Positions 1 to 64,000 of a DNA stretch of 64,000 bases are shown piece after piece. Made by a program: the position numbers and the translations under genes. The notes beneath the pieces were generated by a model. The model was not told where the DNA came from, made no database searches, and worked only from the letters and a program-made list of their open reading frames with translations. Origin of the DNA: Amycolatopsis cihanbeyliensis (GTDB lineage: Bacteria; Actinomycetota; Actinomycetes; Mycobacteriales; Pseudonocardiaceae); contig NZ_VFML01000001.1 in assembly GCF_006715045.1 (NCBI RefSeq), positions 4,122,501 to 4,186,500 on the forward strand, given 5' to 3'. The stretch's first letter is position 1; every line of letters begins with the position of its first letter.

Positions 1-540
1 CTGCGCCAGGTGCATGCGTTGCCCCCACCCGCGCGGGTCGGCCCGTGGGCCCCGCTGGACGACGTGCGGGCCAGGGTGGCCGACGCCGAGGAACTCGACC
101 CCGGCGACCGCCGGTTCCTGCTGGACCGCTGCGCGGAGGTGGCCGAGGCGCTGGATCGGCTGGACTTCGCCCTGCGGCCCGGGCTGGTACATGGCGACGC
201 GCACCCCGGCAACGTGATCGTCGGCCCGGACGGTCCGTTGCTGTGTGATTTCGATTCCTCCTGCATCGGGCCACCGGAATGGGATCTCACCCCGCTGGCG
301 GTCGGCAGGGAACGGTTCGGGGATCCGGCGGGCCGATACCAGGCGCTCGCGGATACCTACGGATTCGATGTAACGAAATGGTCCGGTTTCGCGGTACTCA
401 AGGCAGCGCGTGAACTCAAGCTCACTACGAGTGTGCTGCCCATCCTGCGAAGTCACCCGCGGGTACGTGGCGAGCTGCACCGGCGGCTGGATGATTTACG
501 GGCGGGAAGGACGCTGTCCCACTGGCGACGTTACGGCTGA
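1..540 (+). CDS. APH-family phosphotransferase, C-terminal part
   Basis: The frame is open from the first base, so the gene starts upstream of the window; about 179 codons are visible. It carries the two hallmark motifs of the aminoglycoside phosphotransferase / choline kinase fold: HGDAHPGN (catalytic loop, around visible residue 64) and CDFDSS (metal-binding DFD, around residue 82). These enzymes transfer phosphate from ATP to a small hydroxyl substrate in the cytoplasm. The substrate cannot be told from the sequence, and antibiotic resistance should not be assumed. The next gene on this strand starts 317 bases later. Confidence 0.85.
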   Translation: MRQVHALPPPARVGPWAPLDDVRARVADAEELDPGDRRFLLDRCAEVAEALDRLDFALRPGLVHGDAHPGNVIVGPDGPLLCDFDSSCIGPPEWDLTPLAVGRERFGDPAGRYQALADTYGFDVTKWSGFAVLKAARELKLTTSVLPILRSHPRVRGELHRRLDDLRAGRTLSHWRRYG

Positions 541-857
541 GTGGGTGATGGCGGTGACGTTCGGCGACGGTACAAGACCGTTCGCCGTTTTGGTTCACGA
601 TGTCACTGTCTGGTCACAAGTTCGGTACCGCTAGTCAGCCTATTCGTGAGGATCTCCCCCGAAAGTGCAAATTGCAACTACGGAGCGCGACATCGATCGT
701 GGGGTGTCGACCACACCGGAGCTACGGAAAACCTCACGAGAAAGGTGGTAACGGCCCGGGGTCGAAAAGCGGCGGTTTCCGCCCCGAAGCGTCTAGGCTG
801 CGCAACACGCCGAGTCGTCCACCGGAGATCCTGGAGAGTCGTGGAGAGTCCCAGCCG
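541..857 (+). promoter_or_regulatory. Upstream region of the osmoprotectant ABC operon
   Basis: No convincing gene lies in these 317 bases. Seen: an inverted repeat ACGGT-n5-ACCGT at 567-581, a palindrome TGCAAATTGCA at 666-676, a GGCGG-TTT-CCGCC hairpin near 771-783, and a -10-like TAGGCT at 794-799 with no clear -35. A transcript from that -10 would have a leader of about 50 nt ending in purine-rich GGAGAG repeats before the ATG at 858. The palindromes are candidate operators, but no regulator gene is adjacent. Confidence 0.4.
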
Positions 858-1505
858 ATGACTGTGTTCGAGTACGTGGCCGACAGATGGGATCGGCTCT
901 ATCTGCAGGGGCTGTTGCACGCCAGTGCCGTCGTCCAATGCACGATCATCGCGGCGGTACTCGGAGTGGGGATCGGGATCGCGGTGTACCGCAGCCCGGT
1001 CGGCTCCGCACTGGCCACCGCGCTGGCCAGCAGCATCCTGACCATCCCTTCCTTCGCCCTGCTCGGCCTGCTGATCCCGGTGGTGGGCCTCGGCACCGAG
1101 CCCACGGTGATCGCGCTGGTGCTGTACGCGTTGCTGCCGATCGTGCGTAACACCATCGTCGGCCTCGGCGGGGTGGATCCCGCGGTCACCGACGCGGCCA
1201 AGGGCATCGGGATGAGCCGGATCGGCGTGCTGAGCCGGATCGAGCTGCGACTGGCCTGGCCGGCGATCCTGGCCGGAATGCGGGTGGCGACGCAGATGCT
1301 GATGGGCATCGCGGTGATAGCCGCCTACGCCAAGGGGCCGGGGCTCGGTTCCGAGGTGTTCTCCGGGCTGACCAGGGCGGGTAGCGCGAACTCGCTCAAC
1401 CAGGCCCTGACCGGGACCGTCGGCGTCGTGCTGCTGGCGCTGGCGCTCGACGGCATCTATGTCCTGATCGCCCGCTTCACCGTCTCGAGGGGTATCCGTG
1501 CCTGA
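858..1505 (+). CDS. Glycine betaine/choline-type ABC transporter permease (OpuCB/ProW-like)
   Basis: Inner-membrane permease of 215 residues with about five hydrophobic segments. It carries the binding-protein-dependent transport signature around 'AAKGIGMSRIGVLSRIEL' and the phrase 'YALLPIVRNTIVGL' typical of OpuCB/OpuBB permeases. The ATG at 858 is preferred over in-frame codons from 600 because the upstream residues are hydrophilic and unlike the family, and purine-rich GGAGAG precedes this ATG. It overlaps the ATPase gene by 8 bases and is co-transcribed with it. Together with 2827-3597 it should form a heteromeric channel importing compatible solutes. Confidence 0.9.
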   Translation: MTVFEYVADRWDRLYLQGLLHASAVVQCTIIAAVLGVGIGIAVYRSPVGSALATALASSILTIPSFALLGLLIPVVGLGTEPTVIALVLYALLPIVRNTIVGLGGVDPAVTDAAKGIGMSRIGVLSRIELRLAWPAILAGMRVATQMLMGIAVIAAYAKGPGLGSEVFSGLTRAGSANSLNQALTGTVGVVLLALALDGIYVLIARFTVSRGIRA

Positions 1506-2670
1506 GAATGACGCCGTATCCGGGGTCGAGCTGGAGCTCGAACACGTCACCAAGCGGTACCCGGGAACCGGGGAACCGGCGGTGAACGACTTCTCCATGG
1601 TGGTGCCCGCGGGGAAGATCGTGATCTTCGTCGGGCCCTCCGGCTGCGGCAAGACCACCACCATGCGGATGATCAACCGGCTGATCGAGCCCACCTCGGG
1701 GCGGATCACCATCGGCGGGGAGGACGCGCTCGAGCTCAACCCGGACACCCTGCGCCGCCGGGTCGGCTACGCCATCCAACAGGCCGGGCTGTTCCCGCAC
1801 TTCACCGTGGCACAGAACATCGCGGTGGTTCCCGGCCTGCTCGACTGGTCCAGGCAGCGGATCACCGACCGGGTGGACGAGATGATGGACCTGGTCGGCC
1901 TGGACCCGGCGGTCTACCGCGACCGTTACCCGCGGCAGCTCTCCGGCGGGCAGCAGCAGCGGGTCGGGGTGGCCAGGGCGTTGGCGGCCGACCCCCCGGT
2001 GCTGCTGATGGACGAGCCCTTCGGCGCGGTCGACCCGATCACCAGGGGAAACCTGCAGGACGAGCTGCTGCGGCTGCAGACCGAGCTGCGCAAGACCATC
2101 GTCTTCGTCACCCACGACTTCGACGAGGCGGTCAAGCTGGGCGACCGGATCGCGGTGCTCGGTGACCAGTCCTCGATCCTGCAGTACGACACCCCGGAGG
2201 CGATCCTGGCCAACCCCGCCGACGACACCGTGGCCGGGTTCGTCGGCGCGGGTGCCTCGCTCAAGCAACTCACCCTGCTGCGCGTGCGGGACGTCGAGGT
2301 CAAGAACGACGCGCTGACCGCGATCGCTTCCGAGGACTCGCCGGCCGGGTTGCGGGAGAAGTTGTCCGGGCACCGCACCAAGTACGCGCTGGTGCTGGAC
2401 GAGCGGCGCCGCCCGACGCGTTGGGTGCACCAGCGGGACCTGGCCACGGCGGGCTCGCTGGCCACCGCGGGCCGGGCGATCGGCGACTCGGTGAGCACGC
2501 AGTCCACGCTGCAGGACGCGCTGGAGGCGATCATCACCGAGGGCGGGAACGCGGTGGTGACCGGGACCCGCGGTGAGTACGTCGGCACCATCGACATCAA
2601 GACGGTGACCGACACCGTGCAGCAGCTACGTGAGGAGCACGCCGAGGCCGCGGAAGGTGCGGACGCATGA
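1498..2670 (+). CDS. Osmoprotectant ABC transporter ATP-binding protein with CBS domains (OpuCA/ProV-like)
   Basis: ATPase of 390 residues. Walker A GPSGCGKTTT lies near residue 45, the signature LSGGQQQRVGVARAL near residue 145, and Walker B VLLMDEPFGAVDP follows. The C-terminal third (about 250-375) looks like the tandem CBS module that senses ionic strength or nucleotides in OpuA/OpuC transporters. The GTG start overlaps the end of the upstream permease by 8 bases. The TGA stop shares an ATGA with the first copy of the 80-bp repeat that follows. It energises uptake together with the two permeases and the lipoprotein. Confidence 0.93.
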   Translation: MPENDAVSGVELELEHVTKRYPGTGEPAVNDFSMVVPAGKIVIFVGPSGCGKTTTMRMINRLIEPTSGRITIGGEDALELNPDTLRRRVGYAIQQAGLFPHFTVAQNIAVVPGLLDWSRQRITDRVDEMMDLVGLDPAVYRDRYPRQLSGGQQQRVGVARALAADPPVLLMDEPFGAVDPITRGNLQDELLRLQTELRKTIVFVTHDFDEAVKLGDRIAVLGDQSSILQYDTPEAILANPADDTVAGFVGAGASLKQLTLLRVRDVEVKNDALTAIASEDSPAGLREKLSGHRTKYALVLDERRRPTRWVHQRDLATAGSLATAGRAIGDSVSTQSTLQDALEAIITEGGNAVVTGTRGEYVGTIDIKTVTDTVQQLREEHAEAAEGADA

Positions 2671-2826
2671 GCGGTGAGGGCGACGCCTCGCGAGCATCGC
2701 AGGTCCGGCCCGCGGGGCGAGGAGCGCAGCGAGAAGGAGTCGAGCCATGAGCGGTGAAGGCGACGCCTCGCGAGCATCGCAGGTCCGGCCCGCGGGGCGA
2801 GGAGCGCAGCGAGAAGGAGTCGAGCC
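2667..2826 (+). repeat. Two tandem 80-bp units, each a 27-codon ORF coupled by ATGA
   Basis: Two head-to-tail 80-bp copies (2667-2746 and 2747-2826) differ at one base (2678 G versus 2758 A). Each begins with ATGAGC and ends with a Shine-Dalgarno-like GAGAAGGAG seven bases before the next ATG. Because 80 is not a multiple of three, each copy encodes a 27-residue ORF (MSGEGDASRASQ...VEP) whose TGA lies in the ATGA of the next unit. Thus 2667-2750 and 2747-2830 link the ATPase stop to the permease start at 2827 by three successive ATGA junctions. It may be a dispersed intergenic element of this lineage (from memory, not checkable here). Confidence 0.9.
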
Positions 2827-3597
2827 ATGAGCACCGTGGCCGGGTTCTCCACCGAGTCGGGCTCCAAGCGCGCCGATCGGATCCGGCTGTTCGCCCAGCC
2901 CGCGGCCGTGTTCGTCATGGTCACCGCCGTGCTGATCTGGGCGTTCACCAGGGACAACGACGAGATCGAGGCGGAGTCGATCCAGGCGGGGGTGCTGCTT
3001 ACCCGCACCTGGGAGCACCTGCTGATCACCATCGTGGTGACCGCGATCGTGGTGGGGGTCGCGGTGCCCCTCGGGGTGATGCTGACCAGGAGCTGGGCCC
3101 GCCCGGTCACCCCGCTGTTCACCGGGATCGCGAACATCGGGCAGGCGGCGCCCGCGCTCGGCGTGATCGTGCTGTTCTTCCTGTGGACCGACTGGGAGGG
3201 CCTGTGGTGCGCGGCCCTGCCGCTGGCCTTCTACTCGCTGCTCCCGGTGCTGCGGAACACGATCGTCGGCATCCAGTCGGTCGACCCCGCCCTCGTCGAC
3301 GCCGGAAGGGGGATCGGCATGTCCGGTTCGGGCGTGCTGTTGCGGATCGAGGTGCCGCTGGCGATCCCGCTGATCCTGGCCGGCCTGCGTACCTCGCTGG
3401 TGCTCGCGGTCGGCACCGCCACGCTGGCGTTCTTCGTCAACGGCGGCGGGCTCGGCGAGCTGATCGACACCGGGTACAAGCTGAACCGGGTGCCGGTGCT
3501 GCTGGTCGGCGCGGTGCTGGCGGTCGGGCTGGCGCTGCTGGTCGACTGGCTGGGCGCCGTGCTCGAGGAGTACCTCGGACCGAGGGGCCTGTCGTGA
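2827..3597 (+). CDS. Osmoprotectant ABC transporter permease (OpuCD-like)
   Basis: Second permease, 256 residues, longer at the N-terminus than the first, with about six hydrophobic segments. It repeats the family phrase 'YSLLPVLRNTIVGI' and the EAA-like loop 'DAGRGIGMSGSGVLLRIEV'. The ATG at 2827 is chosen because it follows the strong GAGAAGGAG supplied by the second copy of the 80-bp repeat and overlaps that repeat's mini-ORF stop in ATGA. Its 3' end lies inside a second, unrelated tandem repeat that leads to the lipoprotein gene. It pairs with the product of 858-1505. Confidence 0.92.
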   Translation: MSTVAGFSTESGSKRADRIRLFAQPAAVFVMVTAVLIWAFTRDNDEIEAESIQAGVLLTRTWEHLLITIVVTAIVVGVAVPLGVMLTRSWARPVTPLFTGIANIGQAAPALGVIVLFFLWTDWEGLWCAALPLAFYSLLPVLRNTIVGIQSVDPALVDAGRGIGMSGSGVLLRIEVPLAIPLILAGLRTSLVLAVGTATLAFFVNGGGLGELIDTGYKLNRVPVLLVGAVLAVGLALLVDWLGAVLEEYLGPRGLS

Positions 3598-3653
3598 GGG
3601 GCTTGCCGCGAGGGGGCTTGCTGTCAGGGGGACTGCTGTGAGGGAGCTGCCAT
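3582..3653 (+). repeat. Five imperfect 14-15-bp tandem units at the permease/lipoprotein junction
   Basis: Units start at 3582, 3596, 3610, 3625 and 3640. Each begins GAGGGG, GAGGGGG or a variant and ends in a GTC/GCC/CTG-containing half, for example GAGGGGCTTGCCGC. The array spans the permease stop (3595-3597) and runs into the ATG of the binding-protein gene (3652). Every unit carries a Shine-Dalgarno-like G-rich core, so repeat number could affect initiation at 3652. Confidence 0.75.
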
Positions 3654-4626
3654 GAGGCGCGGGAGGATGCGTGCGGTGCTCGGTGCGGCGTTGCTGACGC
3701 TGCCGCTGGCCGGGTGCGGGTTGAACGTGAACGCCGCGGTGCCGTTCAGTGTCGGCCCCGGGTCGATCCGGCCCGCGCCCTCGCTGGACGGCGTGGAGAT
3801 CACCGTGGGTTCGAAGGACTTCACCGAGAACATCCTGCTCGGCTACTTCGCCGAGCTGGCGTTGGAGGCCGCCGGCGCGGACGTGATCGACCTGACCAAC
3901 ATCAACGGGTCGAACAGCGCGCGGTATGCCCTGCTGGACGGGCAGATCGACGTGCAGTGGGAGTACACCGGGACCGGGTGGCTGTCCTACCTGGGCCACG
4001 ACAGCCCGGTCCCGGGCGAGCAGGAGCAGTACGAGGCGGTCAAGGAGGCCGACGCCGAGCAGACCGGCATCGCCTGGCTGCGGTACTCGCCGCTGAACAA
4101 CACCTATGCGTTCGGCACCACCGCGGCCTACGCCCGGCAGCACGGCCTGGAGACAACCACGGACATGACGAACTTCCTGAAGGAGAACCCGCAGGAGGCG
4201 GTGTTCTGCGTGGAGCCGGAGTTCGCCAGCAGGCCGGACGGCATGCCCGGGGTGCAGGCCACCTACGGCTTCCCGGTGACCACGAGCAAGACCTTCGGTA
4301 CCGGGGCGATCTACACCGCGATCGACAGCGGGATCTGCAACTTCGGCGAGGTGTTCACCACCGACGGCCGGATCTCCGGGCTGAACCTGCGGGTGCTCGA
4401 GGACGACAAGCGGTTCTTCCCGCAGTACAACGCGGCGGTGACCACCCGCGTCTCGTTCCTCGAGCAGTACCCGGTGCTGCGGGACATCCTGGAACCGATC
4501 GCCGCGGCGATCGACAACGAGCAGATCACCGAGTTGAACAAGCAGGTCGACGTGGACGGAAGGGACCCGGCCAAGGTGGCGCGGGACTGGATGGTGGAGA
4601 AGGGCTTCATCACCCTCCCCGATTAG
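3652..4626 (+). CDS. Osmoprotectant ABC transporter substrate-binding lipoprotein (OpuCC/ProX-like)
   Basis: Protein of 324 residues with a basic N-terminus, a hydrophobic stretch and a lipobox LPLAGC near residue 22, so it is exported and anchored outside the membrane. The mature part begins with 'VGSKDFTENILLGYFAELAL', characteristic of the OpuAC family that binds glycine betaine, choline or carnitine in an aromatic cage. The phrase 'YEYTGTGW' pattern appears here as 'QWEYTGTGWLSYLG'. The start follows GAGGGAGCTGCC, the last unit of a tandem repeat. It is the last gene of the four-gene transporter operon. Confidence 0.93.
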   Translation: MRRGRMRAVLGAALLTLPLAGCGLNVNAAVPFSVGPGSIRPAPSLDGVEITVGSKDFTENILLGYFAELALEAAGADVIDLTNINGSNSARYALLDGQIDVQWEYTGTGWLSYLGHDSPVPGEQEQYEAVKEADAEQTGIAWLRYSPLNNTYAFGTTAAYARQHGLETTTDMTNFLKENPQEAVFCVEPEFASRPDGMPGVQATYGFPVTTSKTFGTGAIYTAIDSGICNFGEVFTTDGRISGLNLRVLEDDKRFFPQYNAAVTTRVSFLEQYPVLRDILEPIAAAIDNEQITELNKQVDVDGRDPAKVARDWMVEKGFITLPD

Positions 4627-4657
4627 CGGCTGGCGCAGGTCAGGGGCTTCTGTCAGC

Positions 4658-4788
4658 ATGGGGGCATGCCTGCTGTGTGGGATCACGTCGGTGTCGTTGC
4701 CCTGCTGCTGCGGCGCGGCCGCCTCGGCTCCCCGCCGGGGCAGGGCTTCCTTACGCCCTGATCCTGCGACAGCAAGGAAAGAATTCGC
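4658..4788 (+). promoter_or_regulatory. Candidate polycysteine leader ORF upstream of the TauD-type gene
   Basis: An ATG at 4658 opens a frame with five cysteines in its first 18 residues (MGACLLCGITSVSLPCCCG), including three consecutive TGC codons at 4703-4711. The frame overlaps the start of the dioxygenase gene and ends at 4942. Polycysteine leader ORFs acting as cysteine-responsive attenuators of sulfur genes are established in mycobacteria, and a TauD-type enzyme is a plausible target. Against it: the same bases read as Leu-Leu-Leu in a competing 31-codon ORF at 4666-4761, and neither ORF has a convincing ribosome site or -10 element. Confidence 0.3.
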
Positions 4789-5721
4789 ATGTCCGTTGAA
4801 TTGTCCGAGCGGTTCACCCTGCGCGAAGCCAGTGCTCCCGCCGGCGGGATCCTGGAAGGCACCCGGGTACTGCGCCGGCTGCCCGAAGGGGTCGAGTCCC
4901 GGCCGTACGAGCTGTTCGACCTGCGCCCGCTCGGCCGGGTGATCGGCGCCGAGATCCACGGGGTGGACCTCGGCACGCCGCTGACGGCCGAGCTGCGCGC
5001 CGAGCTGAACCGGGCGCTGCTGGAGTGGAAGGTGCTGTTCTTCCGCGACCAGGACATCACCTGGCAGCAGCAGCGTGACTTCGCCAGGAACTGGGGTGAG
5101 CCGGAGACCAACCCGTTCATCCCGACCGGGGACTCGGGCGAGGTCACCCGGTTCTCCCGGGATGCCTCGATGCCGGCCTTCGAGAACATCTGGCACACCG
5201 ACGTCACCTTCCGGCCGAATCCGGCGCTGGGCTCGGTGCTGCGGCTGGTGCGGGTGCCGCCGGTCGGCGGGGACACCATGTGGGCGGATATGGCCGCCGC
5301 CTACGACAACCTGCCCGAGGAGATCAAGACCCGGATCGAGGGGTTGCGTGCGGTGCACGACTACATCCCCGGTTTCGCGCGGTTCTCCGACCACGAGCTG
5401 CTGCACCGCAAGCAGGAGGAGTTCCCTCCGGTGGAGCACCCGGTGGTGCGCAGGCACCCGGAGACCGGCAGGCGCACACTGTTCGTGAACCAGGCGTTCA
5501 CCACGCACATCGTGGGCATGGACCGCGCGGAGAGTGACCAGCTGCTGCACCTGCTGTTCACCCAGGCACATGTACCGGAGTACCAGGTCCGCTTCCGCTG
5601 GGCGGAGAACTCGGTGGCGTTCTGGGACAACCGTGCCACCCAGCACTACGCGGTGAACGACTACCAGCCGCATGTGCGGATCGCCGAGCGCGTGGCGATC
5701 GCGGGTGACCGCCCGGTGTAG
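4789..5721 (+). CDS. TauD/TfdA-family Fe(II)/2-oxoglutarate dioxygenase
   Basis: Protein of 310 residues with the metal triad in family positions: HTD at 136-138 and a distal histidine in 'RATQHYAVNDY' (H286), followed by the 2-oxoglutarate-binding arginine region 'HVRIAERVAI'. Family members hydroxylate taurine, alkyl sulfates or other small acids, often to release sulfite or sulfate in sulfur starvation. The substrate here is unknown. The start follows AAGGAAAG. The N-terminal 35 residues are longer than in typical TauD. It converges with the DUF6474 gene, leaving three bases between the stops. Confidence 0.88.
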   Translation: MSVELSERFTLREASAPAGGILEGTRVLRRLPEGVESRPYELFDLRPLGRVIGAEIHGVDLGTPLTAELRAELNRALLEWKVLFFRDQDITWQQQRDFARNWGEPETNPFIPTGDSGEVTRFSRDASMPAFENIWHTDVTFRPNPALGSVLRLVRVPPVGGDTMWADMAAAYDNLPEEIKTRIEGLRAVHDYIPGFARFSDHELLHRKQEEFPPVEHPVVRRHPETGRRTLFVNQAFTTHIVGMDRAESDQLLHLLFTQAHVPEYQVRFRWAENSVAFWDNRATQHYAVNDYQPHVRIAERVAIAGDRPV

Positions 5722-5724
5722 GGA

Positions 5725-6216
5725 TCAGATGCCCAGGCGGTGCAGCAGCTGTGACTCGAGCCGCTCGAGCTCACCCGCGACGGCCCGGTGCGCGGCCTTG
5801 CGCCGGGCCGCCGGCATCCGCTCCGCGGCCCGGACGGACGCGGTGAGCTGTTCCAGCGTGCCCTGGGCCTGATCGGCGAACGCCTGGTCGTCGGCGGTCG
5901 CGCGCTGCGCCTTGCGCAGGTCGGCGAGGCCGTCGGCGACCCCGGCGATCCGGGCGTGCAGTGCCGCGCCCCGGCCGGTGAACTCGCCGAGCCGCGTTAC
6001 CGGCACCCCGAGCTGCCGGGCGCGGTAGCGGTCGTAGGTCTCCCGCGCGACGCCGGCCGCCCGTGCCGCGTACGGGGTCAGCACCGGCACCACCGCGGGC
6101 CCGACCACCTTCGCCACCCCGACCGCGGTGCGGGCCCGCTTCACCGCGTCCTTGCTCTCCTTGGCGGCGTCCTTGCCCGCCTTCTTCTCGGCCTTCTTCT
6201 CGGCTTTGCGCGTCAT
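5725..6216 (-). CDS. DUF6474 family protein
   Basis: Hypothetical protein of 163 residues. It has a lysine-rich N-terminus (MTRKAEKKAEKKAG), a hydrophobic stretch 'VVGPAVVPVLTPYAARAAG', then 'YDRYRARQLGVP' and an alpha-helical C-terminal half. This pattern matches DUF6474 proteins of actinomycetes, whose function is unknown. The ATG at 6216 is preferred over one 60 bases upstream because GGAGG lies nine bases before it. The next gene on the other strand begins about 100 bases away, so the two are divergent. Confidence 0.8.
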   Translation of the reverse strand: MTRKAEKKAEKKAGKDAAKESKDAVKRARTAVGVAKVVGPAVVPVLTPYAARAAGVARETYDRYRARQLGVPVTRLGEFTGRGAALHARIAGVADGLADLRKAQRATADDQAFADQAQGTLEQLTASVRAAERMPAARRKAAHRAVAGELERLESQLLHRLGI

Positions 6217-6301
6217 CGCCTGGCACCTCCGGCACGTGTCGCAGTCGAACTTACTGGTCGCATCGCGGCCGGGCATGTCCGCCCGTGTCGGTGGGGACTC
6301 T

Positions 6302-6307
6302 TAGAGT
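6302..6307 (+). promoter_or_regulatory. -10 element TAGAGT, probable leaderless promoter
   Basis: TAGAGT ends six bases before the ATG at 6314, so transcription should begin at or next to the start codon. No Shine-Dalgarno sequence precedes the gene, in line with a leaderless mRNA. Confidence 0.5.
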
Positions 6308-6313
6308 GAAGGC

Positions 6314-7957
6314 ATGGATTCCGAGGTGCTGCTCGACGCCGCTGTGGTGACGCGGTGCCGCCGCCGGGTGCACCTCGAACACGACCCCGCCATGCGCGAG
6401 GTCGAGCTTCCCCCACCGGACCCCGCCATCGAGCAGCGGATCGCCGACGCCGCCGCGCACCGGGTGGAGATCGCGCGGCGGCTGGCCGAGGCCACCGCGG
6501 CCGGGCCGGGCTGGGTGACCGTCCCGCGCGAGTGGACCGCGGCCGAGCGGGTGCGGGCCACCACCGAGGCGCTGGCCGCAGGGGCACCCTTCGTCTGGGG
6601 TGCCCTGCTGCCGGCCGACCCCGCTACGGGCCGGCGTGGCGGGTCGGAGCTGCTGGTGCGCACCACGACCGGCTACCTGCCGGTGATCGTGGTCCGGCAC
6701 CGGATCACCGACCGCGGGACCGGGGCGCGCACCACCGCGATGACCGACCTCGACCCCGGCAACGCCGGTACGGACGAGGAGCGCAAGGTGCGCGCGCAGC
6801 CGCGGGACCAGCTACGACTGGCGCATATCCGCAGGCTGTTGCAGGCGGTCGGGTATGCCGAGCCGGTGCGGGCGATCGGCGGGGTGATCGGGCTGGACGC
6901 CGATGTGGTGGTCTGGCACGACCTGGACGCGCCGACCTGGCCGGGCGGGCGCAGCGCGCTGACCGAGTACGACGCCCGGTTCGCCGACCGGCTGGCCATC
7001 GCCGAGGCCGCCGCCGCCCGGCGCGAGCCGCTCGCCGCACCCTCCCGGGTCCTGGAGTGCCGGCACTGCCCGTGGTGGTCGACCTGCGCCACCGAGCTCG
7101 CCCGTACCCGGGACGTGAGCCTGGTGGTGCGCGGCGAGGACGCGATGGAGCTGCGCCGGGTCGGGGTGAGCACGGTGGACAGGCTGGCCGCGCTGGATCC
7201 CGCCGAGGAGGCGCCGGTGCAGTGGACCGGCACCACCCACACCGACGCGGTCGCGCTGGCCAGGGCCTGGCTGGCGGACCTGACCATGGTGCGCAAGGTG
7301 GACGAGGTCAGCGTGCCGCGTGCCGATGTCGAGGTGGACATCGACATGGAGAGCTTCGGCGACGCCGGCGCGTACCTGTGGGGCTGCCTGCTCAGCGGGC
7401 GGGACATCGGCATCGAACCCGGCTACCACGCGTTCGCCACCTGGGAGCCGCTGCCGACCCCGGACGAGGCGCGGTCCTTCGCCGAGTTCTGGGCCTGGCT
7501 GACCGAGGTGCGCTCGCGGGCCGCGGCGGCCGGGCTCGGCTTCCGCGCCTACTGCTACAACGCGCTGGCGGAGAACCGCTGGTTGTTCGGCTCGGTGGAG
7601 CGGTTCGCCGGGATGGAGGGGATGCCCACCCGGTCGGGGGTGCGCGAGTTCGTCGACTCGGACGAGTGGGTGGACCTGTTCCGCAGCGTCACCGACCAGT
7701 TCCTGTGCTCGCACGGCAAGGGCCTCAAGGTGATCGCGCCGGTGGCCGGGTTCCGCTGGCGGGACCCGGAGGCAGGCGGGGAGGCCTCGATGCGCTGGTA
7801 CCGGGATGCCGTGGGGATGGACGGCGAGCCGCCGGACCTCCCGCAGCGGGACCGGCTCCTGCGCTACAACGAGGACGACGTGCGGGCCACGCGGGTCCTG
7901 CGCGAGTGGATGTCCGGCCCCGCCATGCGGGACATTCCGTTCATGGGTGACCTGTGA
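6314..7957 (+). CDS. TM0106-type RecB-like nuclease / RNase H-like protein
   Basis: Protein of 547 residues. The N-terminal half starts with a basic 'VVTRCRRRVHLEHD' motif and ends with a cysteine cluster CRHCPWWSTC (about residues 246-255), like the Fe-S-linked cysteines of RecB/AddB-type nucleases. The C-terminal half, from 'DIDMESFGD' near residue 340, is an RNase H-like 3'-5' exonuclease fold ending in 'YNEDDVRATRVL', the typical last acidic motif. Actinomycete homologues are annotated as TM0106 family RecB-like putative nucleases; their role is unknown, perhaps DNA repair. It converges with the SDR gene three bases beyond its stop. Confidence 0.85.
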   Translation: MDSEVLLDAAVVTRCRRRVHLEHDPAMREVELPPPDPAIEQRIADAAAHRVEIARRLAEATAAGPGWVTVPREWTAAERVRATTEALAAGAPFVWGALLPADPATGRRGGSELLVRTTTGYLPVIVVRHRITDRGTGARTTAMTDLDPGNAGTDEERKVRAQPRDQLRLAHIRRLLQAVGYAEPVRAIGGVIGLDADVVVWHDLDAPTWPGGRSALTEYDARFADRLAIAEAAAARREPLAAPSRVLECRHCPWWSTCATELARTRDVSLVVRGEDAMELRRVGVSTVDRLAALDPAEEAPVQWTGTTHTDAVALARAWLADLTMVRKVDEVSVPRADVEVDIDMESFGDAGAYLWGCLLSGRDIGIEPGYHAFATWEPLPTPDEARSFAEFWAWLTEVRSRAAAAGLGFRAYCYNALAENRWLFGSVERFAGMEGMPTRSGVREFVDSDEWVDLFRSVTDQFLCSHGKGLKVIAPVAGFRWRDPEAGGEASMRWYRDAVGMDGEPPDLPQRDRLLRYNEDDVRATRVLREWMSGPAMRDIPFMGDL

Positions 7958-7960
7958 CGG

Positions 7961-8722
7961 TTACCGGGGCGCCATGCGCAGCGAGCCGTCCAGCCGGATG
8001 ACCTCGCCGTTCAGGTAGTCGTGCTCGACGATGTTCACCGCGAGCTGCGCGTACTCGTCCGGCCGGCCGAGCCGCTGCGGGAAGGGCACGCCCTCGGCCA
8101 GCCCGGCGCGGAACTCGTCGGTCACCCCGGCCATCATGGGGGTGTCGATGATGCCCGGCGCGATGGTCATCACCCGGATGCCGCGCCTGGCGAGGTCCCG
8201 CGCGGCGGGCAGGGTCATGGCGGCGACGCCGCCCTTGGACGCGGAGTAGGCGATCTGCCCGATCTGCCCGTCGAAGGCGGCGACCGAGGCGGTGTTCACC
8301 ACCACGCCGCGCTGGCCGTCCCCGGTCAGCGGCTCGGTCTTCGCCACCGCCTCCGCGGCCAGGCGCAGGACGTTGAACGTGCCGAGGAGGTTGACCTCGA
8401 GGACCTTGCGGTACGGGTCGAGATCGTGCGGGCCGTTCTTGGAAATGATCCGGCCCGCCCAGCCGACCCCGGCGCAGTTGATCACGATCCGCAGCGGCAG
8501 ACCCGCGCCCGCTGCCTGGTCGACGGCCGCCTGTACCTGCTCGGTGTCGGTCACGTCGGCCTCGACGTAGGTGATGCCCTCGACCTGCTCGGCCTTCTCG
8601 ATCGAGGCGGCCAGGTCCAGCGCGAACACCCGCGCCCCCCTGCCGGCCAGCGCCTTCGCCGTCGCGCCGCCGAGCCCGGAGGCTCCACCGGTGACGATGG
8701 CCGCGGTGTCCCTGATCTCCAT
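7961..8722 (-). CDS. Short-chain dehydrogenase, HSD10-like 3-hydroxyacyl-CoA dehydrogenase
   Basis: Protein of 253 residues. The NAD-binding motif TGGASGLGGATAKAL lies near residue 12, 'INCAGVGWAGRI' follows, and the catalytic S/YxxxK appears as 'YSASKGGV'. The overall pattern ('IAPGIIDTPMMAG', 'FPQRLGRPDEYA') matches type 10 / type 2 3-hydroxyacyl-CoA dehydrogenases of fatty-acid or branched-chain amino-acid breakdown. The reaction would be NAD-dependent oxidation of 3-hydroxyacyl-CoA. The start follows AAGGGA. It is transcribed alone, away from the gene at 8999. Confidence 0.85.
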   Translation of the reverse strand: MEIRDTAAIVTGGASGLGGATAKALAGRGARVFALDLAASIEKAEQVEGITYVEADVTDTEQVQAAVDQAAGAGLPLRIVINCAGVGWAGRIISKNGPHDLDPYRKVLEVNLLGTFNVLRLAAEAVAKTEPLTGDGQRGVVVNTASVAAFDGQIGQIAYSASKGGVAAMTLPAARDLARRGIRVMTIAPGIIDTPMMAGVTDEFRAGLAEGVPFPQRLGRPDEYAQLAVNIVEHDYLNGEVIRLDGSLRMAPR

Positions 8723-8998
8723 GTTTTCGCCGTTCCCTTCTGCTTCGGACTGCGCCCTGTGCCTGTTCCGCAGACGCGCGACACGATCGGCTCGGTGGGG
8801 CTCAGGCTTCCGGCCCGGTACGCACCTTCGTAGCTGGATCGCCCCGCCTCGCCGCTCGTGGGCTTCGCCGCGCGAGTGCTAGGTTAACGCTCGTTCGCGC
8901 GCTCGCCGCCAGTGTGCCTCCTCACCCGTCGCACGGCGTACCCGGCGGCGCCCACTTCCGTTAGCACCGTGGTCAACTCCGGCTGCGACCGTCGTGGC
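8723..8998. promoter_or_regulatory. Divergent intergenic region between the SDR and UDP-sugar dehydrogenase
   Basis: No gene is visible. A minus-strand -10-like TAACCT is at 8881-8886, inside an imperfect inverted repeat GAGTG...CGCTC (about 8874-8892) that could be an operator for the SDR. No clear promoter was found for the plus-strand gene. Confidence 0.3.
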
Positions 8999-10312
8999 GT
9001 GAATGGCGCGAACGCAGCTCGGATCGTGGTAGTGGGAACGGGATACGTAGGACTGACCACCGGAGCCTGCCTCGCCAGTCTCGGGCACCGGGTCACCTGC
9101 GTCGATGTCGACCAGGCCAAGGTGGCGAGGCTCGCCGCCGGCCGGGTGGACATCATGGAGCCGGGGCTGGCCGAACTCGTGGCCCGCGGCCTGACCATGC
9201 GGCGGCTGGGGTTCGTCAGCGGCGCGCGGGAGGCGGTACGCGAAGCCGAGGCGGTGTTCCTCTGCGTCCCGACCCCGATGGGTGCCGGTGGCGCGGCCGA
9301 CCTGCGTGCGGTGGAGGCGGTGGCCGCCGAGATCGCCGAGGTGCTGCCCGCGGGCTGCGCGCTGGTCACCAAGTCGACCGTGCCGGTCGGTACCTCGCGG
9401 CGGATCCGGGACCTGCTCGGCCGGGAGGACCTGCCGGTGGTGTCCAATCCGGAGTTCCTGCGCGAGGGCACCGCCGTGGCCGACTTCCTCGGGCCGGACC
9501 GGATCGTGGTCGGTTCGGACGACGCGGCGGCGGCCCGCTGGGTGGCCGGGCTGTACCGGGACCTTTCCGCGCCGAGCGTGGTCACCGATGCCGCGAGCGC
9601 TGAGCTGATGAAGTACGCGGCCAACTGCTTCCTCGCGATGAAACTGTCCTACGTGAACTCGGTGGCCGAGCTGTGCGAGCGGCTCGGCGCGGATATCGAC
9701 GCGGTCACCGAGGGCATGGGCTACGACCGCCGGATCGGCCGTTCCTTCCTCAAGCCGGGTCCGGGCTGGGGCGGGTCCTGCCTGCCCAAGGACACCCAGG
9801 CGCTGCTGCGGATCGCCGAGTCCGCGCGGTTCGACTTCGGCCTGCTCACCGCGGCGGTGGAGGAGAACATCGCGCAGCGGGACCGGGTGATCGCGAAGAT
9901 CGCCGGTGCGGCGGGCGGCGACCTGTCCGGCGCGCGGATCGGGCTGCTCGGGCTGGCGTTCAAGGCCGGGACCGATGACCTGCGCAACTCGCCCGCGCTG
10001 TCGATCGCCTCGGTGCTGTGCGCGCACGGCGCGGAGGTGACCGCCTACGACCCCGCGGTCGGCGGCGAGCTGCCCGGGATGACCGTGGTGGACGACGCCC
10101 ACCGGGTGGCCAAGGGCGCCGACGTGGTGGTGGTGCTCACCGAGTGGGACGAGTTCCGCCGGCTGGACTGGGGCTACCTGGCCGAGCTGATGGTCGGCGA
10201 CGCCGTGGTGGACACCCGCAACCTGCTGGACCCGCGGCAGATCCTCGGCGCCGGCCTGAGCTGGCAGGGCATCGGCCGTCCCCGCCGGGAACGCCGGTTG
10301 ACCACCACCTGA
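8999..10312 (+). CDS. UDP-glucose/GDP-mannose dehydrogenase family protein (UDP-glucose 6-dehydrogenase-like)
   Basis: Protein of 437 residues from the GTG at 8999. NAD-binding GTGYVGL lies near residue 12. The signature 'NPEFLREGTAV', the helix 'MKYAANCFLAMKLSYVN' and the catalytic cysteine in GPGWGGSCLPKD (about C260) are all present, followed by 'GLAFKAGTDDLRNSPAL'. The enzyme would oxidise UDP-glucose to UDP-glucuronate with two NAD+ for envelope polysaccharides. The start is set where family similarity begins; in-frame codons back to 8912 encode residues unlike the family, and no ribosome site marks either. A glycan cluster lies 25 kb downstream but not in one operon. Confidence 0.88.
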   Translation: MNGANAARIVVVGTGYVGLTTGACLASLGHRVTCVDVDQAKVARLAAGRVDIMEPGLAELVARGLTMRRLGFVSGAREAVREAEAVFLCVPTPMGAGGAADLRAVEAVAAEIAEVLPAGCALVTKSTVPVGTSRRIRDLLGREDLPVVSNPEFLREGTAVADFLGPDRIVVGSDDAAAARWVAGLYRDLSAPSVVTDAASAELMKYAANCFLAMKLSYVNSVAELCERLGADIDAVTEGMGYDRRIGRSFLKPGPGWGGSCLPKDTQALLRIAESARFDFGLLTAAVEENIAQRDRVIAKIAGAAGGDLSGARIGLLGLAFKAGTDDLRNSPALSIASVLCAHGAEVTAYDPAVGGELPGMTVVDDAHRVAKGADVVVVLTEWDEFRRLDWGYLAELMVGDAVVDTRNLLDPRQILGAGLSWQGIGRPRRERRLTTT

Positions 10313-10336
10313 GCCCACCGCGGAGTTTTCCGTTAG

Positions 10337-10366
10337 TTGAGCAAACGAACTTTGTCCCCCTAGAGT
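10337..10366 (+). promoter_or_regulatory. Promoter TTGAGC-n18-TAGAGT, leaderless
   Basis: A -35-like TTGAGC at 10337-10342 and a -10-like TAGAGT at 10361-10366 are separated by 18 bases. The -10 ends six bases before the GTG at 10373, so the transcript should start at the initiation codon. It is one of the best-formed promoters in the window. Confidence 0.6.
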
Positions 10367-10372
10367 TGGGGC

Positions 10373-12154
10373 GTGTTCACCACGCGGCCGGAGCTCGCCG
10401 GCACTCATGGCATGGTCGCCTCCACGCACTGGCTGGCCTCGGCCACCGGGATGGCGGTGCTGGAGGACGGCGGCAACGCCTTCGACGCCGCCGTGGCGGC
10501 GGGGTTCGTGCTACAGGTCGCCGAGCCGCACCTGAACGGGCCCGCCGGGCAGGTGCCCGCCATCTTCGCGACCGCGGCCGAGCGCAGGCCCCGGGTGCTC
10601 TGCGGTCAGGGTGTCGCGCCGGCGGCGGCCACCCCGGAGCATTTCGCCGAGCTCGGGTTGGACCTGATCCCGGGCAGCGGGCTGCTGTCCGCCACGGTGC
10701 CCGGCGCGTGGGACGCCTGGTTGCTGCTGCTGCGGGACTACGGAACCAAGCCGCTGGAGGACATCCTCGGTTACGCGATCTCCTACGCCTGGCAGGGCGT
10801 TCCGGTGGTGCCCCGGATGACCGAGACGATCGAGACGGTGTCCGCGCTGTTCGCCACGCACTGGCCGAGTTCGGCGGAGCTGTGGCTGCCCGGCGGGCTG
10901 CCACCCGCGCCCGGCTCGGTGCACCGCAACCGGGCGCTGGCCCGGACCTGGCAGCGGCTGCTCACCGAGGCCGAGCCCGCCGGTGACCGGGAGGCGCGGA
11001 TCGACGCCGCCCGCGGGGCGTGGTCCCGGGGCTTCGTCGCGGAGGCAGTCGACGCCTTCAGCAGGCGGGCGTTCCGGGACGACTCCGGCCGGGAGCATGC
11101 CGGCCTGCTTACCGGGGAGGACCTGGCGAACTGGTCGGCAAGCTACGAGGACCCGCTGATCACCGACCTCGGCGGGTGGGGGCTCGTCAAGTGCGGCGCC
11201 TGGACCCAGGGCCCGGTGCTGGCGCAGCAACTGCTGATGCTGCGCGAGTTCGCCGACGATCTGGCCTATGTGGACGGTGTGCCCACGGCGCGGACCGTGC
11301 ACCTCGCGGCCGAGTGCGCGAAACTCGCCTTCGCCGACCGGGAGGCCTGGTACGGCGACGCCGAGGTGCCGGTCGGTGCGCTGCTCTCGCCGGAGTACGC
11401 GGCGCAGCGGGCCGCGCTGGTCGGCGCGCGGGCCAGCGCGGAACTGCGGCCCGGGTCGCCAGGCGGGCTCGCGCCGCGGCTGCCCGCGATCCTGGAACGG
11501 ACCCGTGGCCTGGAGGGCGGGGCCGGCGCGCTCGGCGAGCCCACGGTGTCGCCGAGCGGCCAGGCCCGCGGGGACACGGTGCACATCGACGTGGTGGACG
11601 CCGAGGGCAACATGGTCTCGGCCACGCCGTCCGGGGGCTGGCTACAGTCCAGCCCGACCATCCCGGAGCTCGGTTTCTGCCTGGACTCCCGGGCCCAGAT
11701 GTTCTGGCTGGAGCAGGGGTTGCCGAACTCGCTGCGACCGGGAAGGCGCCCGCGGATCACGCTGTCGCCCTCGATGGCGCTGCGGGAAGGCGAACCGGTG
11801 CTGGCCTTCGGCACCCCCGGCGGCGACCAGCAGGATCAGTGGCAGCTCTGCTTCTGGCTGGCGCACGTGCTCGGCGGGCTGAACCTGCAGGAGTCCATCG
11901 ACGCGCCCGCCTGGCACACCACGGCGTTCCCCGGCTCGTTCTACCCGCGCGCCTGGCACCCGCGCGAGCTCGTGGTCGAGTCCAGGCTCGGCGAGTCCAC
12001 AATAGACGAACTGGGTGAGCGGGAGCACCGGGTGCTGGACGCCGGGCCCTGGGCGCTCGGCAGGCTTTCCGCCGTCGCCAGGGACCCGGCCACCGGCATC
12101 CTGCGCGCGGCGGCCAACGCCCGCGGGATGCAGGGCTACGCCGTCGGCCGCTGA
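10373..12154 (+). CDS. Gamma-glutamyltransferase family protein, no signal peptide
   Basis: Protein of 593 residues, an N-terminal nucleophile hydrolase. The N-terminal half begins 'HGMVASTHWLASATGMAVLE' and has the GGNAFDAAVA motif. The autocleavage and catalytic threonine is in GDTVHIDVVD (about T401), followed by 'GNMVSATPSGGW' and 'RPRITLSPSMAL'. Classical GGTs are exported, but no signal peptide is seen here, so this is a cytoplasmic family member acting on gamma-glutamyl or related amide bonds. The start at GTG 10373 fits the leaderless promoter. Its stop lies at the edge of a 21-bp repeat array. Confidence 0.87.
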   Translation: MFTTRPELAGTHGMVASTHWLASATGMAVLEDGGNAFDAAVAAGFVLQVAEPHLNGPAGQVPAIFATAAERRPRVLCGQGVAPAAATPEHFAELGLDLIPGSGLLSATVPGAWDAWLLLLRDYGTKPLEDILGYAISYAWQGVPVVPRMTETIETVSALFATHWPSSAELWLPGGLPPAPGSVHRNRALARTWQRLLTEAEPAGDREARIDAARGAWSRGFVAEAVDAFSRRAFRDDSGREHAGLLTGEDLANWSASYEDPLITDLGGWGLVKCGAWTQGPVLAQQLLMLREFADDLAYVDGVPTARTVHLAAECAKLAFADREAWYGDAEVPVGALLSPEYAAQRAALVGARASAELRPGSPGGLAPRLPAILERTRGLEGGAGALGEPTVSPSGQARGDTVHIDVVDAEGNMVSATPSGGWLQSSPTIPELGFCLDSRAQMFWLEQGLPNSLRPGRRPRITLSPSMALREGEPVLAFGTPGGDQQDQWQLCFWLAHVLGGLNLQESIDAPAWHTTAFPGSFYPRAWHPRELVVESRLGESTIDELGEREHRVLDAGPWALGRLSAVARDPATGILRAAANARGMQGYAVGR

Positions 12155-12297
12155 TCCCCAGCTCCCCCGGCGTGTTTGCCGCCCACGCGCACGTGTTTGC
12201 CCTCCACGCGCGTGAGTTTGCCGCCCATGCGCGTGAGTTTGCCGTTCCGGTAGGCGAGTTTGCCGTTCCGGTAGGCGAGTTTGCCGCTCATGCGGCC
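12151..12297. repeat. Array A: shared 21-bp leader plus six 21-bp units between convergent genes
   Basis: A leader at 12151-12171 (CTGATCCCCAGCTC...) is followed by six exact-period 21-bp units from 12172 to 12297. Units 1-2 start GTGTTTGCC, units 3-6 start GAGTTTGCC; units 4 and 5 are identical. Read on the minus strand the array encodes heptapeptides such as GKLAYRN, GKLTRMG and GKLTRVE. The leader holds the TGA of the plus-strand gene and unit 6 holds the stop of the minus-strand oxidoreductase. A five-unit copy lies at 62394-62519. Confidence 0.92.
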
Positions 12298-13445
12298 GGG
12301 ACGCTCCGGTTCAGTGCCCGGACCGCGCCCTCGGCCGCGCGCAGCGCGCTGTTCATCGAGATCTCCCCGCGCATCCCGGGTGCGGCCACCATGTCCCCGG
12401 CGAGGAACACGTCGTCGCCGCGCTCGATGGCGGGGCGGTCCCGCCAGGTGAACCCGGGCAGGTCCAGCGCGCCGGTGCGCCCCCTTGCCCGCCCGGTGCG
12501 CTGCCAGGTGGTGCGGTCCCGCCAGCCGGGAACCAGCAGGTCGGTGAAGCTCTCCAGCCTGCGGTGCGTGTCCGCCGTGCGCTCGCCGGCGCGCACCGGC
12601 ATGTCGATCTGGAACAGCGACTCGCCCGCGGGCGCGATGGTCGGGTCCTGCGCGGAGTAGCACTCGTGGAAGCCGCCCTCGTCCAGGTCGAAGACCACGA
12701 AGGCGTCCCGCCGGTCCCTGGTCACCGCGAGGTCCAGCATGACGCAGTCCCCGCTTTCCCAGCGCAGCGAGTCGTCGCCGAGCAGCACGCGGGCGGAGGA
12801 CAGTTCGGTGGCCACGATCGTCGGGCCGGCGGGCAGCTCGGTGAGCCGCGACTTCAGCTCGATCCGTACCCCGAGCTCGCGCGCCCGCTCGGCCATCCGG
12901 TCGAGCACCGCCTGCCAGCCGCCGACGACCCACCGGACGGCGACGATCGGGTTGAGCACCCGCAGCAGCAGGTCCTGCACGAACGCCGCGGACAGCCTGC
13001 CGGTGTCCGCGGCGAAGGTGACCACGCTGATCGCGTTCGCGGCCGCCTCGGCGGTGCGCTCGCCGTACCGGGCCGTTGCCCAGGTGCGGAAGTCCTGGTC
13101 CACCGGCGCCCGCTTGCGGCCGGCGGCCAGCCGCAGCAGCCCGGCGGGCACGCCCCTGCGGAACCGGCCGCGGTCCCGGAAACCCACGCGCAGCGCGGCG
13201 GGCAGCGGCGGCCAGCCGAGCTTGCCGACCAGGTCACGCTCCTTCATCCAGGTCCAGTGTGGACCGTCGGCGTAGAACACGTGCGCGCCCTCGTGCGCCA
13301 CGTGGGGCGGCGGGGTGGCCCGCCCGCGCCCGCCGAGCGAGGCGTGCGCCTCGTGCAGTGTCACCGCGGCGCCCGCCTCGGCGCAGGTGATCGCCGCGAC
13401 CAGACCCGCCAGCCCACCGCCGACGATCGTGATCTCACCCTTCAT
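12288..13445 (-). CDS. FAD-dependent oxidoreductase, phytoene-desaturase-like
   Basis: Protein of 385 residues. The N-terminal dinucleotide fold IVGGGLAGLVAAITCAEAG and 'EAHASLGGRGRA' belong to the amine oxidase / phytoene desaturase superfamily; the C-terminal FAD contact is 'VFLAGDMVAAPGMRGEIS'. Substrate unknown; no carotenoid genes are nearby. ATG 13445 follows AGGAGG. The stop codon sits in the last unit of a 21-bp repeat array, and its TGA overlaps an ATG that opens the repeat's peptide frame. The upstream region carries a strong inverted repeat (13515-13533). Confidence 0.82.
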   Translation of the reverse strand: MKGEITIVGGGLAGLVAAITCAEAGAAVTLHEAHASLGGRGRATPPPHVAHEGAHVFYADGPHWTWMKERDLVGKLGWPPLPAALRVGFRDRGRFRRGVPAGLLRLAAGRKRAPVDQDFRTWATARYGERTAEAAANAISVVTFAADTGRLSAAFVQDLLLRVLNPIVAVRWVVGGWQAVLDRMAERARELGVRIELKSRLTELPAGPTIVATELSSARVLLGDDSLRWESGDCVMLDLAVTRDRRDAFVVFDLDEGGFHECYSAQDPTIAPAGESLFQIDMPVRAGERTADTHRRLESFTDLLVPGWRDRTTWQRTGRARGRTGALDLPGFTWRDRPAIERGDDVFLAGDMVAAPGMRGEISMNSALRAAEGAVRALNRSVPAA

Positions 13446-13514
13446 CGACTGCCTCCTGTCATCCATCCTGCTACCCCCTGGACGAGGCGGTCGCGGGGAA
13501 CGTGACAGCGCGGC

Positions 13515-13533
13515 GTCACGACCTCGTCGTGAC
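13515..13533. promoter_or_regulatory. Perfect inverted repeat GTCACGAC-CTC-GTCGTGAC
   Basis: Eight-base arms with a three-base centre lie about 70 bases upstream of the FAD oxidoreductase start and downstream of the PH-domain gene, both on the minus strand. It could be an operator for the oxidoreductase or a short terminator hairpin for the PH-domain gene. There is no T-tract. Confidence 0.4.
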
Positions 13534-13585
13534 CCAGGTCGTAGCGGTGGTGGCGGAGCCGCCGAGGTGCCGGTCGTGCCGGCGG

Positions 13586-13960
13586 TCAGCGGGTGATGTG
13601 CCAGAGGATCACGTTGTGCACGTGGTGGGCCTTCTGGTGCCCGCGGAACTCGACCTCGTGTACGTGGGAGCCCGAGGTGATCGCGATCGAGCTGGTGCTG
13701 AAGAACGAGCCACCCCAGCTCTTGTTGGACAGCACCGCGACGCTGTGGATCTTCGCGTACGGCAGCGAGACCAGCGCGGTCTTCTTCCCGACGAACGACT
13801 TGTCCTGCACGATCACCCGCAGGCCGGTCAGCCCGATGAACCCCGTGCCGGCCCCGATCGCGTCGTAGACCGCCAGCACGCGCTCGCCGTCGAGCAGCCC
13901 GCTGACCACCTGCTCGTACTGGTCGCGCTTGTCGAAAACCGGCTCGCCACCGCTGGACAT
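13586..13960 (-). CDS. Bacterial PH-domain protein
   Basis: Protein of 124 residues spanning one bacterial pleckstrin-homology domain: 'VSGLLDGERVLAVYDAIG', 'TGLRVIVQDKSFVGKK', 'LVSLPYAKIHSVAVLS' and a C-terminal helix 'FRGHQKAHHVHNVILWHI'. Such YvbH-like single-domain proteins are cytoplasmic and their ligands are mostly unknown. The ATG at 13960 has no ribosome site; a -10-like TAGCCT six bases upstream suggests a leaderless message. That -10 overlaps the stop of the upstream membrane-protein gene. Confidence 0.8.
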   Translation of the reverse strand: MSSGGEPVFDKRDQYEQVVSGLLDGERVLAVYDAIGAGTGFIGLTGLRVIVQDKSFVGKKTALVSLPYAKIHSVAVLSNKSWGGSFFSTSSIAITSGSHVHEVEFRGHQKAHHVHNVILWHITR

Positions 13961-13966
13961 GCCCCG

Positions 13967-13972
13967 AGGCTA
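13967..13972 (-). promoter_or_regulatory. -10 element TAGCCT for the PH-domain gene, leaderless
   Basis: On the minus strand TAGCCT ends six bases before ATG 13960. It overlaps the TAG stop of the membrane-protein gene at 13970, so the promoter lies within the end of the neighbouring gene. Confidence 0.45.
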
Positions 13973-14812
13973 CCGATCGGGGAGGGTGCGGGCGCGCCGG
14001 ACGGCGGAATCGGTGGCCAGCTCGGCCCGCATGCCCGGGTTGGCCAGGTAGAAGCCCAGCAGGTAGTAGACGAGCGTGGGGTCCACGGACAGGAACTTGC
14101 CGGGCACGGCGATCATCGGCACCAGCCCCTTGCCGTCCTTGCGCCGCACCTCCGGCAGCCGGTCCTGCCGCCATAGCTGGGTGAACTGGCGCCGCTGCCA
14201 GGGGGCGTACTCGTCGGCGACCACCACGATGATCGGGCAACCCACGTAGCGCGGCGTCACGCCGAGCACCGTCGACCACGGCAGGAAGGACTCGAACGTC
14301 CAGCCCCGCTGGTGCAGGCCTTCCGGCGAGAGCCGAAGGTAGCCTCGCCGGAACCGGCCGGTGGCCATCAGCGCGGGCAGCGAGCCGAACACCAGCGCCA
14401 GCACACCGAACACGTACGCCCCACCGGGGGTTCCACCGGCCACCGAGTCGATGACGGCCAGTACGAGCAGCAGCGTCAGCCCGCCCGTGATCAGCCCGTA
14501 GCCTGCGTAGACTCGAGCCGAGTACGGGATCTCCAGCGCACCGTCATCGCCGCGGTGGTGCGTGATCGGCTGGGTCGAGGTGCGCCTGCGCAGCCTCGTC
14601 TCGTACCCCATCCACACCACCAGCGCACCGATGACGGCGACGGCGAGGCAGTACCTGCCCGCGCCGAACCGGCCGGCCCCGATGCTGTGCACGGCCACGG
14701 CCAGCGGCGCGAGCACCAGCACGACGCCGAGGAGCGCGATAGCCGCGATCACCCGCCTGCCTGCCGAGCGGCGCCATTCCGCAGGCGGCGGCAAGGTCTC
14801 AGCGGATGGCAT
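13970..14812 (-). CDS. Membrane protein of unknown function, tandem paralogue 1
   Basis: Protein of 280 residues with four predicted membrane segments in the N-terminal 160 residues. A conserved cytoplasmic part follows: 'SLPALMATGRFRRGYLRLSP', 'ALEIPYSARVYAGYG' and 'KFLSVDPTLVYYLLGFYLAN'. The C-terminal half contains a PH-like or YcxB-like region ('LSPEGLHQRGWTFESFLPWS'). No function is known to me. It is clearly paralogous to the next gene upstream (14895-15749), with the same layout and long identical stretches, so the pair arose by tandem duplication. Start ATG 14812; 82 bases separate the two. Confidence 0.75.
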   Translation of the reverse strand: MPSAETLPPPAEWRRSAGRRVIAAIALLGVVLVLAPLAVAVHSIGAGRFGAGRYCLAVAVIGALVVWMGYETRLRRRTSTQPITHHRGDDGALEIPYSARVYAGYGLITGGLTLLLVLAVIDSVAGGTPGGAYVFGVLALVFGSLPALMATGRFRRGYLRLSPEGLHQRGWTFESFLPWSTVLGVTPRYVGCPIIVVVADEYAPWQRRQFTQLWRQDRLPEVRRKDGKGLVPMIAVPGKFLSVDPTLVYYLLGFYLANPGMRAELATDSAVRRARTLPDR

Positions 14813-14894
14813 ACCCGGCGTCCCCCACGCTCACCTGCGTCATCGTAGATCACAGCGCGGGGAGCGTTGCCCGCGATCGGAACCGGGCCGCGCG

Positions 14895-15749
14895 TCAGCC
14901 GAGCGCGCCGGAGCGGGCGCGCCGCACCGCGGACTCCGAGCCCAGCTCCACCCGCGCCGACGGGTTGGTCAGGTAGAAGCCCAGCAGGTAGTAGACGAGC
15001 GTGGGATCGACGGAAAGGAACTTCCCCGGGATGTCGAGCATCGGCACCAGGCCGTTGCCGTCCTGGCGCTTGACCTTCGGCAGCCGGTCCTGCCGCCACA
15101 GCCGGGTGATCTGACGCCGTTGCCACGGGGCATCGTCCTCGGCCACGACGACGATCACCGGGCAGTCCGCGTACTTCGGGAGCACGGCGACGATCGAGGA
15201 CCAGCGCAGGAACGACTCGAAGGTCCAGCCCCGCTGGTAGGCGCCCTCCGGGGTGAGCCGAAGGTAGCCTCGCCGGAACCGGCCGGTGGCCATCAGCGCG
15301 GGCAGCGAGCCGAACAGCATGGCTACTCCACCGTAGACGTACCCGCCGCCGACGCGGCCAGGATCGTCACTGGCGAACGAGTCCACGGCGGCCATCACGA
15401 ACACCAGTGCCACCGCGGTCATCACCAGCAAGTAACCGGTATATATCCGCGTCGAGTAAGGAATCTCCAGCGCCGCCGTATCGGGTCCGCCTGGTCGATG
15501 CACGAGCGGGCCGGTCGAGGTGTGCCGGCGCAGCCTCGTCTCATATCCCACCCAGAGGACCAGCGCGCAGACGACGGCGAAAGCGAGCGCGTACCGGCCC
15601 ATTCCGGGCTGGCCCTGCGCGAAGCCGTAGATCGAGATGGCCAGCGGCGCGAGGACGAGCACGATGGCGATGAAGGCGAACGAGACGACGACCCGCACCG
15701 GGGTGGAACGCGACCACTCCGGTGGTGGCCGCAGGTCGGCAGGCGGCAC
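14895..15749 (-). CDS. Membrane protein of unknown function, tandem paralogue 2
   Basis: Protein of 284 residues with the same four-segment N-terminus and C-terminal PH-like region as 13970-14812. Shared phrases are 'GSLPALMATGRFRRGYLRLT', 'RGWTFESFLRWSSIV', 'WQRRQITRLWRQDRLPKV' and 'PGKFLSVDPTLVYYLLGFYL'. The GTG start at 15749 is five bases beyond the stop of the SnoaL-like gene, so it is probably co-transcribed with the upstream ECF-sigma operon. A membrane-anchored role is inferred only from hydrophobicity. Confidence 0.75.
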   Translation of the reverse strand: MPPADLRPPPEWSRSTPVRVVVSFAFIAIVLVLAPLAISIYGFAQGQPGMGRYALAFAVVCALVLWVGYETRLRRHTSTGPLVHRPGGPDTAALEIPYSTRIYTGYLLVMTAVALVFVMAAVDSFASDDPGRVGGGYVYGGVAMLFGSLPALMATGRFRRGYLRLTPEGAYQRGWTFESFLRWSSIVAVLPKYADCPVIVVVAEDDAPWQRRQITRLWRQDRLPKVKRQDGNGLVPMLDIPGKFLSVDPTLVYYLLGFYLTNPSARVELGSESAVRRARSGALG

Positions 15750-15754
15750 CGCGG

Positions 15755-16111
15755 TCAGCCGGTGGGGTCCTCGGCGAGGACCCAGTACTCGGTGAAGCCC
15801 TCCGGGCCGGAACGCAGCAGGTCGTGACCGCGGAACTCGCAGGCCGCGCCCTGGTGGACGCCGCGGGCCAGCCAGCGGGCCGCGGTCAGGTCACCCTGGG
15901 TGATCGGGCCGACCTCCACCTCGAACCGCAGCTCATCGAACATCTCCCGACCCTGCCGGATCACGGCGGCCAGCTCCTCCGGCCCGTGCACCAGCCCCGG
16001 GCGCCCCGGCCAGGTGCCGACGAACCCCGGCGACACCACCCCGCGCGCGACGCTCTCCAGCCGGTCCGGTTCACCGTTCCACAACTCGTGCAGCCAACGG
16101 TCGTAGCTCAC
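15755..16111 (-). CDS. SnoaL/NTF2-like protein
   Basis: Protein of 118 residues of the SnoaL-like NTF2 fold: 'WLHELWNGEPDRLESVARGVV', then 'VHGPEELAAVIRQGREMFDELRF' and 'ARWLARGVHQGA'. The GTG start at 16111 shares GTGA with the stop of the VOC gene upstream, which marks tight translational coupling. In many actinobacterial ECF systems (ECF41 and relatives) a SnoaL domain is fused to the sigma factor as a regulator; here it is a separate cistron two genes downstream of one. Ligand-binding or regulatory function is inference. Confidence 0.8.
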   Translation of the reverse strand: MSYDRWLHELWNGEPDRLESVARGVVSPGFVGTWPGRPGLVHGPEELAAVIRQGREMFDELRFEVEVGPITQGDLTAARWLARGVHQGAACEFRGHDLLRSGPEGFTEYWVLAEDPTG

Positions 16112-17007
16112 TGCTGCCACAGCCAGAACTCCACTCCCTGGTTGTCCACGCAGTCCGCGGTGCGCCCGTAGGGCTGCTGCCCGACCTCGCGCACCCGACC
16201 GCCCTGGGCACCGACCCGCTCGACGGCGGCGTCCAGGTCGTCCACGGCGTACATCATCTTCCAGCCGGGGTAGGGCTGCCCGCCCCACAGCCCGGCGTCC
16301 GGCAGCCCGGAGCCCTCGATCCGCCAGGCCCGGTCCACGAACCCGGCGCCGAACTGCCAGCCCAGCACCGCGCCGTAGAACGCCTTGGCCGCCTCGTCGT
16401 CCGGCACGGTGAAGGTGAAGTACCCGGCGTTGCCGTGCCGTGGCTCCGCCACTCCGGCCGAGGACCGCCGCGGTGCCTGCACCACCAGCCAGCGCTGGTG
16501 GAAGGGGTCCACGATCGTGCCCTTGCGGCCATGCTCGTCGCTGGTCACCTCGTGCTGCACGGTGGCGCCCAGTTCGACGGCCCGCGCCACGGCGGTGTCC
16601 GCGTCCGGCACCTCCACCCGGATCGCCGCGCCCCCGCCGGAGCCCTCGACGTGCCCGATCTCCGGGAACTCCTCGGCCAGCATCAGCACCGAGTCCCCGA
16701 TGGCCAGTTCGGCGTGCCCGATCCGCCCGTCGTCCAGCACGATCGGTTCGGCCCGCCGGGTGGCGCCGAAGGCCCGCTCGTAGAAGTCCAGCGCCCGCCG
16801 GGCGTCGGACACGGCCAGGTAGGTGCCGAGCGAGTGGTAGTCGGCCCTGGCAGGGGTCTCGGTGGTGGTCATGTCTCCTCCATCGGCGACGGTGTCCAGG
16901 ATCGCGCGGCGCAGCGAGAGGCGCAGCGCGTCGGCGAACCGGGGGTCCGGATCGGCCGGCTGGTACGGGTCACGGAGGGCGTCCAGCGGGTCAGACGGTT
17001 CGGTCAT
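16108..17007 (-). CDS. Two-domain VOC (glyoxalase-fold) protein with an ECF-associated N-terminal helix
   Basis: Protein of 299 residues. The first 45 residues (MTEPSDPLDALRDPYQPADP then 'RFADALRLSLRRAIL') form an amphipathic helical lead-in unlike enzymes. Two VOC domains follow: about 55-180 ('YLAVSDARRALDFYERAFGA') and 190-299 ('NAGYFTFTVPDDEAAKAFYG'). ATG 17007 follows GGAAGGAGG and overlaps the end of the sigma gene by 17 bases. Coupling to an ECF factor suggests the lead-in helix may contact sigma while the VOC domains bind a small ligand. Confidence 0.83.
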   Translation of the reverse strand: MTEPSDPLDALRDPYQPADPDPRFADALRLSLRRAILDTVADGGDMTTTETPARADYHSLGTYLAVSDARRALDFYERAFGATRRAEPIVLDDGRIGHAELAIGDSVLMLAEEFPEIGHVEGSGGGAAIRVEVPDADTAVARAVELGATVQHEVTSDEHGRKGTIVDPFHQRWLVVQAPRRSSAGVAEPRHGNAGYFTFTVPDDEAAKAFYGAVLGWQFGAGFVDRAWRIEGSGLPDAGLWGGQPYPGWKMMYAVDDLDAAVERVGAQGGRVREVGQQPYGRTADCVDNQGVEFWLWQQ

Positions 17008-17524
17008 CGCGGCCCTCCTTCCCCTGGTAGACGGCACGGAACGCGGCGCGGGCCCGGACCAGCAGCGCCTCGGTGGCGTGCACGGTGCGGCCGAGGTGTT
17101 CGGCGACCTCGGGTACGCCGAGGCCGTCCAGGTAGCGCAGGGTGAGCGCGGCCCGGTGGTGCGCGCCCAGCTCGGCGAGGGCCTGCCGGGCCAGCAGGGC
17201 GTCCAGCTCGGCCTCCCACGGGTCGGCGGACTCCGGTTCGGACTCGTGCACCAGCCGCAACCCGCGTTCCTCGCGCTCGCGGCGGCGCCAGTGGTCGGCC
17301 AGCTTGTGCCGGGCCACCCCGATCAGCCACGGGACGCTGACCGGGGTCGCCCCCGGTTTCCGCGCCGCGTGCACCGCGCCGAGGAAGGTCTCCGAGGTCA
17401 GCTCCTCGGCCAGCGTGCGGTTCCCGCAACGGGACAGCAGGTAGCCGTAGACCTCCGGCAGCGCCGCGTCGTAGAGGTCGAGCAGCGCGAAAGCCGGGTC
17501 CGGTCGCACCCGAGGTTCCGTCAC
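16991..17524 (-). CDS. ECF sigma factor
   Basis: Protein of 177 residues. Region 2 spans about 12-75 ('LYDAALPEVYGYLLSRCGN', 'LAEELTSETFLGAVHA', 'WLIGVARHKLADHWRRRERE'). Region 4 spans about 110-165 ('LGAHHRAALTLRYLDGLGVP', 'VAEHLGRTVHATEALLVRAR'). It has neither an anti-sigma zinc finger nor a fused SnoaL domain. It starts with GTG 17524, four bases after the stop of the upstream hypothetical gene. The unit 17858 to 15755 (hypothetical, sigma, VOC, SnoaL) looks like one operon with internal overlaps. Confidence 0.88.
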   Translation of the reverse strand: MTEPRVRPDPAFALLDLYDAALPEVYGYLLSRCGNRTLAEELTSETFLGAVHAARKPGATPVSVPWLIGVARHKLADHWRRREREERGLRLVHESEPESADPWEAELDALLARQALAELGAHHRAALTLRYLDGLGVPEVAEHLGRTVHATEALLVRARAAFRAVYQGKEGRDDRTV

Positions 17525-17528
17525 ACCC

Positions 17529-17858
17529 TCATCGTCGTCCGGGGGCCGGCTTCTCCGACGGGTGATCCCCGGATTTTCTCGCCGGCCAGGTCATCCGGAT
17601 GGTCACCAGGTGCATCCGGTCGGATTCCAGCAGCCGGTACACGCTCACCACCCAGGTCCCGCGGCGCGGCCGGACCCGCCGGAAGTAGTCCTCGGCGCAG
17701 GCACCGGTGTAGCGGGCGAGCCAGGCCTCCCGCCGGTCCTTGTGGTGCTCGAGGCAGAAGCCCATGTCGTCCACGCGCTCGGTGTAGACGTGCTCGCGGT
17801 AGCCACGGGCGCGCTCGTGCCGGTACTCGATCTCGTGCGGATATCCCGGGTCGGGCAT
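17529..17858 (-). CDS. Hypothetical protein at the head of the ECF operon
   Basis: Protein of 109 residues rich in Arg, His and Tyr ('PHEIEYRHERARGYREHVYT', 'DDMGFCLEHHKDRREAWLAR'), with one CxE and one CAEDY cysteine but no recognised domain. It lacks a signal peptide and membrane segment. Codon use looks normal and it ends four bases before the sigma gene, which supports a real cistron. I do not recognise the family. The divergent XRE regulator begins 97 bases upstream, beyond a perfect 14-bp palindrome. Confidence 0.6.
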   Translation of the reverse strand: MPDPGYPHEIEYRHERARGYREHVYTERVDDMGFCLEHHKDRREAWLARYTGACAEDYFRRVRPRRGTWVVSVYRLLESDRMHLVTIRMTWPARKSGDHPSEKPAPGRR

Positions 17859-17886
17859 GTGCGGATGGTTCGAGTCGAGACCGGCT

Positions 17887-17900
17887 GTCGAGATCTCGAC
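17887..17900. promoter_or_regulatory. 14-bp perfect palindrome GTCGAGATCTCGAC between divergent genes
   Basis: The palindrome sits between the ECF-operon hypothetical gene (minus) and the XRE regulator gene (plus). A plus-strand -10-like TACGAT is at 17917-17922, which places the palindrome over its -35 region. That is a natural position for autoregulation by the XRE protein; this role is inferred from position only. Confidence 0.5.
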
Positions 17901-17955
17901 TGTCGCCGCTCCGACTTACGATTCGTGATCACGCGGTACCGAGGGGTGATAGTCG

Positions 17956-18786
17956 ATGGGCGTGCCGAGGAAACCGAACCACGCGCGGCGGCAACTCGGC
18001 CGCACCCTGCGCAAGTTGCGGGAGCGGGCCCGGATGAGCCAGGACGAGGTCGCGAAGGAGATGCACTTCTCCAAGGCGAAGGTGAGCAGGCTGGAGCTGG
18101 GGCAGTTGCCGAACCGCTTCGAGCTGATGGCCCTGCTGGACCTCTACGGCGTGATCGTCTCGGACTACGCCCCGTACCTGGGGATGCTGGCCCGGGCCCA
18201 GGAACGCGGCTGGTGGCACACCTACGGGCTGGACGACAAGGGCTACGTCCCGCTGGAGGACGAGGCCTGCCTGGTGCGCGAGTACCAGCTCGGCTACATC
18301 CCCGGGCTGTTGCAGACCGAGGCGTACATGCGGGCGGGCTTCGAGGGTTCGCTCGAGCCGGAGCGGGCGAACAACGACGTGGCGGTCCGACTGCGCAGGC
18401 AACGGCGGCTGACCGAGGAACCGACGCTGCGGCTGCACGCGATCCTGGACGAGACCGTGCTGCGCAGGCCGGTGCTGGACCCCGCAGGGCAACGCGCGCA
18501 GCTCGAACATCTCATCGCGGCGACCGCGCTGCCCACGGTGACCGTGCAGGTGATCCCGCTGGCGGTCGGCGCGCATCGCGGCCGGTCTGGCACGTTCGTC
18601 ATCCTGAGCTACCCGGACCCCAAGGACCCGGACATCGCTTACCTGGAGCACGGGTTCGGGTCCTGGCAAACGGAGAAGGAGTCGCAGGTCCGCGCTGCTA
18701 GGCTGGCCTTCGAGCACCTCGCCGACCTGGCGCTGGACCAGGCGGACTCGATCGCGCTGATCCGGCGGGTGATCGCCGAGACCTGA
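17956..18786 (+). CDS. XRE-family regulator with DUF5753 domain
   Basis: Protein of 276 residues. The N-terminal Cro/C1 helix-turn-helix (about 14-70: 'LGRTLRKLRERARMSQDEVA', 'FSKAKVSRLELGQLP') is followed by a DUF5753 domain with the conserved 'LVREYQLGYIPGLLQTEAYM' and 'FVILSYPDPKDPDIAYLEHG'. Such proteins are highly amplified in actinomycetes, are usually paired with a small DUF397 protein, and some affect development or antibiotic production. The start follows GAGGGGTGA. The DUF397 partner starts 14 bases after the stop. Confidence 0.92.
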   Translation: MGVPRKPNHARRQLGRTLRKLRERARMSQDEVAKEMHFSKAKVSRLELGQLPNRFELMALLDLYGVIVSDYAPYLGMLARAQERGWWHTYGLDDKGYVPLEDEACLVREYQLGYIPGLLQTEAYMRAGFEGSLEPERANNDVAVRLRRQRRLTEEPTLRLHAILDETVLRRPVLDPAGQRAQLEHLIAATALPTVTVQVIPLAVGAHRGRSGTFVILSYPDPKDPDIAYLEHGFGSWQTEKESQVRAARLAFEHLADLALDQADSIALIRRVIAET

Positions 18787-18800
18787 GCCGGGAGGGCACC

Positions 18801-18980
18801 GTGGAGTGGCGCACGAGCAGCTACAGCGATGGCGACCACAACAGCGCCTGCGTCGAGGTGGCGTTCCACGGCTACGGCGTGGCGGTGCGGGACTCGAAGT
18901 CGCCGGAGACCGGCACGCTGAGGTTCCCGGCGGCGGCCTGGCGGGCGTTCCTGGCCGCCGGTCAGCGCGGCAGCCGGTAG
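18801..18980 (+). CDS. DUF397 small protein, partner of the XRE/DUF5753 regulator
   Basis: Protein of 59 residues from a GTG preceded by GGGAGGGC. It begins MEWRTSSYSDGDHNSACVEV and continues 'VAVRDSKSPETGTLRFPAAA', a textbook DUF397 pattern. These small proteins act with the adjacent XRE/DUF5753 regulator, in some systems as its antagonist. The 3' end overlaps the 3' end of the convergent SDR gene by 19 bases. Confidence 0.88.
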   Translation: MEWRTSSYSDGDHNSACVEVAFHGYGVAVRDSKSPETGTLRFPAAAWRAFLAAGQRGSR

Positions 18981-19665
18981 GCGCGGCGCAGCGCGAACTC
19001 GAACAGGCGTTGCGGCAGCAGGGTCTTCAACCGCGGCACCCAGCCGGCCGCGCGCCCGGCGCCGTACCGCCCGCGCGGTGAGCCGCTCTCCGCGACCCGC
19101 CGGATCAGCTCCGCGGCCTTACGCGGGTCCTCGCCGCGGCGCAGCGCCCGGTGCGGAACGCGCCCGGTTCGACCAGGGAGACCGCGATGCCCAGGTGCCA
19201 CACCTCCTGGCGCAGCGCCTCGGTATAGCGGGCCAGCGCGGCCTTGCTCGCCGCGTAGAAACCCTCGCCCGGCTCGCCGACCCACGCCGCCAGCGAGCCG
19301 ACGTTGATGATCCGGCCAGCCCGGCCCGCGCGCATCCCGGGCAGCACGGCATTGGTGACCCGTACCGTGCCGAGGAAGTTGGCCTCGAACACCTCCCGCG
19401 CCTCGGCGGGGGTGACCTCCTCGGCGAACCCCTCGCACATGATCCCGGCGTTGTTCACCAGCACGTCGATCCGGCCGACCCGCTCGACGCACCGCCGCAC
19501 GGAATCGTCGGACCGGATGTCCAACTCCAGCATCTCCACCCCACCCCCGGCCGGGCGCGGGCGGCGGGACGTGCCGAAGACCCGGGCGCCGTGCTCGGCG
19601 AAGGCCAGGGCGGTGGCCAGGCCGATGCCCGAGGACGCCCCGGTGACCAGCACGGTTGTCGGCAT
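18962..19665 (-). pseudogene. Short-chain dehydrogenase with a one-base frameshift
   Basis: From ATG 19665 (AGGAG upstream) the frame reads a classical SDR: TGASSGIGLATALAFAEHGA, 'VLVNNAGIM' and the catalytic 'FYAASKAALARYTEAL'. After 'LVEPGAFRTG' it runs into an unrelated arginine-rich tail that stops at 19105. Adding one G to the GGG run at 19147-19149 (minus strand) restores 'ALRRGEDPRKAAELIRRVAE' to a normal C-terminus ending at 18962, where it overlaps the DUF397 gene. The span of 704 bases also fits a lost base. It is either a recent loss of function or a homopolymer sequencing error. The catalytic core is intact. Confidence 0.75.
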
Positions 19666-19685
19666 GGTGACTCCTGTCGCCGCGG

Positions 19686-20021
19686 TCAGCCGCCTCGGGG
19701 CGCGTACATGATGACGGCCATCCCGGCCAGGCAGATCAGCGCGCCGATGATGTCGAAGCGGTCGGGGCGGTAGCCGTCGGCGACCATCCCCCAGGCGATC
19801 GACCCTGCGACGAATATGCCCCCGTAGGCGGCGAGGATGCGGCCGAAGTGGGCGTCCGGCTGGAAGGTGGCGACCACCCCGTACAGGCCCAGCGCGATCA
19901 TCCCGGCGCCGATCCAGATCCAGCCCCGGTGCTCGCGGATGCCCTGCCAGACCAGCCAGGCGCCGCCGATCTCCAGCACGGCGGCGAGCAGGAACAGGGC
20001 AACGGAGCGGAGCACGAGCAC
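19686..20021 (-). CDS. YnfA/UPF0060-like small membrane protein
   Basis: Protein of 111 residues with four hydrophobic segments and the family pattern '[20 protein letters not shown]', '[20 protein letters not shown]' and '[20 protein letters not shown]'. UPF0060 (YnfA) proteins resemble half-size drug/metabolite exporters of the SMR type; substrates are uncertain. The GTG start at 20021 lies inside a 13-bp palindrome, with TAGAGT nine bases upstream, so initiation is probably leaderless or nearly so. The gene lies 20 bases upstream of the SDR and may be co-transcribed. Confidence 0.83.
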
Positions 20022-20028
20022 AGTGCTC
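20016..20028. promoter_or_regulatory. Perfect palindrome GAGCACAGTGCTC over the YnfA-like start codon
   Basis: Six-base arms with a single central base overlap the GTG start (20019-20021). On the minus strand a -10-like TAGAGT lies at 20031-20036. A protein bound here would block transcription initiation. No regulator gene is adjacent. Confidence 0.4.
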
Positions 20029-20191
20029 GCACTCTAACGCCGCGCCACCCCGCGCGGCAGCATGTCCACCATCCCGGGTGATCCCGGCGGGAGCTGATGC
20101 TGTGCGGGCCGCGGCGGATCGAGCGGGAGCCCGCGACACTGGGCGCCGGCAGGCACCTGCTGGGCCATCGCGCACGCCGCCCCCTGATCAG

Positions 20192-20197
20192 TAACCT
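20192..20197 (+). promoter_or_regulatory. -10 element TAACCT, leaderless promoter of the GNAT gene
   Basis: TAACCT ends seven bases before ATG 20205. No ribosome-binding site precedes the ATG, and the in-frame residues encoded upstream of it are not GNAT-like, which supports this start. Confidence 0.45.
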
Positions 20198-20204
20198 GAC
20201 CGGT

Positions 20205-20783
20205 ATGCCCCGGCTGTTCTCCCCCGCGGTACCCGAGGGAACCCTGCGCGGCACGGCGCAGCCGACGATCCCGGCGGGCGAGCTGGCCCTGCGACCGTGG
20301 CGGGCGGCCGACGCTCCCGAGGTGCGCGCGGCTTTCGACAACCCGGAGATCCGGCACTGGCACCGGCGGCGGTTCGACTCCGTCGCGGAGGCGGGGGAGT
20401 GGATCGCGGGGTGGTCGGCGCAGTGGGCTGCCGAGACGGCGGCGAGCTGGGCGATCACCGGCGGCGCGCTGGCGGGTCAGGTCGGCCTGCGGAACATCGA
20501 CCTGGCGAGCGGCTGCGCGAGCCTGTCCTACTGGGTGCTTCCCGCCGCGCGGGGCCGGAAGGTCGCCACCCGCGCGGTGCGGGCGCTCGCCGAATGGTGT
20601 TTCGGGGAGTTGGGTCTGCGGCGGCTGGAGATCCCGCATTCCGCCGCCAACGAGGCGTCCTGCCGGGTGGCGGGCGGCCTCGGTTACCCACTGGAGGGGA
20701 TCATGGAGGGCGCCCTGCCGCACGAGGACGGCTGGCACGATATGCACCTGCACGCCCGGGTCACGGTGCCCGCCTCGACATAG
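20205..20783 (+). CDS. GNAT N-acetyltransferase (RimJ/RimL type)
   Basis: Protein of 192 residues. 'GELALRPWRAADAPEVRAAF' opens the fold, 'LSYWVLPAARGRKVATRAVR' is the acetyl-CoA pyrophosphate-binding loop (R/QxxGxG/A variant), and 'IPHSAANEASCRVAGGLGY' is the typical RimJ/L-type C-terminal motif. It would acetylate an amine on a protein or small molecule; the substrate is unknown. ATG 20205 is chosen because similarity starts here and a -10 element is correctly spaced. Confidence 0.82.
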   Translation: MPRLFSPAVPEGTLRGTAQPTIPAGELALRPWRAADAPEVRAAFDNPEIRHWHRRRFDSVAEAGEWIAGWSAQWAAETAASWAITGGALAGQVGLRNIDLASGCASLSYWVLPAARGRKVATRAVRALAEWCFGELGLRRLEIPHSAANEASCRVAGGLGYPLEGIMEGALPHEDGWHDMHLHARVTVPAST

Positions 20784-20816
20784 CGTGCCGCTCTGGCCAG
20801 GCCCGCCGCGGGCGTG

Positions 20817-21314
20817 TCAGGAGGCGGGCGGCAGCGCGAGCCAGTCCTGCCAGGTGATGTCGCGGCCCAGATAACGCGGCCGCTGGAACGGCCAGTCGGC
20901 GGCGATCCAGCGCGGCACCAGCGCGTCGAGCGCACGCTCCGCCTCGCCGCCGACGAGGTCGTCCACCACCCACCAGGAGACCTCGCCGTCGGAGCCGGTG
21001 CGCTCGGGCGGGTCGATGTAGACGCAGCCGAGGACGGCCGTCTCCTCCTCGTCCAGCAGCGCGTAGTTGAACGACTGGTGCGCCGCTATCTCCTTCTCGT
21101 GCCGCCGCAGGTCGATGCGGTCCTCTTCATAGGTCATCGTCGCCTTGGGCCAGGCCCAGTCCGGACCGAAGATCTCCCACAGGCGCTCGCGGGAGCCCAT
21201 CACGGCGGGGTAGTCGAGCGCGGTGTCCGCCTCCCGGATCGGCCGCAGGTGCAGCGCGGTGCCGGGCACCGGCACGTGGACGGGGTGGACGAAGTCGTCA
21301 GGCAGCCAGCTCAT
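20817..21314 (-). CDS. GNAT-fold N-acetyltransferase
   Basis: Protein of 165 residues. 'ALHLRPIREADTALDYPAVM' is a GNAT beginning, 'FNYALLDEEETAVLGCVYID' is the central strand, and 'GEVSWWVVDDLVGGEAERAL' replaces the usual acetyl-CoA loop, which is poorly conserved. The C-terminus is short. Substrate unknown. ATG 21314 has no ribosome site; TAGCCT eight bases upstream (21323-21328) suggests a leaderless or near-leaderless message. It is convergent with the other GNAT gene and divergent from the molybdopterin oxidoreductase. Confidence 0.75.
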   Translation of the reverse strand: MSWLPDDFVHPVHVPVPGTALHLRPIREADTALDYPAVMGSRERLWEIFGPDWAWPKATMTYEEDRIDLRRHEKEIAAHQSFNYALLDEEETAVLGCVYIDPPERTGSDGEVSWWVVDDLVGGEAERALDALVPRWIAADWPFQRPRYLGRDITWQDWLALPPAS

Positions 21315-21432
21315 CGGGGCCGAGGCTACAACCGGCCGCCCGGATCGCCCACCGAGAACGGCGCGGGCGACCGGGTCTGGACAGCGGACCGGTCGACGGG
21401 CGGCGGTGTCGCCTCCCCTCGCTCGAACGGGT

Positions 21433-21438
21433 TACGTT
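21433..21438 (+). promoter_or_regulatory. -10 element TACGTT, leaderless promoter of the oxidoreductase
   Basis: TACGTT ends seven bases before the GTG at 21446 and no Shine-Dalgarno sequence is present. Confidence 0.45.
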
Positions 21439-21445
21439 CGACACT

Positions 21446-23563
21446 GTGACGAGCACGCATCAGCACACCTGCACGCTGTGCGAGGCGACCTGCGGCATCA
21501 CCGTCACGGTGGATGGCGACCGGGTCACCGACATCCGGGGGGACGAGCACGATCCCCTCTCCCGCGGCTACATCTGCCCCAAGGCCACCGCGCTCGCCGA
21601 TGTGCACCACGACCCGGACCGGCTGCGCCGCCCGCTGGTCAAGCAGGGCGACGGCTGGCGGGAGGCCGGCTGGGACGAGGCCTTCGACCTGGTGGCGCGG
21701 CGGCTCAACGCGATCAGGCGGGCGCACGGCAAGGACGCCGTGGCGACGGTGGTGGGCAACGCCGGCGCGCACAACCTCGGCATCCTGCTGTACGGCATCC
21801 CGTTCCTGCGCGCGCTGGGTAGCCGCAACACCTACTCCAGCCACTCGCTGGACGGCCTGCCGCACCTGTTCGCAGCCAAGCACCTGTTCGGCCACCAGCT
21901 CCTGATCCCGGTGCCCGACCTGGACCGCACCGACCTGCTCATCTGCCTCGGTGCCAACCCCGCGGTGTCCAACGGCAGCTTCCTGACCGCGCCGAACATC
22001 AAGGCCCGGCTGAAGGGGATCAGGCAGCGCGGCGGCCGGGTGGTGCTGATCGACCCCCGGCGGACCGAGAGTGCCGCGCACGCCAGCGAGCACCTGTTCA
22101 TCCGGCCCGGCACCGACGCGGTCCTGCTGCTGGCCATGGTGCGGGTGCTGTTCGCGGAGGGCCTGGTGCGGCCGGGCAGGCTGGCGTCCAGGCTGGACGG
22201 CATGGCCGAGCTGCGCGCGGCCGCGAACGACTACCCACCGGAGGTCGCCGCCGAGGCCACCGGCATCCCCGCCGAGCGGATCCGCGAACTCGCCCGCGAG
22301 CTGGCCCGGACCCCGCGGGCGGCGGTCTACGGCCGGGTCGGCGTGACCACCCAGGAGTTCGGCGGGCTGGCCGCCTGGCTGCTGGTGGTGCTGAACGTGC
22401 TGACCGGGCATCTGGACGAGCCCGGCGGGTCGATGTTCGGCACCCCCGCGGCGGACATCATCGGCCTCGCCAAACCCGGCAGCTTCGGCACCTTCCGCAG
22501 CCGGGTGCGCGGGCTGCCCGAGTTCGGCGGGGAACTCCCGATGGCCGCGCTGGCCGAGGAGATCGACACCCCCGGCGAGGGGCGGGTGCGGGCGCTGCTG
22601 ACCGTCGGGGGCAACCCGGTGCTGTCCGCGCCGAACGGTGCCCGGCTGGACGCCGCGTTGCCGGGGCTGGACTTCATGGTCGCGATCGACTTCTACCTGA
22701 ACGAGACCAGCAGGCACGCCGACGTCATCCTGCCGCCCACCGCGCAGCTCGAGCGCTCGCACTACGAGCTGGCGCTGGCCGCGATGTCCGTGCGCAACGT
22801 GGCCAGGTACGTCCCGCCGGTCTTCCGGCGTGGCCACGACCAGCGGCACGACTGGGAAATCTGCCTCGAGCTGGCCAGCCGCATCCTCGGCGGGGGCAGG
22901 CTGCTGCGGCTGCTCGGCAGGGGCGGCCCGGAGGCCATGCTGGCGCCGGCGCTGCGCGCGGGACCCTACGGCCTGCGCAAGGGCAGGCGCGGGATCTCGC
23001 TCGGCATGCTGCGCAGGCGGCCGCACGGGGTGGACCTCGGGCCGCTGCGCCGGATGCTGCCGGGGCGCCTTGCCGGCAAGGGCACCCGGATCGACCTCGC
23101 CCCGCACCCCTACCTGGCGGACCTGCCGCGGCTGCGGGAGGGGCTGGCGGCCCCGCGGGGCGAGGACGAGCTGATCCTGATCGGCAGGCGTCAGCTACGC
23201 AGCAACAACTCCTGGATGCACAACAGCCCCCGACTGGTGAAAGGCAAGCCGCGCTGCACCCTGCTGGTGCACCCGGAGGACGCCCGCGGCCGGGGCCTTG
23301 CCGAGGGGGACCTGGCCACGCTGTCCTCCACGGTCGGCGAGATCACGGTGCCGGTCGAGCTGACCGACTCGATCATGCCCGGCGTGGTGAGCCTGCCGCA
23401 CGGCTGGGGGCACGGCAGGAAGGGCACCCGGCTGCGGGTGGCCGCCGAGCACGCCGGGGTCAGCATGAACGACATCACCGACGACACGCGCGTGGACCGG
23501 CTGACCGGCACCGCCGCGTTCTCCGGGCTCCGGGTGCGGCTGCGGGCCGGCACCGGAGGCTAG
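21446..23563 (+). CDS. Molybdopterin-dependent oxidoreductase with N-terminal Fe4S4 domain
   Basis: Protein of 705 residues of the DMSO reductase / formate dehydrogenase superfamily. The N-terminal cluster-binding cysteines are in CTLCEATCGI and 'GYICPK'. Molybdopterin domains follow ('AVATVVGNAGAHNLG', 'LICLGANPAVSNGSFLTAP', 'HADVILPPTAQLERSHYELA'), and a C-terminal dinucleotide-binding domain has 'RRQLRSNNSWMHNSPRL' and 'GVVSLPHGWGHGR'. No twin-arginine signal is present, so it is cytoplasmic. No partner subunit lies nearby; it may be a single-subunit FdhA-like enzyme or an assimilatory oxidoreductase. Its TAG stop shares CTAG with the stop of the convergent VOC gene. Confidence 0.88.
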   Translation: MTSTHQHTCTLCEATCGITVTVDGDRVTDIRGDEHDPLSRGYICPKATALADVHHDPDRLRRPLVKQGDGWREAGWDEAFDLVARRLNAIRRAHGKDAVATVVGNAGAHNLGILLYGIPFLRALGSRNTYSSHSLDGLPHLFAAKHLFGHQLLIPVPDLDRTDLLICLGANPAVSNGSFLTAPNIKARLKGIRQRGGRVVLIDPRRTESAAHASEHLFIRPGTDAVLLLAMVRVLFAEGLVRPGRLASRLDGMAELRAAANDYPPEVAAEATGIPAERIRELARELARTPRAAVYGRVGVTTQEFGGLAAWLLVVLNVLTGHLDEPGGSMFGTPAADIIGLAKPGSFGTFRSRVRGLPEFGGELPMAALAEEIDTPGEGRVRALLTVGGNPVLSAPNGARLDAALPGLDFMVAIDFYLNETSRHADVILPPTAQLERSHYELALAAMSVRNVARYVPPVFRRGHDQRHDWEICLELASRILGGGRLLRLLGRGGPEAMLAPALRAGPYGLRKGRRGISLGMLRRRPHGVDLGPLRRMLPGRLAGKGTRIDLAPHPYLADLPRLREGLAAPRGEDELILIGRRQLRSNNSWMHNSPRLVKGKPRCTLLVHPEDARGRGLAEGDLATLSSTVGEITVPVELTDSIMPGVVSLPHGWGHGRKGTRLRVAAEHAGVSMNDITDDTRVDRLTGTAAFSGLRVRLRAGTGG

Positions 23564-23931
23564 CTGTACGGGGCGGTCAGCACCTCCATGGCGTGCCCGG
23601 CGGGGTCGTCGAAGTACACCCCGCGCCCACCGTGCTGGTGGTTGATCTCGCCTATGCCGCTGCGGTCCGGGTGGGCGTAGAAGGTCGCCCCGCTGGCCTT
23701 GATCCGCGCGAAGATCTCGTCGAACTCGGCCTCCTCCACCAGGAAGGCACAGTGCTGCCAGTGGACGTCGTCGGAGTCCATGAAGTCCAGGGTGACCTCG
23801 TTGCCGACCACGAGGGGCAGGAACGGCCCGTACTGCGGGCTGACCTCGAGGCCCAGGATGCCGGCGAGGAACTCCGCCGAGGTCTTCTTGTCGTGTGCCG
23901 GAACGATGATGTGATCCAGTCGTACTGCCAT
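23560..23931 (-). CDS. VOC family (glyoxalase-fold) protein
   Basis: Protein of 123 residues forming one VOC domain: 'RLDHIIVPAHDKKTSAEFLA', 'VHWQHCAFLVEEAEFDEIFA' and 'GRGVYFDDPAGHAMEVLTAP'. The metal ligands H and E are in family positions at the start and end. It could be a glyoxalase, a dioxygenase-like enzyme or a resistance-type binder; the substrate is unknown. ATG 23931 follows AGAAGGGAG. Its TAG stop coincides with that of the molybdopterin oxidoreductase (shared CTAG at 23560-23563). Confidence 0.85.
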   Translation of the reverse strand: MAVRLDHIIVPAHDKKTSAEFLAGILGLEVSPQYGPFLPLVVGNEVTLDFMDSDDVHWQHCAFLVEEAEFDEIFARIKASGATFYAHPDRSGIGEINHQHGGRGVYFDDPAGHAMEVLTAPYS

Positions 23932-23999
23932 GGTTCGCTCCCTTCTCGGTTACCTTGTCACCCGCGCGGCGGGGTGAGCGCCCCCGCCGCGGTGGCCAG

Positions 24000-24189
24000 C
24001 CGCCCGCGGGGATCACCTCGTAGTCGACGTAGCCGGTGGGCAGGATGATCGATCCCCAGTGGCACATCGTGTTGTCGAGCGCGATCAGCGTGCTCTCCCG
24101 GCCGCCGTGCCGCTCGTGGGTGCTGGTGAACCCGGTGGCCGGCTTGTTCGCCAGCTCGCCCGCCTGCCACGGCCCGGCCGTGCTCGGCC
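24000..24189 (-). pseudogene. Remnant of a WrbA-like NAD(P)H:quinone oxidoreductase
   Basis: On the minus strand about 62 codons read the conserved C-terminal half of WrbA-type flavoproteins: 'AGELANKPATGFTSTHERHG' followed by 'ALDNTMCHWGSIILPTGY'. The N-terminal flavodoxin core with the FMN loop is missing. The tail after 'VIPAGGWPP' is unrelated and runs into the upstream region of the VOC gene. There is no start codon or ribosome site for the fragment. It is best read as a decayed gene. Confidence 0.7.
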
Positions 24190-24259
24190 ACCCGGCGCAG
24201 GCGCACCGCGGCGCCCGCCTCGGCTTACCACCCATTGCCGGGTGGATAGGCTCGACGGT

Positions 24260-24570
24260 ATGCGGTTCGGGCCGCTGGGGCCACTCGTGGTGCACCGGGA
24301 TGACGGGACACCCGTCCCGGTGCCCGGCGCGAAGGTCCGCGCGCTGCTGGCCGACCTGCTGATCGACGCCGGCCGGTCGGCGTCGGCAAGCCGGTGGACG
24401 ACCTGTGGCCGGAGGAACCACCGGCCAGACCGGAAAGCGCCCTGCGGTCCAAGGTTTCCCAGCCACGCCGGGTGCCGGACGCGGCCGAGCCCGGCGCGCG
24501 GGAGGCGCTCGGCGCGGAAGGGTTCGCCCGGCCGTTCGCCGAGGGACGCGCCGTAACGCACGCGTCGTAA
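24260..24570 (+). pseudogene. Remnant of a SARP/BTAD-type regulator
   Basis: An ATG at 24260, with TAGGCT (24247-24252) at leaderless spacing, opens the N-terminus of an AfsR/SARP regulator: MRFGPLGPLVVHRDDGTPVP, then 'KVRALLADLLIDAG'. Near 24393 the frame shifts, and the other frame continues with the expected 'VDDLWPEEPPARPESALRSK'. Soon after, it jumps to a short end like the C-terminus of such regulators ('AEGFARPFAEGRAVTHAS') and stops at 24570. Both a frameshift and a large internal deletion are therefore needed. It lies back to back with the WrbA remnant. Confidence 0.65.
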
Positions 24571-24616
24571 TGGAAGAGTCGCCTGGCGACGGATACGCGC
24601 GGCGGCGTTCGAGGGG

Positions 24617-24622
24617 TAGCTT
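24617..24622 (+). promoter_or_regulatory. -10 element TAGCTT, leaderless promoter of the histidine kinase
   Basis: TAGCTT ends seven bases before the in-frame GTG at 24630. This supports that GTG over the ATG at 24570, which lies upstream of the -10 and overlaps the TAA of the regulator remnant. Confidence 0.45.
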
Positions 24623-24629
24623 TTCAGGG

Positions 24630-25757
24630 GTGTTCCCTGGCAGACGGCAGGTCGGCGACGTGCTCCGCACGCTCGTGCTCGCGGGCTTCGTGCTCGGCGC
24701 CACGACCATGGCCGCCCGGCAGCAGCCGGAGGCGCGAGCGCTGGACCCGGTCGGGTACGGCTGGCTGGTCGCCGCCGCGCTGCCGCTGCTGGCCTGCCGC
24801 CGGTACCCGATGCTGGCGTTCGCGGTCAGCTCGGTGCTCGCGCTGACCTACTACTGGTCCGGTTACCCCGGAGGGCCGGTGATCGTGCTGCCGGGGGCCG
24901 CGCTGTTCGTGCTGACCAGGGTGCGCGGCCCGGCCACGGCCAGCGTCGCGGGCGGAGCCCTGCTGGCCGCGCTGTACCTGGTGCACGGGACGAGCGACGG
25001 GGACTGGCTGCCGCCGCTGCCCGCGGCCGGGTTGGTCGCCGGGGTCGCCGCGGTGATCGGGATCGGCACCGCGCTGCGACACCGCAAGGCCGCCCAGCGG
25101 GCCACCAGGGAGCAGCAGGCCGAGCACGCCCAGCGGCTCGCCGAGCAGGATCGGCTACGGGTCGCCCGCGAGGTGCACGATGTGGTCGCGCACAGCCTCG
25201 CGATGATCAACGTGCAGGCCGGGGTGGCCGCGCATGTCGCCGATCGCAGGCCGGAGGAGGCCCGCAAGGCGTTGCAGCACATCAAGGAGGCGAGCGCGGA
25301 GGCACTGACCGACCTGCGCGCGACGCTGGAGGTACTGCGCGGCGGCGACCGCAAGGAGGGCGTGGCCGAGGCATCGGCCAGCCTGCGGCACATCGCCGAG
25401 CTGATCGACCACGCGCAGGCCGTGGGGATCGACGTCTATGTGCGCGGGGAGCCGGGGGACCTGCCGCCGGACGTGGACGGCGCGGCCTACCGCATCCTGC
25501 AGGAGTCGCTGACCAACGTGATCCGGCACGCCAACCAGCCCAGCTCGGTGACCGTCCAGTTCGGACGCCGGGACGGGGCGCTCGAGATGGTGGTGCGGGA
25601 CGACGGGATGGGCGCCACCGCACCGCGACTGGGCAACGGGCTGCGGGGCATGCGGGAGCGGTCCGAGGCGCTGGGCGGGCGGTTCACCGCGAGCGCGACC
25701 GTGGAGGGCGGCTTCGAGGTCCGCGCGACGCTTCCGGTTCCGGCCGCACCATCCTGA
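24630..25757 (+). CDS. Sensor histidine kinase, NarL/DesK type
   Basis: Protein of 375 residues from GTG 24630 (an ATG at 24570 would add 20 residues). Four or five membrane segments occupy the first 150 residues. A short coiled coil leads to the HisKA_3 box 'EVHDVVAHSLAMINVQAGVA' (phospho-acceptor H183). The ATPase domain follows with 'ILQESLTNVIRHANQPSSVT' and 'DDGMGATAPRLGNGLRGMRE'. The cognate regulator is most likely at 27932-28597, two genes downstream. A hairpin lies 73 bases after the stop. Confidence 0.87.
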   Translation: MFPGRRQVGDVLRTLVLAGFVLGATTMAARQQPEARALDPVGYGWLVAAALPLLACRRYPMLAFAVSSVLALTYYWSGYPGGPVIVLPGAALFVLTRVRGPATASVAGGALLAALYLVHGTSDGDWLPPLPAAGLVAGVAAVIGIGTALRHRKAAQRATREQQAEHAQRLAEQDRLRVAREVHDVVAHSLAMINVQAGVAAHVADRRPEEARKALQHIKEASAEALTDLRATLEVLRGGDRKEGVAEASASLRHIAELIDHAQAVGIDVYVRGEPGDLPPDVDGAAYRILQESLTNVIRHANQPSSVTVQFGRRDGALEMVVRDDGMGATAPRLGNGLRGMRERSEALGGRFTASATVEGGFEVRATLPVPAAPS

Positions 25758-25829
25758 GCCTGTCCCTGAACTGGACCCGACTACTCGACGCGCGTGGAAG
25801 AGCGATCGTGTCGCGCGTTGGGGAACAAG

Positions 25830-25865
25830 CACCGAATCCGGTGCCAATCCGGCCGGGATTCGGTG
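25830..25865 (+). terminator. Ten-base perfect stem-loop after the histidine kinase gene
   Basis: CACCGAATCC (25830-25839) and GGATTCGGTG (25856-25865) pair perfectly around a 16-base loop. There is no T-tract, as is common in actinomycete terminators. It could end or attenuate the kinase transcript, or act as an operator for the CorA-like gene. Confidence 0.45.
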
Positions 25866-25908
25866 AGAATGAGGTGATGCGTCTTCTCCCGAGACGGCTG
25901 GGGCATCT

Positions 25909-27216
25909 GTGACAACGAGTGAGATGGTGGCGCGGCGCCCGCGCACGCGAGTACTGCTGCTGTACAGCCTGGCGAACCGGCTGCCGAACGGGGTCGGCCA
26001 CGGCCCGCACACCCGTTCGCTGCACACCCTGTTCGCCTTCGGCCGGTTCACCGCGCACCTCGAGGCCGCCGGCTCCGTCCTGCCGCGGGTGCTCGACGAG
26101 TGGGAACTCGACGGCTCGGCGCTGGAGCTGCCCCCGGAACCGCCGCGGGCGGACGCGGTGACCGTGATCGTGGTGGTCAGCCCGCGCGGGGATCCCACCC
26201 TGCTGCTGGACCTCGGGCTGCCGGAGGCCGCCGACGCCGAGACGGTGACCGAGCTGCTCGCGGCCACCTGCTTTCGCCGCGGCGAGCTGACCCTGCGGCA
26301 GCGACCGATCCTGGAGTGGGTCGCCGGGCGGATCGGCTACGCGGGCGAGCTGGAGTTCGGTCGCGACCTGCATCAACTGGTGTTCCCCGGTGGGCGCCTG
26401 CTGGACCGGATCCGCACCGAGCAACTCGCCGTCCGGGACGGGGTCTCGCCCACGCTGGCCCAGGTGATCTACCGGGGCGCGGGCCTCGCCGACGCCGGCA
26501 TCCGGCGGCCGGCCGGGCTGAACGACCACGTCCGGTCGGTGGTGGCGCACGGCAGGGGTGTCTCGGTGGCCGCGGCGTGGGAGCCGAGGGCCGCCCCGTG
26601 GAACGCGGAACTGGAGAACGCCTTCGCGGTGGTCGCGATGACCCAGGTCTCGGCACTGGGCGTGGTGCAGCGGACCCGCCGCAACGCCTTCCGTGCCCTC
26701 ACGGACAACGAGCACGCGCTGCCCACCTCCACTGCCGAGGCGCGGACGTTGATCTCGGACCTTTCCACCGAGCTGAACGAGATGCAGCTGGACCTGAGCT
26801 TCGGGGTCGAGGCCTACCTGGACAGCCTGCTGATCCCGGAGTCGGCGCTGGAGCACTACCAGACCTCGCTGCGGGGGGCGATCGGGCTCACCGATGGCCT
26901 GGCGAACACCTCGCGGATGCTGGACCGGTTGCAGTCGGTGATCCAGGCCCGGCTCTCCGGCCTGGAGGCGACCGTGCAGGAGCGGGTGGAGCAGCGCAGC
27001 AGGGCGCTGTCCTGGGTGGTCGCGGTCGGCACCCTGATCGCCCTGCCGCCCGCGCTGCTGCTGGCGTTCTTCGGGCTGAACGGCACCGAGGTGGACGAGA
27101 CCCGGTCGATGTTCGACCTCGGCCGCTACTGGCCCGCCTACCTCGCCGCCTGGCTGCCGTTCCTGCTGCTGGTGCTGGTCGGGTTGGTACTGCGGCGAAA
27201 GGCGGACCGGGCGTGA
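25909..27216 (+). CDS. CorA-like membrane protein with altered GMN motif
   Basis: Protein of 435 residues with a large hydrophilic N-terminal part, a long helical region ('ISDLSTELNEMQLDLSFGVE' to 'QARLSGLEATVQERVEQRSR') and two C-terminal membrane helices. That is the layout of CorA-type Mg2+/Co2+ channels. At the end of TM1 the usual GMN motif is replaced by GLN in 'LAFFGLNGTEVDE', so ion selectivity is doubtful. The GTG start is at 25909 with a poor ribosome site. The stop overlaps the GDPD start in GTGA, so the two are translationally coupled. Confidence 0.7.
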   Translation: MTTSEMVARRPRTRVLLLYSLANRLPNGVGHGPHTRSLHTLFAFGRFTAHLEAAGSVLPRVLDEWELDGSALELPPEPPRADAVTVIVVVSPRGDPTLLLDLGLPEAADAETVTELLAATCFRRGELTLRQRPILEWVAGRIGYAGELEFGRDLHQLVFPGGRLLDRIRTEQLAVRDGVSPTLAQVIYRGAGLADAGIRRPAGLNDHVRSVVAHGRGVSVAAAWEPRAAPWNAELENAFAVVAMTQVSALGVVQRTRRNAFRALTDNEHALPTSTAEARTLISDLSTELNEMQLDLSFGVEAYLDSLLIPESALEHYQTSLRGAIGLTDGLANTSRMLDRLQSVIQARLSGLEATVQERVEQRSRALSWVVAVGTLIALPPALLLAFFGLNGTEVDETRSMFDLGRYWPAYLAAWLPFLLLVLVGLVLRRKADRA

Positions 27217-27935
27217 GCGCGCTGATCTCCGCACACCGGGGCGGTGGCGAGGACGCGCCGCCCGCGACCCTGGACGCCTACAAGAAGTCGCTGGAGACCG
27301 GCGCCGAGTACGTGGAGTTCGACGTGCGCCGCACCAGGGACGGCGAGCTGGTGATCTTCCACGACGAGCGGGCGGGCCGCGGCGGGCCCCGGGTGGACTC
27401 GATCGGCTACCGGGAGCTGTGCGAGCGCGCCGGTTACCACGTACCCGAGCTGGGTGAGGTGCTGGAACTGATCGCCGGGGAGGTAGCCGGTCACCTGGAC
27501 CTGAAGGAGACCGGCTACGAGTGGGAGGTGCTGGGCCTCGCGGTGGAGGTACTCGGTGCCGACGGGTTCGTGGTCACCTCGCTCGAGGACGTCTCCATCG
27601 CCCGGATCAAGCGCACCCACCCTGGCGTGCGGGCCGCGCTGTCGCTGGGCAGGGAGCTCGGCAGCCATGGCTGGCACCGCCAGGTCGAGCTGCGGCACGG
27701 GGAGCTGTTCCCGTTGCGCCGGATCCGTGCCTGCGGGGCAGACTGGGTCGCGGTGCAGCATCTGCTCGCCCGGCTCACCGTGCTCGGGCTGTGTGCCCGG
27801 CACGGGATCGGGGCCATGGTCTGGACGGTGAACGACGACCGGCGGATCGGCAGGCTGCTCACCGACCCGCGGGTGGACGTGCTGGTGACCGACCGGCCGC
27901 GACGCGCGGTCGAGCTACGGGAGAAGGCGGCATGA
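27213..27935 (+). CDS. Glycerophosphodiester phosphodiesterase
   Basis: Protein of 240 residues, a GDPD TIM barrel. The catalytic HR and metal-binding acids are in 'ISAHRGGGEDAPPATLDAYK' and 'AEYVEFDVRRTRDGELVIFH', and the end has 'GAMVWTVNDDRRIGRLLTDP' and 'VDVLVTDRP'. It hydrolyses glycerophosphodiesters to glycerol-3-phosphate and an alcohol. There is no signal peptide, so it acts in the cytoplasm. It is coupled by GTGA to the CorA-like gene and by ATGA (27932-27935) to the response regulator gene. Confidence 0.88.
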   Translation: MSALISAHRGGGEDAPPATLDAYKKSLETGAEYVEFDVRRTRDGELVIFHDERAGRGGPRVDSIGYRELCERAGYHVPELGEVLELIAGEVAGHLDLKETGYEWEVLGLAVEVLGADGFVVTSLEDVSIARIKRTHPGVRAALSLGRELGSHGWHRQVELRHGELFPLRRIRACGADWVAVQHLLARLTVLGLCARHGIGAMVWTVNDDRRIGRLLTDPRVDVLVTDRPRRAVELREKAA

Positions 27936-28597
27936 TCTCGGTTGTCCTTGCCGACGACCAGGCGCTGGTGCGTGCCGGTTTCCGGGTGCTGCTGGAGACC
28001 GAGGAGGGCTTCCGGGTGTGCGGCGAGGCCGCGGACGGGGCCGAGGCGGTCGCGCTGGCCCGGCGGCACCGGCCGGACATCGTGGTGATGGACGTGCGGA
28101 TGCCCGGCACCGACGGGATCGAGGCGACCAGGATGATCACCGGCGACCCCGAGCTGTCCGGGGTCAAGGTGCTGGTGCTGACCACCTTCGATGTGGACGA
28201 GTACGTCTACGAGGCGCTGCGCGCCGGGGCCGGTGGGTTCCTGCTGAAGGACACCGACCCGGTGGAGCTGCTGCGCGCCCTGCGGGTGGTGGCCGCGGGG
28301 GAGGCGCTGCTGGCGCCGACGGTCACTCGCAGGCTGATCGCCGAGTTCGTGGACCGCCCGGAGAACCGCCGGGTGCACGCAGGCGCGGTGCGGGAGATCA
28401 CCGAACGGGAGCGGGAGGTGCTCGCACTGGTCGCCGGTGGGCTGTCCAACGAGGAGATCGCGGGCCAGCTGGTGATCTCCACGGCCACCGCCCGCACCCA
28501 CGTCAGCCGGATCATGACCAAGGTCGGGGCGCGGGACCGGGCGCAGCTCGTGGTGCTCGCCTACGAGTCCCGACTGGTCCGGCCCCGCGACCCCTGA
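27932..28597 (+). CDS. NarL/FixJ-family response regulator
   Basis: Protein of 221 residues. The receiver domain has the acidic pocket 'LADDQALVRAGF', the phosphorylation aspartate in 'IVVMDVRMPGTDGIEA' (D54) and the lysine in 'GGFLLKDTDP'. The C-terminal LuxR-type helix-turn-helix is 'LSNEEIAGQLVISTATARTH'. ATG 27932 overlaps the GDPD stop. The nearest matching kinase is 24630-25757, so the pair seems to be split by two unrelated enzymes. Its targets are unknown. It converges with the MFS gene two bases after its stop. Confidence 0.92.
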   Translation: MISVVLADDQALVRAGFRVLLETEEGFRVCGEAADGAEAVALARRHRPDIVVMDVRMPGTDGIEATRMITGDPELSGVKVLVLTTFDVDEYVYEALRAGAGGFLLKDTDPVELLRALRVVAAGEALLAPTVTRRLIAEFVDRPENRRVHAGAVREITEREREVLALVAGGLSNEEIAGQLVISTATARTHVSRIMTKVGARDRAQLVVLAYESRLVRPRDP

Positions 28598-28599
28598 CC

Positions 28600-30213
28600 T
28601 CACCCGACGACCGCGGGCTCGCCGCACTCGTCGTCCTCGTCCGTGCTTTCATTCGCGCTCTCGTCAGCGCTCTCGTCAACGCGGTCGTCCCGCGGTGCCG
28701 GTGCCGCGCCGCTCCCGCGCAGCAGCAGCGCCACGGTGCCGGTGACCGCGGCCAGCAGCGCCGCCAGCACGATCGTGGTCAGCGTCATGCCGTGCAGGAA
28801 GGCGTCCCTGGTCACCGCGAGCAGCCGCGCCCCGAGTCCGGCGGGCAACTCCGCCGCGGCGGCCACCGCGCCGCCGAGGGTGTCCCGCGCGGCGTCGGCC
28901 GCCCCGGCCGGGGTGCCCGCGGGCAGGGTGTCCCCGGTCAGCCGGCCCCGGTAGACGGCCGCCCCGATGCTGCCCGCGATCGCGACGCCGAGTGCGATGC
29001 CCAACTCGTTGCCGGTCTCCGCGGTCCCGCTCGCGGTGCCGGCCCGCTCGGCGGGGGCGCTGCCGATGATCAGGTCGTAGGTGAGCACCATCGTCGGGTT
29101 GAGGCTGAGGTTGAGCAGGATGAACCCGGCCATCGCCAGCCCGACCCCGGAGGAACCCGCCCCGGCGATGATCCCGAGCCCGCCCACGGCCAGCAGCATG
29201 CCGGTGACGATCAGCCGCGGCGGGCTGATCCGCTGGGCCAGCGAGGGAACCAGCAGGCTGGCGATCACCCCGGCGACCATCGCCGGGATGGTCCACAGTC
29301 CCGCGGCGAGCGGGGAGAACCCGAGCACCAGTTGCAGGTACTGCATGAGGAAGAACTGCATGGCGGCCAGCACGAACAGCGAGGTGGTCTGCGCCCCGAT
29401 GGAGGCGTTGAACGAGCGGTTGCCGAACAGGGCCAGGTCCAGCAGCGGGTTGGTCAGCCGCCGCTGCCGCCGCAGGAACACCCAGCCGAGCAGGGCCCCG
29501 GCCGCGAGGGACAGCGGCGCGGTCGCCGAAAGGCCGCCCTTGGCGAGCTCCTTCACCCCGTAGACAACCGGCAGGATGGATGCCATCGCCAGCACGACGC
29601 TGGCCAGGTCCACCCGGCCCGCGGACGCGGTGCGGAACTCGGGCAGGACCACCGGACCCAGCCCGATCAGCAGCAGCATCACCGGCACCGCGGGCAGGAA
29701 GACCGAGCCCCACCAGAACGTCTCCAGCAGGCCACCGCTGACCAGCGGCCCGATCGCCCCGCCCAGCATGAAGCTGGTCGACCACACCGCGATCGCGCGC
29801 CGGCGCTGCACGGGGTCGGCGAACATGTTGCTGATCAGTGCCAGGGTGGAGGGCAGCAGGGTGGCCCCGGTGACGCCGAGCAGGGCGCGGCCGGCGATCA
29901 GCAGCTCGGCACTGCTTGCGAAGGCGGTCAGCACCGAGGCGGCGCCGAACGCGGCCCCGCCGATCAGCAGCAGCTTGCGCCTGCCGATCCGGTCGCCGAG
30001 CGTGCCCATCACCACCAGCAGCCCGGCGATCAGGAAGCCGTAGATGTCCACGATCCACAGCATCTGCGTGCTGGTCGGTTGCAGGTCCGCGCTGAGCTTC
30101 GGCACGGCGAGGTGCAGCGCGGTGAAGTCCATGGCGATGACCAGCGCGGGCAGGGTCAGCACGACCAGCCCCACCCACTCGCGTAGCCCCGCTCTCTGTG
30201 CGGTCTCGGACAT
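28600..30213 (-). CDS. MFS drug exporter, 14-TM DHA2 (EmrB/QacA) type
   Basis: Protein of 537 residues with about 14 membrane segments. Motif A is 'GTLGDRIGRRKLLLIGGAAF', motif C-like is 'SFMLGGAIGPLVSGGLLETF', and the acidic residue in TM1 is in 'VIAMDFTALHLAVPKL'. The C-terminus ends with a highly acidic low-complexity tail (DESADESANESTDEDDE). It is a proton-coupled exporter, probably of drugs or dyes. ATG 30213 has GGAGGG eight bases upstream; a GTG nine bases earlier lacks spacing. The promoter has the 19-bp spacer of MerR-activated genes. Confidence 0.88.
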   Translation of the reverse strand: MSETAQRAGLREWVGLVVLTLPALVIAMDFTALHLAVPKLSADLQPTSTQMLWIVDIYGFLIAGLLVVMGTLGDRIGRRKLLLIGGAAFGAASVLTAFASSAELLIAGRALLGVTGATLLPSTLALISNMFADPVQRRRAIAVWSTSFMLGGAIGPLVSGGLLETFWWGSVFLPAVPVMLLLIGLGPVVLPEFRTASAGRVDLASVVLAMASILPVVYGVKELAKGGLSATAPLSLAAGALLGWVFLRRQRRLTNPLLDLALFGNRSFNASIGAQTTSLFVLAAMQFFLMQYLQLVLGFSPLAAGLWTIPAMVAGVIASLLVPSLAQRISPPRLIVTGMLLAVGGLGIIAGAGSSGVGLAMAGFILLNLSLNPTMVLTYDLIIGSAPAERAGTASGTAETGNELGIALGVAIAGSIGAAVYRGRLTGDTLPAGTPAGAADAARDTLGGAVAAAAELPAGLGARLLAVTRDAFLHGMTLTTIVLAALLAAVTGTVALLLRGSGAAPAPRDDRVDESADESANESTDEDDECGEPAVVG

Positions 30214-30252
30214 TGGTTCCACCCTCCGGTCGAAGATCCCGTTTCCAGCATG

Positions 30253-30283
30253 AGGCTAGGAGTTCAAGCTAAGTTGAGGTCAA
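30253..30283 (-). promoter_or_regulatory. MerR/SoxR-type promoter with 19-bp spacer and dyad box
   Basis: On the minus strand TTGACC (30283-30278) and TAGCCT (30258-30253) are 19 bases apart. The spacer holds CCTCAACTTAGCTTGAAC (30279-30262), a dyad with TCAA/TTGA cores very like SoxR and other MerR-family boxes. MerR-family activators act on such over-long spacers by twisting the DNA. The predicted start is near 30246, leaving a leader of about 33 nt with GGAGGG. An alternative reading is a SARP pair GTTCAAG-n4-GTTGAGG on the plus strand. Confidence 0.6.
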
Positions 30284-30350
30284 TGAGCGAGTCCGGGGAC
30301 GGCGGCGCCGGGGTAGGGTGAGACGGCTTCGAACAGGGGGAGGCTCCGTC

Positions 30351-33209
30351 GTGAAGTTCCGGCTTCTGGGGCCGTTGCAGGTACATGACGGTACCGGGTG
30401 GACCGGGATCGGAGCGGCCAAGCCGCGGCTGCTGCTGGCCACCCTGCTCGTGCACGCGCCCCAGGTGCTGACCGTCGACCGGATCGGGTGCGAACTCTGG
30501 GGCGATCACCGGCCCAAGACGGCCGCCACCCAGGTGCACGGCTACATCCTGCGACTGCGCCGCCTGCTCGGCGACCGCGAGGGCCGCGTGCTCGGCACCG
30601 TGGCCCCCGGCTACCGGCTCCTGCTCGGGGAGGAGGACACCGACCTGCGGGTCTTCGCGACCCAGGTCGAAGACGGCCACCGGGCATTGCGGGAGGGCGA
30701 TCCCGAACGCGCCGCCGACCGGCTCGCCGGCGCGCTCGCGCTCTGGCGCGGGCCTGCCTTCGCCGACGTGCCCGCCTCGGCGACGATCAGTGCCGCGGCG
30801 GGCAGGCTGGCGGAGCAGCGACTCGACGCGATCGACGCCAGGGTGGACGCCGACCTCGAGTGTGGCCGGCACGCGACGCTCATCGGCGAGCTGGCCCGCC
30901 TTGTCGAGGAGCACCCGCTGCGGGAACGGTCCTGGCGGCGGCTGATGCTCGCCCAGTTCAGCGCCGGCCGGACGGCGGAGGCCCTGCGGACCTACCAGCG
31001 GGCGCGCGAGCTGCTCGTCGAGGAGTTGGGCATCGAGCCGGGGGCGGAGCTGCGCGAGCTGCACCAGCGGATACTGGAGGGCGATCCGGCGCGGGCCGGG
31101 TCGGGGCAGCCCGCCGTCGTGGTTCCGCGGATCTGCCAGCTACCCGCCGATGTTCCCGACTTCACCGGCCGCCGCGAGGAGCTCGACGAGCTCGCCGCCT
31201 TGCTGACCGGCCGCTCACCCGAGGAGCCACCGGTGGTGGCGGTGGTCTCCGGCGGGCCCGGCATCGGCAAGTCCACCCTTGCGCTGCACGCCGCGCGCCG
31301 CGCCGCGGGGAACTTCCCGGACGGTCAGCTCTACCTCGACCTGGAAGGGACCTCGCCGCAGCCGCGTGCCCCCGCGGTCGTGCTCGCCGAGGTGCTGCAC
31401 GCACTCGGGGTCACCGGCGCGGCGGTGCCGGAAGGCCTCGGCGCCAGGGCCGCGCTCTACCGGTCGTTGCTCACCGGCCGGCGGATGCTGCTGGTCCTTG
31501 ACGACGCCGCGGGCACCGAGCAGGTCCGCTGGTTGCAGCCCCCGACCGGGACCTGCGCCGCCATCGTGACCAGCCGCGGGGTGCTCACCGGCCTCCCCGG
31601 CGCCCGGCACACCGAGCTGGACGTGCTCGACGAGCCCGACGCGCACGCGTTGTTCACCCGCATCGTCGGCGCGGACCGGGTGCGGCGCGAGCCCGCGGAC
31701 GCGGCCGCCATCCTGCGTGCGTGCGGGCACCTGCCGCTGGCCATCCGGATCGCCGCGGGCAAGCTGCTCGGCCGCCCCGCGTGGTCCCTGCGGGTGCTCG
31801 GGGAACGGTTGGACGACGAGTCCCGCAGGCTCTCCGAGCTGCGCCTCGGCGACCTCGGCGTGCGGGCGAGCTTCGATCTCAGCGTGCACAACCTCGCGCC
31901 GGACGCCGGGCACGCGCTGCGACTGCTCGGCCTGCTCGGGCCGCAGACGGTGCCCGGTTGGGTGATCGGCCCGCTGCTCGACCGCGAGCATGCCGAGGAC
32001 GAGCTCGACGAGCTGGTCGACGCCAACCTCGTCCGGATCGTCACCACCGACGGCAACGGGGAGGCCCGTTACCGGCTGCACGACCTCCTGCGCGCCTACG
32101 CCGTCGAGGGGGCGGAGTCGATCCCGCGGGCGGAACGCCGCGCCGCGGTGGGCCGGTTGCTCGCCACCTGGCTCGACCTCGCCAGCCGGGCGGCCGACGC
32201 CCTGCCGCCCAGCCTGTTCCGGCCGCCGCGTGGCTCGGCGCCACGGCGAAGGGCGCCCGCCGATGTGTGGGGCCGGGCGGTGGCCGATCCGGTGAGCTGG
32301 TTCGAGGCCGAACGGGCCGGCCTGCTCGGTGCGGTGCGGCTGGCCGCCGAGTGGGGACCGGCCGAGTCCGCGTGGGAGCTGGCGGCGGTCGCGGTGTCGT
32401 ACTACGACCACCACAGCAGGCACGAGGACTGGCAGCGCGGGCACGAGGCCGCGCTCGACGCGGTGCGCCGGGACGGCAACCGGCTCGGTGAGGCGGTGCT
32501 GCTGCGCGGTATCGCCCAGGTGCACATCTACCGGGATCGGATGCCGGAGGCCACCGCGACCATGGAGCGGTCGGTGGAGTTGTTCCGGCAGGTCGGCGAC
32601 AAGCTCGGCGAGGGGCTGGCCACCGCGGGGCTCGGCACGATCCACCGCGTGCTCTGCCAGCCGGGACCCGCCCTCGAGCAGGCCGAACGTGCGCTGGAAC
32701 TGGTGGCCGCGGCCGGGGACCGGCACACCGAGGCGCAGCTGATGAGCGCGATCGGCACGATGCGGCTGGCCCAGGATGAGCCGGAGAAGGCCCGGTCGTG
32801 GTTCGCGGAGGCACTCAGCCTGTGCCGCACCCTGGGTGACCGGCACCGGGAGGCGGTGGTCCTGCGCGAGATGAGCGAGTCGCAGGAACCGGACACGGCA
32901 CTCGGGCAGCTACGCGCGGCGTTGCGGATCTTCCGCGACCTCGGGGACGACCGGTGCGTCGCCTACACGCTGGTGAAGTCGGGCGAGGTGCACGCACGGC
33001 GCGCGGATCGGGCGCACGCGGTGCCCGATCTGGAGCGCGCGGCCGAGATCTTCCGCCGGAACGGGTCCCGCCTCGACGAAGCACGGTGCTGGGAGCTACT
33101 CGGCTCCGTCGAGGCGGACCGCGGGAACACCCCCGAAGCCCGGCGGTACCTGGACCGGGCGCGAACGCTGCGGCGGTCCGTCGCGACCTCGGCGGGGTCG
33201 GGCGCCTGA
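30351..33209 (+). CDS. AfsR/SARP-family regulator: OmpR-type HTH, BTAD, NB-ARC, TPR
   Basis: Protein of 952 residues. The DNA-binding winged helix (about 1-95) opens 'VKFRLLGPLQVHDGTGWTGI'. A BTAD domain follows (about 100-245: 'TAEALRTYQRARELLVEELG'), then an NB-ARC ATPase with P-loop SGGPGIGKSTLALHAARR near residue 300, and TPR-like repeats from about 690. This is the full AfsR layout of activators of secondary metabolism and secreted products. GTG 30351 follows GGGGGAGG. It diverges from the exporter and converges with the I36-inhibitor gene, whose promoter carries SARP-like heptamers. Confidence 0.9.
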   Translation: MKFRLLGPLQVHDGTGWTGIGAAKPRLLLATLLVHAPQVLTVDRIGCELWGDHRPKTAATQVHGYILRLRRLLGDREGRVLGTVAPGYRLLLGEEDTDLRVFATQVEDGHRALREGDPERAADRLAGALALWRGPAFADVPASATISAAAGRLAEQRLDAIDARVDADLECGRHATLIGELARLVEEHPLRERSWRRLMLAQFSAGRTAEALRTYQRARELLVEELGIEPGAELRELHQRILEGDPARAGSGQPAVVVPRICQLPADVPDFTGRREELDELAALLTGRSPEEPPVVAVVSGGPGIGKSTLALHAARRAAGNFPDGQLYLDLEGTSPQPRAPAVVLAEVLHALGVTGAAVPEGLGARAALYRSLLTGRRMLLVLDDAAGTEQVRWLQPPTGTCAAIVTSRGVLTGLPGARHTELDVLDEPDAHALFTRIVGADRVRREPADAAAILRACGHLPLAIRIAAGKLLGRPAWSLRVLGERLDDESRRLSELRLGDLGVRASFDLSVHNLAPDAGHALRLLGLLGPQTVPGWVIGPLLDREHAEDELDELVDANLVRIVTTDGNGEARYRLHDLLRAYAVEGAESIPRAERRAAVGRLLATWLDLASRAADALPPSLFRPPRGSAPRRRAPADVWGRAVADPVSWFEAERAGLLGAVRLAAEWGPAESAWELAAVAVSYYDHHSRHEDWQRGHEAALDAVRRDGNRLGEAVLLRGIAQVHIYRDRMPEATATMERSVELFRQVGDKLGEGLATAGLGTIHRVLCQPGPALEQAERALELVAAAGDRHTEAQLMSAIGTMRLAQDEPEKARSWFAEALSLCRTLGDRHREAVVLREMSESQEPDTALGQLRAALRIFRDLGDDRCVAYTLVKSGEVHARRADRAHAVPDLERAAEIFRRNGSRLDEARCWELLGSVEADRGNTPEARRYLDRARTLRRSVATSAGSGA

Positions 33210-33213
33210 GCGG

Positions 33214-33618
33214 TCAGGACAGGACCCACTTCCAGGACGCGTTGTCGTTGTAGGTCACCGACAGGTTGCGGCAGGCCTTCGGCGGGATGTCGTCGTGCGG
33301 GCCCTTGTACCCGGAGTTGTAGTAGATCCGGGCGGTGTAGCGGCCCATCCGGTTACAGGCGGAAGCGGCGTTGTTCTTCACCGACTGCCCCCTGCCCGCG
33401 CCCGGCCCCTTGAACACGTAGGGCGCGAAGTTGCTCACCTTCCGGTCGAAGTCCGAGACCGAGCCACCCAGGGTGCTGTTGTAGTACAGGCAGAACTCCA
33501 GGTTCTCGCACTTGCCGTTCCGGGCGGTGGATGTGGTGTCCGCGGCCGCCACGCCGGTGAAGGCCGTGGCCGCCAGCGCCGCGGCGGCGAAGGAGGCGAG
33601 CAGAGCGGTCTTGCGCAT
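33214..33618 (-). CDS. Secreted peptidase inhibitor family I36-like protein
   Basis: Protein of 134 residues. A signal peptide (MRKTALLASFAAAALAATAF, cleavage near A28-A29) is followed by a mature part of about 105 residues with four cysteines: 'NGKCENLEFCLYYNS' and 'ASACNRMGRY' / 'PPKACRNLSV'. The pattern fits the I36 (SMI-like, crystallin-fold) inhibitors of actinomycetes that block metallopeptidases; the target is unknown. ATG 33618 follows GGGGGA; an in-frame codon 39 bases upstream has no signal-peptide logic. It is convergent with the SARP gene. Confidence 0.83.
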   Translation of the reverse strand: MRKTALLASFAAAALAATAFTGVAAADTTSTARNGKCENLEFCLYYNSTLGGSVSDFDRKVSNFAPYVFKGPGAGRGQSVKNNAASACNRMGRYTARIYYNSGYKGPHDDIPPKACRNLSVTYNDNASWKWVLS

Positions 33619-33642
33619 GAGATCCCCCGTTTCGATGGTCGT

Positions 33643-33699
33643 GCTTGCCACCGGCAAGCGTGCGCCGCCCGGCTACATCCCGGCTAACCCGCGCCTAAC
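33643..33699 (-). promoter_or_regulatory. SARP-like promoter: three heptamers in 11-bp phase, -10, and dyad at the start site
   Basis: On the minus strand the heptamers GTTAGGC (33699-33693), GTTAGCC (33688-33682) and TGTAGCC (33677-33671) are each separated by four bases. Eight bases after the third lies the -10-like CACGCT (33662-33657). This 7+4 spacing and 8-bp gap is the known SARP-binding layout. A perfect dyad GCTTGCC-ACC-GGCAAGC (33643-33659) covers the predicted start site. A SARP regulator gene is the immediate neighbour. Confidence 0.6.
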
Positions 33700-33730
33700 T
33701 CCCGCCCCGCCGGCCGCGGCGAGTGGGGGA

Positions 33731-33811
33731 TCAGCGGTGCCGCAGGTCCAGGACCAGCCGCACCACGAAGACGACCGCGAGCGCGGCGACGATGGCGATT
33801 TCCAGCAGCAT
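33731..33811 (-). CDS. 26-residue single-pass membrane peptide
   Basis: A short gene reads MLLEIAIVAALAVVFVVRLV then LDLRHR. The first 20 residues form a membrane helix and the end is basic, so the peptide would sit with its C-terminus in the cytoplasm. GAGGAGG is five bases upstream of ATG 33811, the best ribosome site in this neighbourhood. Function unknown; it could be a small regulatory membrane protein or a decoy. It is 112 bases upstream of the inhibitor gene, with the SARP-like box between them. Confidence 0.55.
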   Translation of the reverse strand: MLLEIAIVAALAVVFVVRLVLDLRHR

Positions 33812-33950
33812 GCCGCCTCCTCTCCCCGGCGATGCTGCTCCCGGTCTCCCCCGCGCGGTGGGAGGGCGGTCGGCGACACGGCCGATCTCACCCGTCCGAG
33901 GGCCCGATGATCACCCGGTTGACAGAAACCCCTGCTCATGCTCTCGTGTA

Positions 33951-33969
33951 ACCATACCGGTCTGTTTAC
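33951..33969 (+). promoter_or_regulatory. Candidate TetR-type operator upstream of the quinone oxidoreductase
   Basis: ACCATACCGGTCTGTTTAC is an imperfect dyad around ACCGGT (33956-33961), 17 bases before ATG 33986. A TTGACA is at 33919-33924, but no -10 at normal spacing is clear. No TetR gene is adjacent. Confidence 0.3.
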
Positions 33970-33985
33970 TTTTGGGAGGCGAGAC

Positions 33986-35035
33986 ATGCGTGCGGTACTG
34001 CTCACCGGGTTCGGCGGGCCGGAGCGGCTGGTGTACCGGGAGGATGTGCCGGACCCGTCGGCCGGCGCGGGGGAGGTCCGCGTACGGGTCGGCGCCGCTG
34101 GCATGAACAACACCGACATCTGGACCAGGCAGGGCGCATACGGCTCCGCGGAGGACCCGTCCTCGATCACCGGCTGGCGCCGCGAACCGCCGCGCTTTCC
34201 CCGGATCCAGGGCGCCGATGTGGCCGGCCGGATCGACCAGGTCGGTCAGGGGGTCCCCGGTGCGCGGATCGGCGAGCGGGTGCTGATCGACCCGATGCTC
34301 TACCAGGGTGGCGAGCGGGATCTGGTGACCACCGACTACCTCGGCAGCGAGCGCGACGGTGGGTTCGCCGAGCTGGTCACGGTGCCGGCCGAGCTGGCCC
34401 ATCCGGTGCACAGTCCGCTCTCCGACGCCGAGCTGGCCACCTTCCCGACCGCGTACACCACCGCGCTGCGGATGCTGGGAAGGGCCGGCCTTGCCGAGGG
34501 GGAGACCGTGCTGGTCACCGGGGCCTCCGGCGGCGTGGGCTCGGCGCTGGTCCAGCTCGCCACGGCACGGGGCGCCCGGGTGGTGGCGGTGGCCGGTGCG
34601 GGCAAGCACGAGCCGGTGCGCGAGCTGGGCGCCGAGGCGGTGGTGGACCGGGCGGCGCCCGACCTGCCCGCCGCGCTGGCGGAGGCACTGGAAGGGCGGC
34701 AGGTCGAGGTGGTCGCCGACGTGGTGGCCGGGCCGTCCTTCCCCGCGCTGCTGGGGGTACTCGCCCCGCTCGGCCGCTACGTGGTCGCCGGCGGGATCGC
34801 CGGCCCGCTGGTCCAGGCCGACCTGCGTACCGTCTACCTGCGGCAGCTCCAGCTCATCGGCTCCTCCTTCGGCACCCACGCCGACTTCGCCGGGCTGCTG
34901 GCTTATCTGGAGGCCGGCGAGCTGCGCCCGCTGCTCGCCGGGAGCTTCCCGCTGCGCGAGCTGGCCGCGGCGCAGGAGGAGTTCGAGCGGAAGAACTTCT
35001 TCGGCAAGCTGGTCGTGTTGCCCGGCGAGGGCTGA
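33986..35035 (+). CDS. Zinc-independent MDR oxidoreductase (NADPH:quinone reductase-like)
   Basis: Protein of 349 residues of the medium-chain dehydrogenase family. The N-terminal GroES-like domain starts MRAVLLTGFGGPERLVYRED and has 'GMNNTDIWTRQGAYG' and 'IQGADVAGRI'. The Rossmann motif is GASGGVGSALVQLATARGA, and 'NFFGKLVVLPG' closes the protein. Zinc-binding cysteines are absent, as in quinone oxidoreductases. It reduces quinones or activated alkenes with NADPH. ATG 33986 follows GGGAGG; an ATG 48 bases upstream encodes residues unlike the family. It converges with the glycan operon. Confidence 0.87.
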   Translation: MRAVLLTGFGGPERLVYREDVPDPSAGAGEVRVRVGAAGMNNTDIWTRQGAYGSAEDPSSITGWRREPPRFPRIQGADVAGRIDQVGQGVPGARIGERVLIDPMLYQGGERDLVTTDYLGSERDGGFAELVTVPAELAHPVHSPLSDAELATFPTAYTTALRMLGRAGLAEGETVLVTGASGGVGSALVQLATARGARVVAVAGAGKHEPVRELGAEAVVDRAAPDLPAALAEALEGRQVEVVADVVAGPSFPALLGVLAPLGRYVVAGGIAGPLVQADLRTVYLRQLQLIGSSFGTHADFAGLLAYLEAGELRPLLAGSFPLRELAAAQEEFERKNFFGKLVVLPGEG

Positions 35036-35041
35036 GCCGGC

Positions 35042-36850
35042 TCAGGCACCGGGAGCGTTCGCCGCCGCCCACACCTTCCGCGGGTCGAGATCCACCGGGC
35101 GGGGCGCCGGATCCGGCCGCATGCGGTGCAGCAGCACCTGCTGCACCAGCGTGCTCCGCTGCCCGCCCGCGACCACCCGGCGCCAGAACACGTGGTCCTC
35201 CAACCCGTCCAGCAGCGGGTCCTCGGTCCAGCCGCCCACCGCGTCCAGCACCGAGCGGTGCACCAGGTAGCCGCTGCCCAGGTAGGGCAGCCGGTCCAGC
35301 CTGCGTTGCTCGGCGGGCAGCGCGCCGACCAGGCCCGCCACCGGGTCCGCCACCGGGCAGTGCGCCACCCCCTGCTCGGGCCCGCCTTCCAGCAGCCGCT
35401 CCAGCAGGTGCTTCGCGGCCCGCATCCCCGCGTCCAGCACCAGCGTCCGGGGCGCGCCGGAACGTCGCAGCAGGGTGTTGCGGGTGACGCCCCGGCCGAG
35501 CGGGAACTCGTGCACCAGCGTGTCGTGTGGCCGCGTGGTCGAACGCGAGGCGGAACCGTCCTCGCCGAGCAGCACCCGGCGGGGCAACAGGGAACCGCTC
35601 AGCAGGTCGTGCACCAGCTCGGCCGGGTCCGGCTCACCCGGCCTGCGCACGACCAGCACGTCCACGTCGGCGCGTGGAGCCTCGCCGAACAGGTCCGCGT
35701 GGCGACCCGCCTGCCAGCCCCGGCGAGCCGCCCTGCGCGCGTACCTTGTCCGTTCCACGGCCATCGCGCAGGCGGCCGGGTCGCCCGGATCCTGCGGGCC
35801 GGTGGGCCCTGGGGAGAACCGCACGTCCCAGGACGGGGTGCTGACCGAGATCGACTCGGCGGGTTGCCTGCTGCCCCCGGCCAGCCGCGTACCCACCTCG
35901 GCAGCCGGGCCGGCCACCTGCACGCCGTCGAAGGAACCGCCGACCAGGCGCGTGGCCGTCTCGACCAGCATGGTTGCCGAGGCCGGGAGGTCGAGCTTGG
36001 TGCGCACGAACTCGTAGCCCGCCTGCCGCAGCTCCCGTTCCCGCTCCGGCTGCCCGGCCAGCGCGCTCGCGACGGCTCCCAACGCCTCGGCCCTGGCCAC
36101 CATCAGATGCTCCCCAGGAACCAGCGGCTCGATGTCGGGAGAGGGCTCGGTGAGTACCACGCAGCCGTTGCACAGCGCCTCCAACACCCGGACCCACTCC
36201 AGCGCCACCGAGCGGCCGCGGTGCAGGTTCAGCAGCATCCGGGAGTCGGCGAGATGGGCGAACTTCGCGGCACCCGGGAGGAAGTCGACCCGGGGCGGGC
36301 CCATCATCTCGTGCGGCGGGGTGAGTATCCGGGTGCGCAGCGACTCCAGTTCGCGCCAGTAGGACCCGAGCAACCGCGACCGCCTGGCCTCCTCGGTGCC
36401 GAGGTAGGTCACGTCCACCGAGCGCGGCCTGTCCGGGTCGCCGCCCCAGTGGTCCCAGAGCGGGCTGTAGCCGAGCTGGAAGTGCTCCACCGGGTTGCCC
36501 CGCCTGCGCAGCTCGGCGGTGGAGTCCAGGTTGATGTCGACCCCGCAGGCGAGCCTTGGCACCCACTGGGCGGTGCGCTCGAAGGAGAGCGTGCCCGGAT
36601 GCTCGACACAGAACCCGATGGTGCGGGCGAGCAGTTCCGGACCGGGCAGCTCGGCCTGCGGGGTCACGATGAAGTACTCGTGCGGCACCACCAGGTAAAC
36701 GGTGTCCGGACCCGGCTCGGGGAACCGGCCGATCGCGGTGCGGGTGCGGCCACCGACGCGGCGGACCGCGTCGGCAACCACATCGAGAATCTCGTCCATG
36801 AACACCGAACCGCCGCGGCCGGCGACGAAGCAGATTTCCGCGGGCCCCAT
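35042..36850 (-). CDS. Two-module glycosyltransferase (GT4-like/CgeB plus GT2-like)
   Basis: Protein of 602 residues. The N-terminal half (1-310) resembles CgeB/'glycosyl transferases group 1' proteins, with 'MLLNLHRGRSVALEWVRVLE' and 'GCVVLTEPSPDIEPLVPGEH'. The C-terminal half (about 390-590) resembles the later part of GT2 enzymes ('YLGSGYLVHRSVLDAVGGWT', 'LEDHVFWRRVVAGGQ'), but the usual DxD region reads 'LVLDAGMRAAKH', so that module may be inactive. ATG 36850 shares ATGA with the coiled-coil gene. It is the last gene of the glycan operon. Confidence 0.75.
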   Translation of the reverse strand: MGPAEICFVAGRGGSVFMDEILDVVADAVRRVGGRTRTAIGRFPEPGPDTVYLVVPHEYFIVTPQAELPGPELLARTIGFCVEHPGTLSFERTAQWVPRLACGVDINLDSTAELRRRGNPVEHFQLGYSPLWDHWGGDPDRPRSVDVTYLGTEEARRSRLLGSYWRELESLRTRILTPPHEMMGPPRVDFLPGAAKFAHLADSRMLLNLHRGRSVALEWVRVLEALCNGCVVLTEPSPDIEPLVPGEHLMVARAEALGAVASALAGQPERERELRQAGYEFVRTKLDLPASATMLVETATRLVGGSFDGVQVAGPAAEVGTRLAGGSRQPAESISVSTPSWDVRFSPGPTGPQDPGDPAACAMAVERTRYARRAARRGWQAGRHADLFGEAPRADVDVLVVRRPGEPDPAELVHDLLSGSLLPRRVLLGEDGSASRSTTRPHDTLVHEFPLGRGVTRNTLLRRSGAPRTLVLDAGMRAAKHLLERLLEGGPEQGVAHCPVADPVAGLVGALPAEQRRLDRLPYLGSGYLVHRSVLDAVGGWTEDPLLDGLEDHVFWRRVVAGGQRSTLVQQVLLHRMRPDPAPRPVDLDPRKVWAAANAPGA

Positions 36851-37407
36851 CAGCGCGGGGTCCGCCTGCGTACGGCGCGCAACGGCGCGGTGACCCGCCA
36901 GCTCACGGTGGCCTTCGTCGCGTCCAGCTCGTTGCTCAGCGCCGCGACCTCGTCCGCGAGCTTGGCCACCCGCCGGTCGGCGTCCGGGTCGCCGCCACCC
37001 TGCTGGGCGAGCCCACCCCGGCCGGCCAGCGCGAGTTCCGCGTCCAGCAGCCGCAGCCGCACCGAGTCCCGCTCGTCCCTGGTGACGGCCAGCTCGGCGC
37101 GGAGCGTGTCCCGCTCGGCCCGGGCGGCGGACGTCTCCTGGCGCAACGCGTCCGCCTCGGCACGCCGGTCCGCGGCCTCCTGCTCGGCGAGGGCCACGCG
37201 CTCCCGCAACGCCGCCATCTCCTCGGCGGAGCGCTCGGTCCGCAGCCGGTCCCGCTCGGCGGTCAACTCGGTGACGGCGCTCTCGGTTTCGTCCAGCAGG
37301 GTGCGCAGGCGCTCCCGCTCGGCGGTCAGCACCTCCCGCTCGGCCCGCAGCCGGGTCACCTCGGCCCGCAGCGGGCCCGGCAGCCCGCGAAGGTCATTGT
37401 TGCTCAT
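36850..37407 (-). CDS. Coiled-coil protein of the glycan operon
   Basis: Protein of 185 residues. Residues about 15-150 are a near-continuous coiled coil rich in E, R, A and L in heptads ('LRAEREVLTAERERLRTLLD', 'LRQETSAARAERDTLRAELA'), ended by a basic 'VSWRVTAPLRAVRRRTPR'. That ending recurs after coiled coils in glycosyltransferase clusters and in glycosyltransferases themselves. Both ends overlap neighbours by ATGA. A scaffold or length-measuring role beside the transferases is inference by analogy with the coiled coil of WbdD. Confidence 0.7.
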   Translation of the reverse strand: MSNNDLRGLPGPLRAEVTRLRAEREVLTAERERLRTLLDETESAVTELTAERDRLRTERSAEEMAALRERVALAEQEAADRRAEADALRQETSAARAERDTLRAELAVTRDERDSVRLRLLDAELALAGRGGLAQQGGGDPDADRRVAKLADEVAALSNELDATKATVSWRVTAPLRAVRRRTPR

Positions 37408-39305
37408 GGTTTCCCTTCCCCCTTGCTCAGTTCGGCGAGCACGCCGGAGTACTCGGTGACGTAACCCGCGGGATCGAGCCACCCGGCGAGTGCCTGGTAG
37501 GCCTCGGCCGCCATCTCACGTCGTCGTTCGGCGGGTGTCTCCAGTGCACGCAGCAGGGCCACGGTCAGCGCGTCGACATCGTTGGGTTCGAACAGCCAGC
37601 CGGAGTGACCGTCGGTGATGACCTCGCGCGCGCCGAACACGTCGCTGGCGACGACCGGCAGCCCGCAGCACACCGCCTCCAGGATCGACCTCGGCAGCGA
37701 CTCGATATCGGAGCTGTTCACGAACAGGTCCGCCGCCCGGAACCAGGGCACCGGATCGCGTTGCAGCTCCACCAGGTTCACCCAGTGCTCGAGTCCCTTG
37801 GCGGCGACCAGGTCCGAGGTCGCGAGGCTGTACTCGGAGGGATGGTGGCCGACCACGGTCAGCAGCACGTCCGGACGTGCCCAGCGCACCCTGTCCATGG
37901 CGGCGATCAGGCCGACCTGGCCCTTGCGGGGTTCCATGATGCCGACGTTGAGCACGATCAGGCCGTCCTCCGGCAGCCCCAGCGCGCGCCGGGCCTCCCG
38001 CTTCGCCCGGTCGCTGGTGTGCCCGCCGAACCGGACCATCGGTGTGCCGTACCGGACGGTCCGCGTGCGCTGTGGCGCCGCGTACCGGGCGAACATCTCG
38101 CGGGTGGAGTCGGCGACGAACAGCAGGTGCTCGGTCGTGCCGAGCAGCCGCTCCCAGCGGGCGCGCACGGTCGGGTTGACCCCGGAGGGCTGCCAGTGCT
38201 CGTAGGCGAAGGTGCTCAGCGGGAAGCTCTCGTGCACCGCCCAGGCCACCGGCAACCCGGCGCGGGCGGCCGCGTCGGCGCCGGGAAACGCGCTGAGGGT
38301 GTTCACCAGCGCCACCCCGGCGCCGGTGGACCTGGCAAGCAGGGCCAGCTCCGCCACCTGACCCTCGTAGCCCGGCACGGTGTCCACGGCGTACGGCGAG
38401 GTCAGATGCACCGGGACGCCGAGGTCCATGCAGTCCTGACGCAGCGGCCCGTCCATCGGTGAGATCACGGTCGCCGTCCAGCCGTGCTGCCGGACCAGCC
38501 CGGTCAGCAGCTCCTGTAGCCACAGCTGCCCGCCGCCGAGCCGCAGGCTGTGCGCGAACACCAGCACGTGCCGCGGATCGGCCGGACCGGCCACCCGGTC
38601 CAGCAGCGCGCGGGAGCGGCCGGAAAGCTCGGCCGCCAGGGACTCGTCCTCGGCATCCCGGTCCGGTACCCGCACGGTGCAGAACCGTGCGGGGGAGGTC
38701 CACTCGCCGGTGAGGTGATTGCGTATCCGAACCCGCACGGACAGCCGGTGCTCGGTGCCCGGCGGGAGGTCGAGCGGAACGGTCGCCTCGAACCCGCTGG
38801 TGCCCGCGTCCGGGAAGTCCGGAAGTGCCTCCGCCACGTCCGCGCGCGGGATCCGGATCCGGGCTCGCGCCCGCGCCGCGCCGTCCACCAGGAGGTCCAC
38901 GGCGCTCGGGGCGCATCCGTCCAGCAGGGCCCAGCCCCGCACCGGCAGCACGTCCCCCTCGACCGTGGCCTCGGGCAGCGGGTGATCCAGCTCGAGCAGG
39001 CCCAGCGGCTCGTCCTCGCCGCCGACGTCCACGTAGCCGACGGCCAGGGTGCGCAGGTTCGGTCCGACGAGCTCGACGGCCTGCCTGCCGGGTGGCACGG
39101 GGGTGGACGGCCGGGCCGTCCACCGCAACGTGGCCCGGTCCGCCCCCTGGTCCGGGGCGAGGGAGAGGCCCGCGGGGGAGCCCGCGATCCGGACCGTGCA
39201 CCCTTCCAGCGTCGTCGTGCCGGTGAGCCACCCGTGCACCGCGAACTGGTGCCCGACCTTCTCGGCCGGTGGTTCGATACCGGCGTCCAGCCTGCTGCTA
39301 CTCAT
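37404..39305 (-). CDS. Glycosyltransferase family 4 with N-terminal beta-rich domains
   Basis: Protein of 633 residues. The first 240 residues appear to be two beta-sandwich domains ('VHGWLTGTTTLEGCTVRIAG', 'LPVRGWALLDGCAPSAVDLL'), perhaps for carbohydrate or lipid-glycan binding. The GT4 part follows: 'VLVFAHSLRLGGGQLWLQEL', 'RTVRYGTPMVRFGG', 'GLIVLNVGIMEPRKGQVGLI', and the nucleotide-sugar motif with 'PRSILEAVCCGLPVVASDVF'. ATG 39305 overlaps the upstream stop by ATGA; ATG 39317 (four residues longer) is an alternative. Sugar donor unknown. Confidence 0.83.
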   Translation of the reverse strand: MSSSRLDAGIEPPAEKVGHQFAVHGWLTGTTTLEGCTVRIAGSPAGLSLAPDQGADRATLRWTARPSTPVPPGRQAVELVGPNLRTLAVGYVDVGGEDEPLGLLELDHPLPEATVEGDVLPVRGWALLDGCAPSAVDLLVDGAARARARIRIPRADVAEALPDFPDAGTSGFEATVPLDLPPGTEHRLSVRVRIRNHLTGEWTSPARFCTVRVPDRDAEDESLAAELSGRSRALLDRVAGPADPRHVLVFAHSLRLGGGQLWLQELLTGLVRQHGWTATVISPMDGPLRQDCMDLGVPVHLTSPYAVDTVPGYEGQVAELALLARSTGAGVALVNTLSAFPGADAAARAGLPVAWAVHESFPLSTFAYEHWQPSGVNPTVRARWERLLGTTEHLLFVADSTREMFARYAAPQRTRTVRYGTPMVRFGGHTSDRAKREARRALGLPEDGLIVLNVGIMEPRKGQVGLIAAMDRVRWARPDVLLTVVGHHPSEYSLATSDLVAAKGLEHWVNLVELQRDPVPWFRAADLFVNSSDIESLPRSILEAVCCGLPVVASDVFGAREVITDGHSGWLFEPNDVDALTVALLRALETPAERRREMAAEAYQALAGWLDPAGYVTEYSGVLAELSKGEGKP

Positions 39306-40120
39306 GGTGCCGTCCATAGTGTCGTCTCGGCGTCCTTGACCAGTACCAGGACGTCCTGATGGCGGTCCCAGGCCGCCTCCTGGTAGCAGGCAAGGCGCAG
39401 TCCCGGAGCTCGTGCCGCGCGGTCGACCGTCGAGCCGGGGCTGCACAGCGAGATGCCGTACCACCCCTCACCCTGCCCTTCGTAGGCCTGGCCGCATGCG
39501 TGGTAGGTGGCCAGCAGCCGATCGGTCGCCCTGGCACCCAGCCCGTACTCGGCACCCTGCCGGGCCCGCCACGCCACCCGCCTGCCGTGGATGGTCGTCA
39601 CCACGACCCCGCCCGGGTTCAGGGCACGGGCGAAGTACCGCAGGAACAGGTCCCACTGCGCGGGGTCGAAGTGGGTGAGCACGGAGCCGCACCAGATCAG
39701 GTCCACGCCGTGCACCTGCTGGATGTCGATGACGTCCAGCTCGCCCGCGATCGGGGTCGCGCCGAAGGCAGTCCCGCACCGGGCGACCGCGTCCTCGTCG
39801 GTGTCGCAGGCGAGCAACTCGGCCGCGGGGAACGCGGCGCGCAGACCGCGCAACACCCGCCCGTGCCCGCAGCCGAAGTCGAGCACCCTGCGCGGCGCAC
39901 CGTTGCCGGTGCTCAGCAGGGCGCCGAGCACCGCCCGGAGTGCGTCCGCGCACGCCCGGAAGTACTGCTCGACGCTGCCGTCGAACATCGGGTCGCCATC
40001 CACGATCGTGCGGTCCACCCTCGCCATGACCCGGTCGACCAAGGTATCCAGGTACCCCTCGAGCGGCGGGAGGTCCGCCCCGGGCGGCGACGCCTGCGTG
40101 GTGTGGCCGCTGCTGTTCAT
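39302..40120 (-). CDS. SAM-dependent methyltransferase
   Basis: Protein of 272 residues. Class I methyltransferase motif I is 'RRVLDFGCGHGRVLRGLRAA', followed by 'LLACDTDEDAVARC', 'VHGVDLIWCGSVLTHFDPAQ' and 'LNPGGVVVTTIHGRRVAW'. In this context it probably methylates a sugar hydroxyl or caps a glycan. It is linked on both sides by ATGA overlaps (39302-39305 with the GT4 gene, 40117-40120 with the methyltransferase-kinase gene), so dosage is tightly coupled. Confidence 0.85.
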   Translation of the reverse strand: MNSSGHTTQASPPGADLPPLEGYLDTLVDRVMARVDRTIVDGDPMFDGSVEQYFRACADALRAVLGALLSTGNGAPRRVLDFGCGHGRVLRGLRAAFPAAELLACDTDEDAVARCGTAFGATPIAGELDVIDIQQVHGVDLIWCGSVLTHFDPAQWDLFLRYFARALNPGGVVVTTIHGRRVAWRARQGAEYGLGARATDRLLATYHACGQAYEGQGEGWYGISLCSPGSTVDRAARAPGLRLACYQEAAWDRHQDVLVLVKDAETTLWTAP

Positions 40121-41706
40121 CCGTCCTCTTTCACCGCGGTGTCCCCGGACACCGGTACGTGCTCGTCGAGCCGCCGGTACCAGGCGCCGGCGATCTCCTC
40201 CCGCTGGGCTTCCAGCGCCGCTTCCCCGGTGGCGCCCCCGCTCCAGCGCAGCGTCTGGAAGCGTGCCTCCCTGGTGACGGCCCGTTCCACGTAAGAAATG
40301 TCCTTGTGCAGCAGCCTGCCGAGCCACCCCGCGAGGTCCCGCACCGTGTTGTGGCTGCCCGCACCCGGCCAGGACAGGCTGGCCAGATGTTCCGCGGTGA
40401 GCAGCAGCCCGCGCTCGACGACCTCGTCCGGCACGGTCCCGGCCAGCCGCCATTCCAGGTCGATCGGATGCAGCCTGCCGTCCGCGGTCACCACGATGTT
40501 GCGCGGCAGCAGATCCCACAGGGCGTCCCCGAACTCGCCCGCCCGCTCGCGGATCAGGTCGTGCCAGGCACGCAGCAGGTCCTCGGCCAGCCAGGGTCGC
40601 TCGTGGATCGCGGCCACCATGGTCGGGCCGTCGTGCACCGGGTCGGACCACGGTTGGATGGACACCGGGCAGCCATCCTGGGAGCCCGGCTCCAGCAGCG
40701 GGCGCCTGCGAACCTCGGCGCCACCGGGGACCGCCACCACGTGCGCGCCGGTGCACCAGCGCGCCGCGCGGTCGGTGTTGAAATAGGTGGCGAGCCGGTC
40801 CGGCGGCCAGAGCGGCTCGGGTGGGTCCGCACCCGGTACGCCGGCCAGCACCAGGAAGCTGTTCCACGCGTCCGCCCCCAGGCCCGCCGCGACCAGTTCC
40901 TTCCACAACCGGGCCTCGTCCACCGGCCGCGGCCCGGGCACCGTGGGGTCCTCGGACGGCAGCCGGGGAAGGTCGACCGCGAGCCGCGGGTACCGCGCCA
41001 GCAGTTCCGCGCTGAGCACCACATTGGTGAACTGGTGATCGGGGAAACAACCGAGTACCCGCTGGACGGTGAACCCGGCCGTATCCAGCAGCGATTCCAG
41101 CGCGCGACGGCTCGGCGCGCGGTGCGCCGTGCCGAACGGGTAGCCCTCGACCGCGTCCCAGCGCCGGCGGCTGTGCGGTTGCGGCGCGCCGGCCAGGTTG
41201 CGAGCACCGAACTGGTTCTCCACCGCGAGGCACAGCATCCCGCCCGGCCGCAGCACGCCCCGTAGCGTGCGCAGGTACTCGAGTTGCCGGTCCGGCTCGG
41301 CCAGCGGTTCGAGGACGCCGGTCGCCACCACCAGGTCGAATTCCGGGCCGGCTGCGGGATCGAGCGGATCGGACAGCTCGACCCGCACGTTGTCCAGCCC
41401 GCCCACCCAGGCCGTGGCGATCCGGGCGAGTTCGGACGTCGGTTCCATGGCGAGTACCGATCCGGTGTGCTCGGCGAGGTAACGCGTGAGCGCACCGGCC
41501 CCCCGGCCCAGGTGCAGCACGCGCGCTCCGGCGGGCCAGTCGAGCGCCCGCAGCAGGTTCGCCCGTGACCGGTCGAGATGCCGCCGCTCGGCCCAGTCAC
41601 GAGCGGCGGAATGCAACTCGTCACTCATCGAGGACCGGTCGGTGGCCCCGGCCACGATCGCGCCGACGAGTTGCTCGGTACGTACGCCGTCGGCCCTGCT
41701 CGGCAT
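40117..41706 (-). CDS. Methyltransferase with C-terminal kinase-like domain (WbdD-like)
   Basis: Protein of 529 residues. The N-terminal methyltransferase (about 30-240) has 'ARVLHLGRGAGALTRYLAEH', 'FDLVVATGVLEPLAEPDRQL' and 'LRPGGMLCLAVENQFGARNL'. The C-terminal half contains a protein-kinase-like active site: 'DALWDLLPRNIVVTADGR' (D-x4-N catalytic loop) followed by 'LHPIDLEWR' (metal-binding D). WbdD of E. coli O9a joins the same two activities to phosphorylate and methylate the end of a polysaccharide. No coiled coil follows here, but one is encoded three genes on. The start at ATG 41706 lacks a good ribosome site; ATG 41628 is possible. Confidence 0.75.
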   Translation of the reverse strand: MPSRADGVRTEQLVGAIVAGATDRSSMSDELHSAARDWAERRHLDRSRANLLRALDWPAGARVLHLGRGAGALTRYLAEHTGSVLAMEPTSELARIATAWVGGLDNVRVELSDPLDPAAGPEFDLVVATGVLEPLAEPDRQLEYLRTLRGVLRPGGMLCLAVENQFGARNLAGAPQPHSRRRWDAVEGYPFGTAHRAPSRRALESLLDTAGFTVQRVLGCFPDHQFTNVVLSAELLARYPRLAVDLPRLPSEDPTVPGPRPVDEARLWKELVAAGLGADAWNSFLVLAGVPGADPPEPLWPPDRLATYFNTDRAARWCTGAHVVAVPGGAEVRRRPLLEPGSQDGCPVSIQPWSDPVHDGPTMVAAIHERPWLAEDLLRAWHDLIRERAGEFGDALWDLLPRNIVVTADGRLHPIDLEWRLAGTVPDEVVERGLLLTAEHLASLSWPGAGSHNTVRDLAGWLGRLLHKDISYVERAVTREARFQTLRWSGGATGEAALEAQREEIAGAWYRRLDEHVPVSGDTAVKEDG

Positions 41707-41720
41707 CCGCTGTCGCCCGG

Positions 41721-43010
41721 CTACACGGTGGGCTGGAAATTGGCCAGGGCCGCGTGCACCTGCCGCTGGTAGGTCCCGCTCATCGCGGGTTCGTCGACCA
41801 GCGGATCCTGGCCGACCATCACCTGGACCAGCGCCGAGCCGGAGACCCACATGCCGTAGTAGGTCACCTTGTCCTTGCGCACGTCCTTGTGGAACACCAC
41901 CTCGGACGGGATCCGGCCGAGGGACTTCTCCACGTGGACATAGCCGCGGTCGTCGCGGTGCGTGCTCAGGTCATCGCGCGCGCTCTCGGCGTCGGTCGCC
42001 TGCGGCATTTCCACCGCGAGCACGGAGACCTTGTCCGGGTGCGGGCTGTACTGATCGGGTTCCTTGACCGAGCCACGCCAGGCCACGTTCTCCGGCTCGC
42101 GCTCGGCGAGGATCTGGACGGACTTCTTGTCCAGCACGCCGAGGGACTCGAGCTCGTCCACCTGGACCACGCCACTGTTCTCGTCGGCGGTGCCCGGGGG
42201 CTCGGGAACGCGATCGATCAGCGGGGCATCCGGGGGCACGGTGGTGCTGGTCGGCGCATTCGACGTGGTCTGTGGCGGCGGGTTGTGCTGGCTGCTCTCC
42301 TGGGGCCCCGCCTGGTTGTCGCCGCCGCTGAACAGGAAGTACCCACCGGTGACGAGGCCGCCGACGACAACCAGCACAACCAGCACGATGGCCACCGTCT
42401 TGCCGGTCTTGCTCTTGCTGGAGGGTTCGTCGAACAGCTCGGGTCCCTGCTTTGTCCGCGCCCCCTCGCCCGGTGGGACCAGCGGCGGGAAGTCGGAGCC
42501 GCCCCACGGCGGGCTCATGTCGCTGTCCGGCGTGTTCCAGCCCTGCTCGGCGGGCTGCTGGAAACCGGCCGGTGGGGAAGGATGCTGGCCGAAGGCACCG
42601 GGTGGGGGCTGGTGTCCCTGCGGGGGCTGTGCCATGCCCGGCTGTCCTGGTTGACCGGGTGCCTGCTGTTGACCGGGTGCCTGCTGCGGATAGGGCTGTC
42701 CGGGGGGAGCCTGCTGCTGCCCGTGCGGGGCCTGCACCTGCCACCTCGGTACGGCCTGGGTGCGCTCGGCGTCGGTGTTACCCGGGTTGACCGGGGGCAC
42801 GATCTGGGTCGCTTCGCCGCCCTGCTGCTGTTGCTGCTGCTGGTCGTTCGGCGGTTGCGGTGCGGCCTGGTCGGGACCGCGCTGACCGGCGTCGGCCGGT
42901 GACATCGCGGACGAGAGCACCTGGTCGCGGCGAACCCGGTAGTCGTCCGCGGAAAGCTGGCCCGAGGCGAGATCCTCGTCCAACTTGCGGAGCTCCTCTT
43001 GCCAGGACAC
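41721..43010 (-). CDS. Membrane-anchored protein with SHOCT-like N-terminus, paralogue 1
   Basis: Protein of 429 residues. The N-terminal 35 residues (MSWQEELRKLDEDLASGQLS) resemble a SHOCT-like helical hairpin. A Gln/Pro-rich stretch follows (about 55-160, with seven consecutive Q), then one membrane segment ('TVAIVLVVLVVVGGLVTGGY'). The extracytoplasmic domain of about 190 residues contains 'DELESLGVLDKKSVQILAER' and 'VSGSALVQVMVGQDPLVDEP'. The layout equals that of 43151-44272. No function is known to me; the exported domain might sense or bind the glycan. 14 bases separate it from the methyltransferase-kinase gene. Confidence 0.7.
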   Translation of the reverse strand: MSWQEELRKLDEDLASGQLSADDYRVRRDQVLSSAMSPADAGQRGPDQAAPQPPNDQQQQQQQGGEATQIVPPVNPGNTDAERTQAVPRWQVQAPHGQQQAPPGQPYPQQAPGQQQAPGQPGQPGMAQPPQGHQPPPGAFGQHPSPPAGFQQPAEQGWNTPDSDMSPPWGGSDFPPLVPPGEGARTKQGPELFDEPSSKSKTGKTVAIVLVVLVVVGGLVTGGYFLFSGGDNQAGPQESSQHNPPPQTTSNAPTSTTVPPDAPLIDRVPEPPGTADENSGVVQVDELESLGVLDKKSVQILAEREPENVAWRGSVKEPDQYSPHPDKVSVLAVEMPQATDAESARDDLSTHRDDRGYVHVEKSLGRIPSEVVFHKDVRKDKVTYYGMWVSGSALVQVMVGQDPLVDEPAMSGTYQRQVHAALANFQPTV

Positions 43011-43150
43011 CCTGATAGCCCCTCTCTGCTGGCGTTCGGGTCACCTGTCGGCCGGTGGCTGCGCGCGAGGTGACCTCGGTTATTGTGCATGGTTGCGGAT
43101 CGGGCCGGTGCGCAGGGCCGAACCGCCGGCGGACGCGGCCGCGGGCGGCT

Positions 43151-44272
43151 TTACCCCGGTCCGAGCACCGCCTCGACCTCGTCGACAGTCCGGTTCAGCC
43201 GGCGTTCGAGCCCGGCCGGGTCATCCGCGAGGCCCTGGGAAACCCAGATCGCAACACTGTGTTGGCCGGATGTATACCAGGTGGCGGCCATCCGCCCGGT
43301 CTCGTTGCTGCCGGTCAACGTCTGCCTGCCGTCCGTGCGGCCGGGATCGACCGCGGTGAACCCGATCGTGCGCGCCGAGGCGCGCAGGGCATCGGTCACG
43401 GTCGCCGCCTCCGCGGCCGAACCGGTCGGTACCACCAGCAGCAGGTAGCCGTCCGTGCCCGCCGCCGAGGACCGGTAGATCACCTCGGTGGCGCCTGCCT
43501 CGGCGCAGATCGTGCCCATCCGCGGAGACAGCACCCCGAGCTGGACGGCCTTGTCCACCGACATCGTGGAGTTGTTCTCGTTCGGCACGCCCGGCAGCTC
43601 CGGCAGCCGCTGCGCCAACGGAGGTGTGTTCGCGGGTGCGCCGGTCGTCGACGGGGTCGCGGAGGGGGTCGTGGACGGGCCAGCGCTCGGCGCCGCCTGG
43701 CTACCGGCGTCGTCCGCGGGATCCGTGCCGAGCCACCAGACCCCTCCGACGAGCCCGGCGAGCACCAGGAAGGTGGCGAGCGTGATGAGCAGCCAGATCG
43801 GTACGGCCCGGGATGGGCGTGGTTCGGGCGGTCGGTGCGGGGCGGGAGGGTGCGTGGGCACGGAACCGGCGGGAGTGGCCGGACCGGTATCCGGTGCCGA
43901 CCCGGAACGCGGTCGGCCGGGACGGCGGAGACCGGGTGGGACCGTCATCCACTCGGTCGGCCGCTCGTCGGCGGGGCTCGGCGCGGTGTGTGATACGTCG
44001 CTGCCGAGCAGCGCCGCCGCCGACGGTGGCCGGGCGGGCCGCTCGGGCCGCGTTCCCGGCGCGCTCTCCTGCGGGACGGGGTCCGGAGTCGGCGTGGCCT
44101 GCTGCCGGTACGCGGTGTCCTCCTGGCGCACCGGCGAGGGAAACGGGGAGGGCGCGATCCCGCCGGATACGGCGGCGAGCAACTCGTCCCGCAGCTTCCG
44201 GTGCTGGGCGATGTCCAACCGGCCCTCCGCCAGGTCACCGTCCAGCCGGCGCAGCTCTTCCTGCCAGCTCAT
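43151..44272 (-). CDS. Membrane-anchored protein with SHOCT-like N-terminus, paralogue 2
   Basis: Protein of 373 residues with the same order of parts as its downstream paralogue: MSWQEELRRLDGDLAEGRLD, a Pro-rich cytoplasmic linker, a membrane segment ('VPIWLLITLATFLVLAGLVG') and an exported domain with 'VDKAVQLGVLSPRMGTICAE' and 'YTSGQHSVAIWVSQGLADDP'. ATG 44272 has GGTGGAG upstream. The pair arose by duplication and has diverged strongly outside the N-terminus and the Lx-LGVL motif. The 140 bases between the two genes have no gene. Confidence 0.7.
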   Translation of the reverse strand: MSWQEELRRLDGDLAEGRLDIAQHRKLRDELLAAVSGGIAPSPFPSPVRQEDTAYRQQATPTPDPVPQESAPGTRPERPARPPSAAALLGSDVSHTAPSPADERPTEWMTVPPGLRRPGRPRSGSAPDTGPATPAGSVPTHPPAPHRPPEPRPSRAVPIWLLITLATFLVLAGLVGGVWWLGTDPADDAGSQAAPSAGPSTTPSATPSTTGAPANTPPLAQRLPELPGVPNENNSTMSVDKAVQLGVLSPRMGTICAEAGATEVIYRSSAAGTDGYLLLVVPTGSAAEAATVTDALRASARTIGFTAVDPGRTDGRQTLTGSNETGRMAATWYTSGQHSVAIWVSQGLADDPAGLERRLNRTVDEVEAVLGPG

Positions 44273-44302
44273 CCGCACTCCACCCGTTCTGCCCGAGACA
44301 GA

Positions 44303-45445
44303 TTATCCGCTCACGCCGTGATCGGTCCGCGCGCTGCGTCGGCTGCGGGTGCGCTCCCAGCGGCGGTACGCGGACGCCACGGGTCGCTCCACGTACCGGT
44401 ACAGGAGCTCGACCGCGCCCGCGAGCACGAGCAGTCCGATCAGCAACGCGGGCAGGAACCCGATCGGTTCGGCCAGCAGGTTCAGCGTGCCCAGCACGAG
44501 GGGGAAGTGCAACAGGTAGATGGCGTAGGTGCGGTCGGCGATCGTGCGCACCCAGCGCGAGCGCACCAGCCGGCCGCTCGCGCGTGAGCACAACAGCAGG
44601 ATCAGGACGAGGATGAGCAGCGTGCGCGGGTAGGCCTCGCCGTTCGGTGTGTCCGGCCAGGTGGCGGCCGCCCGGACGGCCAGCAGGAAGTGCACGGCGC
44701 CGAGCACGATGCCGAGCGGAGGCGAGATTTCCTTTCGCCTGGTCAGCATGACCAACTGGCCGATGAAGAGCACCGGGAGGAAGGTGGCGATGGTGCGCAG
44801 ATGCACCAGCGCGGTGGTGTCCTGGGTGTTGGTGAAGGACAGCAGCACCGACACCAGCGCGGCCCCGATCGCGGGCGGTAACCACGGGCGACCCCGCAGC
44901 AGGAACATCGTCGCCGCGACGAAGGCGTAGAACACCACCTGCACGGTCAGCGTCCAGGTCACTCCGTCCACGTCGATCGCGCCGGGCACGGTGAAGTTGA
45001 GCAGTGCCAGGTTCAGCCACAGGTCCTCACCGGTCACCGGCCGGGGCCGGACCAGCACACCGACGTGGATCAGCAGCCAGCCGACCAGGATCGCGATCCA
45101 GAACGCGGGGAACAGCCGGACCGCGCGCCGGGCGAGGAACTGCCCGGGACGCTCGCCGAACCCGACATGGGTCACCACGACGCCGCTCACCAGCAGGAAG
45201 GACCCGACACCGACAAAACCGAGCAGGCTGCTCAGGTGGAGCGGCCCCACCACACCGCCCTCGACGAGCTCGGCGAGCCAGAACTCGGTTCCGTGCATCC
45301 GGGCCCAGCCGGCCACGTGCGTGTACACCACGGTGAACGAGCAGATCACCCGGAGCGCGTCCAGGCCGTGCATGTAGTGCGCGCCGCGCACGGTGCCCTG
45401 GCCGGTTCGTGTGGCGGACTCGGTCCGAGCAGCGGTTCGGGTCAT
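44303..45445 (-). CDS. Acyltransferase family 3 membrane protein
   Basis: Protein of 380 residues with about ten membrane segments. The acyltransferase-3 beginning 'MHGLDALRVICSFTVVYTHV' carries the conserved R and the catalytic-type histidine, followed by 'FFLVSGVVVTHVGF'-like sequence, 'RAVRLFPAFWIAIL' and a final 'TYAIYLLHFPLVLGTLNLLA'. Such enzymes O-acylate (often O-acetylate) sugars of exported polysaccharides. ATG 45445 overlaps the stop of the upstream membrane gene by ATGA. Confidence 0.87.
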   Translation of the reverse strand: MTRTAARTESATRTGQGTVRGAHYMHGLDALRVICSFTVVYTHVAGWARMHGTEFWLAELVEGGVVGPLHLSSLLGFVGVGSFLLVSGVVVTHVGFGERPGQFLARRAVRLFPAFWIAILVGWLLIHVGVLVRPRPVTGEDLWLNLALLNFTVPGAIDVDGVTWTLTVQVVFYAFVAATMFLLRGRPWLPPAIGAALVSVLLSFTNTQDTTALVHLRTIATFLPVLFIGQLVMLTRRKEISPPLGIVLGAVHFLLAVRAAATWPDTPNGEAYPRTLLILVLILLLCSRASGRLVRSRWVRTIADRTYAIYLLHFPLVLGTLNLLAEPIGFLPALLIGLLVLAGAVELLYRYVERPVASAYRRWERTRSRRSARTDHGVSG

Positions 45446-46482
45446 ACCGGCTCCCTCGTGCGGCGCCGCGATGCTGCGGTGATGACCGCGAGCACCCGGT
45501 GCGCGAGCTCGGTCACCAGGGCCGTGCCCAGTACGGCCACGGCGAGCGCGGCCGTCAACGGCAGGTACGGCCGGAGCCAGCCGGTCAGCGGGTGGCCGAT
45601 CACCCCGCACCACAGCAGCAGGCCCCATACCCGGGACGCGGCCCACCGCACCGGCAGGCTGCCGGCGACCCTGCTCGCCGTCTCACCGGTGAACACCACC
45701 GTCACGGTGGCGGTGAGCCCCGCGTACATCGCCGCGACCGGGTACCACCAGCCGGCGAAGGAGGGCACGAGGCCGTCCGCGAGTGCGATCGTCGCGTAGC
45801 CCGCGATGCCGAGGCCCGCTGCCGCCGGCACGGCGAGGGTGCCGGTCCGGGCGGCATGGATCAGCTGCCCCCCGACGACGGCGGGATAGAACGCCAGCAC
45901 GGCGGCGGCCTGTTGCGCGCCCTCGCTCAGGGTGCTGAGCGCCACCAGGTTCAGCGGCACGACGAGTTGGGCCAGGTAGCCCAGCCAGTGCAGGCGCCGG
46001 GGCAACCAGGACATCGCCCGCGCCGCCGCCCGACCGACGAGTGCCAGCAGGGCCACCCAAGCCAGCGGCAGGAGTACCGTCGCGCCGGGCACCAGGTGGC
46101 TGACCAAGGTCATATTGCCGAGCAGGTCGATCGCCGCCGGTCGCGCGCCGGTGGGCGCGCTCCACGCCCCCGCCCCGGCCAGCGCGAACGCCCCCAGCGT
46201 CGCCAGGGGAACCAGCGGGTACAGCGGCCGGAAGGAGTAGCCTGCCGCCGCGCCGTACCCGCTGGCCAGCAGCAGGAGCAGCAGCCCGAGCGGGCCGAAG
46301 TCCTCGCCGAGGCCGAGTGGCCGGGCCAGCCATTCGCGCACCGCGTCCAGCAGGACGGTCGACCGGCCGTGCTGCTCGGGCCAGAGGCCCACCAGGTACC
46401 CGTGGAGGATGAGCACCGCGGCGCCCGCGCGGAGCAGCACCATGGCGGGTGAGGCCGGTTCCGTCCTGCCCACGCTCACCAT
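45442..46482 (-). CDS. Polytopic membrane protein of unknown function
   Basis: Protein of 346 residues with about ten hydrophobic segments, starting MVSVGRTEPASPAMVLLRAG then 'AVLILHGYLVGLW'. Size, position and segment number recall acyltransferase-3 proteins, but the usual histidine and arginine motifs are not evident. I do not assign a function. It overlaps the secreted-protein gene upstream by seven bases and the acyltransferase gene by ATGA, so it probably works with both, perhaps in acyl donor supply or glycan export. Confidence 0.7.
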   Translation of the reverse strand: MVSVGRTEPASPAMVLLRAGAAVLILHGYLVGLWPEQHGRSTVLLDAVREWLARPLGLGEDFGPLGLLLLLLASGYGAAAGYSFRPLYPLVPLATLGAFALAGAGAWSAPTGARPAAIDLLGNMTLVSHLVPGATVLLPLAWVALLALVGRAAARAMSWLPRRLHWLGYLAQLVVPLNLVALSTLSEGAQQAAAVLAFYPAVVGGQLIHAARTGTLAVPAAAGLGIAGYATIALADGLVPSFAGWWYPVAAMYAGLTATVTVVFTGETASRVAGSLPVRWAASRVWGLLLWCGVIGHPLTGWLRPYLPLTAALAVAVLGTALVTELAHRVLAVITAASRRRTREPV

Positions 46483-47117
46483 GACGGTTCCCCCGGCGGG
46501 AAGGTGGCGACCTGCTCGCGCAGCAGTGGGAGGTACGTGTCCCCGACGGCCGTGCCCGGGTCGCCGATCGCGTCGACCCGCAGCACGCTCCGCCCGCGGA
46601 CGTAGTGGGCGTGGTAGGTGGTGTGCGGGAGGTCCGCCTGCTCCGGGCTGCGCCGTGCCAGGACCCCCGGCGGCGTGGGTTCGACCGGTTCGTGCCCGCC
46701 ACCCGCGTAGATGTCGTCCAGGGCGTGCAGGGTGGCCGCCGGCTCGGCGCCGTCGGCCAGCAGCAACCAGTACACGTAGAACCGGATGTCCTCGTGCATG
46801 GTCATGATGATGTCGACATGCGCCACCCCGGTGTTGCGCATGGCGTTCAACTCGGTGGGCGCGAACAACTTCAGCGGCGCGAGCCTGCTGAACGGCAGAT
46901 CCCGCTCGATCTGGATGTCGCCCGGTGGCTGCACCAGTGGCGTCGGGAGCGACCCCGGCCTGCGGGCCGACGGCTCCGCCTCGGCCGTCGGGATGTCCGG
47001 CCGGTTCGGGTTCGCCCCACTGCCCCACGCCGCCCAGGCCACGGACGGCGGGACCAGCAACGCCACGACGATCAGCACGGTACGCACCGGCGCGCGCCCC
47101 CGTGCCACCACGTCCAC
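46476..47117 (-). CDS. Signal-anchored extracytoplasmic protein, first gene of the glycan operon
   Basis: Protein of 213 residues with an N-terminal signal or anchor ('VRTVLIVVALLVPPSVAWAA') and a soluble exported part ('HVDIIMTMHEDIRFYVYWLL', 'ATLHALDDIYAGGGHEPVEP', 'VDAIGDPGTAVGDTYLPLLR'). No known domain is recognised. The start may be GTG 47117 or the GTG two codons on (47111), which is better spaced from GGGAGGA. A -10 TAGAAT lies 25 bases upstream, so this is the promoter-proximal gene. Confidence 0.68.
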   Translation of the reverse strand: MDVVARGRAPVRTVLIVVALLVPPSVAWAAWGSGANPNRPDIPTAEAEPSARRPGSLPTPLVQPPGDIQIERDLPFSRLAPLKLFAPTELNAMRNTGVAHVDIIMTMHEDIRFYVYWLLLADGAEPAATLHALDDIYAGGGHEPVEPTPPGVLARRSPEQADLPHTTYHAHYVRGRSVLRVDAIGDPGTAVGDTYLPLLREQVATFPPGEPSW

Positions 47118-47141
47118 TCCTCCCGTTTGTCCGGCCGTGGC

Positions 47142-47147
47142 ATTCTA
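47142..47147 (-). promoter_or_regulatory. -10 element TAGAAT, promoter of the glycan operon
   Basis: The minus-strand TAGAAT matches the actinobacterial -10 consensus well. The predicted leader is about 20-25 nt and contains GGGAGGA before the first gene. An inverted repeat GGTGAG-n10-CTCACC at 47160-47181 covers the -35 region and may be an operator. Confidence 0.5.
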
Positions 47148-47231
47148 GGTTGCTCGATCGGGTGAGTCCCCGGGTGCTCACCGAGCGGGTCCGACCGTGC
47201 TCGTTCGTCTCCGGTGGCGGGCGTTCGTGCG

Positions 47232-47237
47232 TACAGT
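47232..47237 (+). promoter_or_regulatory. -10 element TACAGT, leaderless promoter of msrA
   Basis: TACAGT ends six bases before ATG 47244, and no ribosome site at proper spacing is present. Confidence 0.5.
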
Positions 47238-47243
47238 TGAGGT

Positions 47244-47912
47244 ATGTCCTTGTTCGGTCGAGACAAGACGCGTGCCGTGACCGCCGAAGACGCGCTCCCC
47301 GGTCGTTCGACGCCGATCCCGGCGCCGGAGTACCACGCCGTGCACCCGGACCGGCGGATCAAGCCGCCGTTCCCGGAGGGAATGACCACGGCCGTGTTCG
47401 GGATGGGCTGCTTCTGGGGAGCCGAGCGGCTGTTCTGGCAGACGGCCGGGGTCCACTCGACCGCGGTCGGCTACGCGGGCGGGCACACCCCGAACCCGAC
47501 CTACGAGGAGGTGTGCACCGGGCGGACCGGGCACACCGAGGCGGTGCTGGTCGTGTTCGACCCGGCGCAGGTGAGCTACCCGGCACTGCTCAAGGTGTTC
47601 TGGGAGGGGCACGACCCGACGCAGGGGATGCGGCAGGGCAACGACGTCGGCACGCAGTACCGCTCGGCGGTCTACTACACCGGCGAGGCCCAGTGTGCCG
47701 ATGCGGAGTCGTCGCGGGAGTCGTTCCAGGCCGCACTGCGCGCCGCGGGCCACGGCGAGATCACCACCGAGATCGCTCCGCTCGGCGAGTTCTACTACGC
47801 CGAGGACTACCACCAGCAGTACCTGTACAAGGTCCCCGGCGGTTACTGCGGCCTCGGCGGAACCGGCGTGACCTGCCCCGCGGGTCTCGCCACCGGCAAG
47901 CCTCGAATCTGA
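47244..47912 (+). CDS. msrA: Peptide-methionine (S)-S-oxide reductase MsrA
   Basis: Protein of 222 residues. The catalytic motif [13 protein letters not shown] contains the active cysteine (about C56); '[20 protein letters not shown]', '[20 protein letters not shown]' and '[20 protein letters not shown]' are all typical of MsrA. Two further cysteines near the C-terminus could serve as resolving residues. It repairs methionine sulfoxide in proteins with thioredoxin as reductant. It is cytoplasmic. The N-terminal 45 residues are an extension common in actinomycetes. Confidence 0.96.
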
Positions 47913-47914
47913 CA

Positions 47915-47943
47915 TCCGGAAAGTGGCCTTCAGGGCACCGGAC
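47915..47943 (+). terminator. Possible terminator hairpin after msrA
   Basis: TCCGG at 47916-47920 and CCGGA at 47939-47943 flank an inner GTGGCC/GGGCAC pairing around TTCA, with a bulge. The hairpin is weak and lacks a T-tract, but it lies directly after the msrA stop. Confidence 0.35.
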
Positions 47944-47959
47944 GGGGCGGGTCGGGGTT

Positions 47960-47965
47960 TACCCT
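47960..47965 (+). promoter_or_regulatory. -10 element TACCCT, leaderless promoter
   Basis: TACCCT ends seven bases before the GTG at 47973. Confidence 0.4.
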
Positions 47966-47972
47966 TCCGCGG

Positions 47973-48452
47973 GTGAGTTACGACCTGCTGTTTCTCCACC
48001 GGGAGCCGGGGCAGTCGCTGGCCGAGGCGGTCGAGGCCGTCGAGGTCATGGATGGGGACGACGAGGCGGAGGGCCAGCTACCCACCGAGCTGGCCGAGGC
48101 CTGGGACCGGGTCGTCCCGCAGGCCCGCGAACTGCTCGGCGAACTGGACGAGCACCTCGCCGAGGACTACCGGGAGCTGTCGCACGGCCCGAGCGGCGTC
48201 CAGCTGAGCTTCGCCGAGGGGGAGGTGGCCCTCACCGTGCCGTACTGGCATCGCGGGGAGGCTGCCGCCCGGATCGTCGAGGATGTCTACGCCCTCGCCG
48301 TGGTCGTCCAGAAGGAGACCGGGATGACCGGGTACGACCCGCAGCTTGACCAGTCGCTGGACGAGGCCAGGGTGACCCAGTCCGCGGCCGTGGCGGTACT
48401 CGACGAGACCACCAGGATGTTGCCGGACATCTGGCGCGACGGCGAACGCTGA
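47973..48452 (+). CDS. Hypothetical protein (MSYDL-type)
   Basis: Protein of 159 residues beginning MSYDLLFLHREPGQSLAEAV, a beginning shared by small hypothetical proteins of actinomycetes. The protein is acidic and mostly helical. No membrane segment, signal or catalytic motif is visible; 'SGVQLSFAEGEVALTVPYWH' suggests a short beta-sheet. Function unknown. The GTG start fits the leaderless -10 element. A large inverted repeat begins three bases after the stop. Confidence 0.72.
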   Translation: MSYDLLFLHREPGQSLAEAVEAVEVMDGDDEAEGQLPTELAEAWDRVVPQARELLGELDEHLAEDYRELSHGPSGVQLSFAEGEVALTVPYWHRGEAAARIVEDVYALAVVVQKETGMTGYDPQLDQSLDEARVTQSAAVAVLDETTRMLPDIWRDGER

Positions 48453-48454
48453 CC

Positions 48455-48507
48455 CGTGAGGACCACCCCGCCACGCGGTGTGGCGCCGGCGAGGTGGCCG
48501 TCACGGC
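48455..48507. terminator. Long two-step inverted repeat after the hypothetical gene
   Basis: CCGTGA (48455-48460) pairs with TCACGG (48502-48507), and CCACCCCGCC (48464-48473) pairs with GGCGAGGTGG (48489-48498) with one mismatch. Symmetric three-base internal loops separate the two stems. It is strong enough to act as a T-less terminator for the gene ending at 48452. Confidence 0.5.
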
Positions 48508-48813
48508 AGGGGCATACAGATCAGCTCGGGTTCGTGGCGGCAGCCCGGGTCGGGTCTCGCTCGCGGAACATGACTACTCCTGCTGTATGGGTCATAACCG
48601 AGTGTCAATCATTCCCGCAATGGTGTAGACCACCGACCGGCCCAATCGGCACGCGGTGATCTTCGCCACTTCGGATCAGGATGTGGTCCGGATGGAGCAG
48701 GATCACTCGGGCGGAGACAGCAGCGTGAGTTGCGCTGATCGCAACATTCCGGGCCCTCGCCCGGGCGGGGGATTTTTGCTCCGGGAAATACGGCACTTCG
48801 GGACATATGGGAC
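48508..48813. other. Intergenic region, no gene seen; terminator-like hairpin with T-tract
   Basis: No coding frame here has start, ribosome site and plausible protein. Seen: an inverted repeat GTTGCG-CTGAT-CGCAAC (48729-48745), followed by a stem CCTCGC-CCGG-GCGGGG (48755-48770) and ATTTTT, the only classical plus-strand intrinsic terminator in the window. It has no gene directly upstream on that strand, so a short untranslated RNA ending near 48777 is possible. No RNA family is recognised. Confidence 0.35.
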
Positions 48814-48835
48814 GGGTCTCGCTCGGGCGAGATCC
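48814..48835 (-). terminator. Nine-base hairpin downstream of tRNA-Gly
   Basis: GGGTCTCGC (48814-48822) pairs with GCGAGATCC (48827-48835) around TCGG, with one G-U. It begins four bases beyond the tRNA CCA end on the transcribed strand, as expected for a processing or termination hairpin. No T-tract. Confidence 0.55.
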
Positions 48836-48838
48836 GGC

Positions 48839-48914
48839 TGGAGCGGACGACGGGACTCGAACCCGCGACCCTCACCTTGGCAAGGTGATGCGCTACCAAC
48901 TGCGCTACGTCCGC
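48839..48914 (-). tRNA. tRNA-Gly (anticodon GCC), CCA encoded
   Basis: The minus strand reads a full cloverleaf. The acceptor stem GCGGACG pairs with CGTCCGC, the D arm is GCGC-AGTTGGTA-GCGC, and the anticodon stem CACCT/AGGTG carries the loop TTGCCAA... with anticodon GCC. The T arm is CGGGTTCGAACCCG. The discriminator is T at 48842, followed by an encoded CCA (48841-48839). Standard glycine identity elements are present. The variable loop is short. Confidence 0.96.
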
Positions 48915-48945
48915 ACTGGCACCGTGCAACCGGTGTGGGGCACAG

Positions 48946-48951
48946 TCTATA
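48946..48951 (-). promoter_or_regulatory. -10 element TATAGA for tRNA-Gly
   Basis: On the minus strand TATAGA (overlapping TAGACT) lies 31 bases upstream of the mature tRNA 5' end, a usual distance. No clear -35. Confidence 0.45.
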
Positions 48952-49097
48952 CCTGACCGTTGGGCGGCTTGCGAGCCACCCGGACGGTGGGCTTTCGGTT
49001 ACTCCTGGCGCACAGGGGGTGACGCCACCTGCTGCGCTCCGTATGGTGTCAACATTCAACCGAAAGGGTTACTGCCCGAAGGGGGTGCCTGGCTGGG

Positions 49098-50726
49098 ATG
49101 AGCGAGCAGGTGATGGTGCCGCGCCAGGTGGTCGCGGAAGGCGAGCCGAGCGCCGAGGCGGAGCTCCTGCAGCGGCTCCGGGACGGCGAGGACGCAGCGT
49201 TCGGCGAGCTCTTCGAGTCCCACGCGGCCGCCGTGCGACGGCTCGCGCTGGGCCTGGCCGCGGACCGGTCCGAGGCGGAGGACATCACCGCGGAAACCTT
49301 CTTCCGGGTCCTGCAGGCGCTGCGTAGAGGTTCCGGGCCGCGGGACAACGTGCGGGCCTACCTGCTCACCGTCGCCCGCAGGGTGTCCTGGGAGTGGCAC
49401 GGCGCCCGCAAGGACGTGCCGGTCACCGATGACGAGCTCACCACCAGGGCGGGTGCGGGCACCGACTCGCAGTCCCGCTCCGCCGAGCACACCCTGATCA
49501 CCAGAGCCTTCACCAGCCTGCCCGAGCGCTGGCGCTCGGTGCTGTGGCAGACCGAGGTCGAGGGCGAGCAGCCTGCCGTGGTGGCCCCGCACTTCGGGCT
49601 GAGCGCGAACGCCACGGCTGCGCTGGCCCGCCGCGCCCGGCTCGGCCTGCGCGCGGCGTACCTGCAAGCGCATCTCGCGGTGCACCGCAGCTCGGATGGT
49701 TGCCGCACGGTGATGGAGAAGCTCGGTGGCTACACCGCGGGCAGCGTCACCGGCGCCGAGGCACGCAAGGTCCGGGCGCACCTGATCGTCTGCTCCTCCT
49801 GCCGCTCCACCCACGCCGAGTTGCGGGACGTCTGCTCCTCGCTGCGCGCGCATGCCGGCCTGGTCGCCCTGCTGGTACCCGCCTCCGCGCTGACCTTCGC
49901 CGGCTCCGGGGCCGGAGCCGGCGCGGCGAGCGCGGCCGGTTCGGCGGTGGCCGCGAGCGCCGGCGGGGTCGGTACCGCGGCCGCGGGCGGTACGGGCGGG
50001 CTGGCCGCGGCCCTCGGGACCAAGGTCAAGGTCGGCGTGGCACTCGCCTCCACCGCGGCCGCCGGCGCCCTCGGCGTCACGGTGGGCCCCGGGCTCGATC
50101 CGGACACCGCCACCCAGCTCGTCGGGCTGCCGGGCGGTGGCGCGGAGCTGCGTATCGCGCAGCCGACCTCGTCGCCGACCCGCACCCAGCCGCCGCGCAC
50201 CAGCGCCGGCGGCGACGCCCCGGCCCCCGATCACCTGGATGCCGGCGGAAGGGCTTCGGCCCAGGAGCAGGCGCACGAGTACACACCCGCGCGAGGCACC
50301 GAGATTCCCGGCGAGACGCGCGAGCACGACGCGTTGCCGAACGCCGAGCTGGAGCCGGAGCACGGACAGCGGCCGGCAGGCGAGGTCGAGGACGGTGCGG
50401 ACGGCGGGGACGACGGTGTCGACCCGCGGTCCGACATCGGTGATGAGGGGCCGGTCGACGTCAGCACGGTGCTGGACACCAGCGGCAACACCACCAGTGA
50501 GCAGCCGAGCTCGACGGCGGGGCAACCGAACGGAACGCGGAGTACCCCGGCGCGGCCCGGGTCCGAGCTGACGCACAAGCCGCGGAAGACCCCGGACCGC
50601 CAGCCCCGGACCAGGACGAGGACCGCCACCGGGACCATGACCTGCTACACCTACACCGCGACGATCATCCGCGGTTCGGTTACCGAGCGTAAGCACGTCA
50701 GCCGTTGCCTTGGCTCGTCCGGGTAG
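49098..50726 (+). CDS. ECF sigma factor fused to a zinc-finger anti-sigma domain and a long tail
   Basis: Protein of 542 residues. Sigma region 2 (about 30-95: 'GELFESHAAAVRRLALGLAA', 'DITAETFFRVLQALRRG') and region 4 (about 135-190: 'LPERWRSVLWQTEVEGEQPA') are followed by a ZAS-like motif 'AHLIVCSSC' (H-x3-C-x2-C, near 232-240). Alanine/glycine-rich hydrophobic segments come next (about 255-335). A 200-residue acidic, Thr/Pro-rich tail ends with a pair of cysteines ('TMTCYTYTATI...VSRCLG'). Sigma and anti-sigma are thus one chain, likely tethered to the membrane. The ribosome site is weak. Confidence 0.85.
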   Translation: MSEQVMVPRQVVAEGEPSAEAELLQRLRDGEDAAFGELFESHAAAVRRLALGLAADRSEAEDITAETFFRVLQALRRGSGPRDNVRAYLLTVARRVSWEWHGARKDVPVTDDELTTRAGAGTDSQSRSAEHTLITRAFTSLPERWRSVLWQTEVEGEQPAVVAPHFGLSANATAALARRARLGLRAAYLQAHLAVHRSSDGCRTVMEKLGGYTAGSVTGAEARKVRAHLIVCSSCRSTHAELRDVCSSLRAHAGLVALLVPASALTFAGSGAGAGAASAAGSAVAASAGGVGTAAAGGTGGLAAALGTKVKVGVALASTAAAGALGVTVGPGLDPDTATQLVGLPGGGAELRIAQPTSSPTRTQPPRTSAGGDAPAPDHLDAGGRASAQEQAHEYTPARGTEIPGETREHDALPNAELEPEHGQRPAGEVEDGADGGDDGVDPRSDIGDEGPVDVSTVLDTSGNTTSEQPSSTAGQPNGTRSTPARPGSELTHKPRKTPDRQPRTRTRTATGTMTCYTYTATIIRGSVTERKHVSRCLGSSG

Positions 50727-50806
50727 CGCCTGTTCTGCCCTCGCGCCCGCGGTAGTGCTCCCGGTACCGTTGGACCGGCTCGGACGTGGCGCACCAGGAG
50801 GAGAAG

Positions 50807-51247
50807 ATGACCCGGCTGACACGGGGTTCTGATGGCCGGGAATGGGTGGTCCGGGCCCAGATGGAGTGGCGCAAGCCGGCCACGGCCGACGACTTCGAGC
50901 ACGACGAGGCGGCCAGCTACGGTCCGGGTATCGCGATGCTGCTGGTGACCGTGGCGCTGGCGCTGGTGCTGATCGTGTGGATGCCCGAGGACGTACTGGT
51001 GCCCAGCTGGATCCCGCTGGCCCTGCTGGTGCTCGCGCTGTTCTTCCCGTTGCGCTGGATGCTGCGCAGGCCGTGGACCGTGGTCGCGGAGACCGAGGGC
51101 GATGCCAGCGGCGAGCGCCCCTCCGAGCGGTGGGTCGGGACCGTCCGCGGCATGTTCGCGGTGCGCGGTGAGATGGCCAGGATCGCCAAGAGCATCCAGC
51201 GACAGGACCTCCCGGACTTCGACGGTCCGCTGCACCCGGTCGAGTAG
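50807..51247 (+). CDS. Small membrane protein, function unknown
   Basis: Protein of 146 residues. A hydrophilic start (MTRLTRGSDGREWVVRAQME) is followed by two adjacent membrane segments ('GIAMLLVTVALALVLIVWMP', 'WIPLALLVLALFFPLRWMLR') and a C-terminal cytoplasmic part ending 'SIQRQDLPDFDGPLHPVE'. It resembles conserved hypothetical membrane proteins of Pseudonocardiales. ATG 50807 has GGAGGAG five bases upstream and is preferred over the in-frame ATG at 50786. It ends five bases before the glycosylase gene, with which it probably forms an operon. Confidence 0.78.
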   Translation: MTRLTRGSDGREWVVRAQMEWRKPATADDFEHDEAASYGPGIAMLLVTVALALVLIVWMPEDVLVPSWIPLALLVLALFFPLRWMLRRPWTVVAETEGDASGERPSERWVGTVRGMFAVRGEMARIAKSIQRQDLPDFDGPLHPVE

Positions 51248-51251
51248 CGCG

Positions 51252-52106
51252 ATGCCCGAACTGCCTGAAGTCGAAGCCCTCGCGTACCACCTGCGCGAGC
51301 ACGCGGTCGGCCGCACGGTGACCAGGGTGGATGTCGCCTCGCTGAGCGTGCTGAAGACCTTCGATCCACAGTGGACCGCCTTGCACGGACTCGAGGTGAC
51401 CGCCGCGGGCAGGCACGGCAAGCATCTGGACATCGGTGTCGGCACCGAGCTGCACCTGGTGGTGCATCTGGCCCGCGCGGGCTGGCTGCGCTGGTCCGAC
51501 ACGCTCTCCCCGGTGCCGCCCAAGCAGGGCAGGGGACCGCTGGCGCTGCGGGTGCATCTCGGTGGGCCGGGGTTCGACCTGACCGAGGCCGGCACGAAGA
51601 AGGGGCTCGCCGTGTGGATCGTGCGCGATCCCGCCGAGGTCTCCAGCATCGCCCGGCTCGGCCCGGACGCGCTGGAACTGGACCGGGCGGGTCTCGAGCA
51701 GGCGCTGGCCGGGCGCACCACCCGGCTGAAGAACGCGCTGACCGACCAATCGATCATCGCCGGGATCGGCAACGCCTACTCCGACGAGATCCTGCACCTC
51801 GCGCGGCTGTCACCGTACGCGAACCCGGCCAAGCTGCCCGCGGAGGCGCTGGACCGGCTGGCCGAGGCCGTGCACACCGTGCTCACCGACGCCACCGACC
51901 GCTCGGTGGGCCAGGACGCCGCCCGGCTGAAGGGGGAGAAGCGCTCCGGCCTGCGGGTGCACGGCAGGACCGGGCTGCCCTGCCCGGTCTGCGGTGACAG
52001 CGTCCGGGAGATCTCCTTCGCGGACAAGGCTTTCCAGTACTGCGCGACCTGCCAGACCGGCGGTAAGCCGCTGGCCGACCGCCGGATGTCCAAGCTGCTG
52101 AAGTAG
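51252..52106 (+). CDS. Fpg/Nei-family DNA glycosylase
   Basis: Protein of 284 residues. The N-terminus MPELPEVEALAYHLREHAVG provides the catalytic proline-2 and glutamate. A helix-two-turn-helix is in 'LKNALTDQSIIAGIGNAYSD', and a C-terminal zinc finger has CPVCGD and 'YCATCQTGGKPLADRRMSKL'. It excises oxidised bases and nicks DNA by beta/delta elimination. The family belongs to the actinobacterial Fpg/Nei-like branch, so base preference is uncertain. It converges with the serine hydrolase gene, leaving three bases. Confidence 0.92.
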   Translation: MPELPEVEALAYHLREHAVGRTVTRVDVASLSVLKTFDPQWTALHGLEVTAAGRHGKHLDIGVGTELHLVVHLARAGWLRWSDTLSPVPPKQGRGPLALRVHLGGPGFDLTEAGTKKGLAVWIVRDPAEVSSIARLGPDALELDRAGLEQALAGRTTRLKNALTDQSIIAGIGNAYSDEILHLARLSPYANPAKLPAEALDRLAEAVHTVLTDATDRSVGQDAARLKGEKRSGLRVHGRTGLPCPVCGDSVREISFADKAFQYCATCQTGGKPLADRRMSKLLK

Positions 52107-52109
52107 TCG

Positions 52110-53231
52110 CTACCCGCACAGGGCGGCGAGTACGGGCGCCATCGGCGCGACCGGCCACGGCCGCCGCCCGGGTTCGTGCGAAAGGTCCGCGGCCCGGTCG
52201 AACACGGTGGCCGCGAGCACGAGCTGCCGCCGCCCGTCCTCGGTGGTCAGCGCGACGCTGGAGTAGCCGGGCCCGCCGCCGGTACCGCCGATGGCGGCCA
52301 CCGATGTCTCCCCGCCACACGGCAGCTCCACCCGCTCCAGGCCCAGCCCGTAGCCGTCGCCTACGGAGCCCAGCAACCGCCGCCGCTGCTCCGGTGCCAG
52401 CAACTCGCCGGTGAGCAGGGCGCGCTGGAACCGGGCCAGATCGTCCACAGTGGAAATCATCGTGCCCGCTGTCCAGTCGTAGGAGGGGCTGAACACAGTG
52501 AGGTCCGTGCCGGCGAGGTCGTAACCGTGCAGGTGTGGCCCGGCGATCCGCGGATCGTTGATCGGGAACGTGGTGCGGTGCAACCCGAGCGGCCGCAGGA
52601 TCCGCTCGCGGATCTCGGTTACCACACTGCGCCCGGTGATCCGTTCGATGATCATCCCGGCCAGCAGGTAGTTGGTGTTGGAGTAGCCGGTCCGCTCGCC
52701 GGGGGCGAAGGCGGGACCGTGCGCGCCTGCCCTGCGCACCACCTCGCGTGGCGGGATCACGTGCGCGCGGTCCCCGCGCTCCAGGTACGGCGCGAAGAAC
52801 TCCGGGGTGTCGGCGGGGTCGTACCCGCTGGTGTGGTCCAGCAGCCGCCGCGGCGTGATCAGCTCGGGCCGGTACCCATCGCCGCGCAGCACCCCCGGCA
52901 GCAACTCGGCCACGGTGTCTACAAGCGACAGTTCGCCCTCACCGACGAGTCGGAGCAGCACGGTAGCGGTGAACGCCTTGGTGTTCCTGGCGATCCGGAA
53001 CCGGTGCCACCCGGTCGCCGGTTCCCCGGTGGCGGTGTCCGCCACACCGGCGCTGAGCCGCCGTTCCCGCGCGCCGTCCCTGGCATACGCCACCACCCCG
53101 GGAAACCCCGCCCGGACCAGCCCGTCGACCGACTCGCGCAGCGGATCCGCACGCTGGTCCGCCACGGCAGGCGTACTCGCACCGAGCAGTGCGGCGAGGG
53201 CGATGGCGGGGACGGCTCGGCGTGATCTCAT
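52110..53231 (-). CDS. Class C beta-lactamase-like serine hydrolase lacking the nucleophile serine
   Basis: Protein of 373 residues with a signal peptide (MRSRRAVPAIALAALLGAST). The beta-lactamase/D-Ala-D-Ala carboxypeptidase fold is clear: 'LLDHTSGYDP', the YxN motif in 'GERTGYSNTNYLLAG', and a final 'GGTGGGPGYSS' replacing KTG/HTG. The first motif should read S-x-x-K as in 'FRIGSxTK', but here it is FRIARNTK with Arg82 (AGG at 52986-52988) instead of Ser; Lys85 is kept. It may be a non-catalytic binder, or the result of a single-base change. Confidence 0.85.
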   Translation of the reverse strand: MRSRRAVPAIALAALLGASTPAVADQRADPLRESVDGLVRAGFPGVVAYARDGARERRLSAGVADTATGEPATGWHRFRIARNTKAFTATVLLRLVGEGELSLVDTVAELLPGVLRGDGYRPELITPRRLLDHTSGYDPADTPEFFAPYLERGDRAHVIPPREVVRRAGAHGPAFAPGERTGYSNTNYLLAGMIIERITGRSVVTEIRERILRPLGLHRTTFPINDPRIAGPHLHGYDLAGTDLTVFSPSYDWTAGTMISTVDDLARFQRALLTGELLAPEQRRRLLGSVGDGYGLGLERVELPCGGETSVAAIGGTGGGPGYSSVALTTEDGRRQLVLAATVFDRAADLSHEPGRRPWPVAPMAPVLAALCG

Positions 53232-53374
53232 ACCCGCCAGCCTTCGCGGGCGGCTCCGCGGGAGCCATGCGGCCACCGGGTGAGTCCGGGGTGGGGGCGG
53301 CCCCATCCCGCGGTGCCGGTAAACCTGTGCACGTGACCTTGCACCTGGCGCGCGTAGCGCAGAGCATTGACGGC

Positions 53375-54697
53375 GTGTCCGATCTGCCTGTCGCGCAAAT
53401 CCTCGTCTGGGGGTTCAACGCGCTGCTGGTCGCCGCCGTGGTGTTCCTGCTGGTCCGCAGCCGCAAGCCGCGGGGAGTGATCGAGGACGCTGTGCTGGAA
53501 GCCGTCTACCTGCTCTCCCGAGCCACCCCTGACCTGCGCGAAGGCCTCGACCAGGTGGCCGCGGACCGGATCACCAGCAGGCTGCTCGAGCTGCTCAAAT
53601 GCGTCGCGGTGGGGATCACCGACCGGGAGGGCACGCTGCTGTCCTGGGACGGTGAGGCCAACGACCACTACGTCGACCTGGTCGACGCCATCGGGGTGAC
53701 CATCCGCAGGCACCGCCGCGAGGTGGTCGCGCACGACAAGATGCCGTGCAACCACCGGGGCACCTGCCGGATGCGGACCGCGGTGATCGTCCCGTTGATC
53801 GTGGAGGACCGGACCGAGTCGGCGCTGATCGTGGTGGGCCGGACCAAGGGCAAGCGGCTGGTGCAGATGGCCGACGCGGTCGCCCAGTTCGTCTGCACCC
53901 AGTTCGAGGCCGCGAAGCTGGAGGAGACCAAGCACCAGCTCCAGCAGGCCGAGATCAAGGCGCTGCGCGCGCAGATCTCCCCGCACTTCGTCTACAACGC
54001 GCTGAACACGATCTCCTCGCTGATCCGGACGGACCCGGAGGAGGCCCGCGAGATGCTGCAGGAGTTCGCGGACTTCACCCGGTACTGCTTCCGTACCGAG
54101 GGCATGTTCACCACGCTGTCCGACGAGCTACGCAACATCGATCGGTACCTGACCATCGAGGGCGCGCGCTACGGCGAGCGGCTGAACGTGCGGCTGAAGA
54201 TCGCACCCGAGGTGCTCTCCGTGGTGGTGCCCTTCCTGCTGATCCAGCCGCTGGTGGAGAACGCCGTGCAGCACGGGCTGGCGAACAAGCCGGGCGGCGG
54301 CACGGTCACCGTCACCGCGCAGGACCACGGCGCCGAGGCGATGATCAGCGTGGAGGACGACGGCGTCGGCATGGATCACGCGCTGCTGGACGGGATGCGG
54401 GACTCGCGCAGCAGCGCGCATATCGGCCTGACCGGGATCAACCGGCGGATGCGCCAGGTGTTCGGCACCGAGTACGCGCTGATGGTGGAGACCGCGCCCG
54501 GCGCGGGCATGAAGGTCACCATGCGGGTGCCCAAGTTCGCCCCCGGGGTGCGGCCGACCCTGCACAACTTCTCCTCGTCCTCCGCGCAGGCGGACGTCCC
54601 GGCGCAGGAGGAGCGCGGTGACCGGGCGGAAGGCGGCAGGCCGGGGGTGCACCCGCGGGGCAGGACCGCGCCGAACGGCACCGCTCGCCCCCGGTGA
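53375..54697 (+). CDS. LytS-type sensor histidine kinase with GAF-like domain
   Basis: Protein of 440 residues from GTG 53375 (GTG 53333 would add 14 residues; neither has a ribosome site). One membrane segment near the start is followed by a GAF-like domain (about 65-180) with a cysteine pair in 'DKMPCNHRGTCRMRTAVIVP'. The His_kinase box is 'QISPHFVYNALNTISSL' (H204), and the ATPase domain has 'LLIQPLVENAVQHGLANKPG' and 'LTGINRRMRQVFG'. The partner is the LytTR regulator at 55643. The likely signal is a carboxylate or redox state; the cysteine pair is worth noting. Confidence 0.87.
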   Translation: MSDLPVAQILVWGFNALLVAAVVFLLVRSRKPRGVIEDAVLEAVYLLSRATPDLREGLDQVAADRITSRLLELLKCVAVGITDREGTLLSWDGEANDHYVDLVDAIGVTIRRHRREVVAHDKMPCNHRGTCRMRTAVIVPLIVEDRTESALIVVGRTKGKRLVQMADAVAQFVCTQFEAAKLEETKHQLQQAEIKALRAQISPHFVYNALNTISSLIRTDPEEAREMLQEFADFTRYCFRTEGMFTTLSDELRNIDRYLTIEGARYGERLNVRLKIAPEVLSVVVPFLLIQPLVENAVQHGLANKPGGGTVTVTAQDHGAEAMISVEDDGVGMDHALLDGMRDSRSSAHIGLTGINRRMRQVFGTEYALMVETAPGAGMKVTMRVPKFAPGVRPTLHNFSSSSAQADVPAQEERGDRAEGGRPGVHPRGRTAPNGTARPR

Positions 54698-54715
54698 CTC
54701 CGGGTGGACCACACG

Positions 54716-54721
54716 TAGGGT
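54716..54721 (+). promoter_or_regulatory. -10 element TAGGGT, leaderless promoter of the S49 peptidase gene
   Basis: TAGGGT ends six bases before ATG 54728. The purines GGGAAG between them lie too close to the ATG to serve as a ribosome site. Confidence 0.45.
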
Positions 54722-54727
54722 GGGAAG

Positions 54728-55567
54728 ATGAGCGTGCCAGACAAGCTGATTTCCCGTATTCCGAAGATCGGCGAGCAGCGTGATCGCGGCGAGGTAGTGG
54801 CCGTGCTCAAGCTGAACGGGGTGATCACCCCGCATCCCTCACCGCTGGCCAGGGGAGCGATCAATCTCTCCGCCCTGGAATCGGCGCTGACCAGGGCGTT
54901 CGAGCACGACAAGCTGCGTGCCGTCGCCCTGCAGGTCAACTCGCCCGGTGGCGCGCCCACCCAGTCGGGGCTGGTCGCCGAGCGGATCCGGCAGCTCGCG
55001 GAGAAGAAGAACGTGCCGGTGCTTGCCTTCGCCGAGGACGTGGCGGCCTCCGGCGGTTACTGGCTGGCCTGCGCCGCCGACGAGATCTACGCGCACCGCA
55101 CCTCGCTGGTCGGCTCGATCGGGGTGGTCAGCGGCGGGTTCGGCTTCCCCGGCCTGCTCGAGCGGTTCGGCATCGAGCGCAGGCTGCACACGGCGGGGGA
55201 GAACAAGGCAAGGCTGGACCCGTTCAGCCCGGAGCGGGACGAGGACCTGGAATGGCTGCACAAGCTACAGACCCAGCTACACGAGCAGTTCGTGGACTGG
55301 GTTCGGCAGCGTCGCGGCGACCGGCTGTCGGCGGCGGAGGACCTGTTCACCGGGGATGTCTGGCTGGGCAGTAAGGCGGCCGAGCTCGGGCTGGTGGACG
55401 AGGTCGGCAACCTGCGCGAAGTGCTGGCGCGACGTTATCCTGACGCGGCGATCGTTGTCGCCGAGCCGAAGAAGCCCCTGCTGGCGCGGCTCGGGCTCGG
55501 GGCGCCCGCGGCCGGGCTGGTCGACGCCGTCGAGCACCGGTTGCTGTGGTCGCGGTTCGGGGTATGA
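54728..55567 (+). CDS. S49-family serine peptidase (SppA/SohB-like)
   Basis: Protein of 279 residues. 'VVAVLKLNGVITP', 'LQVNSPGGAPTQSGLVAERI' and the nucleophile serine in 'AEDVAASGGYWLACAADEIY' fit S49 signal-peptide peptidases; the general-base lysine would be in 'HTAGENKARLDPFSPE'. No N-terminal membrane anchor is evident, unlike SppA, so it may be peripheral or cytoplasmic. It degrades residual signal peptides or membrane-protein fragments. It lies between the LytS kinase and LytTR regulator genes. Confidence 0.85.
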   Translation: MSVPDKLISRIPKIGEQRDRGEVVAVLKLNGVITPHPSPLARGAINLSALESALTRAFEHDKLRAVALQVNSPGGAPTQSGLVAERIRQLAEKKNVPVLAFAEDVAASGGYWLACAADEIYAHRTSLVGSIGVVSGGFGFPGLLERFGIERRLHTAGENKARLDPFSPERDEDLEWLHKLQTQLHEQFVDWVRQRRGDRLSAAEDLFTGDVWLGSKAAELGLVDEVGNLREVLARRYPDAAIVVAEPKKPLLARLGLGAPAAGLVDAVEHRLLWSRFGV

Positions 55568-55642
55568 CCCGAACGGAGCAAGGAAACTGGCCCGCTTCCG
55601 GTGTGGACATCGGGAGCGACAAACGGCAGGATAACTGTCACT

Positions 55643-56461
55643 GTGAGTGCTCAGGAAGACACCCGAAGGCTGCTCGTCCTCGCAGTGGACGACGAGCCGC
55701 ACGGACTCGACAACCTGGTCCACTGCCTGCAGTCGAACCCGCATGTGGACCGGGTCTTCACCGCGGTCGACGCTTCGGAGGCACTGCGCGTGCTCGGTTC
55801 CGAGGACGAGCAGGTCCGGATGCGGCGGGACCGCGGCCTGCCACCGATCGACGCCGTGTTCGCGGACCTGAACATGCCGGGCCTGTCCGGGATGGAGATG
55901 TCCCGGGTGTTCGCCTCGCTGAACGCGGCCCCCGTGCTGGTGTTCGTCACCGGTCACGCGGAGGAGGCGGTGAACGCCTTCGAGCTCGGTGCGGTGGACT
56001 ACGTGCTCAAGCCGTGCCGGCAGGACCGGTTGGACAAGGCCGTGCTGCGGGTGCTGGAGAAGATGCAGACCGCGCCCGCCCCCGAGCTGGAGCGGGGGGA
56101 GCAGTCGGTCAAGACCGACGACGAGGTGATCCCGGTCGAGCTGGCCGGTACCACCAAGTTGATCCCCCGGTCCTCGGTACGCTGGGTGGAGGCGCAGGGC
56201 GACTACGCCCGGCTGTACACCACCGAGGGCAGTCACCTGGTCCGTATCCCGCTCGCGCAACTGGAGGAACGCTGGGGAAAGGCCGGTTTCGTCCGGATCC
56301 ACCGTTCCTTCCTGGTCGCGCTCCCGTTGATCACCGAGCTCCGCATGGGACAGGGCGGCTACCAGGTGGTCATCGGCAACGAGGAGAAGGTGCTGCCGGT
56401 CAGCAGGCGCCACACTCGGGAGCTCAAGGACAGGCTGGTCGGCGCCCCGCGTAACGGGTAG
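55643..56461 (+). CDS. LytTR-family response regulator
   Basis: Protein of 272 residues. The receiver domain (about 10-130) has 'LVLAVDDEPHGLDNLVHCLQ', the phosphorylation aspartate D75 in 'AVFADLNMPGLSGMEMS' and the lysine in 'VDYVLKPCRQ'. The C-terminal LytTR DNA-binding domain has 'IPRSSVRWVEAQGDYARLYT' and 'GFVRIHRSFLVAL'. GTG 55643 has an ATAACT six bases upstream, consistent with a leaderless start. It is followed after six bases by a small membrane gene and then a symporter gene, its probable targets. Confidence 0.9.
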   Translation: MSAQEDTRRLLVLAVDDEPHGLDNLVHCLQSNPHVDRVFTAVDASEALRVLGSEDEQVRMRRDRGLPPIDAVFADLNMPGLSGMEMSRVFASLNAAPVLVFVTGHAEEAVNAFELGAVDYVLKPCRQDRLDKAVLRVLEKMQTAPAPELERGEQSVKTDDEVIPVELAGTTKLIPRSSVRWVEAQGDYARLYTTEGSHLVRIPLAQLEERWGKAGFVRIHRSFLVALPLITELRMGQGGYQVVIGNEEKVLPVSRRHTRELKDRLVGAPRNG

Positions 56462-56467
56462 GCCGCG

Positions 56468-57016
56468 ATGCCCGAGGACGACTTCTACGCGCGTACGGAC
56501 GGCGTTCGGCAGCCGGATCCCACGCTGGGCAGGAGCGTCCGACGCAGGGCGGGCGGGGCCGAGGTGGAGCCGGTACCCCCGGAGTCGAACCCCGACCAGA
56601 GCCAGGGCGCGCACCGCGCGGGTAAGCAGCCCGCGCACGCGGCCGAACCGGAGCAGCAGAAGGTCCGGCGCAAGCGGGTCGTGCTCGCCGATCCCCGCCA
56701 GGAGTCGCACACCCTGCGCGCCAGGGTGGAGCTCGAGGAGCAGACGAGCTGGGGCGAGCTGCTGATCAAGGATCTGATGAAGGCGCAGTTGCGCACCGGG
56801 CTGCTGCTCGCCCTGCTGGTGCTGCTGGTGCTCGGCGCGATGCCGCTGGTCTTCTACCTGGTACCCACCCTTTCCGGCATCTCGGTGATCGGTGTCCCGC
56901 TGCCGTGGCTGCTGCTCGGGATCGCGCCGTTCCCGCTGCTGTTCGGGGTCGGCCTGTGGTACAACCGCCTGGCCGAGCGGCACGAACGAGACTTCGTCGA
57001 CATGATCGAGAGCTAA
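56468..57016 (+). CDS. Two-TM protein, probable small partner of the symporter
   Basis: Protein of 182 residues. The N-terminal 100 residues are hydrophilic and charged ('RRAGGAEVEPVPPESNPDQS'). Two membrane segments follow ('LLLALLVLLVLGAMPLVFYL', 'LPWLLLGIAPFPLLFGVGLW'), and the end is 'NRLAERHERDFVDMIES'. The two-helix end and its position before a sodium:solute symporter recall the DUF485 proteins that accompany acetate permeases, although the sequence is divergent. It lies six bases after the LytTR gene, so it is co-transcribed with it. Confidence 0.72.
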   Translation: MPEDDFYARTDGVRQPDPTLGRSVRRRAGGAEVEPVPPESNPDQSQGAHRAGKQPAHAAEPEQQKVRRKRVVLADPRQESHTLRARVELEEQTSWGELLIKDLMKAQLRTGLLLALLVLLVLGAMPLVFYLVPTLSGISVIGVPLPWLLLGIAPFPLLFGVGLWYNRLAERHERDFVDMIES

Positions 57017-57058
57017 CCACCGAGCCATACCCCCGTTCTGTGTCTGACCGAATGAATC

Positions 57059-57160
57059 GGGTTATTCAGATGCCGTGTTCCCTCACCAACAGAGCCCACA
57101 GCACCGACCGCTCGCACGGGCCTGGCGGCCCGCGGTCGCTGGGTCGGTTCTGAATAACCC
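57059..57160. promoter_or_regulatory. 11-bp inverted repeats GGGTTATTCAG / CTGAATAACCC, 80 bp apart, upstream of a symporter
   Basis: GGGTTATTCAG at 57059-57069 and its perfect reverse complement CTGAATAACCC at 57150-57160 flank 80 bases. A third, partial half-site GAAT is at 57050-57055. The second arm ends 24 bases before GTG 57184. The arms may be paired operator sites (for instance for the neighbouring LytTR regulator) or a long-range stem in an RNA leader. Confidence 0.6.
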
Positions 57161-57183
57161 TCTCGGGGTGCGAGGATCCATCC

Positions 57184-58956
57184 GTGCAGTCGAATCCGTG
57201 GGCACTGGCCGGTGTGGTGCTGGTTGCCGCGCTGACCTTCTATCTAGGACACCGCTCGTCCCGGTTCGCGCACAGCACGCACGACTTCCTGGTCGCCCGG
57301 CGCACGGTACGGTCCCGGCGCAATGCCGCGGCGATCTCCGGGGAGTATCTCTCCGCGGCCTCGTTCCTCGGGGTCGCGGGCATCGTGCTCAAGGACGGCG
57401 CCGACGCGCTGTGGTTCCCGATCGGGTTCACCGCGGGCTACCTCGCGCTGATGCTGTTCGTCGCCGCCCCGCTGCGCCGCTCCGGTGCCTACACCCTGCC
57501 GGACTTCCTCGAGGCCAGGCTCGGCTCCACCCAGCTGCGCAAGTTCTCTACCGCCTTTGTGGCCTTCATCGGCATCCTCTACATGGTCCCGCAGTTGCAG
57601 GGCGCCGGGCTGGCCCTCACCTCGATCATGCCCGCCCCGGCCTGGGTCGGGGCGGTCGCGGTGACCTTCGTCGTCGCGTTCAACGTGATCGCCGGTGGGA
57701 TGCGCGCGATCACCATCGTGCAGGCCTTCCAGTACTGGCTGAAGCTGTTCGCCATCGCCGCGCCCACCTTCGTGCTGTGCGTGGTGTTCTTCAGCGGGGC
57801 GGCGGGTGGCACGGCGGGCTCGCTCGGGTCGGTCTCCCCACCGATGTTCGAGCAGGAGACCTCGGTGTCCATCGAGACCGATGTACTGCTGGAGGTCGGT
57901 GAGCCCACCCCGCTGCGGGTGTCCCATCAGGACGATGCCGAGGTGGTGTGGATCCCCGGTACCGAGTACCAGGTCGAGGAAGGCGCCACATTGATCTTCC
58001 CTGCCGGGGCCTCCGTCCCGGTGGTCAGCGGGGCACCGGCGCGGAACTCCACCTGGTTGCAGGCGGGTTCCGGTGGGGCCGAGGGACTGCTCGGTACGTA
58101 CTCGCTGATCTTCGCGACCTTCCTGGGCACCATGGGGCTGCCACACGTGCTGGTGCGCTTCTACACCAACCCGGACGGCAAGGCGGCCCGGCGCACCACC
58201 GTGCACGTGCTGCTGCTGCTCGGGTTGTTCTACCTGTTCCCGGTCATGCTCGGCGCACTGTCCCGAATGTACGTCCCCGAACTGCTGGTCACCGGCAAGA
58301 CGGACGCCGCGGTGCTCCTGCTGCCCTCGGCCATGCTGCCCGGGATCGCCGGGCAGATCATCGGCGCGGTGACCGCGGCCGGTGCCTTCGCCGCCTTCCT
58401 CTCCACCTCATCCGGCCTGCTGGTCAGCGTGGCCGGGGTGCTGTCCACCGACGTGTTGCCCGGCCGGGTGCGGGATTTCAGGGTGGCCACGGCGCTGGTC
58501 GCGCTGGTGCCGATGCTGCTGGCGGTGCTCCTGCGCACGGAGGATCTCTCGCTGAGTATCGGGATGTCCTTCGCGCTGGCCGCCTCCACCTTCTGCCCGC
58601 TGCTGGTGCTGGGCATCTGGTGGCGCAGGCTCACCTGGGTCGGGGCGACCGCCGGGATGGCCGTCGGCGGCTTCCTGGTGCTGACGGCGCTGGTGTCCAA
58701 TATCGTCAGCCGCTACACCGGGGAATGGGCGCCATGGTTCGTGGAGCAGCCGGCGCTGATCACCGTTCCCGCCGCGTTCCTCAGTACCATTGTGATCAGC
58801 CTGGGAACCCGCGACCGCACCCCGGACGATTTGAACGCGGTAATGCTGCGGCTGCACGCCCCTGATCCGCTCGGTTTCATGCGGGACCGCGCCGTGGCCC
58901 GGTTCGGCCGCGCCGAGGAGAAGGCGCGAATGGGTCGCGGACGTCACCGGAAATAA
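57184..58956 (+). CDS. Sodium:solute symporter (SSS), cation/acetate type, with an external insert
   Basis: Protein of 590 residues with about 13 membrane segments. The SSS signature region is 'FLVARRTVRSRRNAAAISGE' then 'YLSAASFLGVAG'; 'GGMRAITIVQAFQYWLKLFA' and 'FLGTMGLPHVLVRFYTNPDG' also match ActP-like permeases. An unusual hydrophilic insert of about 80 residues (about 220-300, 'TDVLLEVGEPTPLRVSHQDD') lies in an external loop. It probably imports short-chain carboxylates with Na+. The GTG follows GAGGATCC. The paired repeats upstream suggest control by the adjacent LytTR regulator. Confidence 0.87.
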   Translation: MQSNPWALAGVVLVAALTFYLGHRSSRFAHSTHDFLVARRTVRSRRNAAAISGEYLSAASFLGVAGIVLKDGADALWFPIGFTAGYLALMLFVAAPLRRSGAYTLPDFLEARLGSTQLRKFSTAFVAFIGILYMVPQLQGAGLALTSIMPAPAWVGAVAVTFVVAFNVIAGGMRAITIVQAFQYWLKLFAIAAPTFVLCVVFFSGAAGGTAGSLGSVSPPMFEQETSVSIETDVLLEVGEPTPLRVSHQDDAEVVWIPGTEYQVEEGATLIFPAGASVPVVSGAPARNSTWLQAGSGGAEGLLGTYSLIFATFLGTMGLPHVLVRFYTNPDGKAARRTTVHVLLLLGLFYLFPVMLGALSRMYVPELLVTGKTDAAVLLLPSAMLPGIAGQIIGAVTAAGAFAAFLSTSSGLLVSVAGVLSTDVLPGRVRDFRVATALVALVPMLLAVLLRTEDLSLSIGMSFALAASTFCPLLVLGIWWRRLTWVGATAGMAVGGFLVLTALVSNIVSRYTGEWAPWFVEQPALITVPAAFLSTIVISLGTRDRTPDDLNAVMLRLHAPDPLGFMRDRAVARFGRAEEKARMGRGRHRK

Positions 58957-59008
58957 CTCGGGTAGTCAACTTTCCGGGGATTGCGCACGAGGGGACGCGC
59001 ACTCTCGG

Positions 59009-59024
59009 TCACTCGTATCACTCG
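59009..59024 (+). promoter_or_regulatory. Direct repeat TCACTCG-n2-TCACTCG upstream of the second symporter
   Basis: Two identical heptamers at 9-bp spacing lie about 80 bases before GTG 59103. Direct repeats are the usual target form for LytTR regulators, but spacing and sequence differ from known sites. The rest of 58957-59102 shows nothing else. Confidence 0.3.
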
Positions 59025-59102
59025 AACAGATTAAGTGCGAGTTGGGCTGAAGCGGGCATCATCAGGCGTGGCGGTAGAGCACGGTTGCCAAGGAGGGGTC
59101 AG

Positions 59103-59447
59103 GTGGCACAGCCCGAGCACGAGAGCGGTACCCGGCCGGAGTCGGACTGGACGAGGGTGCAGGAAAGTGCTGATTTCAGGCGGTTGCGTAAACGGTTGCG
59201 AAGCTTTGTTTTTCCGATGACGGGTTTCTTTTTGGTGTGGTATTTGTTGTATGTGTTGCTTGCGGATTACGCGCCGGGTTTCATGTCGAGGCCGGTGTGG
59301 GGGAATATCAATATCGGGTTGATTTTCGGGTTGTTGCAGTTCGTGTCCACGTTCGTGATCACGGGGTTGTACGTGTGGTACGCCAACCGCCGGCTGGACC
59401 CGATCGCGGACCGGCTCCGCGGTGAGATCGAGGGGGATGCCCGATGA
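59103..59447 (+). CDS. DUF485 membrane protein
   Basis: Protein of 114 residues. The hydrophilic start 'SADFRRLRKRLRSFVFPMTG' leads into two membrane segments ('FFLVWYLLYVLLADYAPGFM', 'NIGLIFGLLQFVSTFVITGL') and ends 'WYANRRLDPIADRLRGEIEG', a classical DUF485 protein that accompanies acetate/carboxylate symporters. GTG 59103 follows AGGAGGGG. Bases 59170-59350 are unusually rich in T and G for this genome (TTG, GTT, TTT codons). Its stop overlaps the symporter ATG in ATGA. Confidence 0.9.
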   Translation: MAQPEHESGTRPESDWTRVQESADFRRLRKRLRSFVFPMTGFFLVWYLLYVLLADYAPGFMSRPVWGNINIGLIFGLLQFVSTFVITGLYVWYANRRLDPIADRLRGEIEGDAR

Positions 59448-61057
59448 GTGTGCTGGCGCAGGGTGTGCAGGGCGGTAACCCGGCCCTGAACATCAGCATT
59501 TTCGCGGTGTTCGTGGTGGTGACCCTGGTGGTGGTGTTCCGGGCCTCCCGCAACACCCGCACCGCCTCGGACTACTACGCCGCCGGCCGCAGCTTCACCG
59601 GCCCGCAGAACGGCACCGCCATCGCCGGGGACTACCTCTCCGCAGCCTCCTTCCTCGGCATCACCGGCGCCATCGCCCTGACCGGCTACGACGGGTTCCT
59701 CTACTCCATCGGGTTCCTGGTGGCCTGGCTGGTGGCGCTGCTGCTGGTGGCCGAACTCATGCGCAACACCGGCAAGTTCACCATGGGCGACGTGCTGGCC
59801 TTCCGCATGCGGCAACGCCCCGTCCGCGCCGCCGCGGCCACCTCCACCCTCGCCGTGTCCTTCTTCTACCTGCTGGCCCAGATGGCCGGCGCCGGCATCC
59901 TGGTCTCCCTCCTGCTGGGCATCTCCGGAGAAACAGGCCAATCCCTCGTGATCGCCGTCGTCGGCATCATCATGATCATCTACGTGCTGGTCGGCGGCAT
60001 GAAAGGCACCACCTGGGTCCAGATCATCAAAGCCGCCCTCCTCATCACCGGCGCCGCCCTCATGACCTTCTGGGTCCTGAGCCGCTACGACCTCAACCTC
60101 TCCACCCTGCTCGGCGCCGCCGTCGACCGCGCCGGCACCGACGGCGCCAGCCTCCTGGGCCCCGGCGCCAAATACGGCGCCACCGACACCAGCAAAATCG
60201 ACTTCCTCTCCCTCGCCCTCGCCCTCGTCCTCGGCACCGCCGGCCTCCCCCACGTCCTCATGCGCTTCTACACCGTCCCCACCGCCCGCGACGCCCGCCG
60301 CTCCGTAGTCTGGGCCATCACCTGGATCGGCCTGTTCTACCTCTTCAGCCTCATCCTCGGCTACGGCGCCGCCGCCCTCGTCGGCCCCGACACCATCGCC
60401 GCCGCCCCCGGCGGCGCCAACGCCGCCGCCCCCCTCCTCGCCCTCGAACTCGGCGGCCCCCTCCTCCTGGGCTTCATCGCCGCCGTCGCCTTCGCCACCA
60501 TCCTCGCCGTCGTCGCCGGCCTCACCATCACCGCCTCCGCCAGCTTCGCCCACGACGTCTACGCAAACGTCATCAAAAAAGGCCACGTCGACTCCAAACA
60601 CACCGAAGTCCGCGTCGCCCGCATCACCGCCCTCGTCATCGGCACCCTCGCCATCCTCGGCGGCATCGGCGCCAAAAACCAAAACGTCGCCTTCCTCGTC
60701 GCCCTCGCCTTCGCCGTCGCCGCCTCCGCCAACCTCCCCACCATCCTCTACAGCCTCTTCTGGAAACGCTTCAACACCACCGGCGCCCTCGCCAGCATCT
60801 ACGGCGGCCTCACCACCAGCATCCTGCTCATCCTCTTCTCCCCCGCCGTCACCGGCACCCCCACCTCCATGATCACCACCATCGACATCGCCTGGTTCCC
60901 CCTCTCCAACCCCGGCCTCATCTCCATCCCCACCTCCTTCCTCCTCGGCTGGGCCGCCACCCTCCTCTCCCACGAACAACACAACCACCCCAAACACGCC
61001 GAAATGGAAGTCCGCTCCCTCACCGGAGCCCACGCCGAAAAAGCAACACAGCACTAG
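59444..61057 (+). CDS. Cation/acetate symporter (ActP/MctC-like SSS)
   Basis: Protein of 537 residues with about 13 membrane segments: 'ASDYYAAGRSFTGPQNGTAI' then 'AGDYLSAASFLGITGAIAL', 'LVGGMKGTTWVQIIKAALLI' and 'LGTAGLPHVLMRFYTVPTAR', all typical of ActP/MctC importers of acetate, propionate or pyruvate. It is coupled by ATGA to the DUF485 gene. Codon use changes sharply: to about 59900 it mixes CTG, GTG and GTC, and after that nearly every codon ends in C, with CTC for Leu and AAA for Lys. The protein itself is normal along its length. Confidence 0.93.
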   Translation: MSVLAQGVQGGNPALNISIFAVFVVVTLVVVFRASRNTRTASDYYAAGRSFTGPQNGTAIAGDYLSAASFLGITGAIALTGYDGFLYSIGFLVAWLVALLLVAELMRNTGKFTMGDVLAFRMRQRPVRAAAATSTLAVSFFYLLAQMAGAGILVSLLLGISGETGQSLVIAVVGIIMIIYVLVGGMKGTTWVQIIKAALLITGAALMTFWVLSRYDLNLSTLLGAAVDRAGTDGASLLGPGAKYGATDTSKIDFLSLALALVLGTAGLPHVLMRFYTVPTARDARRSVVWAITWIGLFYLFSLILGYGAAALVGPDTIAAAPGGANAAAPLLALELGGPLLLGFIAAVAFATILAVVAGLTITASASFAHDVYANVIKKGHVDSKHTEVRVARITALVIGTLAILGGIGAKNQNVAFLVALAFAVAASANLPTILYSLFWKRFNTTGALASIYGGLTTSILLILFSPAVTGTPTSMITTIDIAWFPLSNPGLISIPTSFLLGWAATLLSHEQHNHPKHAEMEVRSLTGAHAEKATQH

Positions 61058-61123
61058 AACGTCCGGGCCCGGTGGTGCGGGCACTCACACGCGTCCAACG
61101 GCGAGCCATGCGACGATGGGAGC

Positions 61124-61474
61124 GTGGTGAACTTTGCCGACGTACCGACCGCGTCCGTCGCCGACCTGCCCACGGACGGGTGCACGCTGCTCGACGTGCG
61201 CGAGCACGACGAGTGGTCGGCCGGCCACGCGCCGGGGGCCGTGCACATCCCGCTCGGCGACCTGCCCGCACGGGTGGACGAGCTCGCCCGCTTCCCGGAC
61301 GACCGGCCGGTCTATGTGGTCTGCCGTACCGGTGGCCGCTCCGCGCAGGCGGCCGCCTGGTTGAACGCGTCCGGTTGGGACGCGGTGAACGTGGCCGGCG
61401 GCATGAAGTCCTGGCACACCGAGGGGCGCCCGCTGGTGGGCGAGCACGAGGGCGCCGCTCCCGAGGTGCTGTAA
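61124..61474 (+). CDS. Rhodanese-like domain protein
   Basis: Protein of 116 residues, one rhodanese domain: 'GCTLLDVREHDEWSAGHAPG', the active-site loop 'VYVVCRTGGRSAQAAAWL' with Cys, and 'VNVAGGMKSWHTEGRPLVG'. Such single-domain proteins transfer sulfane sulfur or act as sulfur carriers in the cytoplasm. GTG 61124 has a GACGAT six bases upstream, a weak leaderless -10. It is followed after five bases by the DUF4328 gene. Confidence 0.9.
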   Translation: MVNFADVPTASVADLPTDGCTLLDVREHDEWSAGHAPGAVHIPLGDLPARVDELARFPDDRPVYVVCRTGGRSAQAAAWLNASGWDAVNVAGGMKSWHTEGRPLVGEHEGAAPEVL

Positions 61475-61479
61475 CCGCC

Positions 61480-62397
61480 ATGTACCCCGGCCAGCCACCG
61501 CAGCGACCCAGGGTGCGCTGGGTCGCCAGCGTGCCACCCGGGGTAGTGCCGCGCCGCCGCGCTGTCCCGGCGGGGCCGTACACCGGACCGCCCGCGTACC
61601 CCGCGGTGCCGCGCTGGGGCTTCCCGAACCTCACCTGGCGGGCACCCACCGCCGTGCCGGGTACGCCGTCGGGCGTACCGCACCCGCTGCAGCGGCTGCG
61701 GTTGCTGGCCAGGAACGCGACCACGGTGCTGTGGACCGTCGCAGGGCTGGCGCTGATCACCGCGGGCGCGGAGGTCTGGCGGTATGTGCTGCTGCTGATC
61801 AGCAGGGACGTGGCCTTGAGCGCCGAGGTGGTCGGTACCTCCGACGCCCTCGTGCTCGCCGGTTCCCTGCTGACCTTCGTGATGGCGCTGTTCGCGATCG
61901 CCGCCGCGGCCTGGTGGCTGTTCGTGGCGCGGGCGGCCGCCGCGGAGGAGGTGGGCGAGGACCCGCCCCGCCCGGCGTGGCAGGTGGTGCTGGGCACCCT
62001 GGTGCCAGGGCCGAACCTGGCGCTGGCCGGCCCGATCGTGGCCGAACTGGAGCATGCCGTGCTGCGCAGGCCGGCAACCATGCGCCCCCGCCCCTCGCGG
62101 CTGGTGCTGTGCTGGTGGGCCGCGCTCGTGGCCAACGGCCTGCTGCTGGCGATCACCGTGGCCTGGCGATTCCGGGATGGCGTGCAGGCGCAGGCCGACG
62201 GCGTGGTGCTGAACGCGCTGCTGGATCTCGCCGCCGCGACGCTCGCCGTGCTGACCGCGTTCCTGGTGCGCAGGCTCACCCTGCTGCTCGCCCCGATCGA
62301 GGAGTCGGTGACCGGATCGCGCCCGTGGCGGGTGCTGAAGGTGACCGGCGCCCCCGACCCGGAGCGGCCCGAACGCCCCGCGACCGCCACCCGCTGA
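61480..62397 (+). CDS. DUF4328 membrane protein
   Basis: Protein of 305 residues. A Pro/Arg-rich N-terminus of about 70 residues (MYPGQPPQRPRVRWVASVPP) is followed by about four membrane segments and the DUF4328 landmarks 'LVPGPNLALAGPIVAELEHA' and 'LVLCWWAALVANGLLLAITV'. Function unknown. ATG 61480 is five bases after the rhodanese stop. The stop TGA lies inside the leader of 21-bp repeat array B. Confidence 0.82.
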   Translation: MYPGQPPQRPRVRWVASVPPGVVPRRRAVPAGPYTGPPAYPAVPRWGFPNLTWRAPTAVPGTPSGVPHPLQRLRLLARNATTVLWTVAGLALITAGAEVWRYVLLLISRDVALSAEVVGTSDALVLAGSLLTFVMALFAIAAAAWWLFVARAAAAEEVGEDPPRPAWQVVLGTLVPGPNLALAGPIVAELEHAVLRRPATMRPRPSRLVLCWWAALVANGLLLAITVAWRFRDGVQAQADGVVLNALLDLAAATLAVLTAFLVRRLTLLLAPIEESVTGSRPWRVLKVTGAPDPERPERPATATR

Positions 62398-62519
62398 TCC
62401 CCAGCTCACCCGGCGTGTTTGCGCCCCACGCGCGCGTGTTTGCTCCCGACGCGCGTGAGTTTGCCGCCCACGCGCGTGAGTTTGCCGTTCCCGTACGCGA
62501 GATGGCCGCTCAGGTGGTC
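62394..62519. repeat. Array B: same leader plus five 21-bp units between convergent genes
   Basis: The leader at 62394-62414 differs from that of array A (12151-12171) at one base. Five 21-bp units follow from 62415 to 62519: two starting GTGTTTGC, two starting GAGTTTGCC, and a last degenerate one starting GAGATGGCC. The minus strand reads heptapeptides of the same kind as array A (GKLTRVG, SKHARVG, RKHAG). The leader again contains the stop of the plus-strand gene, and the last unit contains the TGA of the minus-strand P450 gene. Confidence 0.92.
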
Positions 62520-63676
62520 ACCGGGAAGGTGCGCAGCCCGCGGATGACGAACTCCGGGCGCCGCCGCGGGGTGCCCGCCGGCCGCAGCGTGGGCAGCCGC
62601 CGGACCAGTGCCCCCAGCGCCGCGGCGATCTCCACCCTGGCCAGCGGGGCGCCGACGCAGTAGTGGATGCCGCCGCCGAAACCCAGGTGCGGGTTCGGGG
62701 TGCGGGTGATGTCCAGTACGTGCGGCTCGGTGAACGCGGCGGGGTCGTGTGCGGCCGCACCGAGCAACGCGGCGATCTTCTCGCCCTCGGCCACCCGGTA
62801 GCCTGCGATCTCCACCTCCGTGGTGGCGGTCCGCTCGAACAGCTGCAGCGGCGAGTCGAACCGGATCAGCTCCTCGACGGCCGTGCCGGCCAGCGTGGGG
62901 TCGGCGACCAGCCGGTCCCACTGGCGGCGGTGCCGCAGCAGGGCGTGCACCCCGTTGCCGAGCACGTTCACCGTCGCCTCGTGTCCCGCCATCAGCAGGA
63001 GTACCGCGGTGGCCACCACCTCGTCCGAGGTCAGCTCGGCGGCCACCAGGTGGCTGATCAGGTCCGACCCCGGGTTCGTCGCCCGGTGCGCGGCGAGCTC
63101 CCGCAGGTAGCCAGCGAACTCCGTGGCCGCCCGCTCGGCGGCGTCCCGCCGGGCCTGGGGAACGCCGTACTCGTACATCTTCACGATCGCGCTCGACCAG
63201 GGCACCAGCCGCCGCCGGTCGGCGGGAGGAATGTCCAGCAACTCGGCGATCACCTCGACCGGCAGCGGGGCCGCGAGATGGTCGAGCAGGTCGGCGGAGC
63301 CGTCCTCGGCGATCCGCGCGGCCAGCCGCTCCACCATGCCGGCCGCGAGTTCCTCGACCCGCGGGCGCAGCCGCTCGACATGCCCGCGCTGGAACGCCCC
63401 GGACACCAGCCTGCGCAGGCGGGTGTGCGCGGGAGGTTCGCTCTCCAGCAGGGAGTTGCGATGCAGCAGGTTGAACGAGGCGAACCGCTCGGCAGGCCGC
63501 GCGTCGGTCCAGATCCGGCCCAGCCCGCGGTGCCGCAGTACCGCCGAGGCGGCGGCGTGGGAGACCGTCACCGCCAGGCCGAGGCCGGCGTGCCAGTGCA
63601 CCTCGCCCTCCCGCCGCAAGGCGGAGAAGCTGGGATACGGATCGGCGAGAAACGCCGGGTCACCAGGATCGAACAC
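62510..63676 (-). CDS. Cytochrome P450
   Basis: Protein of 388 residues. The I-helix oxygen-binding motif is 'LLLMAGHEATVNVLGNGV', ExxR is in 'AVEELIRFDSPLQ', and the heme ligand is in FGGGIHYCVGAPLARVEI (about C340). The enzyme is soluble, without membrane anchor, as usual in actinomycetes; its substrate is unknown and no ferredoxin gene is adjacent. GTG 63676 has TATGGT six bases upstream and no ribosome site, so it is probably leaderless. Its stop lies in repeat array B. Confidence 0.93.
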   Translation of the reverse strand: MFDPGDPAFLADPYPSFSALRREGEVHWHAGLGLAVTVSHAAASAVLRHRGLGRIWTDARPAERFASFNLLHRNSLLESEPPAHTRLRRLVSGAFQRGHVERLRPRVEELAAGMVERLAARIAEDGSADLLDHLAAPLPVEVIAELLDIPPADRRRLVPWSSAIVKMYEYGVPQARRDAAERAATEFAGYLRELAAHRATNPGSDLISHLVAAELTSDEVVATAVLLLMAGHEATVNVLGNGVHALLRHRRQWDRLVADPTLAGTAVEELIRFDSPLQLFERTATTEVEIAGYRVAEGEKIAALLGAAAHDPAAFTEPHVLDITRTPNPHLGFGGGIHYCVGAPLARVEIAAALGALVRRLPTLRPAGTPRRRPEFVIRGLRTFPVTT

Positions 63677-63682
63677 CCGACA

Positions 63683-63688
63683 ACCATA
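63683..63688 (-). promoter_or_regulatory. -10 element TATGGT, leaderless promoter of the P450 gene
   Basis: On the minus strand TATGGT ends six bases before GTG 63676. Confidence 0.5.
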
Positions 63689-63794
63689 GAATCGGCCGGG
63701 TTTCAGGGGAAGGAGCCCGTGATGCCCGCACCCGCCGGACCTCGCGCCGGCCGGGGTTGGGTAGCGTCTGCCGGACCAGGAACGAGGAGGCGAT

Positions 63795-64000
63795 ATGGGT
63801 AAGGGCGCCCGCAAAAAGGGGCCGAAGGCCGACCGCAAGCAGAAGAAGGTGCGCGACGTCTTCGTGGCGCAGCCGTTCGAGGGTCTTGCCGCGGAGCCCG
63901 AGCTGATCGCGCTGCGCGAGTTCGTGCCGTCCGCGACCGCCCGTCTGTCCCTTATCGACAGTCCGGATAGGACTGTCACGATGGGGACCGTGCTGCCGAT
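63795..64000 (+). CDS. DUF5926 family protein, 5' part
   Basis: The first 68 codons before the window ends. It starts MGKGARKKGPKADRKQKKVR, then 'DVFVAQPFEGLAAEPELIAL', matching actinobacterial DUF5926 proteins of unknown function with a very basic N-terminus. GAGGAGG is four bases upstream of ATG 63795, an excellent ribosome site. A perfect 8-bp hairpin (63957-63977) lies inside the coding sequence. The 3' end is outside the window. Confidence 0.8.
   Translation, partial: MGKGARKKGPKADRKQKKVRDVFVAQPFEGLAAEPELIALREFVPSATARLSLIDSPDRTVTMGTVLP

Follow-up and report, generated by a model that had tools for sequence, protein, structure and literature searches.

A MIRU-type repeat, probably mobile, at the ATPase/permease overlap of a glycine-betaine type operon in Amycolatopsis cihanbeyliensis

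In the stretch of Amycolatopsis cihanbeyliensis DNA analysed here (64 kb, hereafter the window), two tandem 80-bp units separate an ABC transporter ATPase gene from a permease gene. We consider it very probable that these units represent a MIRU-type mobile repeat that preserves termination-reinitiation coupling and was inserted at the overlap of the two genes. The layout is not due to chance, since copies are dispersed in the genome and the site is cleanly empty in a sister genome.

The repeat pair and its empty site

The host operon is of the glycine-betaine type: a first permease gene lies further upstream, followed by the ABC ATPase gene, the repeat pair, the permease gene and a gene for an OpuAC binding protein (Pfam). 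The features of the junction, all on the + strand, are as follows.

1498..2670, +: ABC transporter ATPase gene, upstream (PF00005)
2667..2746, +: repeat unit 1 (80 bp), in which mini-ORF 1 starts
2747..2826, +: repeat unit 2, also 80 bp, with a single mismatch to unit 1
2667..2750, +: mini-ORF 1, 27 codons plus stop, peptide MSGEGDASRASQVRPAGRGAQREGVEP
2747..2830, +: mini-ORF 2, peptide identical to that of mini-ORF 1
2734..2739, +: AAGGAG, Shine-Dalgarno-like, 7 bases before the ATG at 2747
2814..2819, +: AAGGAG, Shine-Dalgarno-like, 7 bases before the permease ATG at 2827
2667..2672, +: ATGAGC, left border, probable target-site copy
2827..2832, +: ATGAGC, right border, which is the start of the permease gene
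2674..2745, +: span of the family hairpin in unit 1, 17 pairs in alignment A4
2827..3597, +: permease gene, downstream (PF00528)

The units are identical at 79 of 80 positions, the single mismatch being G at 2678 versus A at 2758, and TRF reports them with a period of 80, 2.1 copies and 98% matches, at the highest score (327) of 19 rows for the window. The stop codon of the ATPase gene (TGA, 2668-2670) overlaps the ATG of mini-ORF 1, and the terminal ATGA of each 84-nt frame is the start of the next, the last one being the permease start at 2827. The initial annotation had described this arrangement, i.e., two copies that differ at one base, ORFs chained by 4-base ATGA overlaps, and a Shine-Dalgarno sequence 7 bases ahead of each next ATG, and all of it is borne out by TRF and by the coordinates. 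Its view of the unit as an element that starts and ends in ATGA holds for the layout, but the terminal ATGA is probably duplicated target and not part of the element alone (see below). No further core copies rise above chance level in the 64-kb window. Behind the permease gene, a degenerate 15-bp tandem (3594-3648; 3.7 copies, 73% matches, units like GTGAGGGGCTTGCC) occupies the gap from the permease stop to the start of the binding-protein gene.

The 160 bp at the junction are an insertion. In the sister genome G013, of the same genus, the permease is 95% identical and the site is empty: the sequence GGACGT-ATGAGCACCGTC there corresponds to GGACGC-[160 bp]-ATGAGCACCGTG in the window, a clean 160-bp difference. 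Among six further genomes of the genus, five junctions appear, by eye, to be short RTGA overlaps; a different short insert is present at the ATPase/permease junction (L294) of G056, also a member of the genus. A scan of named genomes gave 166 permease relatives, the best 80 of which were fetched. The ATPase gene lies upstream of the permease gene in all 80 of these orthologous loci, and 77 of the junctions are direct RTGA overlaps (ATGA in 54, GTGA in 23), two others reading TGATG. The element is absent from all 80 junctions (the best 80 of the 166 relatives), a lone 11-base similarity at L055 lying inside the permease gene. In Pseudonocardia oroxyli (L116), the junction holds an unrelated 38-bp tandem, also of 3n+2 length, in which GTGA/ATGA chaining is kept.

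Dispersal and reading phase of the family

BLAST with the 80-mer against the 7.4-Mb genome of A. cihanbeyliensis gave 57 rows, 36 of them at E < 1e-5, and a profile model found 35 copies at E < 1e-15, weaker partial matches aside. Thus, the dispersed copies for which a genome-wide search had been proposed do exist, and they form 20 arrays of one to four full units. Instead of occupying random positions and phases, all 20 arrays lie in gene sense between co-oriented genes, as judged by ORF criteria that are loose, since 81 of the 653 RTGA motifs in the GC-rich window are flanked by 80 open codons on either side. To the left, a long ORF terminates close to the border (the weakest case being L033); to the right, a gene starts at the border, just past a partial extra unit, or as a continuation of the array's frame. 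The upstream TGA falls within the left RTGA in 15 of the 20 arrays, a tally in which L019 and L031 are counted with borders shifted by 3 nt and L006 is ambiguous, another long frame ending 11 nt earlier. Pfam matches were obtained for 11 of the 14 downstream proteins that were scanned and point to diverse housekeeping functions. Some sites are apparently shared with G013: L119 of that genome has one unit versus three plus a partial one at L038 of A. cihanbeyliensis, L120 has one versus two at L026, and L124 and L011 have one each.

The element was found in 2 of 60 genomes of the genus (BLAST), in 16 of 390 genomes and 6 of 46 genera of the family, Pseudonocardiaceae judging by the named orthologs (model R1), in 99 of 397 genomes and 27 of 85 genera of the order, and in 87 of 316 genomes of genus g53 (both with model R2, which was built from copies of the window's own family alone). 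As 11-15 candidates were scored per genome in these searches, copy numbers are lower bounds; with 150 scored, matches at E <= 0.001 numbered 39 in G374, 15 in G375, 8 in G013, 5 in G201 and 2 in G165. We take g53 to be Mycobacterium, as the EF-Tu and EF-G sequences from one of its genomes have mycobacterial PDB chains as their best matches. Tandem copies in g53 are mostly spaced 76-78 bp apart. No copies were found on plasmids with the window unit and one Mycobacterium-like unit as queries, or in phages with one Mycobacterium-like unit. Twenty regions (L219-L238) stand outside all counts.

At 11 loci (L259, L263, L264, L266 and L267 in g53; L193, L195, L196, L198 and L201 in f16; L205 in f8), a copy lies between an EF-G-like gene, ending in ..KEIIAKATG, and the EF-Tu gene, the identity of EF-G at L267 coming from a PDB match. 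The end of the EF-G-like gene (GCGAAGGCGACGGG..) is similar to the left arm of the element and recurs 3' of it; it may be the target or the progenitor of the element. Core-only copies of ~40 bp (model positions ~23-65), i.e., L153 and short matches in G374 and G375, are perhaps another form of the element; one of them is flanked by short inverted repeats and lies away from a start codon.

Reading phase was analysed in 90 copies outside the A. cihanbeyliensis genome, drawn from the best-scoring loci returned and counted without duplicates, the partial copy L153, and L254. Most of them are located at start codons. In 52, the unit runs from an upstream stop within RTGA to a downstream RTGA start and is therefore called coupled; in 9, a downstream start is present but not in combination with that exact stop or start; and in 29 the right border lacks a qualifying start codon. 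Among these 29, some abut a second or partial unit and some lie at the end of an EF-G gene; insertion is thus not strictly limited to start codons. The length of the coupled copies is 3n+2 in 42, 3n+1 in 9 and 3n in 1, where chance would give one third each. Because the search models include the terminal ATGA and derive mostly from 80-bp units, RTGA borders and lengths near 80 are favoured among the hits; steps of three between 74 and 92 bp are not. The 42 in-phase copies have lengths of 74, 77, 80, 83, 86 and 92 bp, and in 41 of them the mini-ORF is closed exactly at the next RTGA, the exception being L123 with an in-frame TAG. When orthologous sites were collapsed by their downstream protein, 28 of 33 groups were mainly 3n+2, four mainly 3n+1, and one 3n.

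Five of the out-of-phase copies are from g53, at a recurring site of 76 bp where the mini-ORF stops after eight codons; the upstream gene ends in GREWRRP and the downstream gene begins with MIVDLPDTNTGAINKK, and these genes are presumably zwf and opcA. L250 and L261 belong to this type, and the remaining coupled copies out of phase are L119, L190 and L257. The presumed zwf/opcA junction (L239-L248) carries one or two copies in many species of g53, mostly of 76 bp and out of phase.

Most units of A. cihanbeyliensis itself are 80 bp and those of L027 and L030 77 bp, all of them 3n+2, giving stop-restart mini-ORFs; at L027, a 1-nt deletion followed by a 2-nt deletion restored the phase. Units of 81 bp (3n) occur in four arrays. 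In L019, L023 and L031, the frame runs on into the gene downstream, whose product would gain repeated blocks of 27 residues, L031 having AGG at the expected native start codon, whilst L026 (81+80) forms one 54-codon mini-ORF followed by a restart. Thus, the coupling logic of 3n+2 units running from ATGA to ATGA, which had been put forward for the window, extends beyond this locus. The further claim that the element can be copied any number of times without loss of coupling stands as far as the predominance of 3n+2 goes, but it does not hold for the read-through arrays L019, L023 and L031, for the TAG in L123, or for the 10 of 52 coupled copies that are out of phase.

Hairpin, borders and proposed mechanism

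When 42 units from four families were aligned, one of the 38 references (L251) being left out, a covarying hairpin of 17 pairs was seen to span the unit. In this alignment, 87.0% of the cells pair, versus 24.5-40.9% in slid controls; 74 cells are changed on both sides, versus 34.1 in shuffles, and the covariation score is 0.265 versus 0.107, values that were reached by 0 of 500 shuffles in either case. The 17-pair structure was derived by RNAalifold from a smaller, overlapping set. The outer part of the hairpin is less certain, because RNAalifold applied to the 42 units gives 10 pairs, six of them with double changes. Columns 42-43 face columns 53-54 as Watson-Crick doublets in 21 of the 42 units, as tandem G.A in 20 and in another form in one, and GA/GA is found at columns 19-20 with 76-77 in 38. 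One pair is broken in the window copy (columns 41-55, G-G). Taken one at a time, the units show no clear folding advantage over shuffled sequences (sense-strand z between -1.46 and +0.57; over eight strands, between -1.46 and +1.25), so the hairpin may act in DNA or together with protein. A search of window positions 2400-3100 against Rfam (E up to 1) was negative.

In the mini-ORF frame, 19 units from A. cihanbeyliensis and G013 differ by 24 synonymous and 69 nonsynonymous changes, where 34.0 synonymous ones are expected; judged from these sequences, conservation does not extend to the peptide as such. In frame 2, synonymous changes are in excess (46 versus 32.2 expected, P 0.002, for one of three frames tested).

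The left and right borders were compared beyond RTGA in 14 of the 20 A. cihanbeyliensis arrays and in one copy per site of other genomes, with shuffling within each group. They agree more than shuffled borders do, with P values of 0.066 by matches and 0.003 by run in A. cihanbeyliensis, 0.029 and 0.25 in G013 (6), and 0.006 and 0.004 in the others (27 sites). The borders are identical over 9-10 bases in L008, L021 and L125, and many sites share RTGA alone. From this pattern, ~5-10 bp of target, the start codon included, would seem to have been duplicated; a unit starting and ending in ATGA would follow from such a duplication.

These observations are consistent with transposition accompanied by target duplication. 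At the ATPase/permease RTGA, where the insertion itself is observed, a body of ~70-75 nt would have entered in gene sense, with probable duplication of ~6 nt including the start codon, as the border identity indicates. Since the body would bring a Shine-Dalgarno sequence and an open frame, in a unit of 3n+2 length, translation of the operon would survive: a ribosome that ends the ATPase would restart on the mini-ORF and terminate exactly on the next start. The unit would have been doubled in tandem after insertion, tandem growth probably proceeding by recombination. Selection would hold the phase and not the peptide, i.e., it would act on termination-reinitiation, and the imperfect hairpin with its tandem G.A steps, found family-wide, is probably needed by the mobilising machinery or by the RNA of the element.

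Other readings of the repeat were weighed. Its copy number might set the amount of permease made relative to the ATPase, and the number of units does differ between A. cihanbeyliensis and G013 at the apparent orthologous sites L026/L120 and L038/L119, in a comparison that covers two related genomes. In excerpts of the respective papers, the senX3-regX3 MIRU region of M. tuberculosis is said to drive senX3-independent expression of regX3 (PMC4213456) and VNTR copy number to change promoter activity (PMC4128351), effects that favour a regulatory role in some cases. Against such a role here, folding calculations predict a Shine-Dalgarno accessibility of 0.34 at the empty junction and 0.36 with one or two units (0.43 down to 0.34 for the wider start region) and lend no support to structural gating of the Shine-Dalgarno sequence with 0, 1 or 2 units, and the genes that host copies have diverse housekeeping functions. 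We therefore regard this reading as unlikely. The initial annotation had suggested that a locally multiplying element tunes the permease; this is unsupported, the element being a dispersed insertion that is absent from the 80 named junctions and from the sister genome.

A structured RNA acting in mRNA stability, attenuation or protein binding, with an incidental ORF, would agree with the covariation of the 17-pair hairpin over 42 units and with the interchange of Watson-Crick doublets and tandem G.A at one step. However, it appears quite unlikely in view of the folding of single units on the sense strand and of the negative Rfam search, and a pure RNA element would not need the phase that is kept over six lengths. 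The frame is open and similar across most A. cihanbeyliensis units, as a functional 27-residue peptide would require, but the deficit of synonymous changes in that frame, for which this reading was rejected, and the in-frame TAG of L123 make it highly improbable. Local tandem slippage of operon sequence, with no mobile element involved, does produce duplications of this kind, as exemplified by the 38-bp tandem of P. oroxyli at the same junction, and slippage or recombination may well explain the second window copy. As the origin of the first copy, it was rejected, since the genome has the 80-mer at 20 places and the sister junction lacks it, and we give it practically no credence.

Known relatives and significance

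As a MIRU-type mobile repeat, the window family has its closest known relatives in the MIRU repeats used in tuberculosis strain typing. Supply and colleagues reportedly proposed in 1997 that MIRUs transpose into DTGA sites, and MIRUs as described in that year are said to lack dyad symmetry; the present family has a covarying imperfect hairpin, the Mycobacterium-like units of the alignment included. According to the MIRU passage of a 2025 review citing Supply et al. 1997 (PMC12548453), MIRUs appear mobile, insert at start codons, and contain an inner ORF coupled at -4 nt; hence, the principle is already known for mycobacterial MIRUs. An example is the senX3-regX3 or ETR-D array, the units at senX3-regX3 being given as 77 and 53 bp in excerpts of PMC2453075 and PMC4213456.

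Like MIRUs, the units described here are short, dispersed in the chromosome and often tandem (36 matches, 20 arrays of one to four). They are intercistronic and co-oriented with the genes on either side (20 of 20 arrays by ORF criteria, the window genes being confirmed by Pfam), and they contain a small ORF at -4 nt to the start codon (in the window and in 41 of 52 coupled copies elsewhere). Moreover, the model of the family finds similar tandem units of 76-78 bp in the genus presumed to be Mycobacterium. Unlike MIRUs, the family is present in several families outside that genus, its units are mostly 80 bp, and it includes 81-bp in-frame arrays. This comparison is based on the published description of MIRUs and on copies from the presumed Mycobacterium; a primer-pattern search for a tuberculosis-complex genome found none, its three near matches lying in other genes.

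REP elements are also short, dispersed and hairpin-forming, with a short fixed border sequence, and they resemble the present family in all these respects; REPs are not known to carry a coupled ORF. Mobilisation by a Y1/RAYT enzyme, as in the REP/RAYT system, was considered and rejected: Y1_Tnp (PF01797) was detected in none of 28 genomes (15 that carry the element and 13 that lack it) and in 5 of 14 controls. The Betaproteobacterial repeat element BRE (PMC3110155), as described in an excerpt of that paper, is likewise found in many copies, of ~90 bp, in tandem, with copy number varying between genomes and with features of mobility, but it belongs to another phylum, is usually intergenic, and start-codon coupling does not figure in the excerpt. 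Coupled short ORFs, as treated in part of PMC12548453, similarly hand the ribosome to the next start via an ATGA overlap; those are single designed or native leaders, whereas here the short ORF arrives with a dispersed insertion. In the open-licence literature, searched partly by sequence words, no description of such elements outside mycobacteria was found, nor was anything pertinent by way of a printed element sequence. What is added to the known principle is the spread of the family, the hairpin, the phase statistics and the 81-bp in-frame arrays.

The lengths of 74-92 bp, mostly 3n+2, constitute quantitative evidence for selection on translation through such repeats, and the repeats used for tuberculosis typing become tied to a family that appears to be mobile and order-wide. 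Pairs of filled and empty sites, together with the structural signature, can be used to hunt for the mobilising machinery. Tentatively, one old superfamily of start-codon-targeting mobile hairpins might extend across the Mycobacteriales, with MIRUs as its mycobacterial branch; its members would insert in sense and duplicate start codons, with a stem alternating between Watson-Crick and tandem G.A pairs and a mechanism that perhaps reads mRNA start sites. If so, its two phases, i.e., restart at 3n+2 and fusion at 3n, would allow it to generate both coupled mini-ORFs and novel N-termini of proteins.
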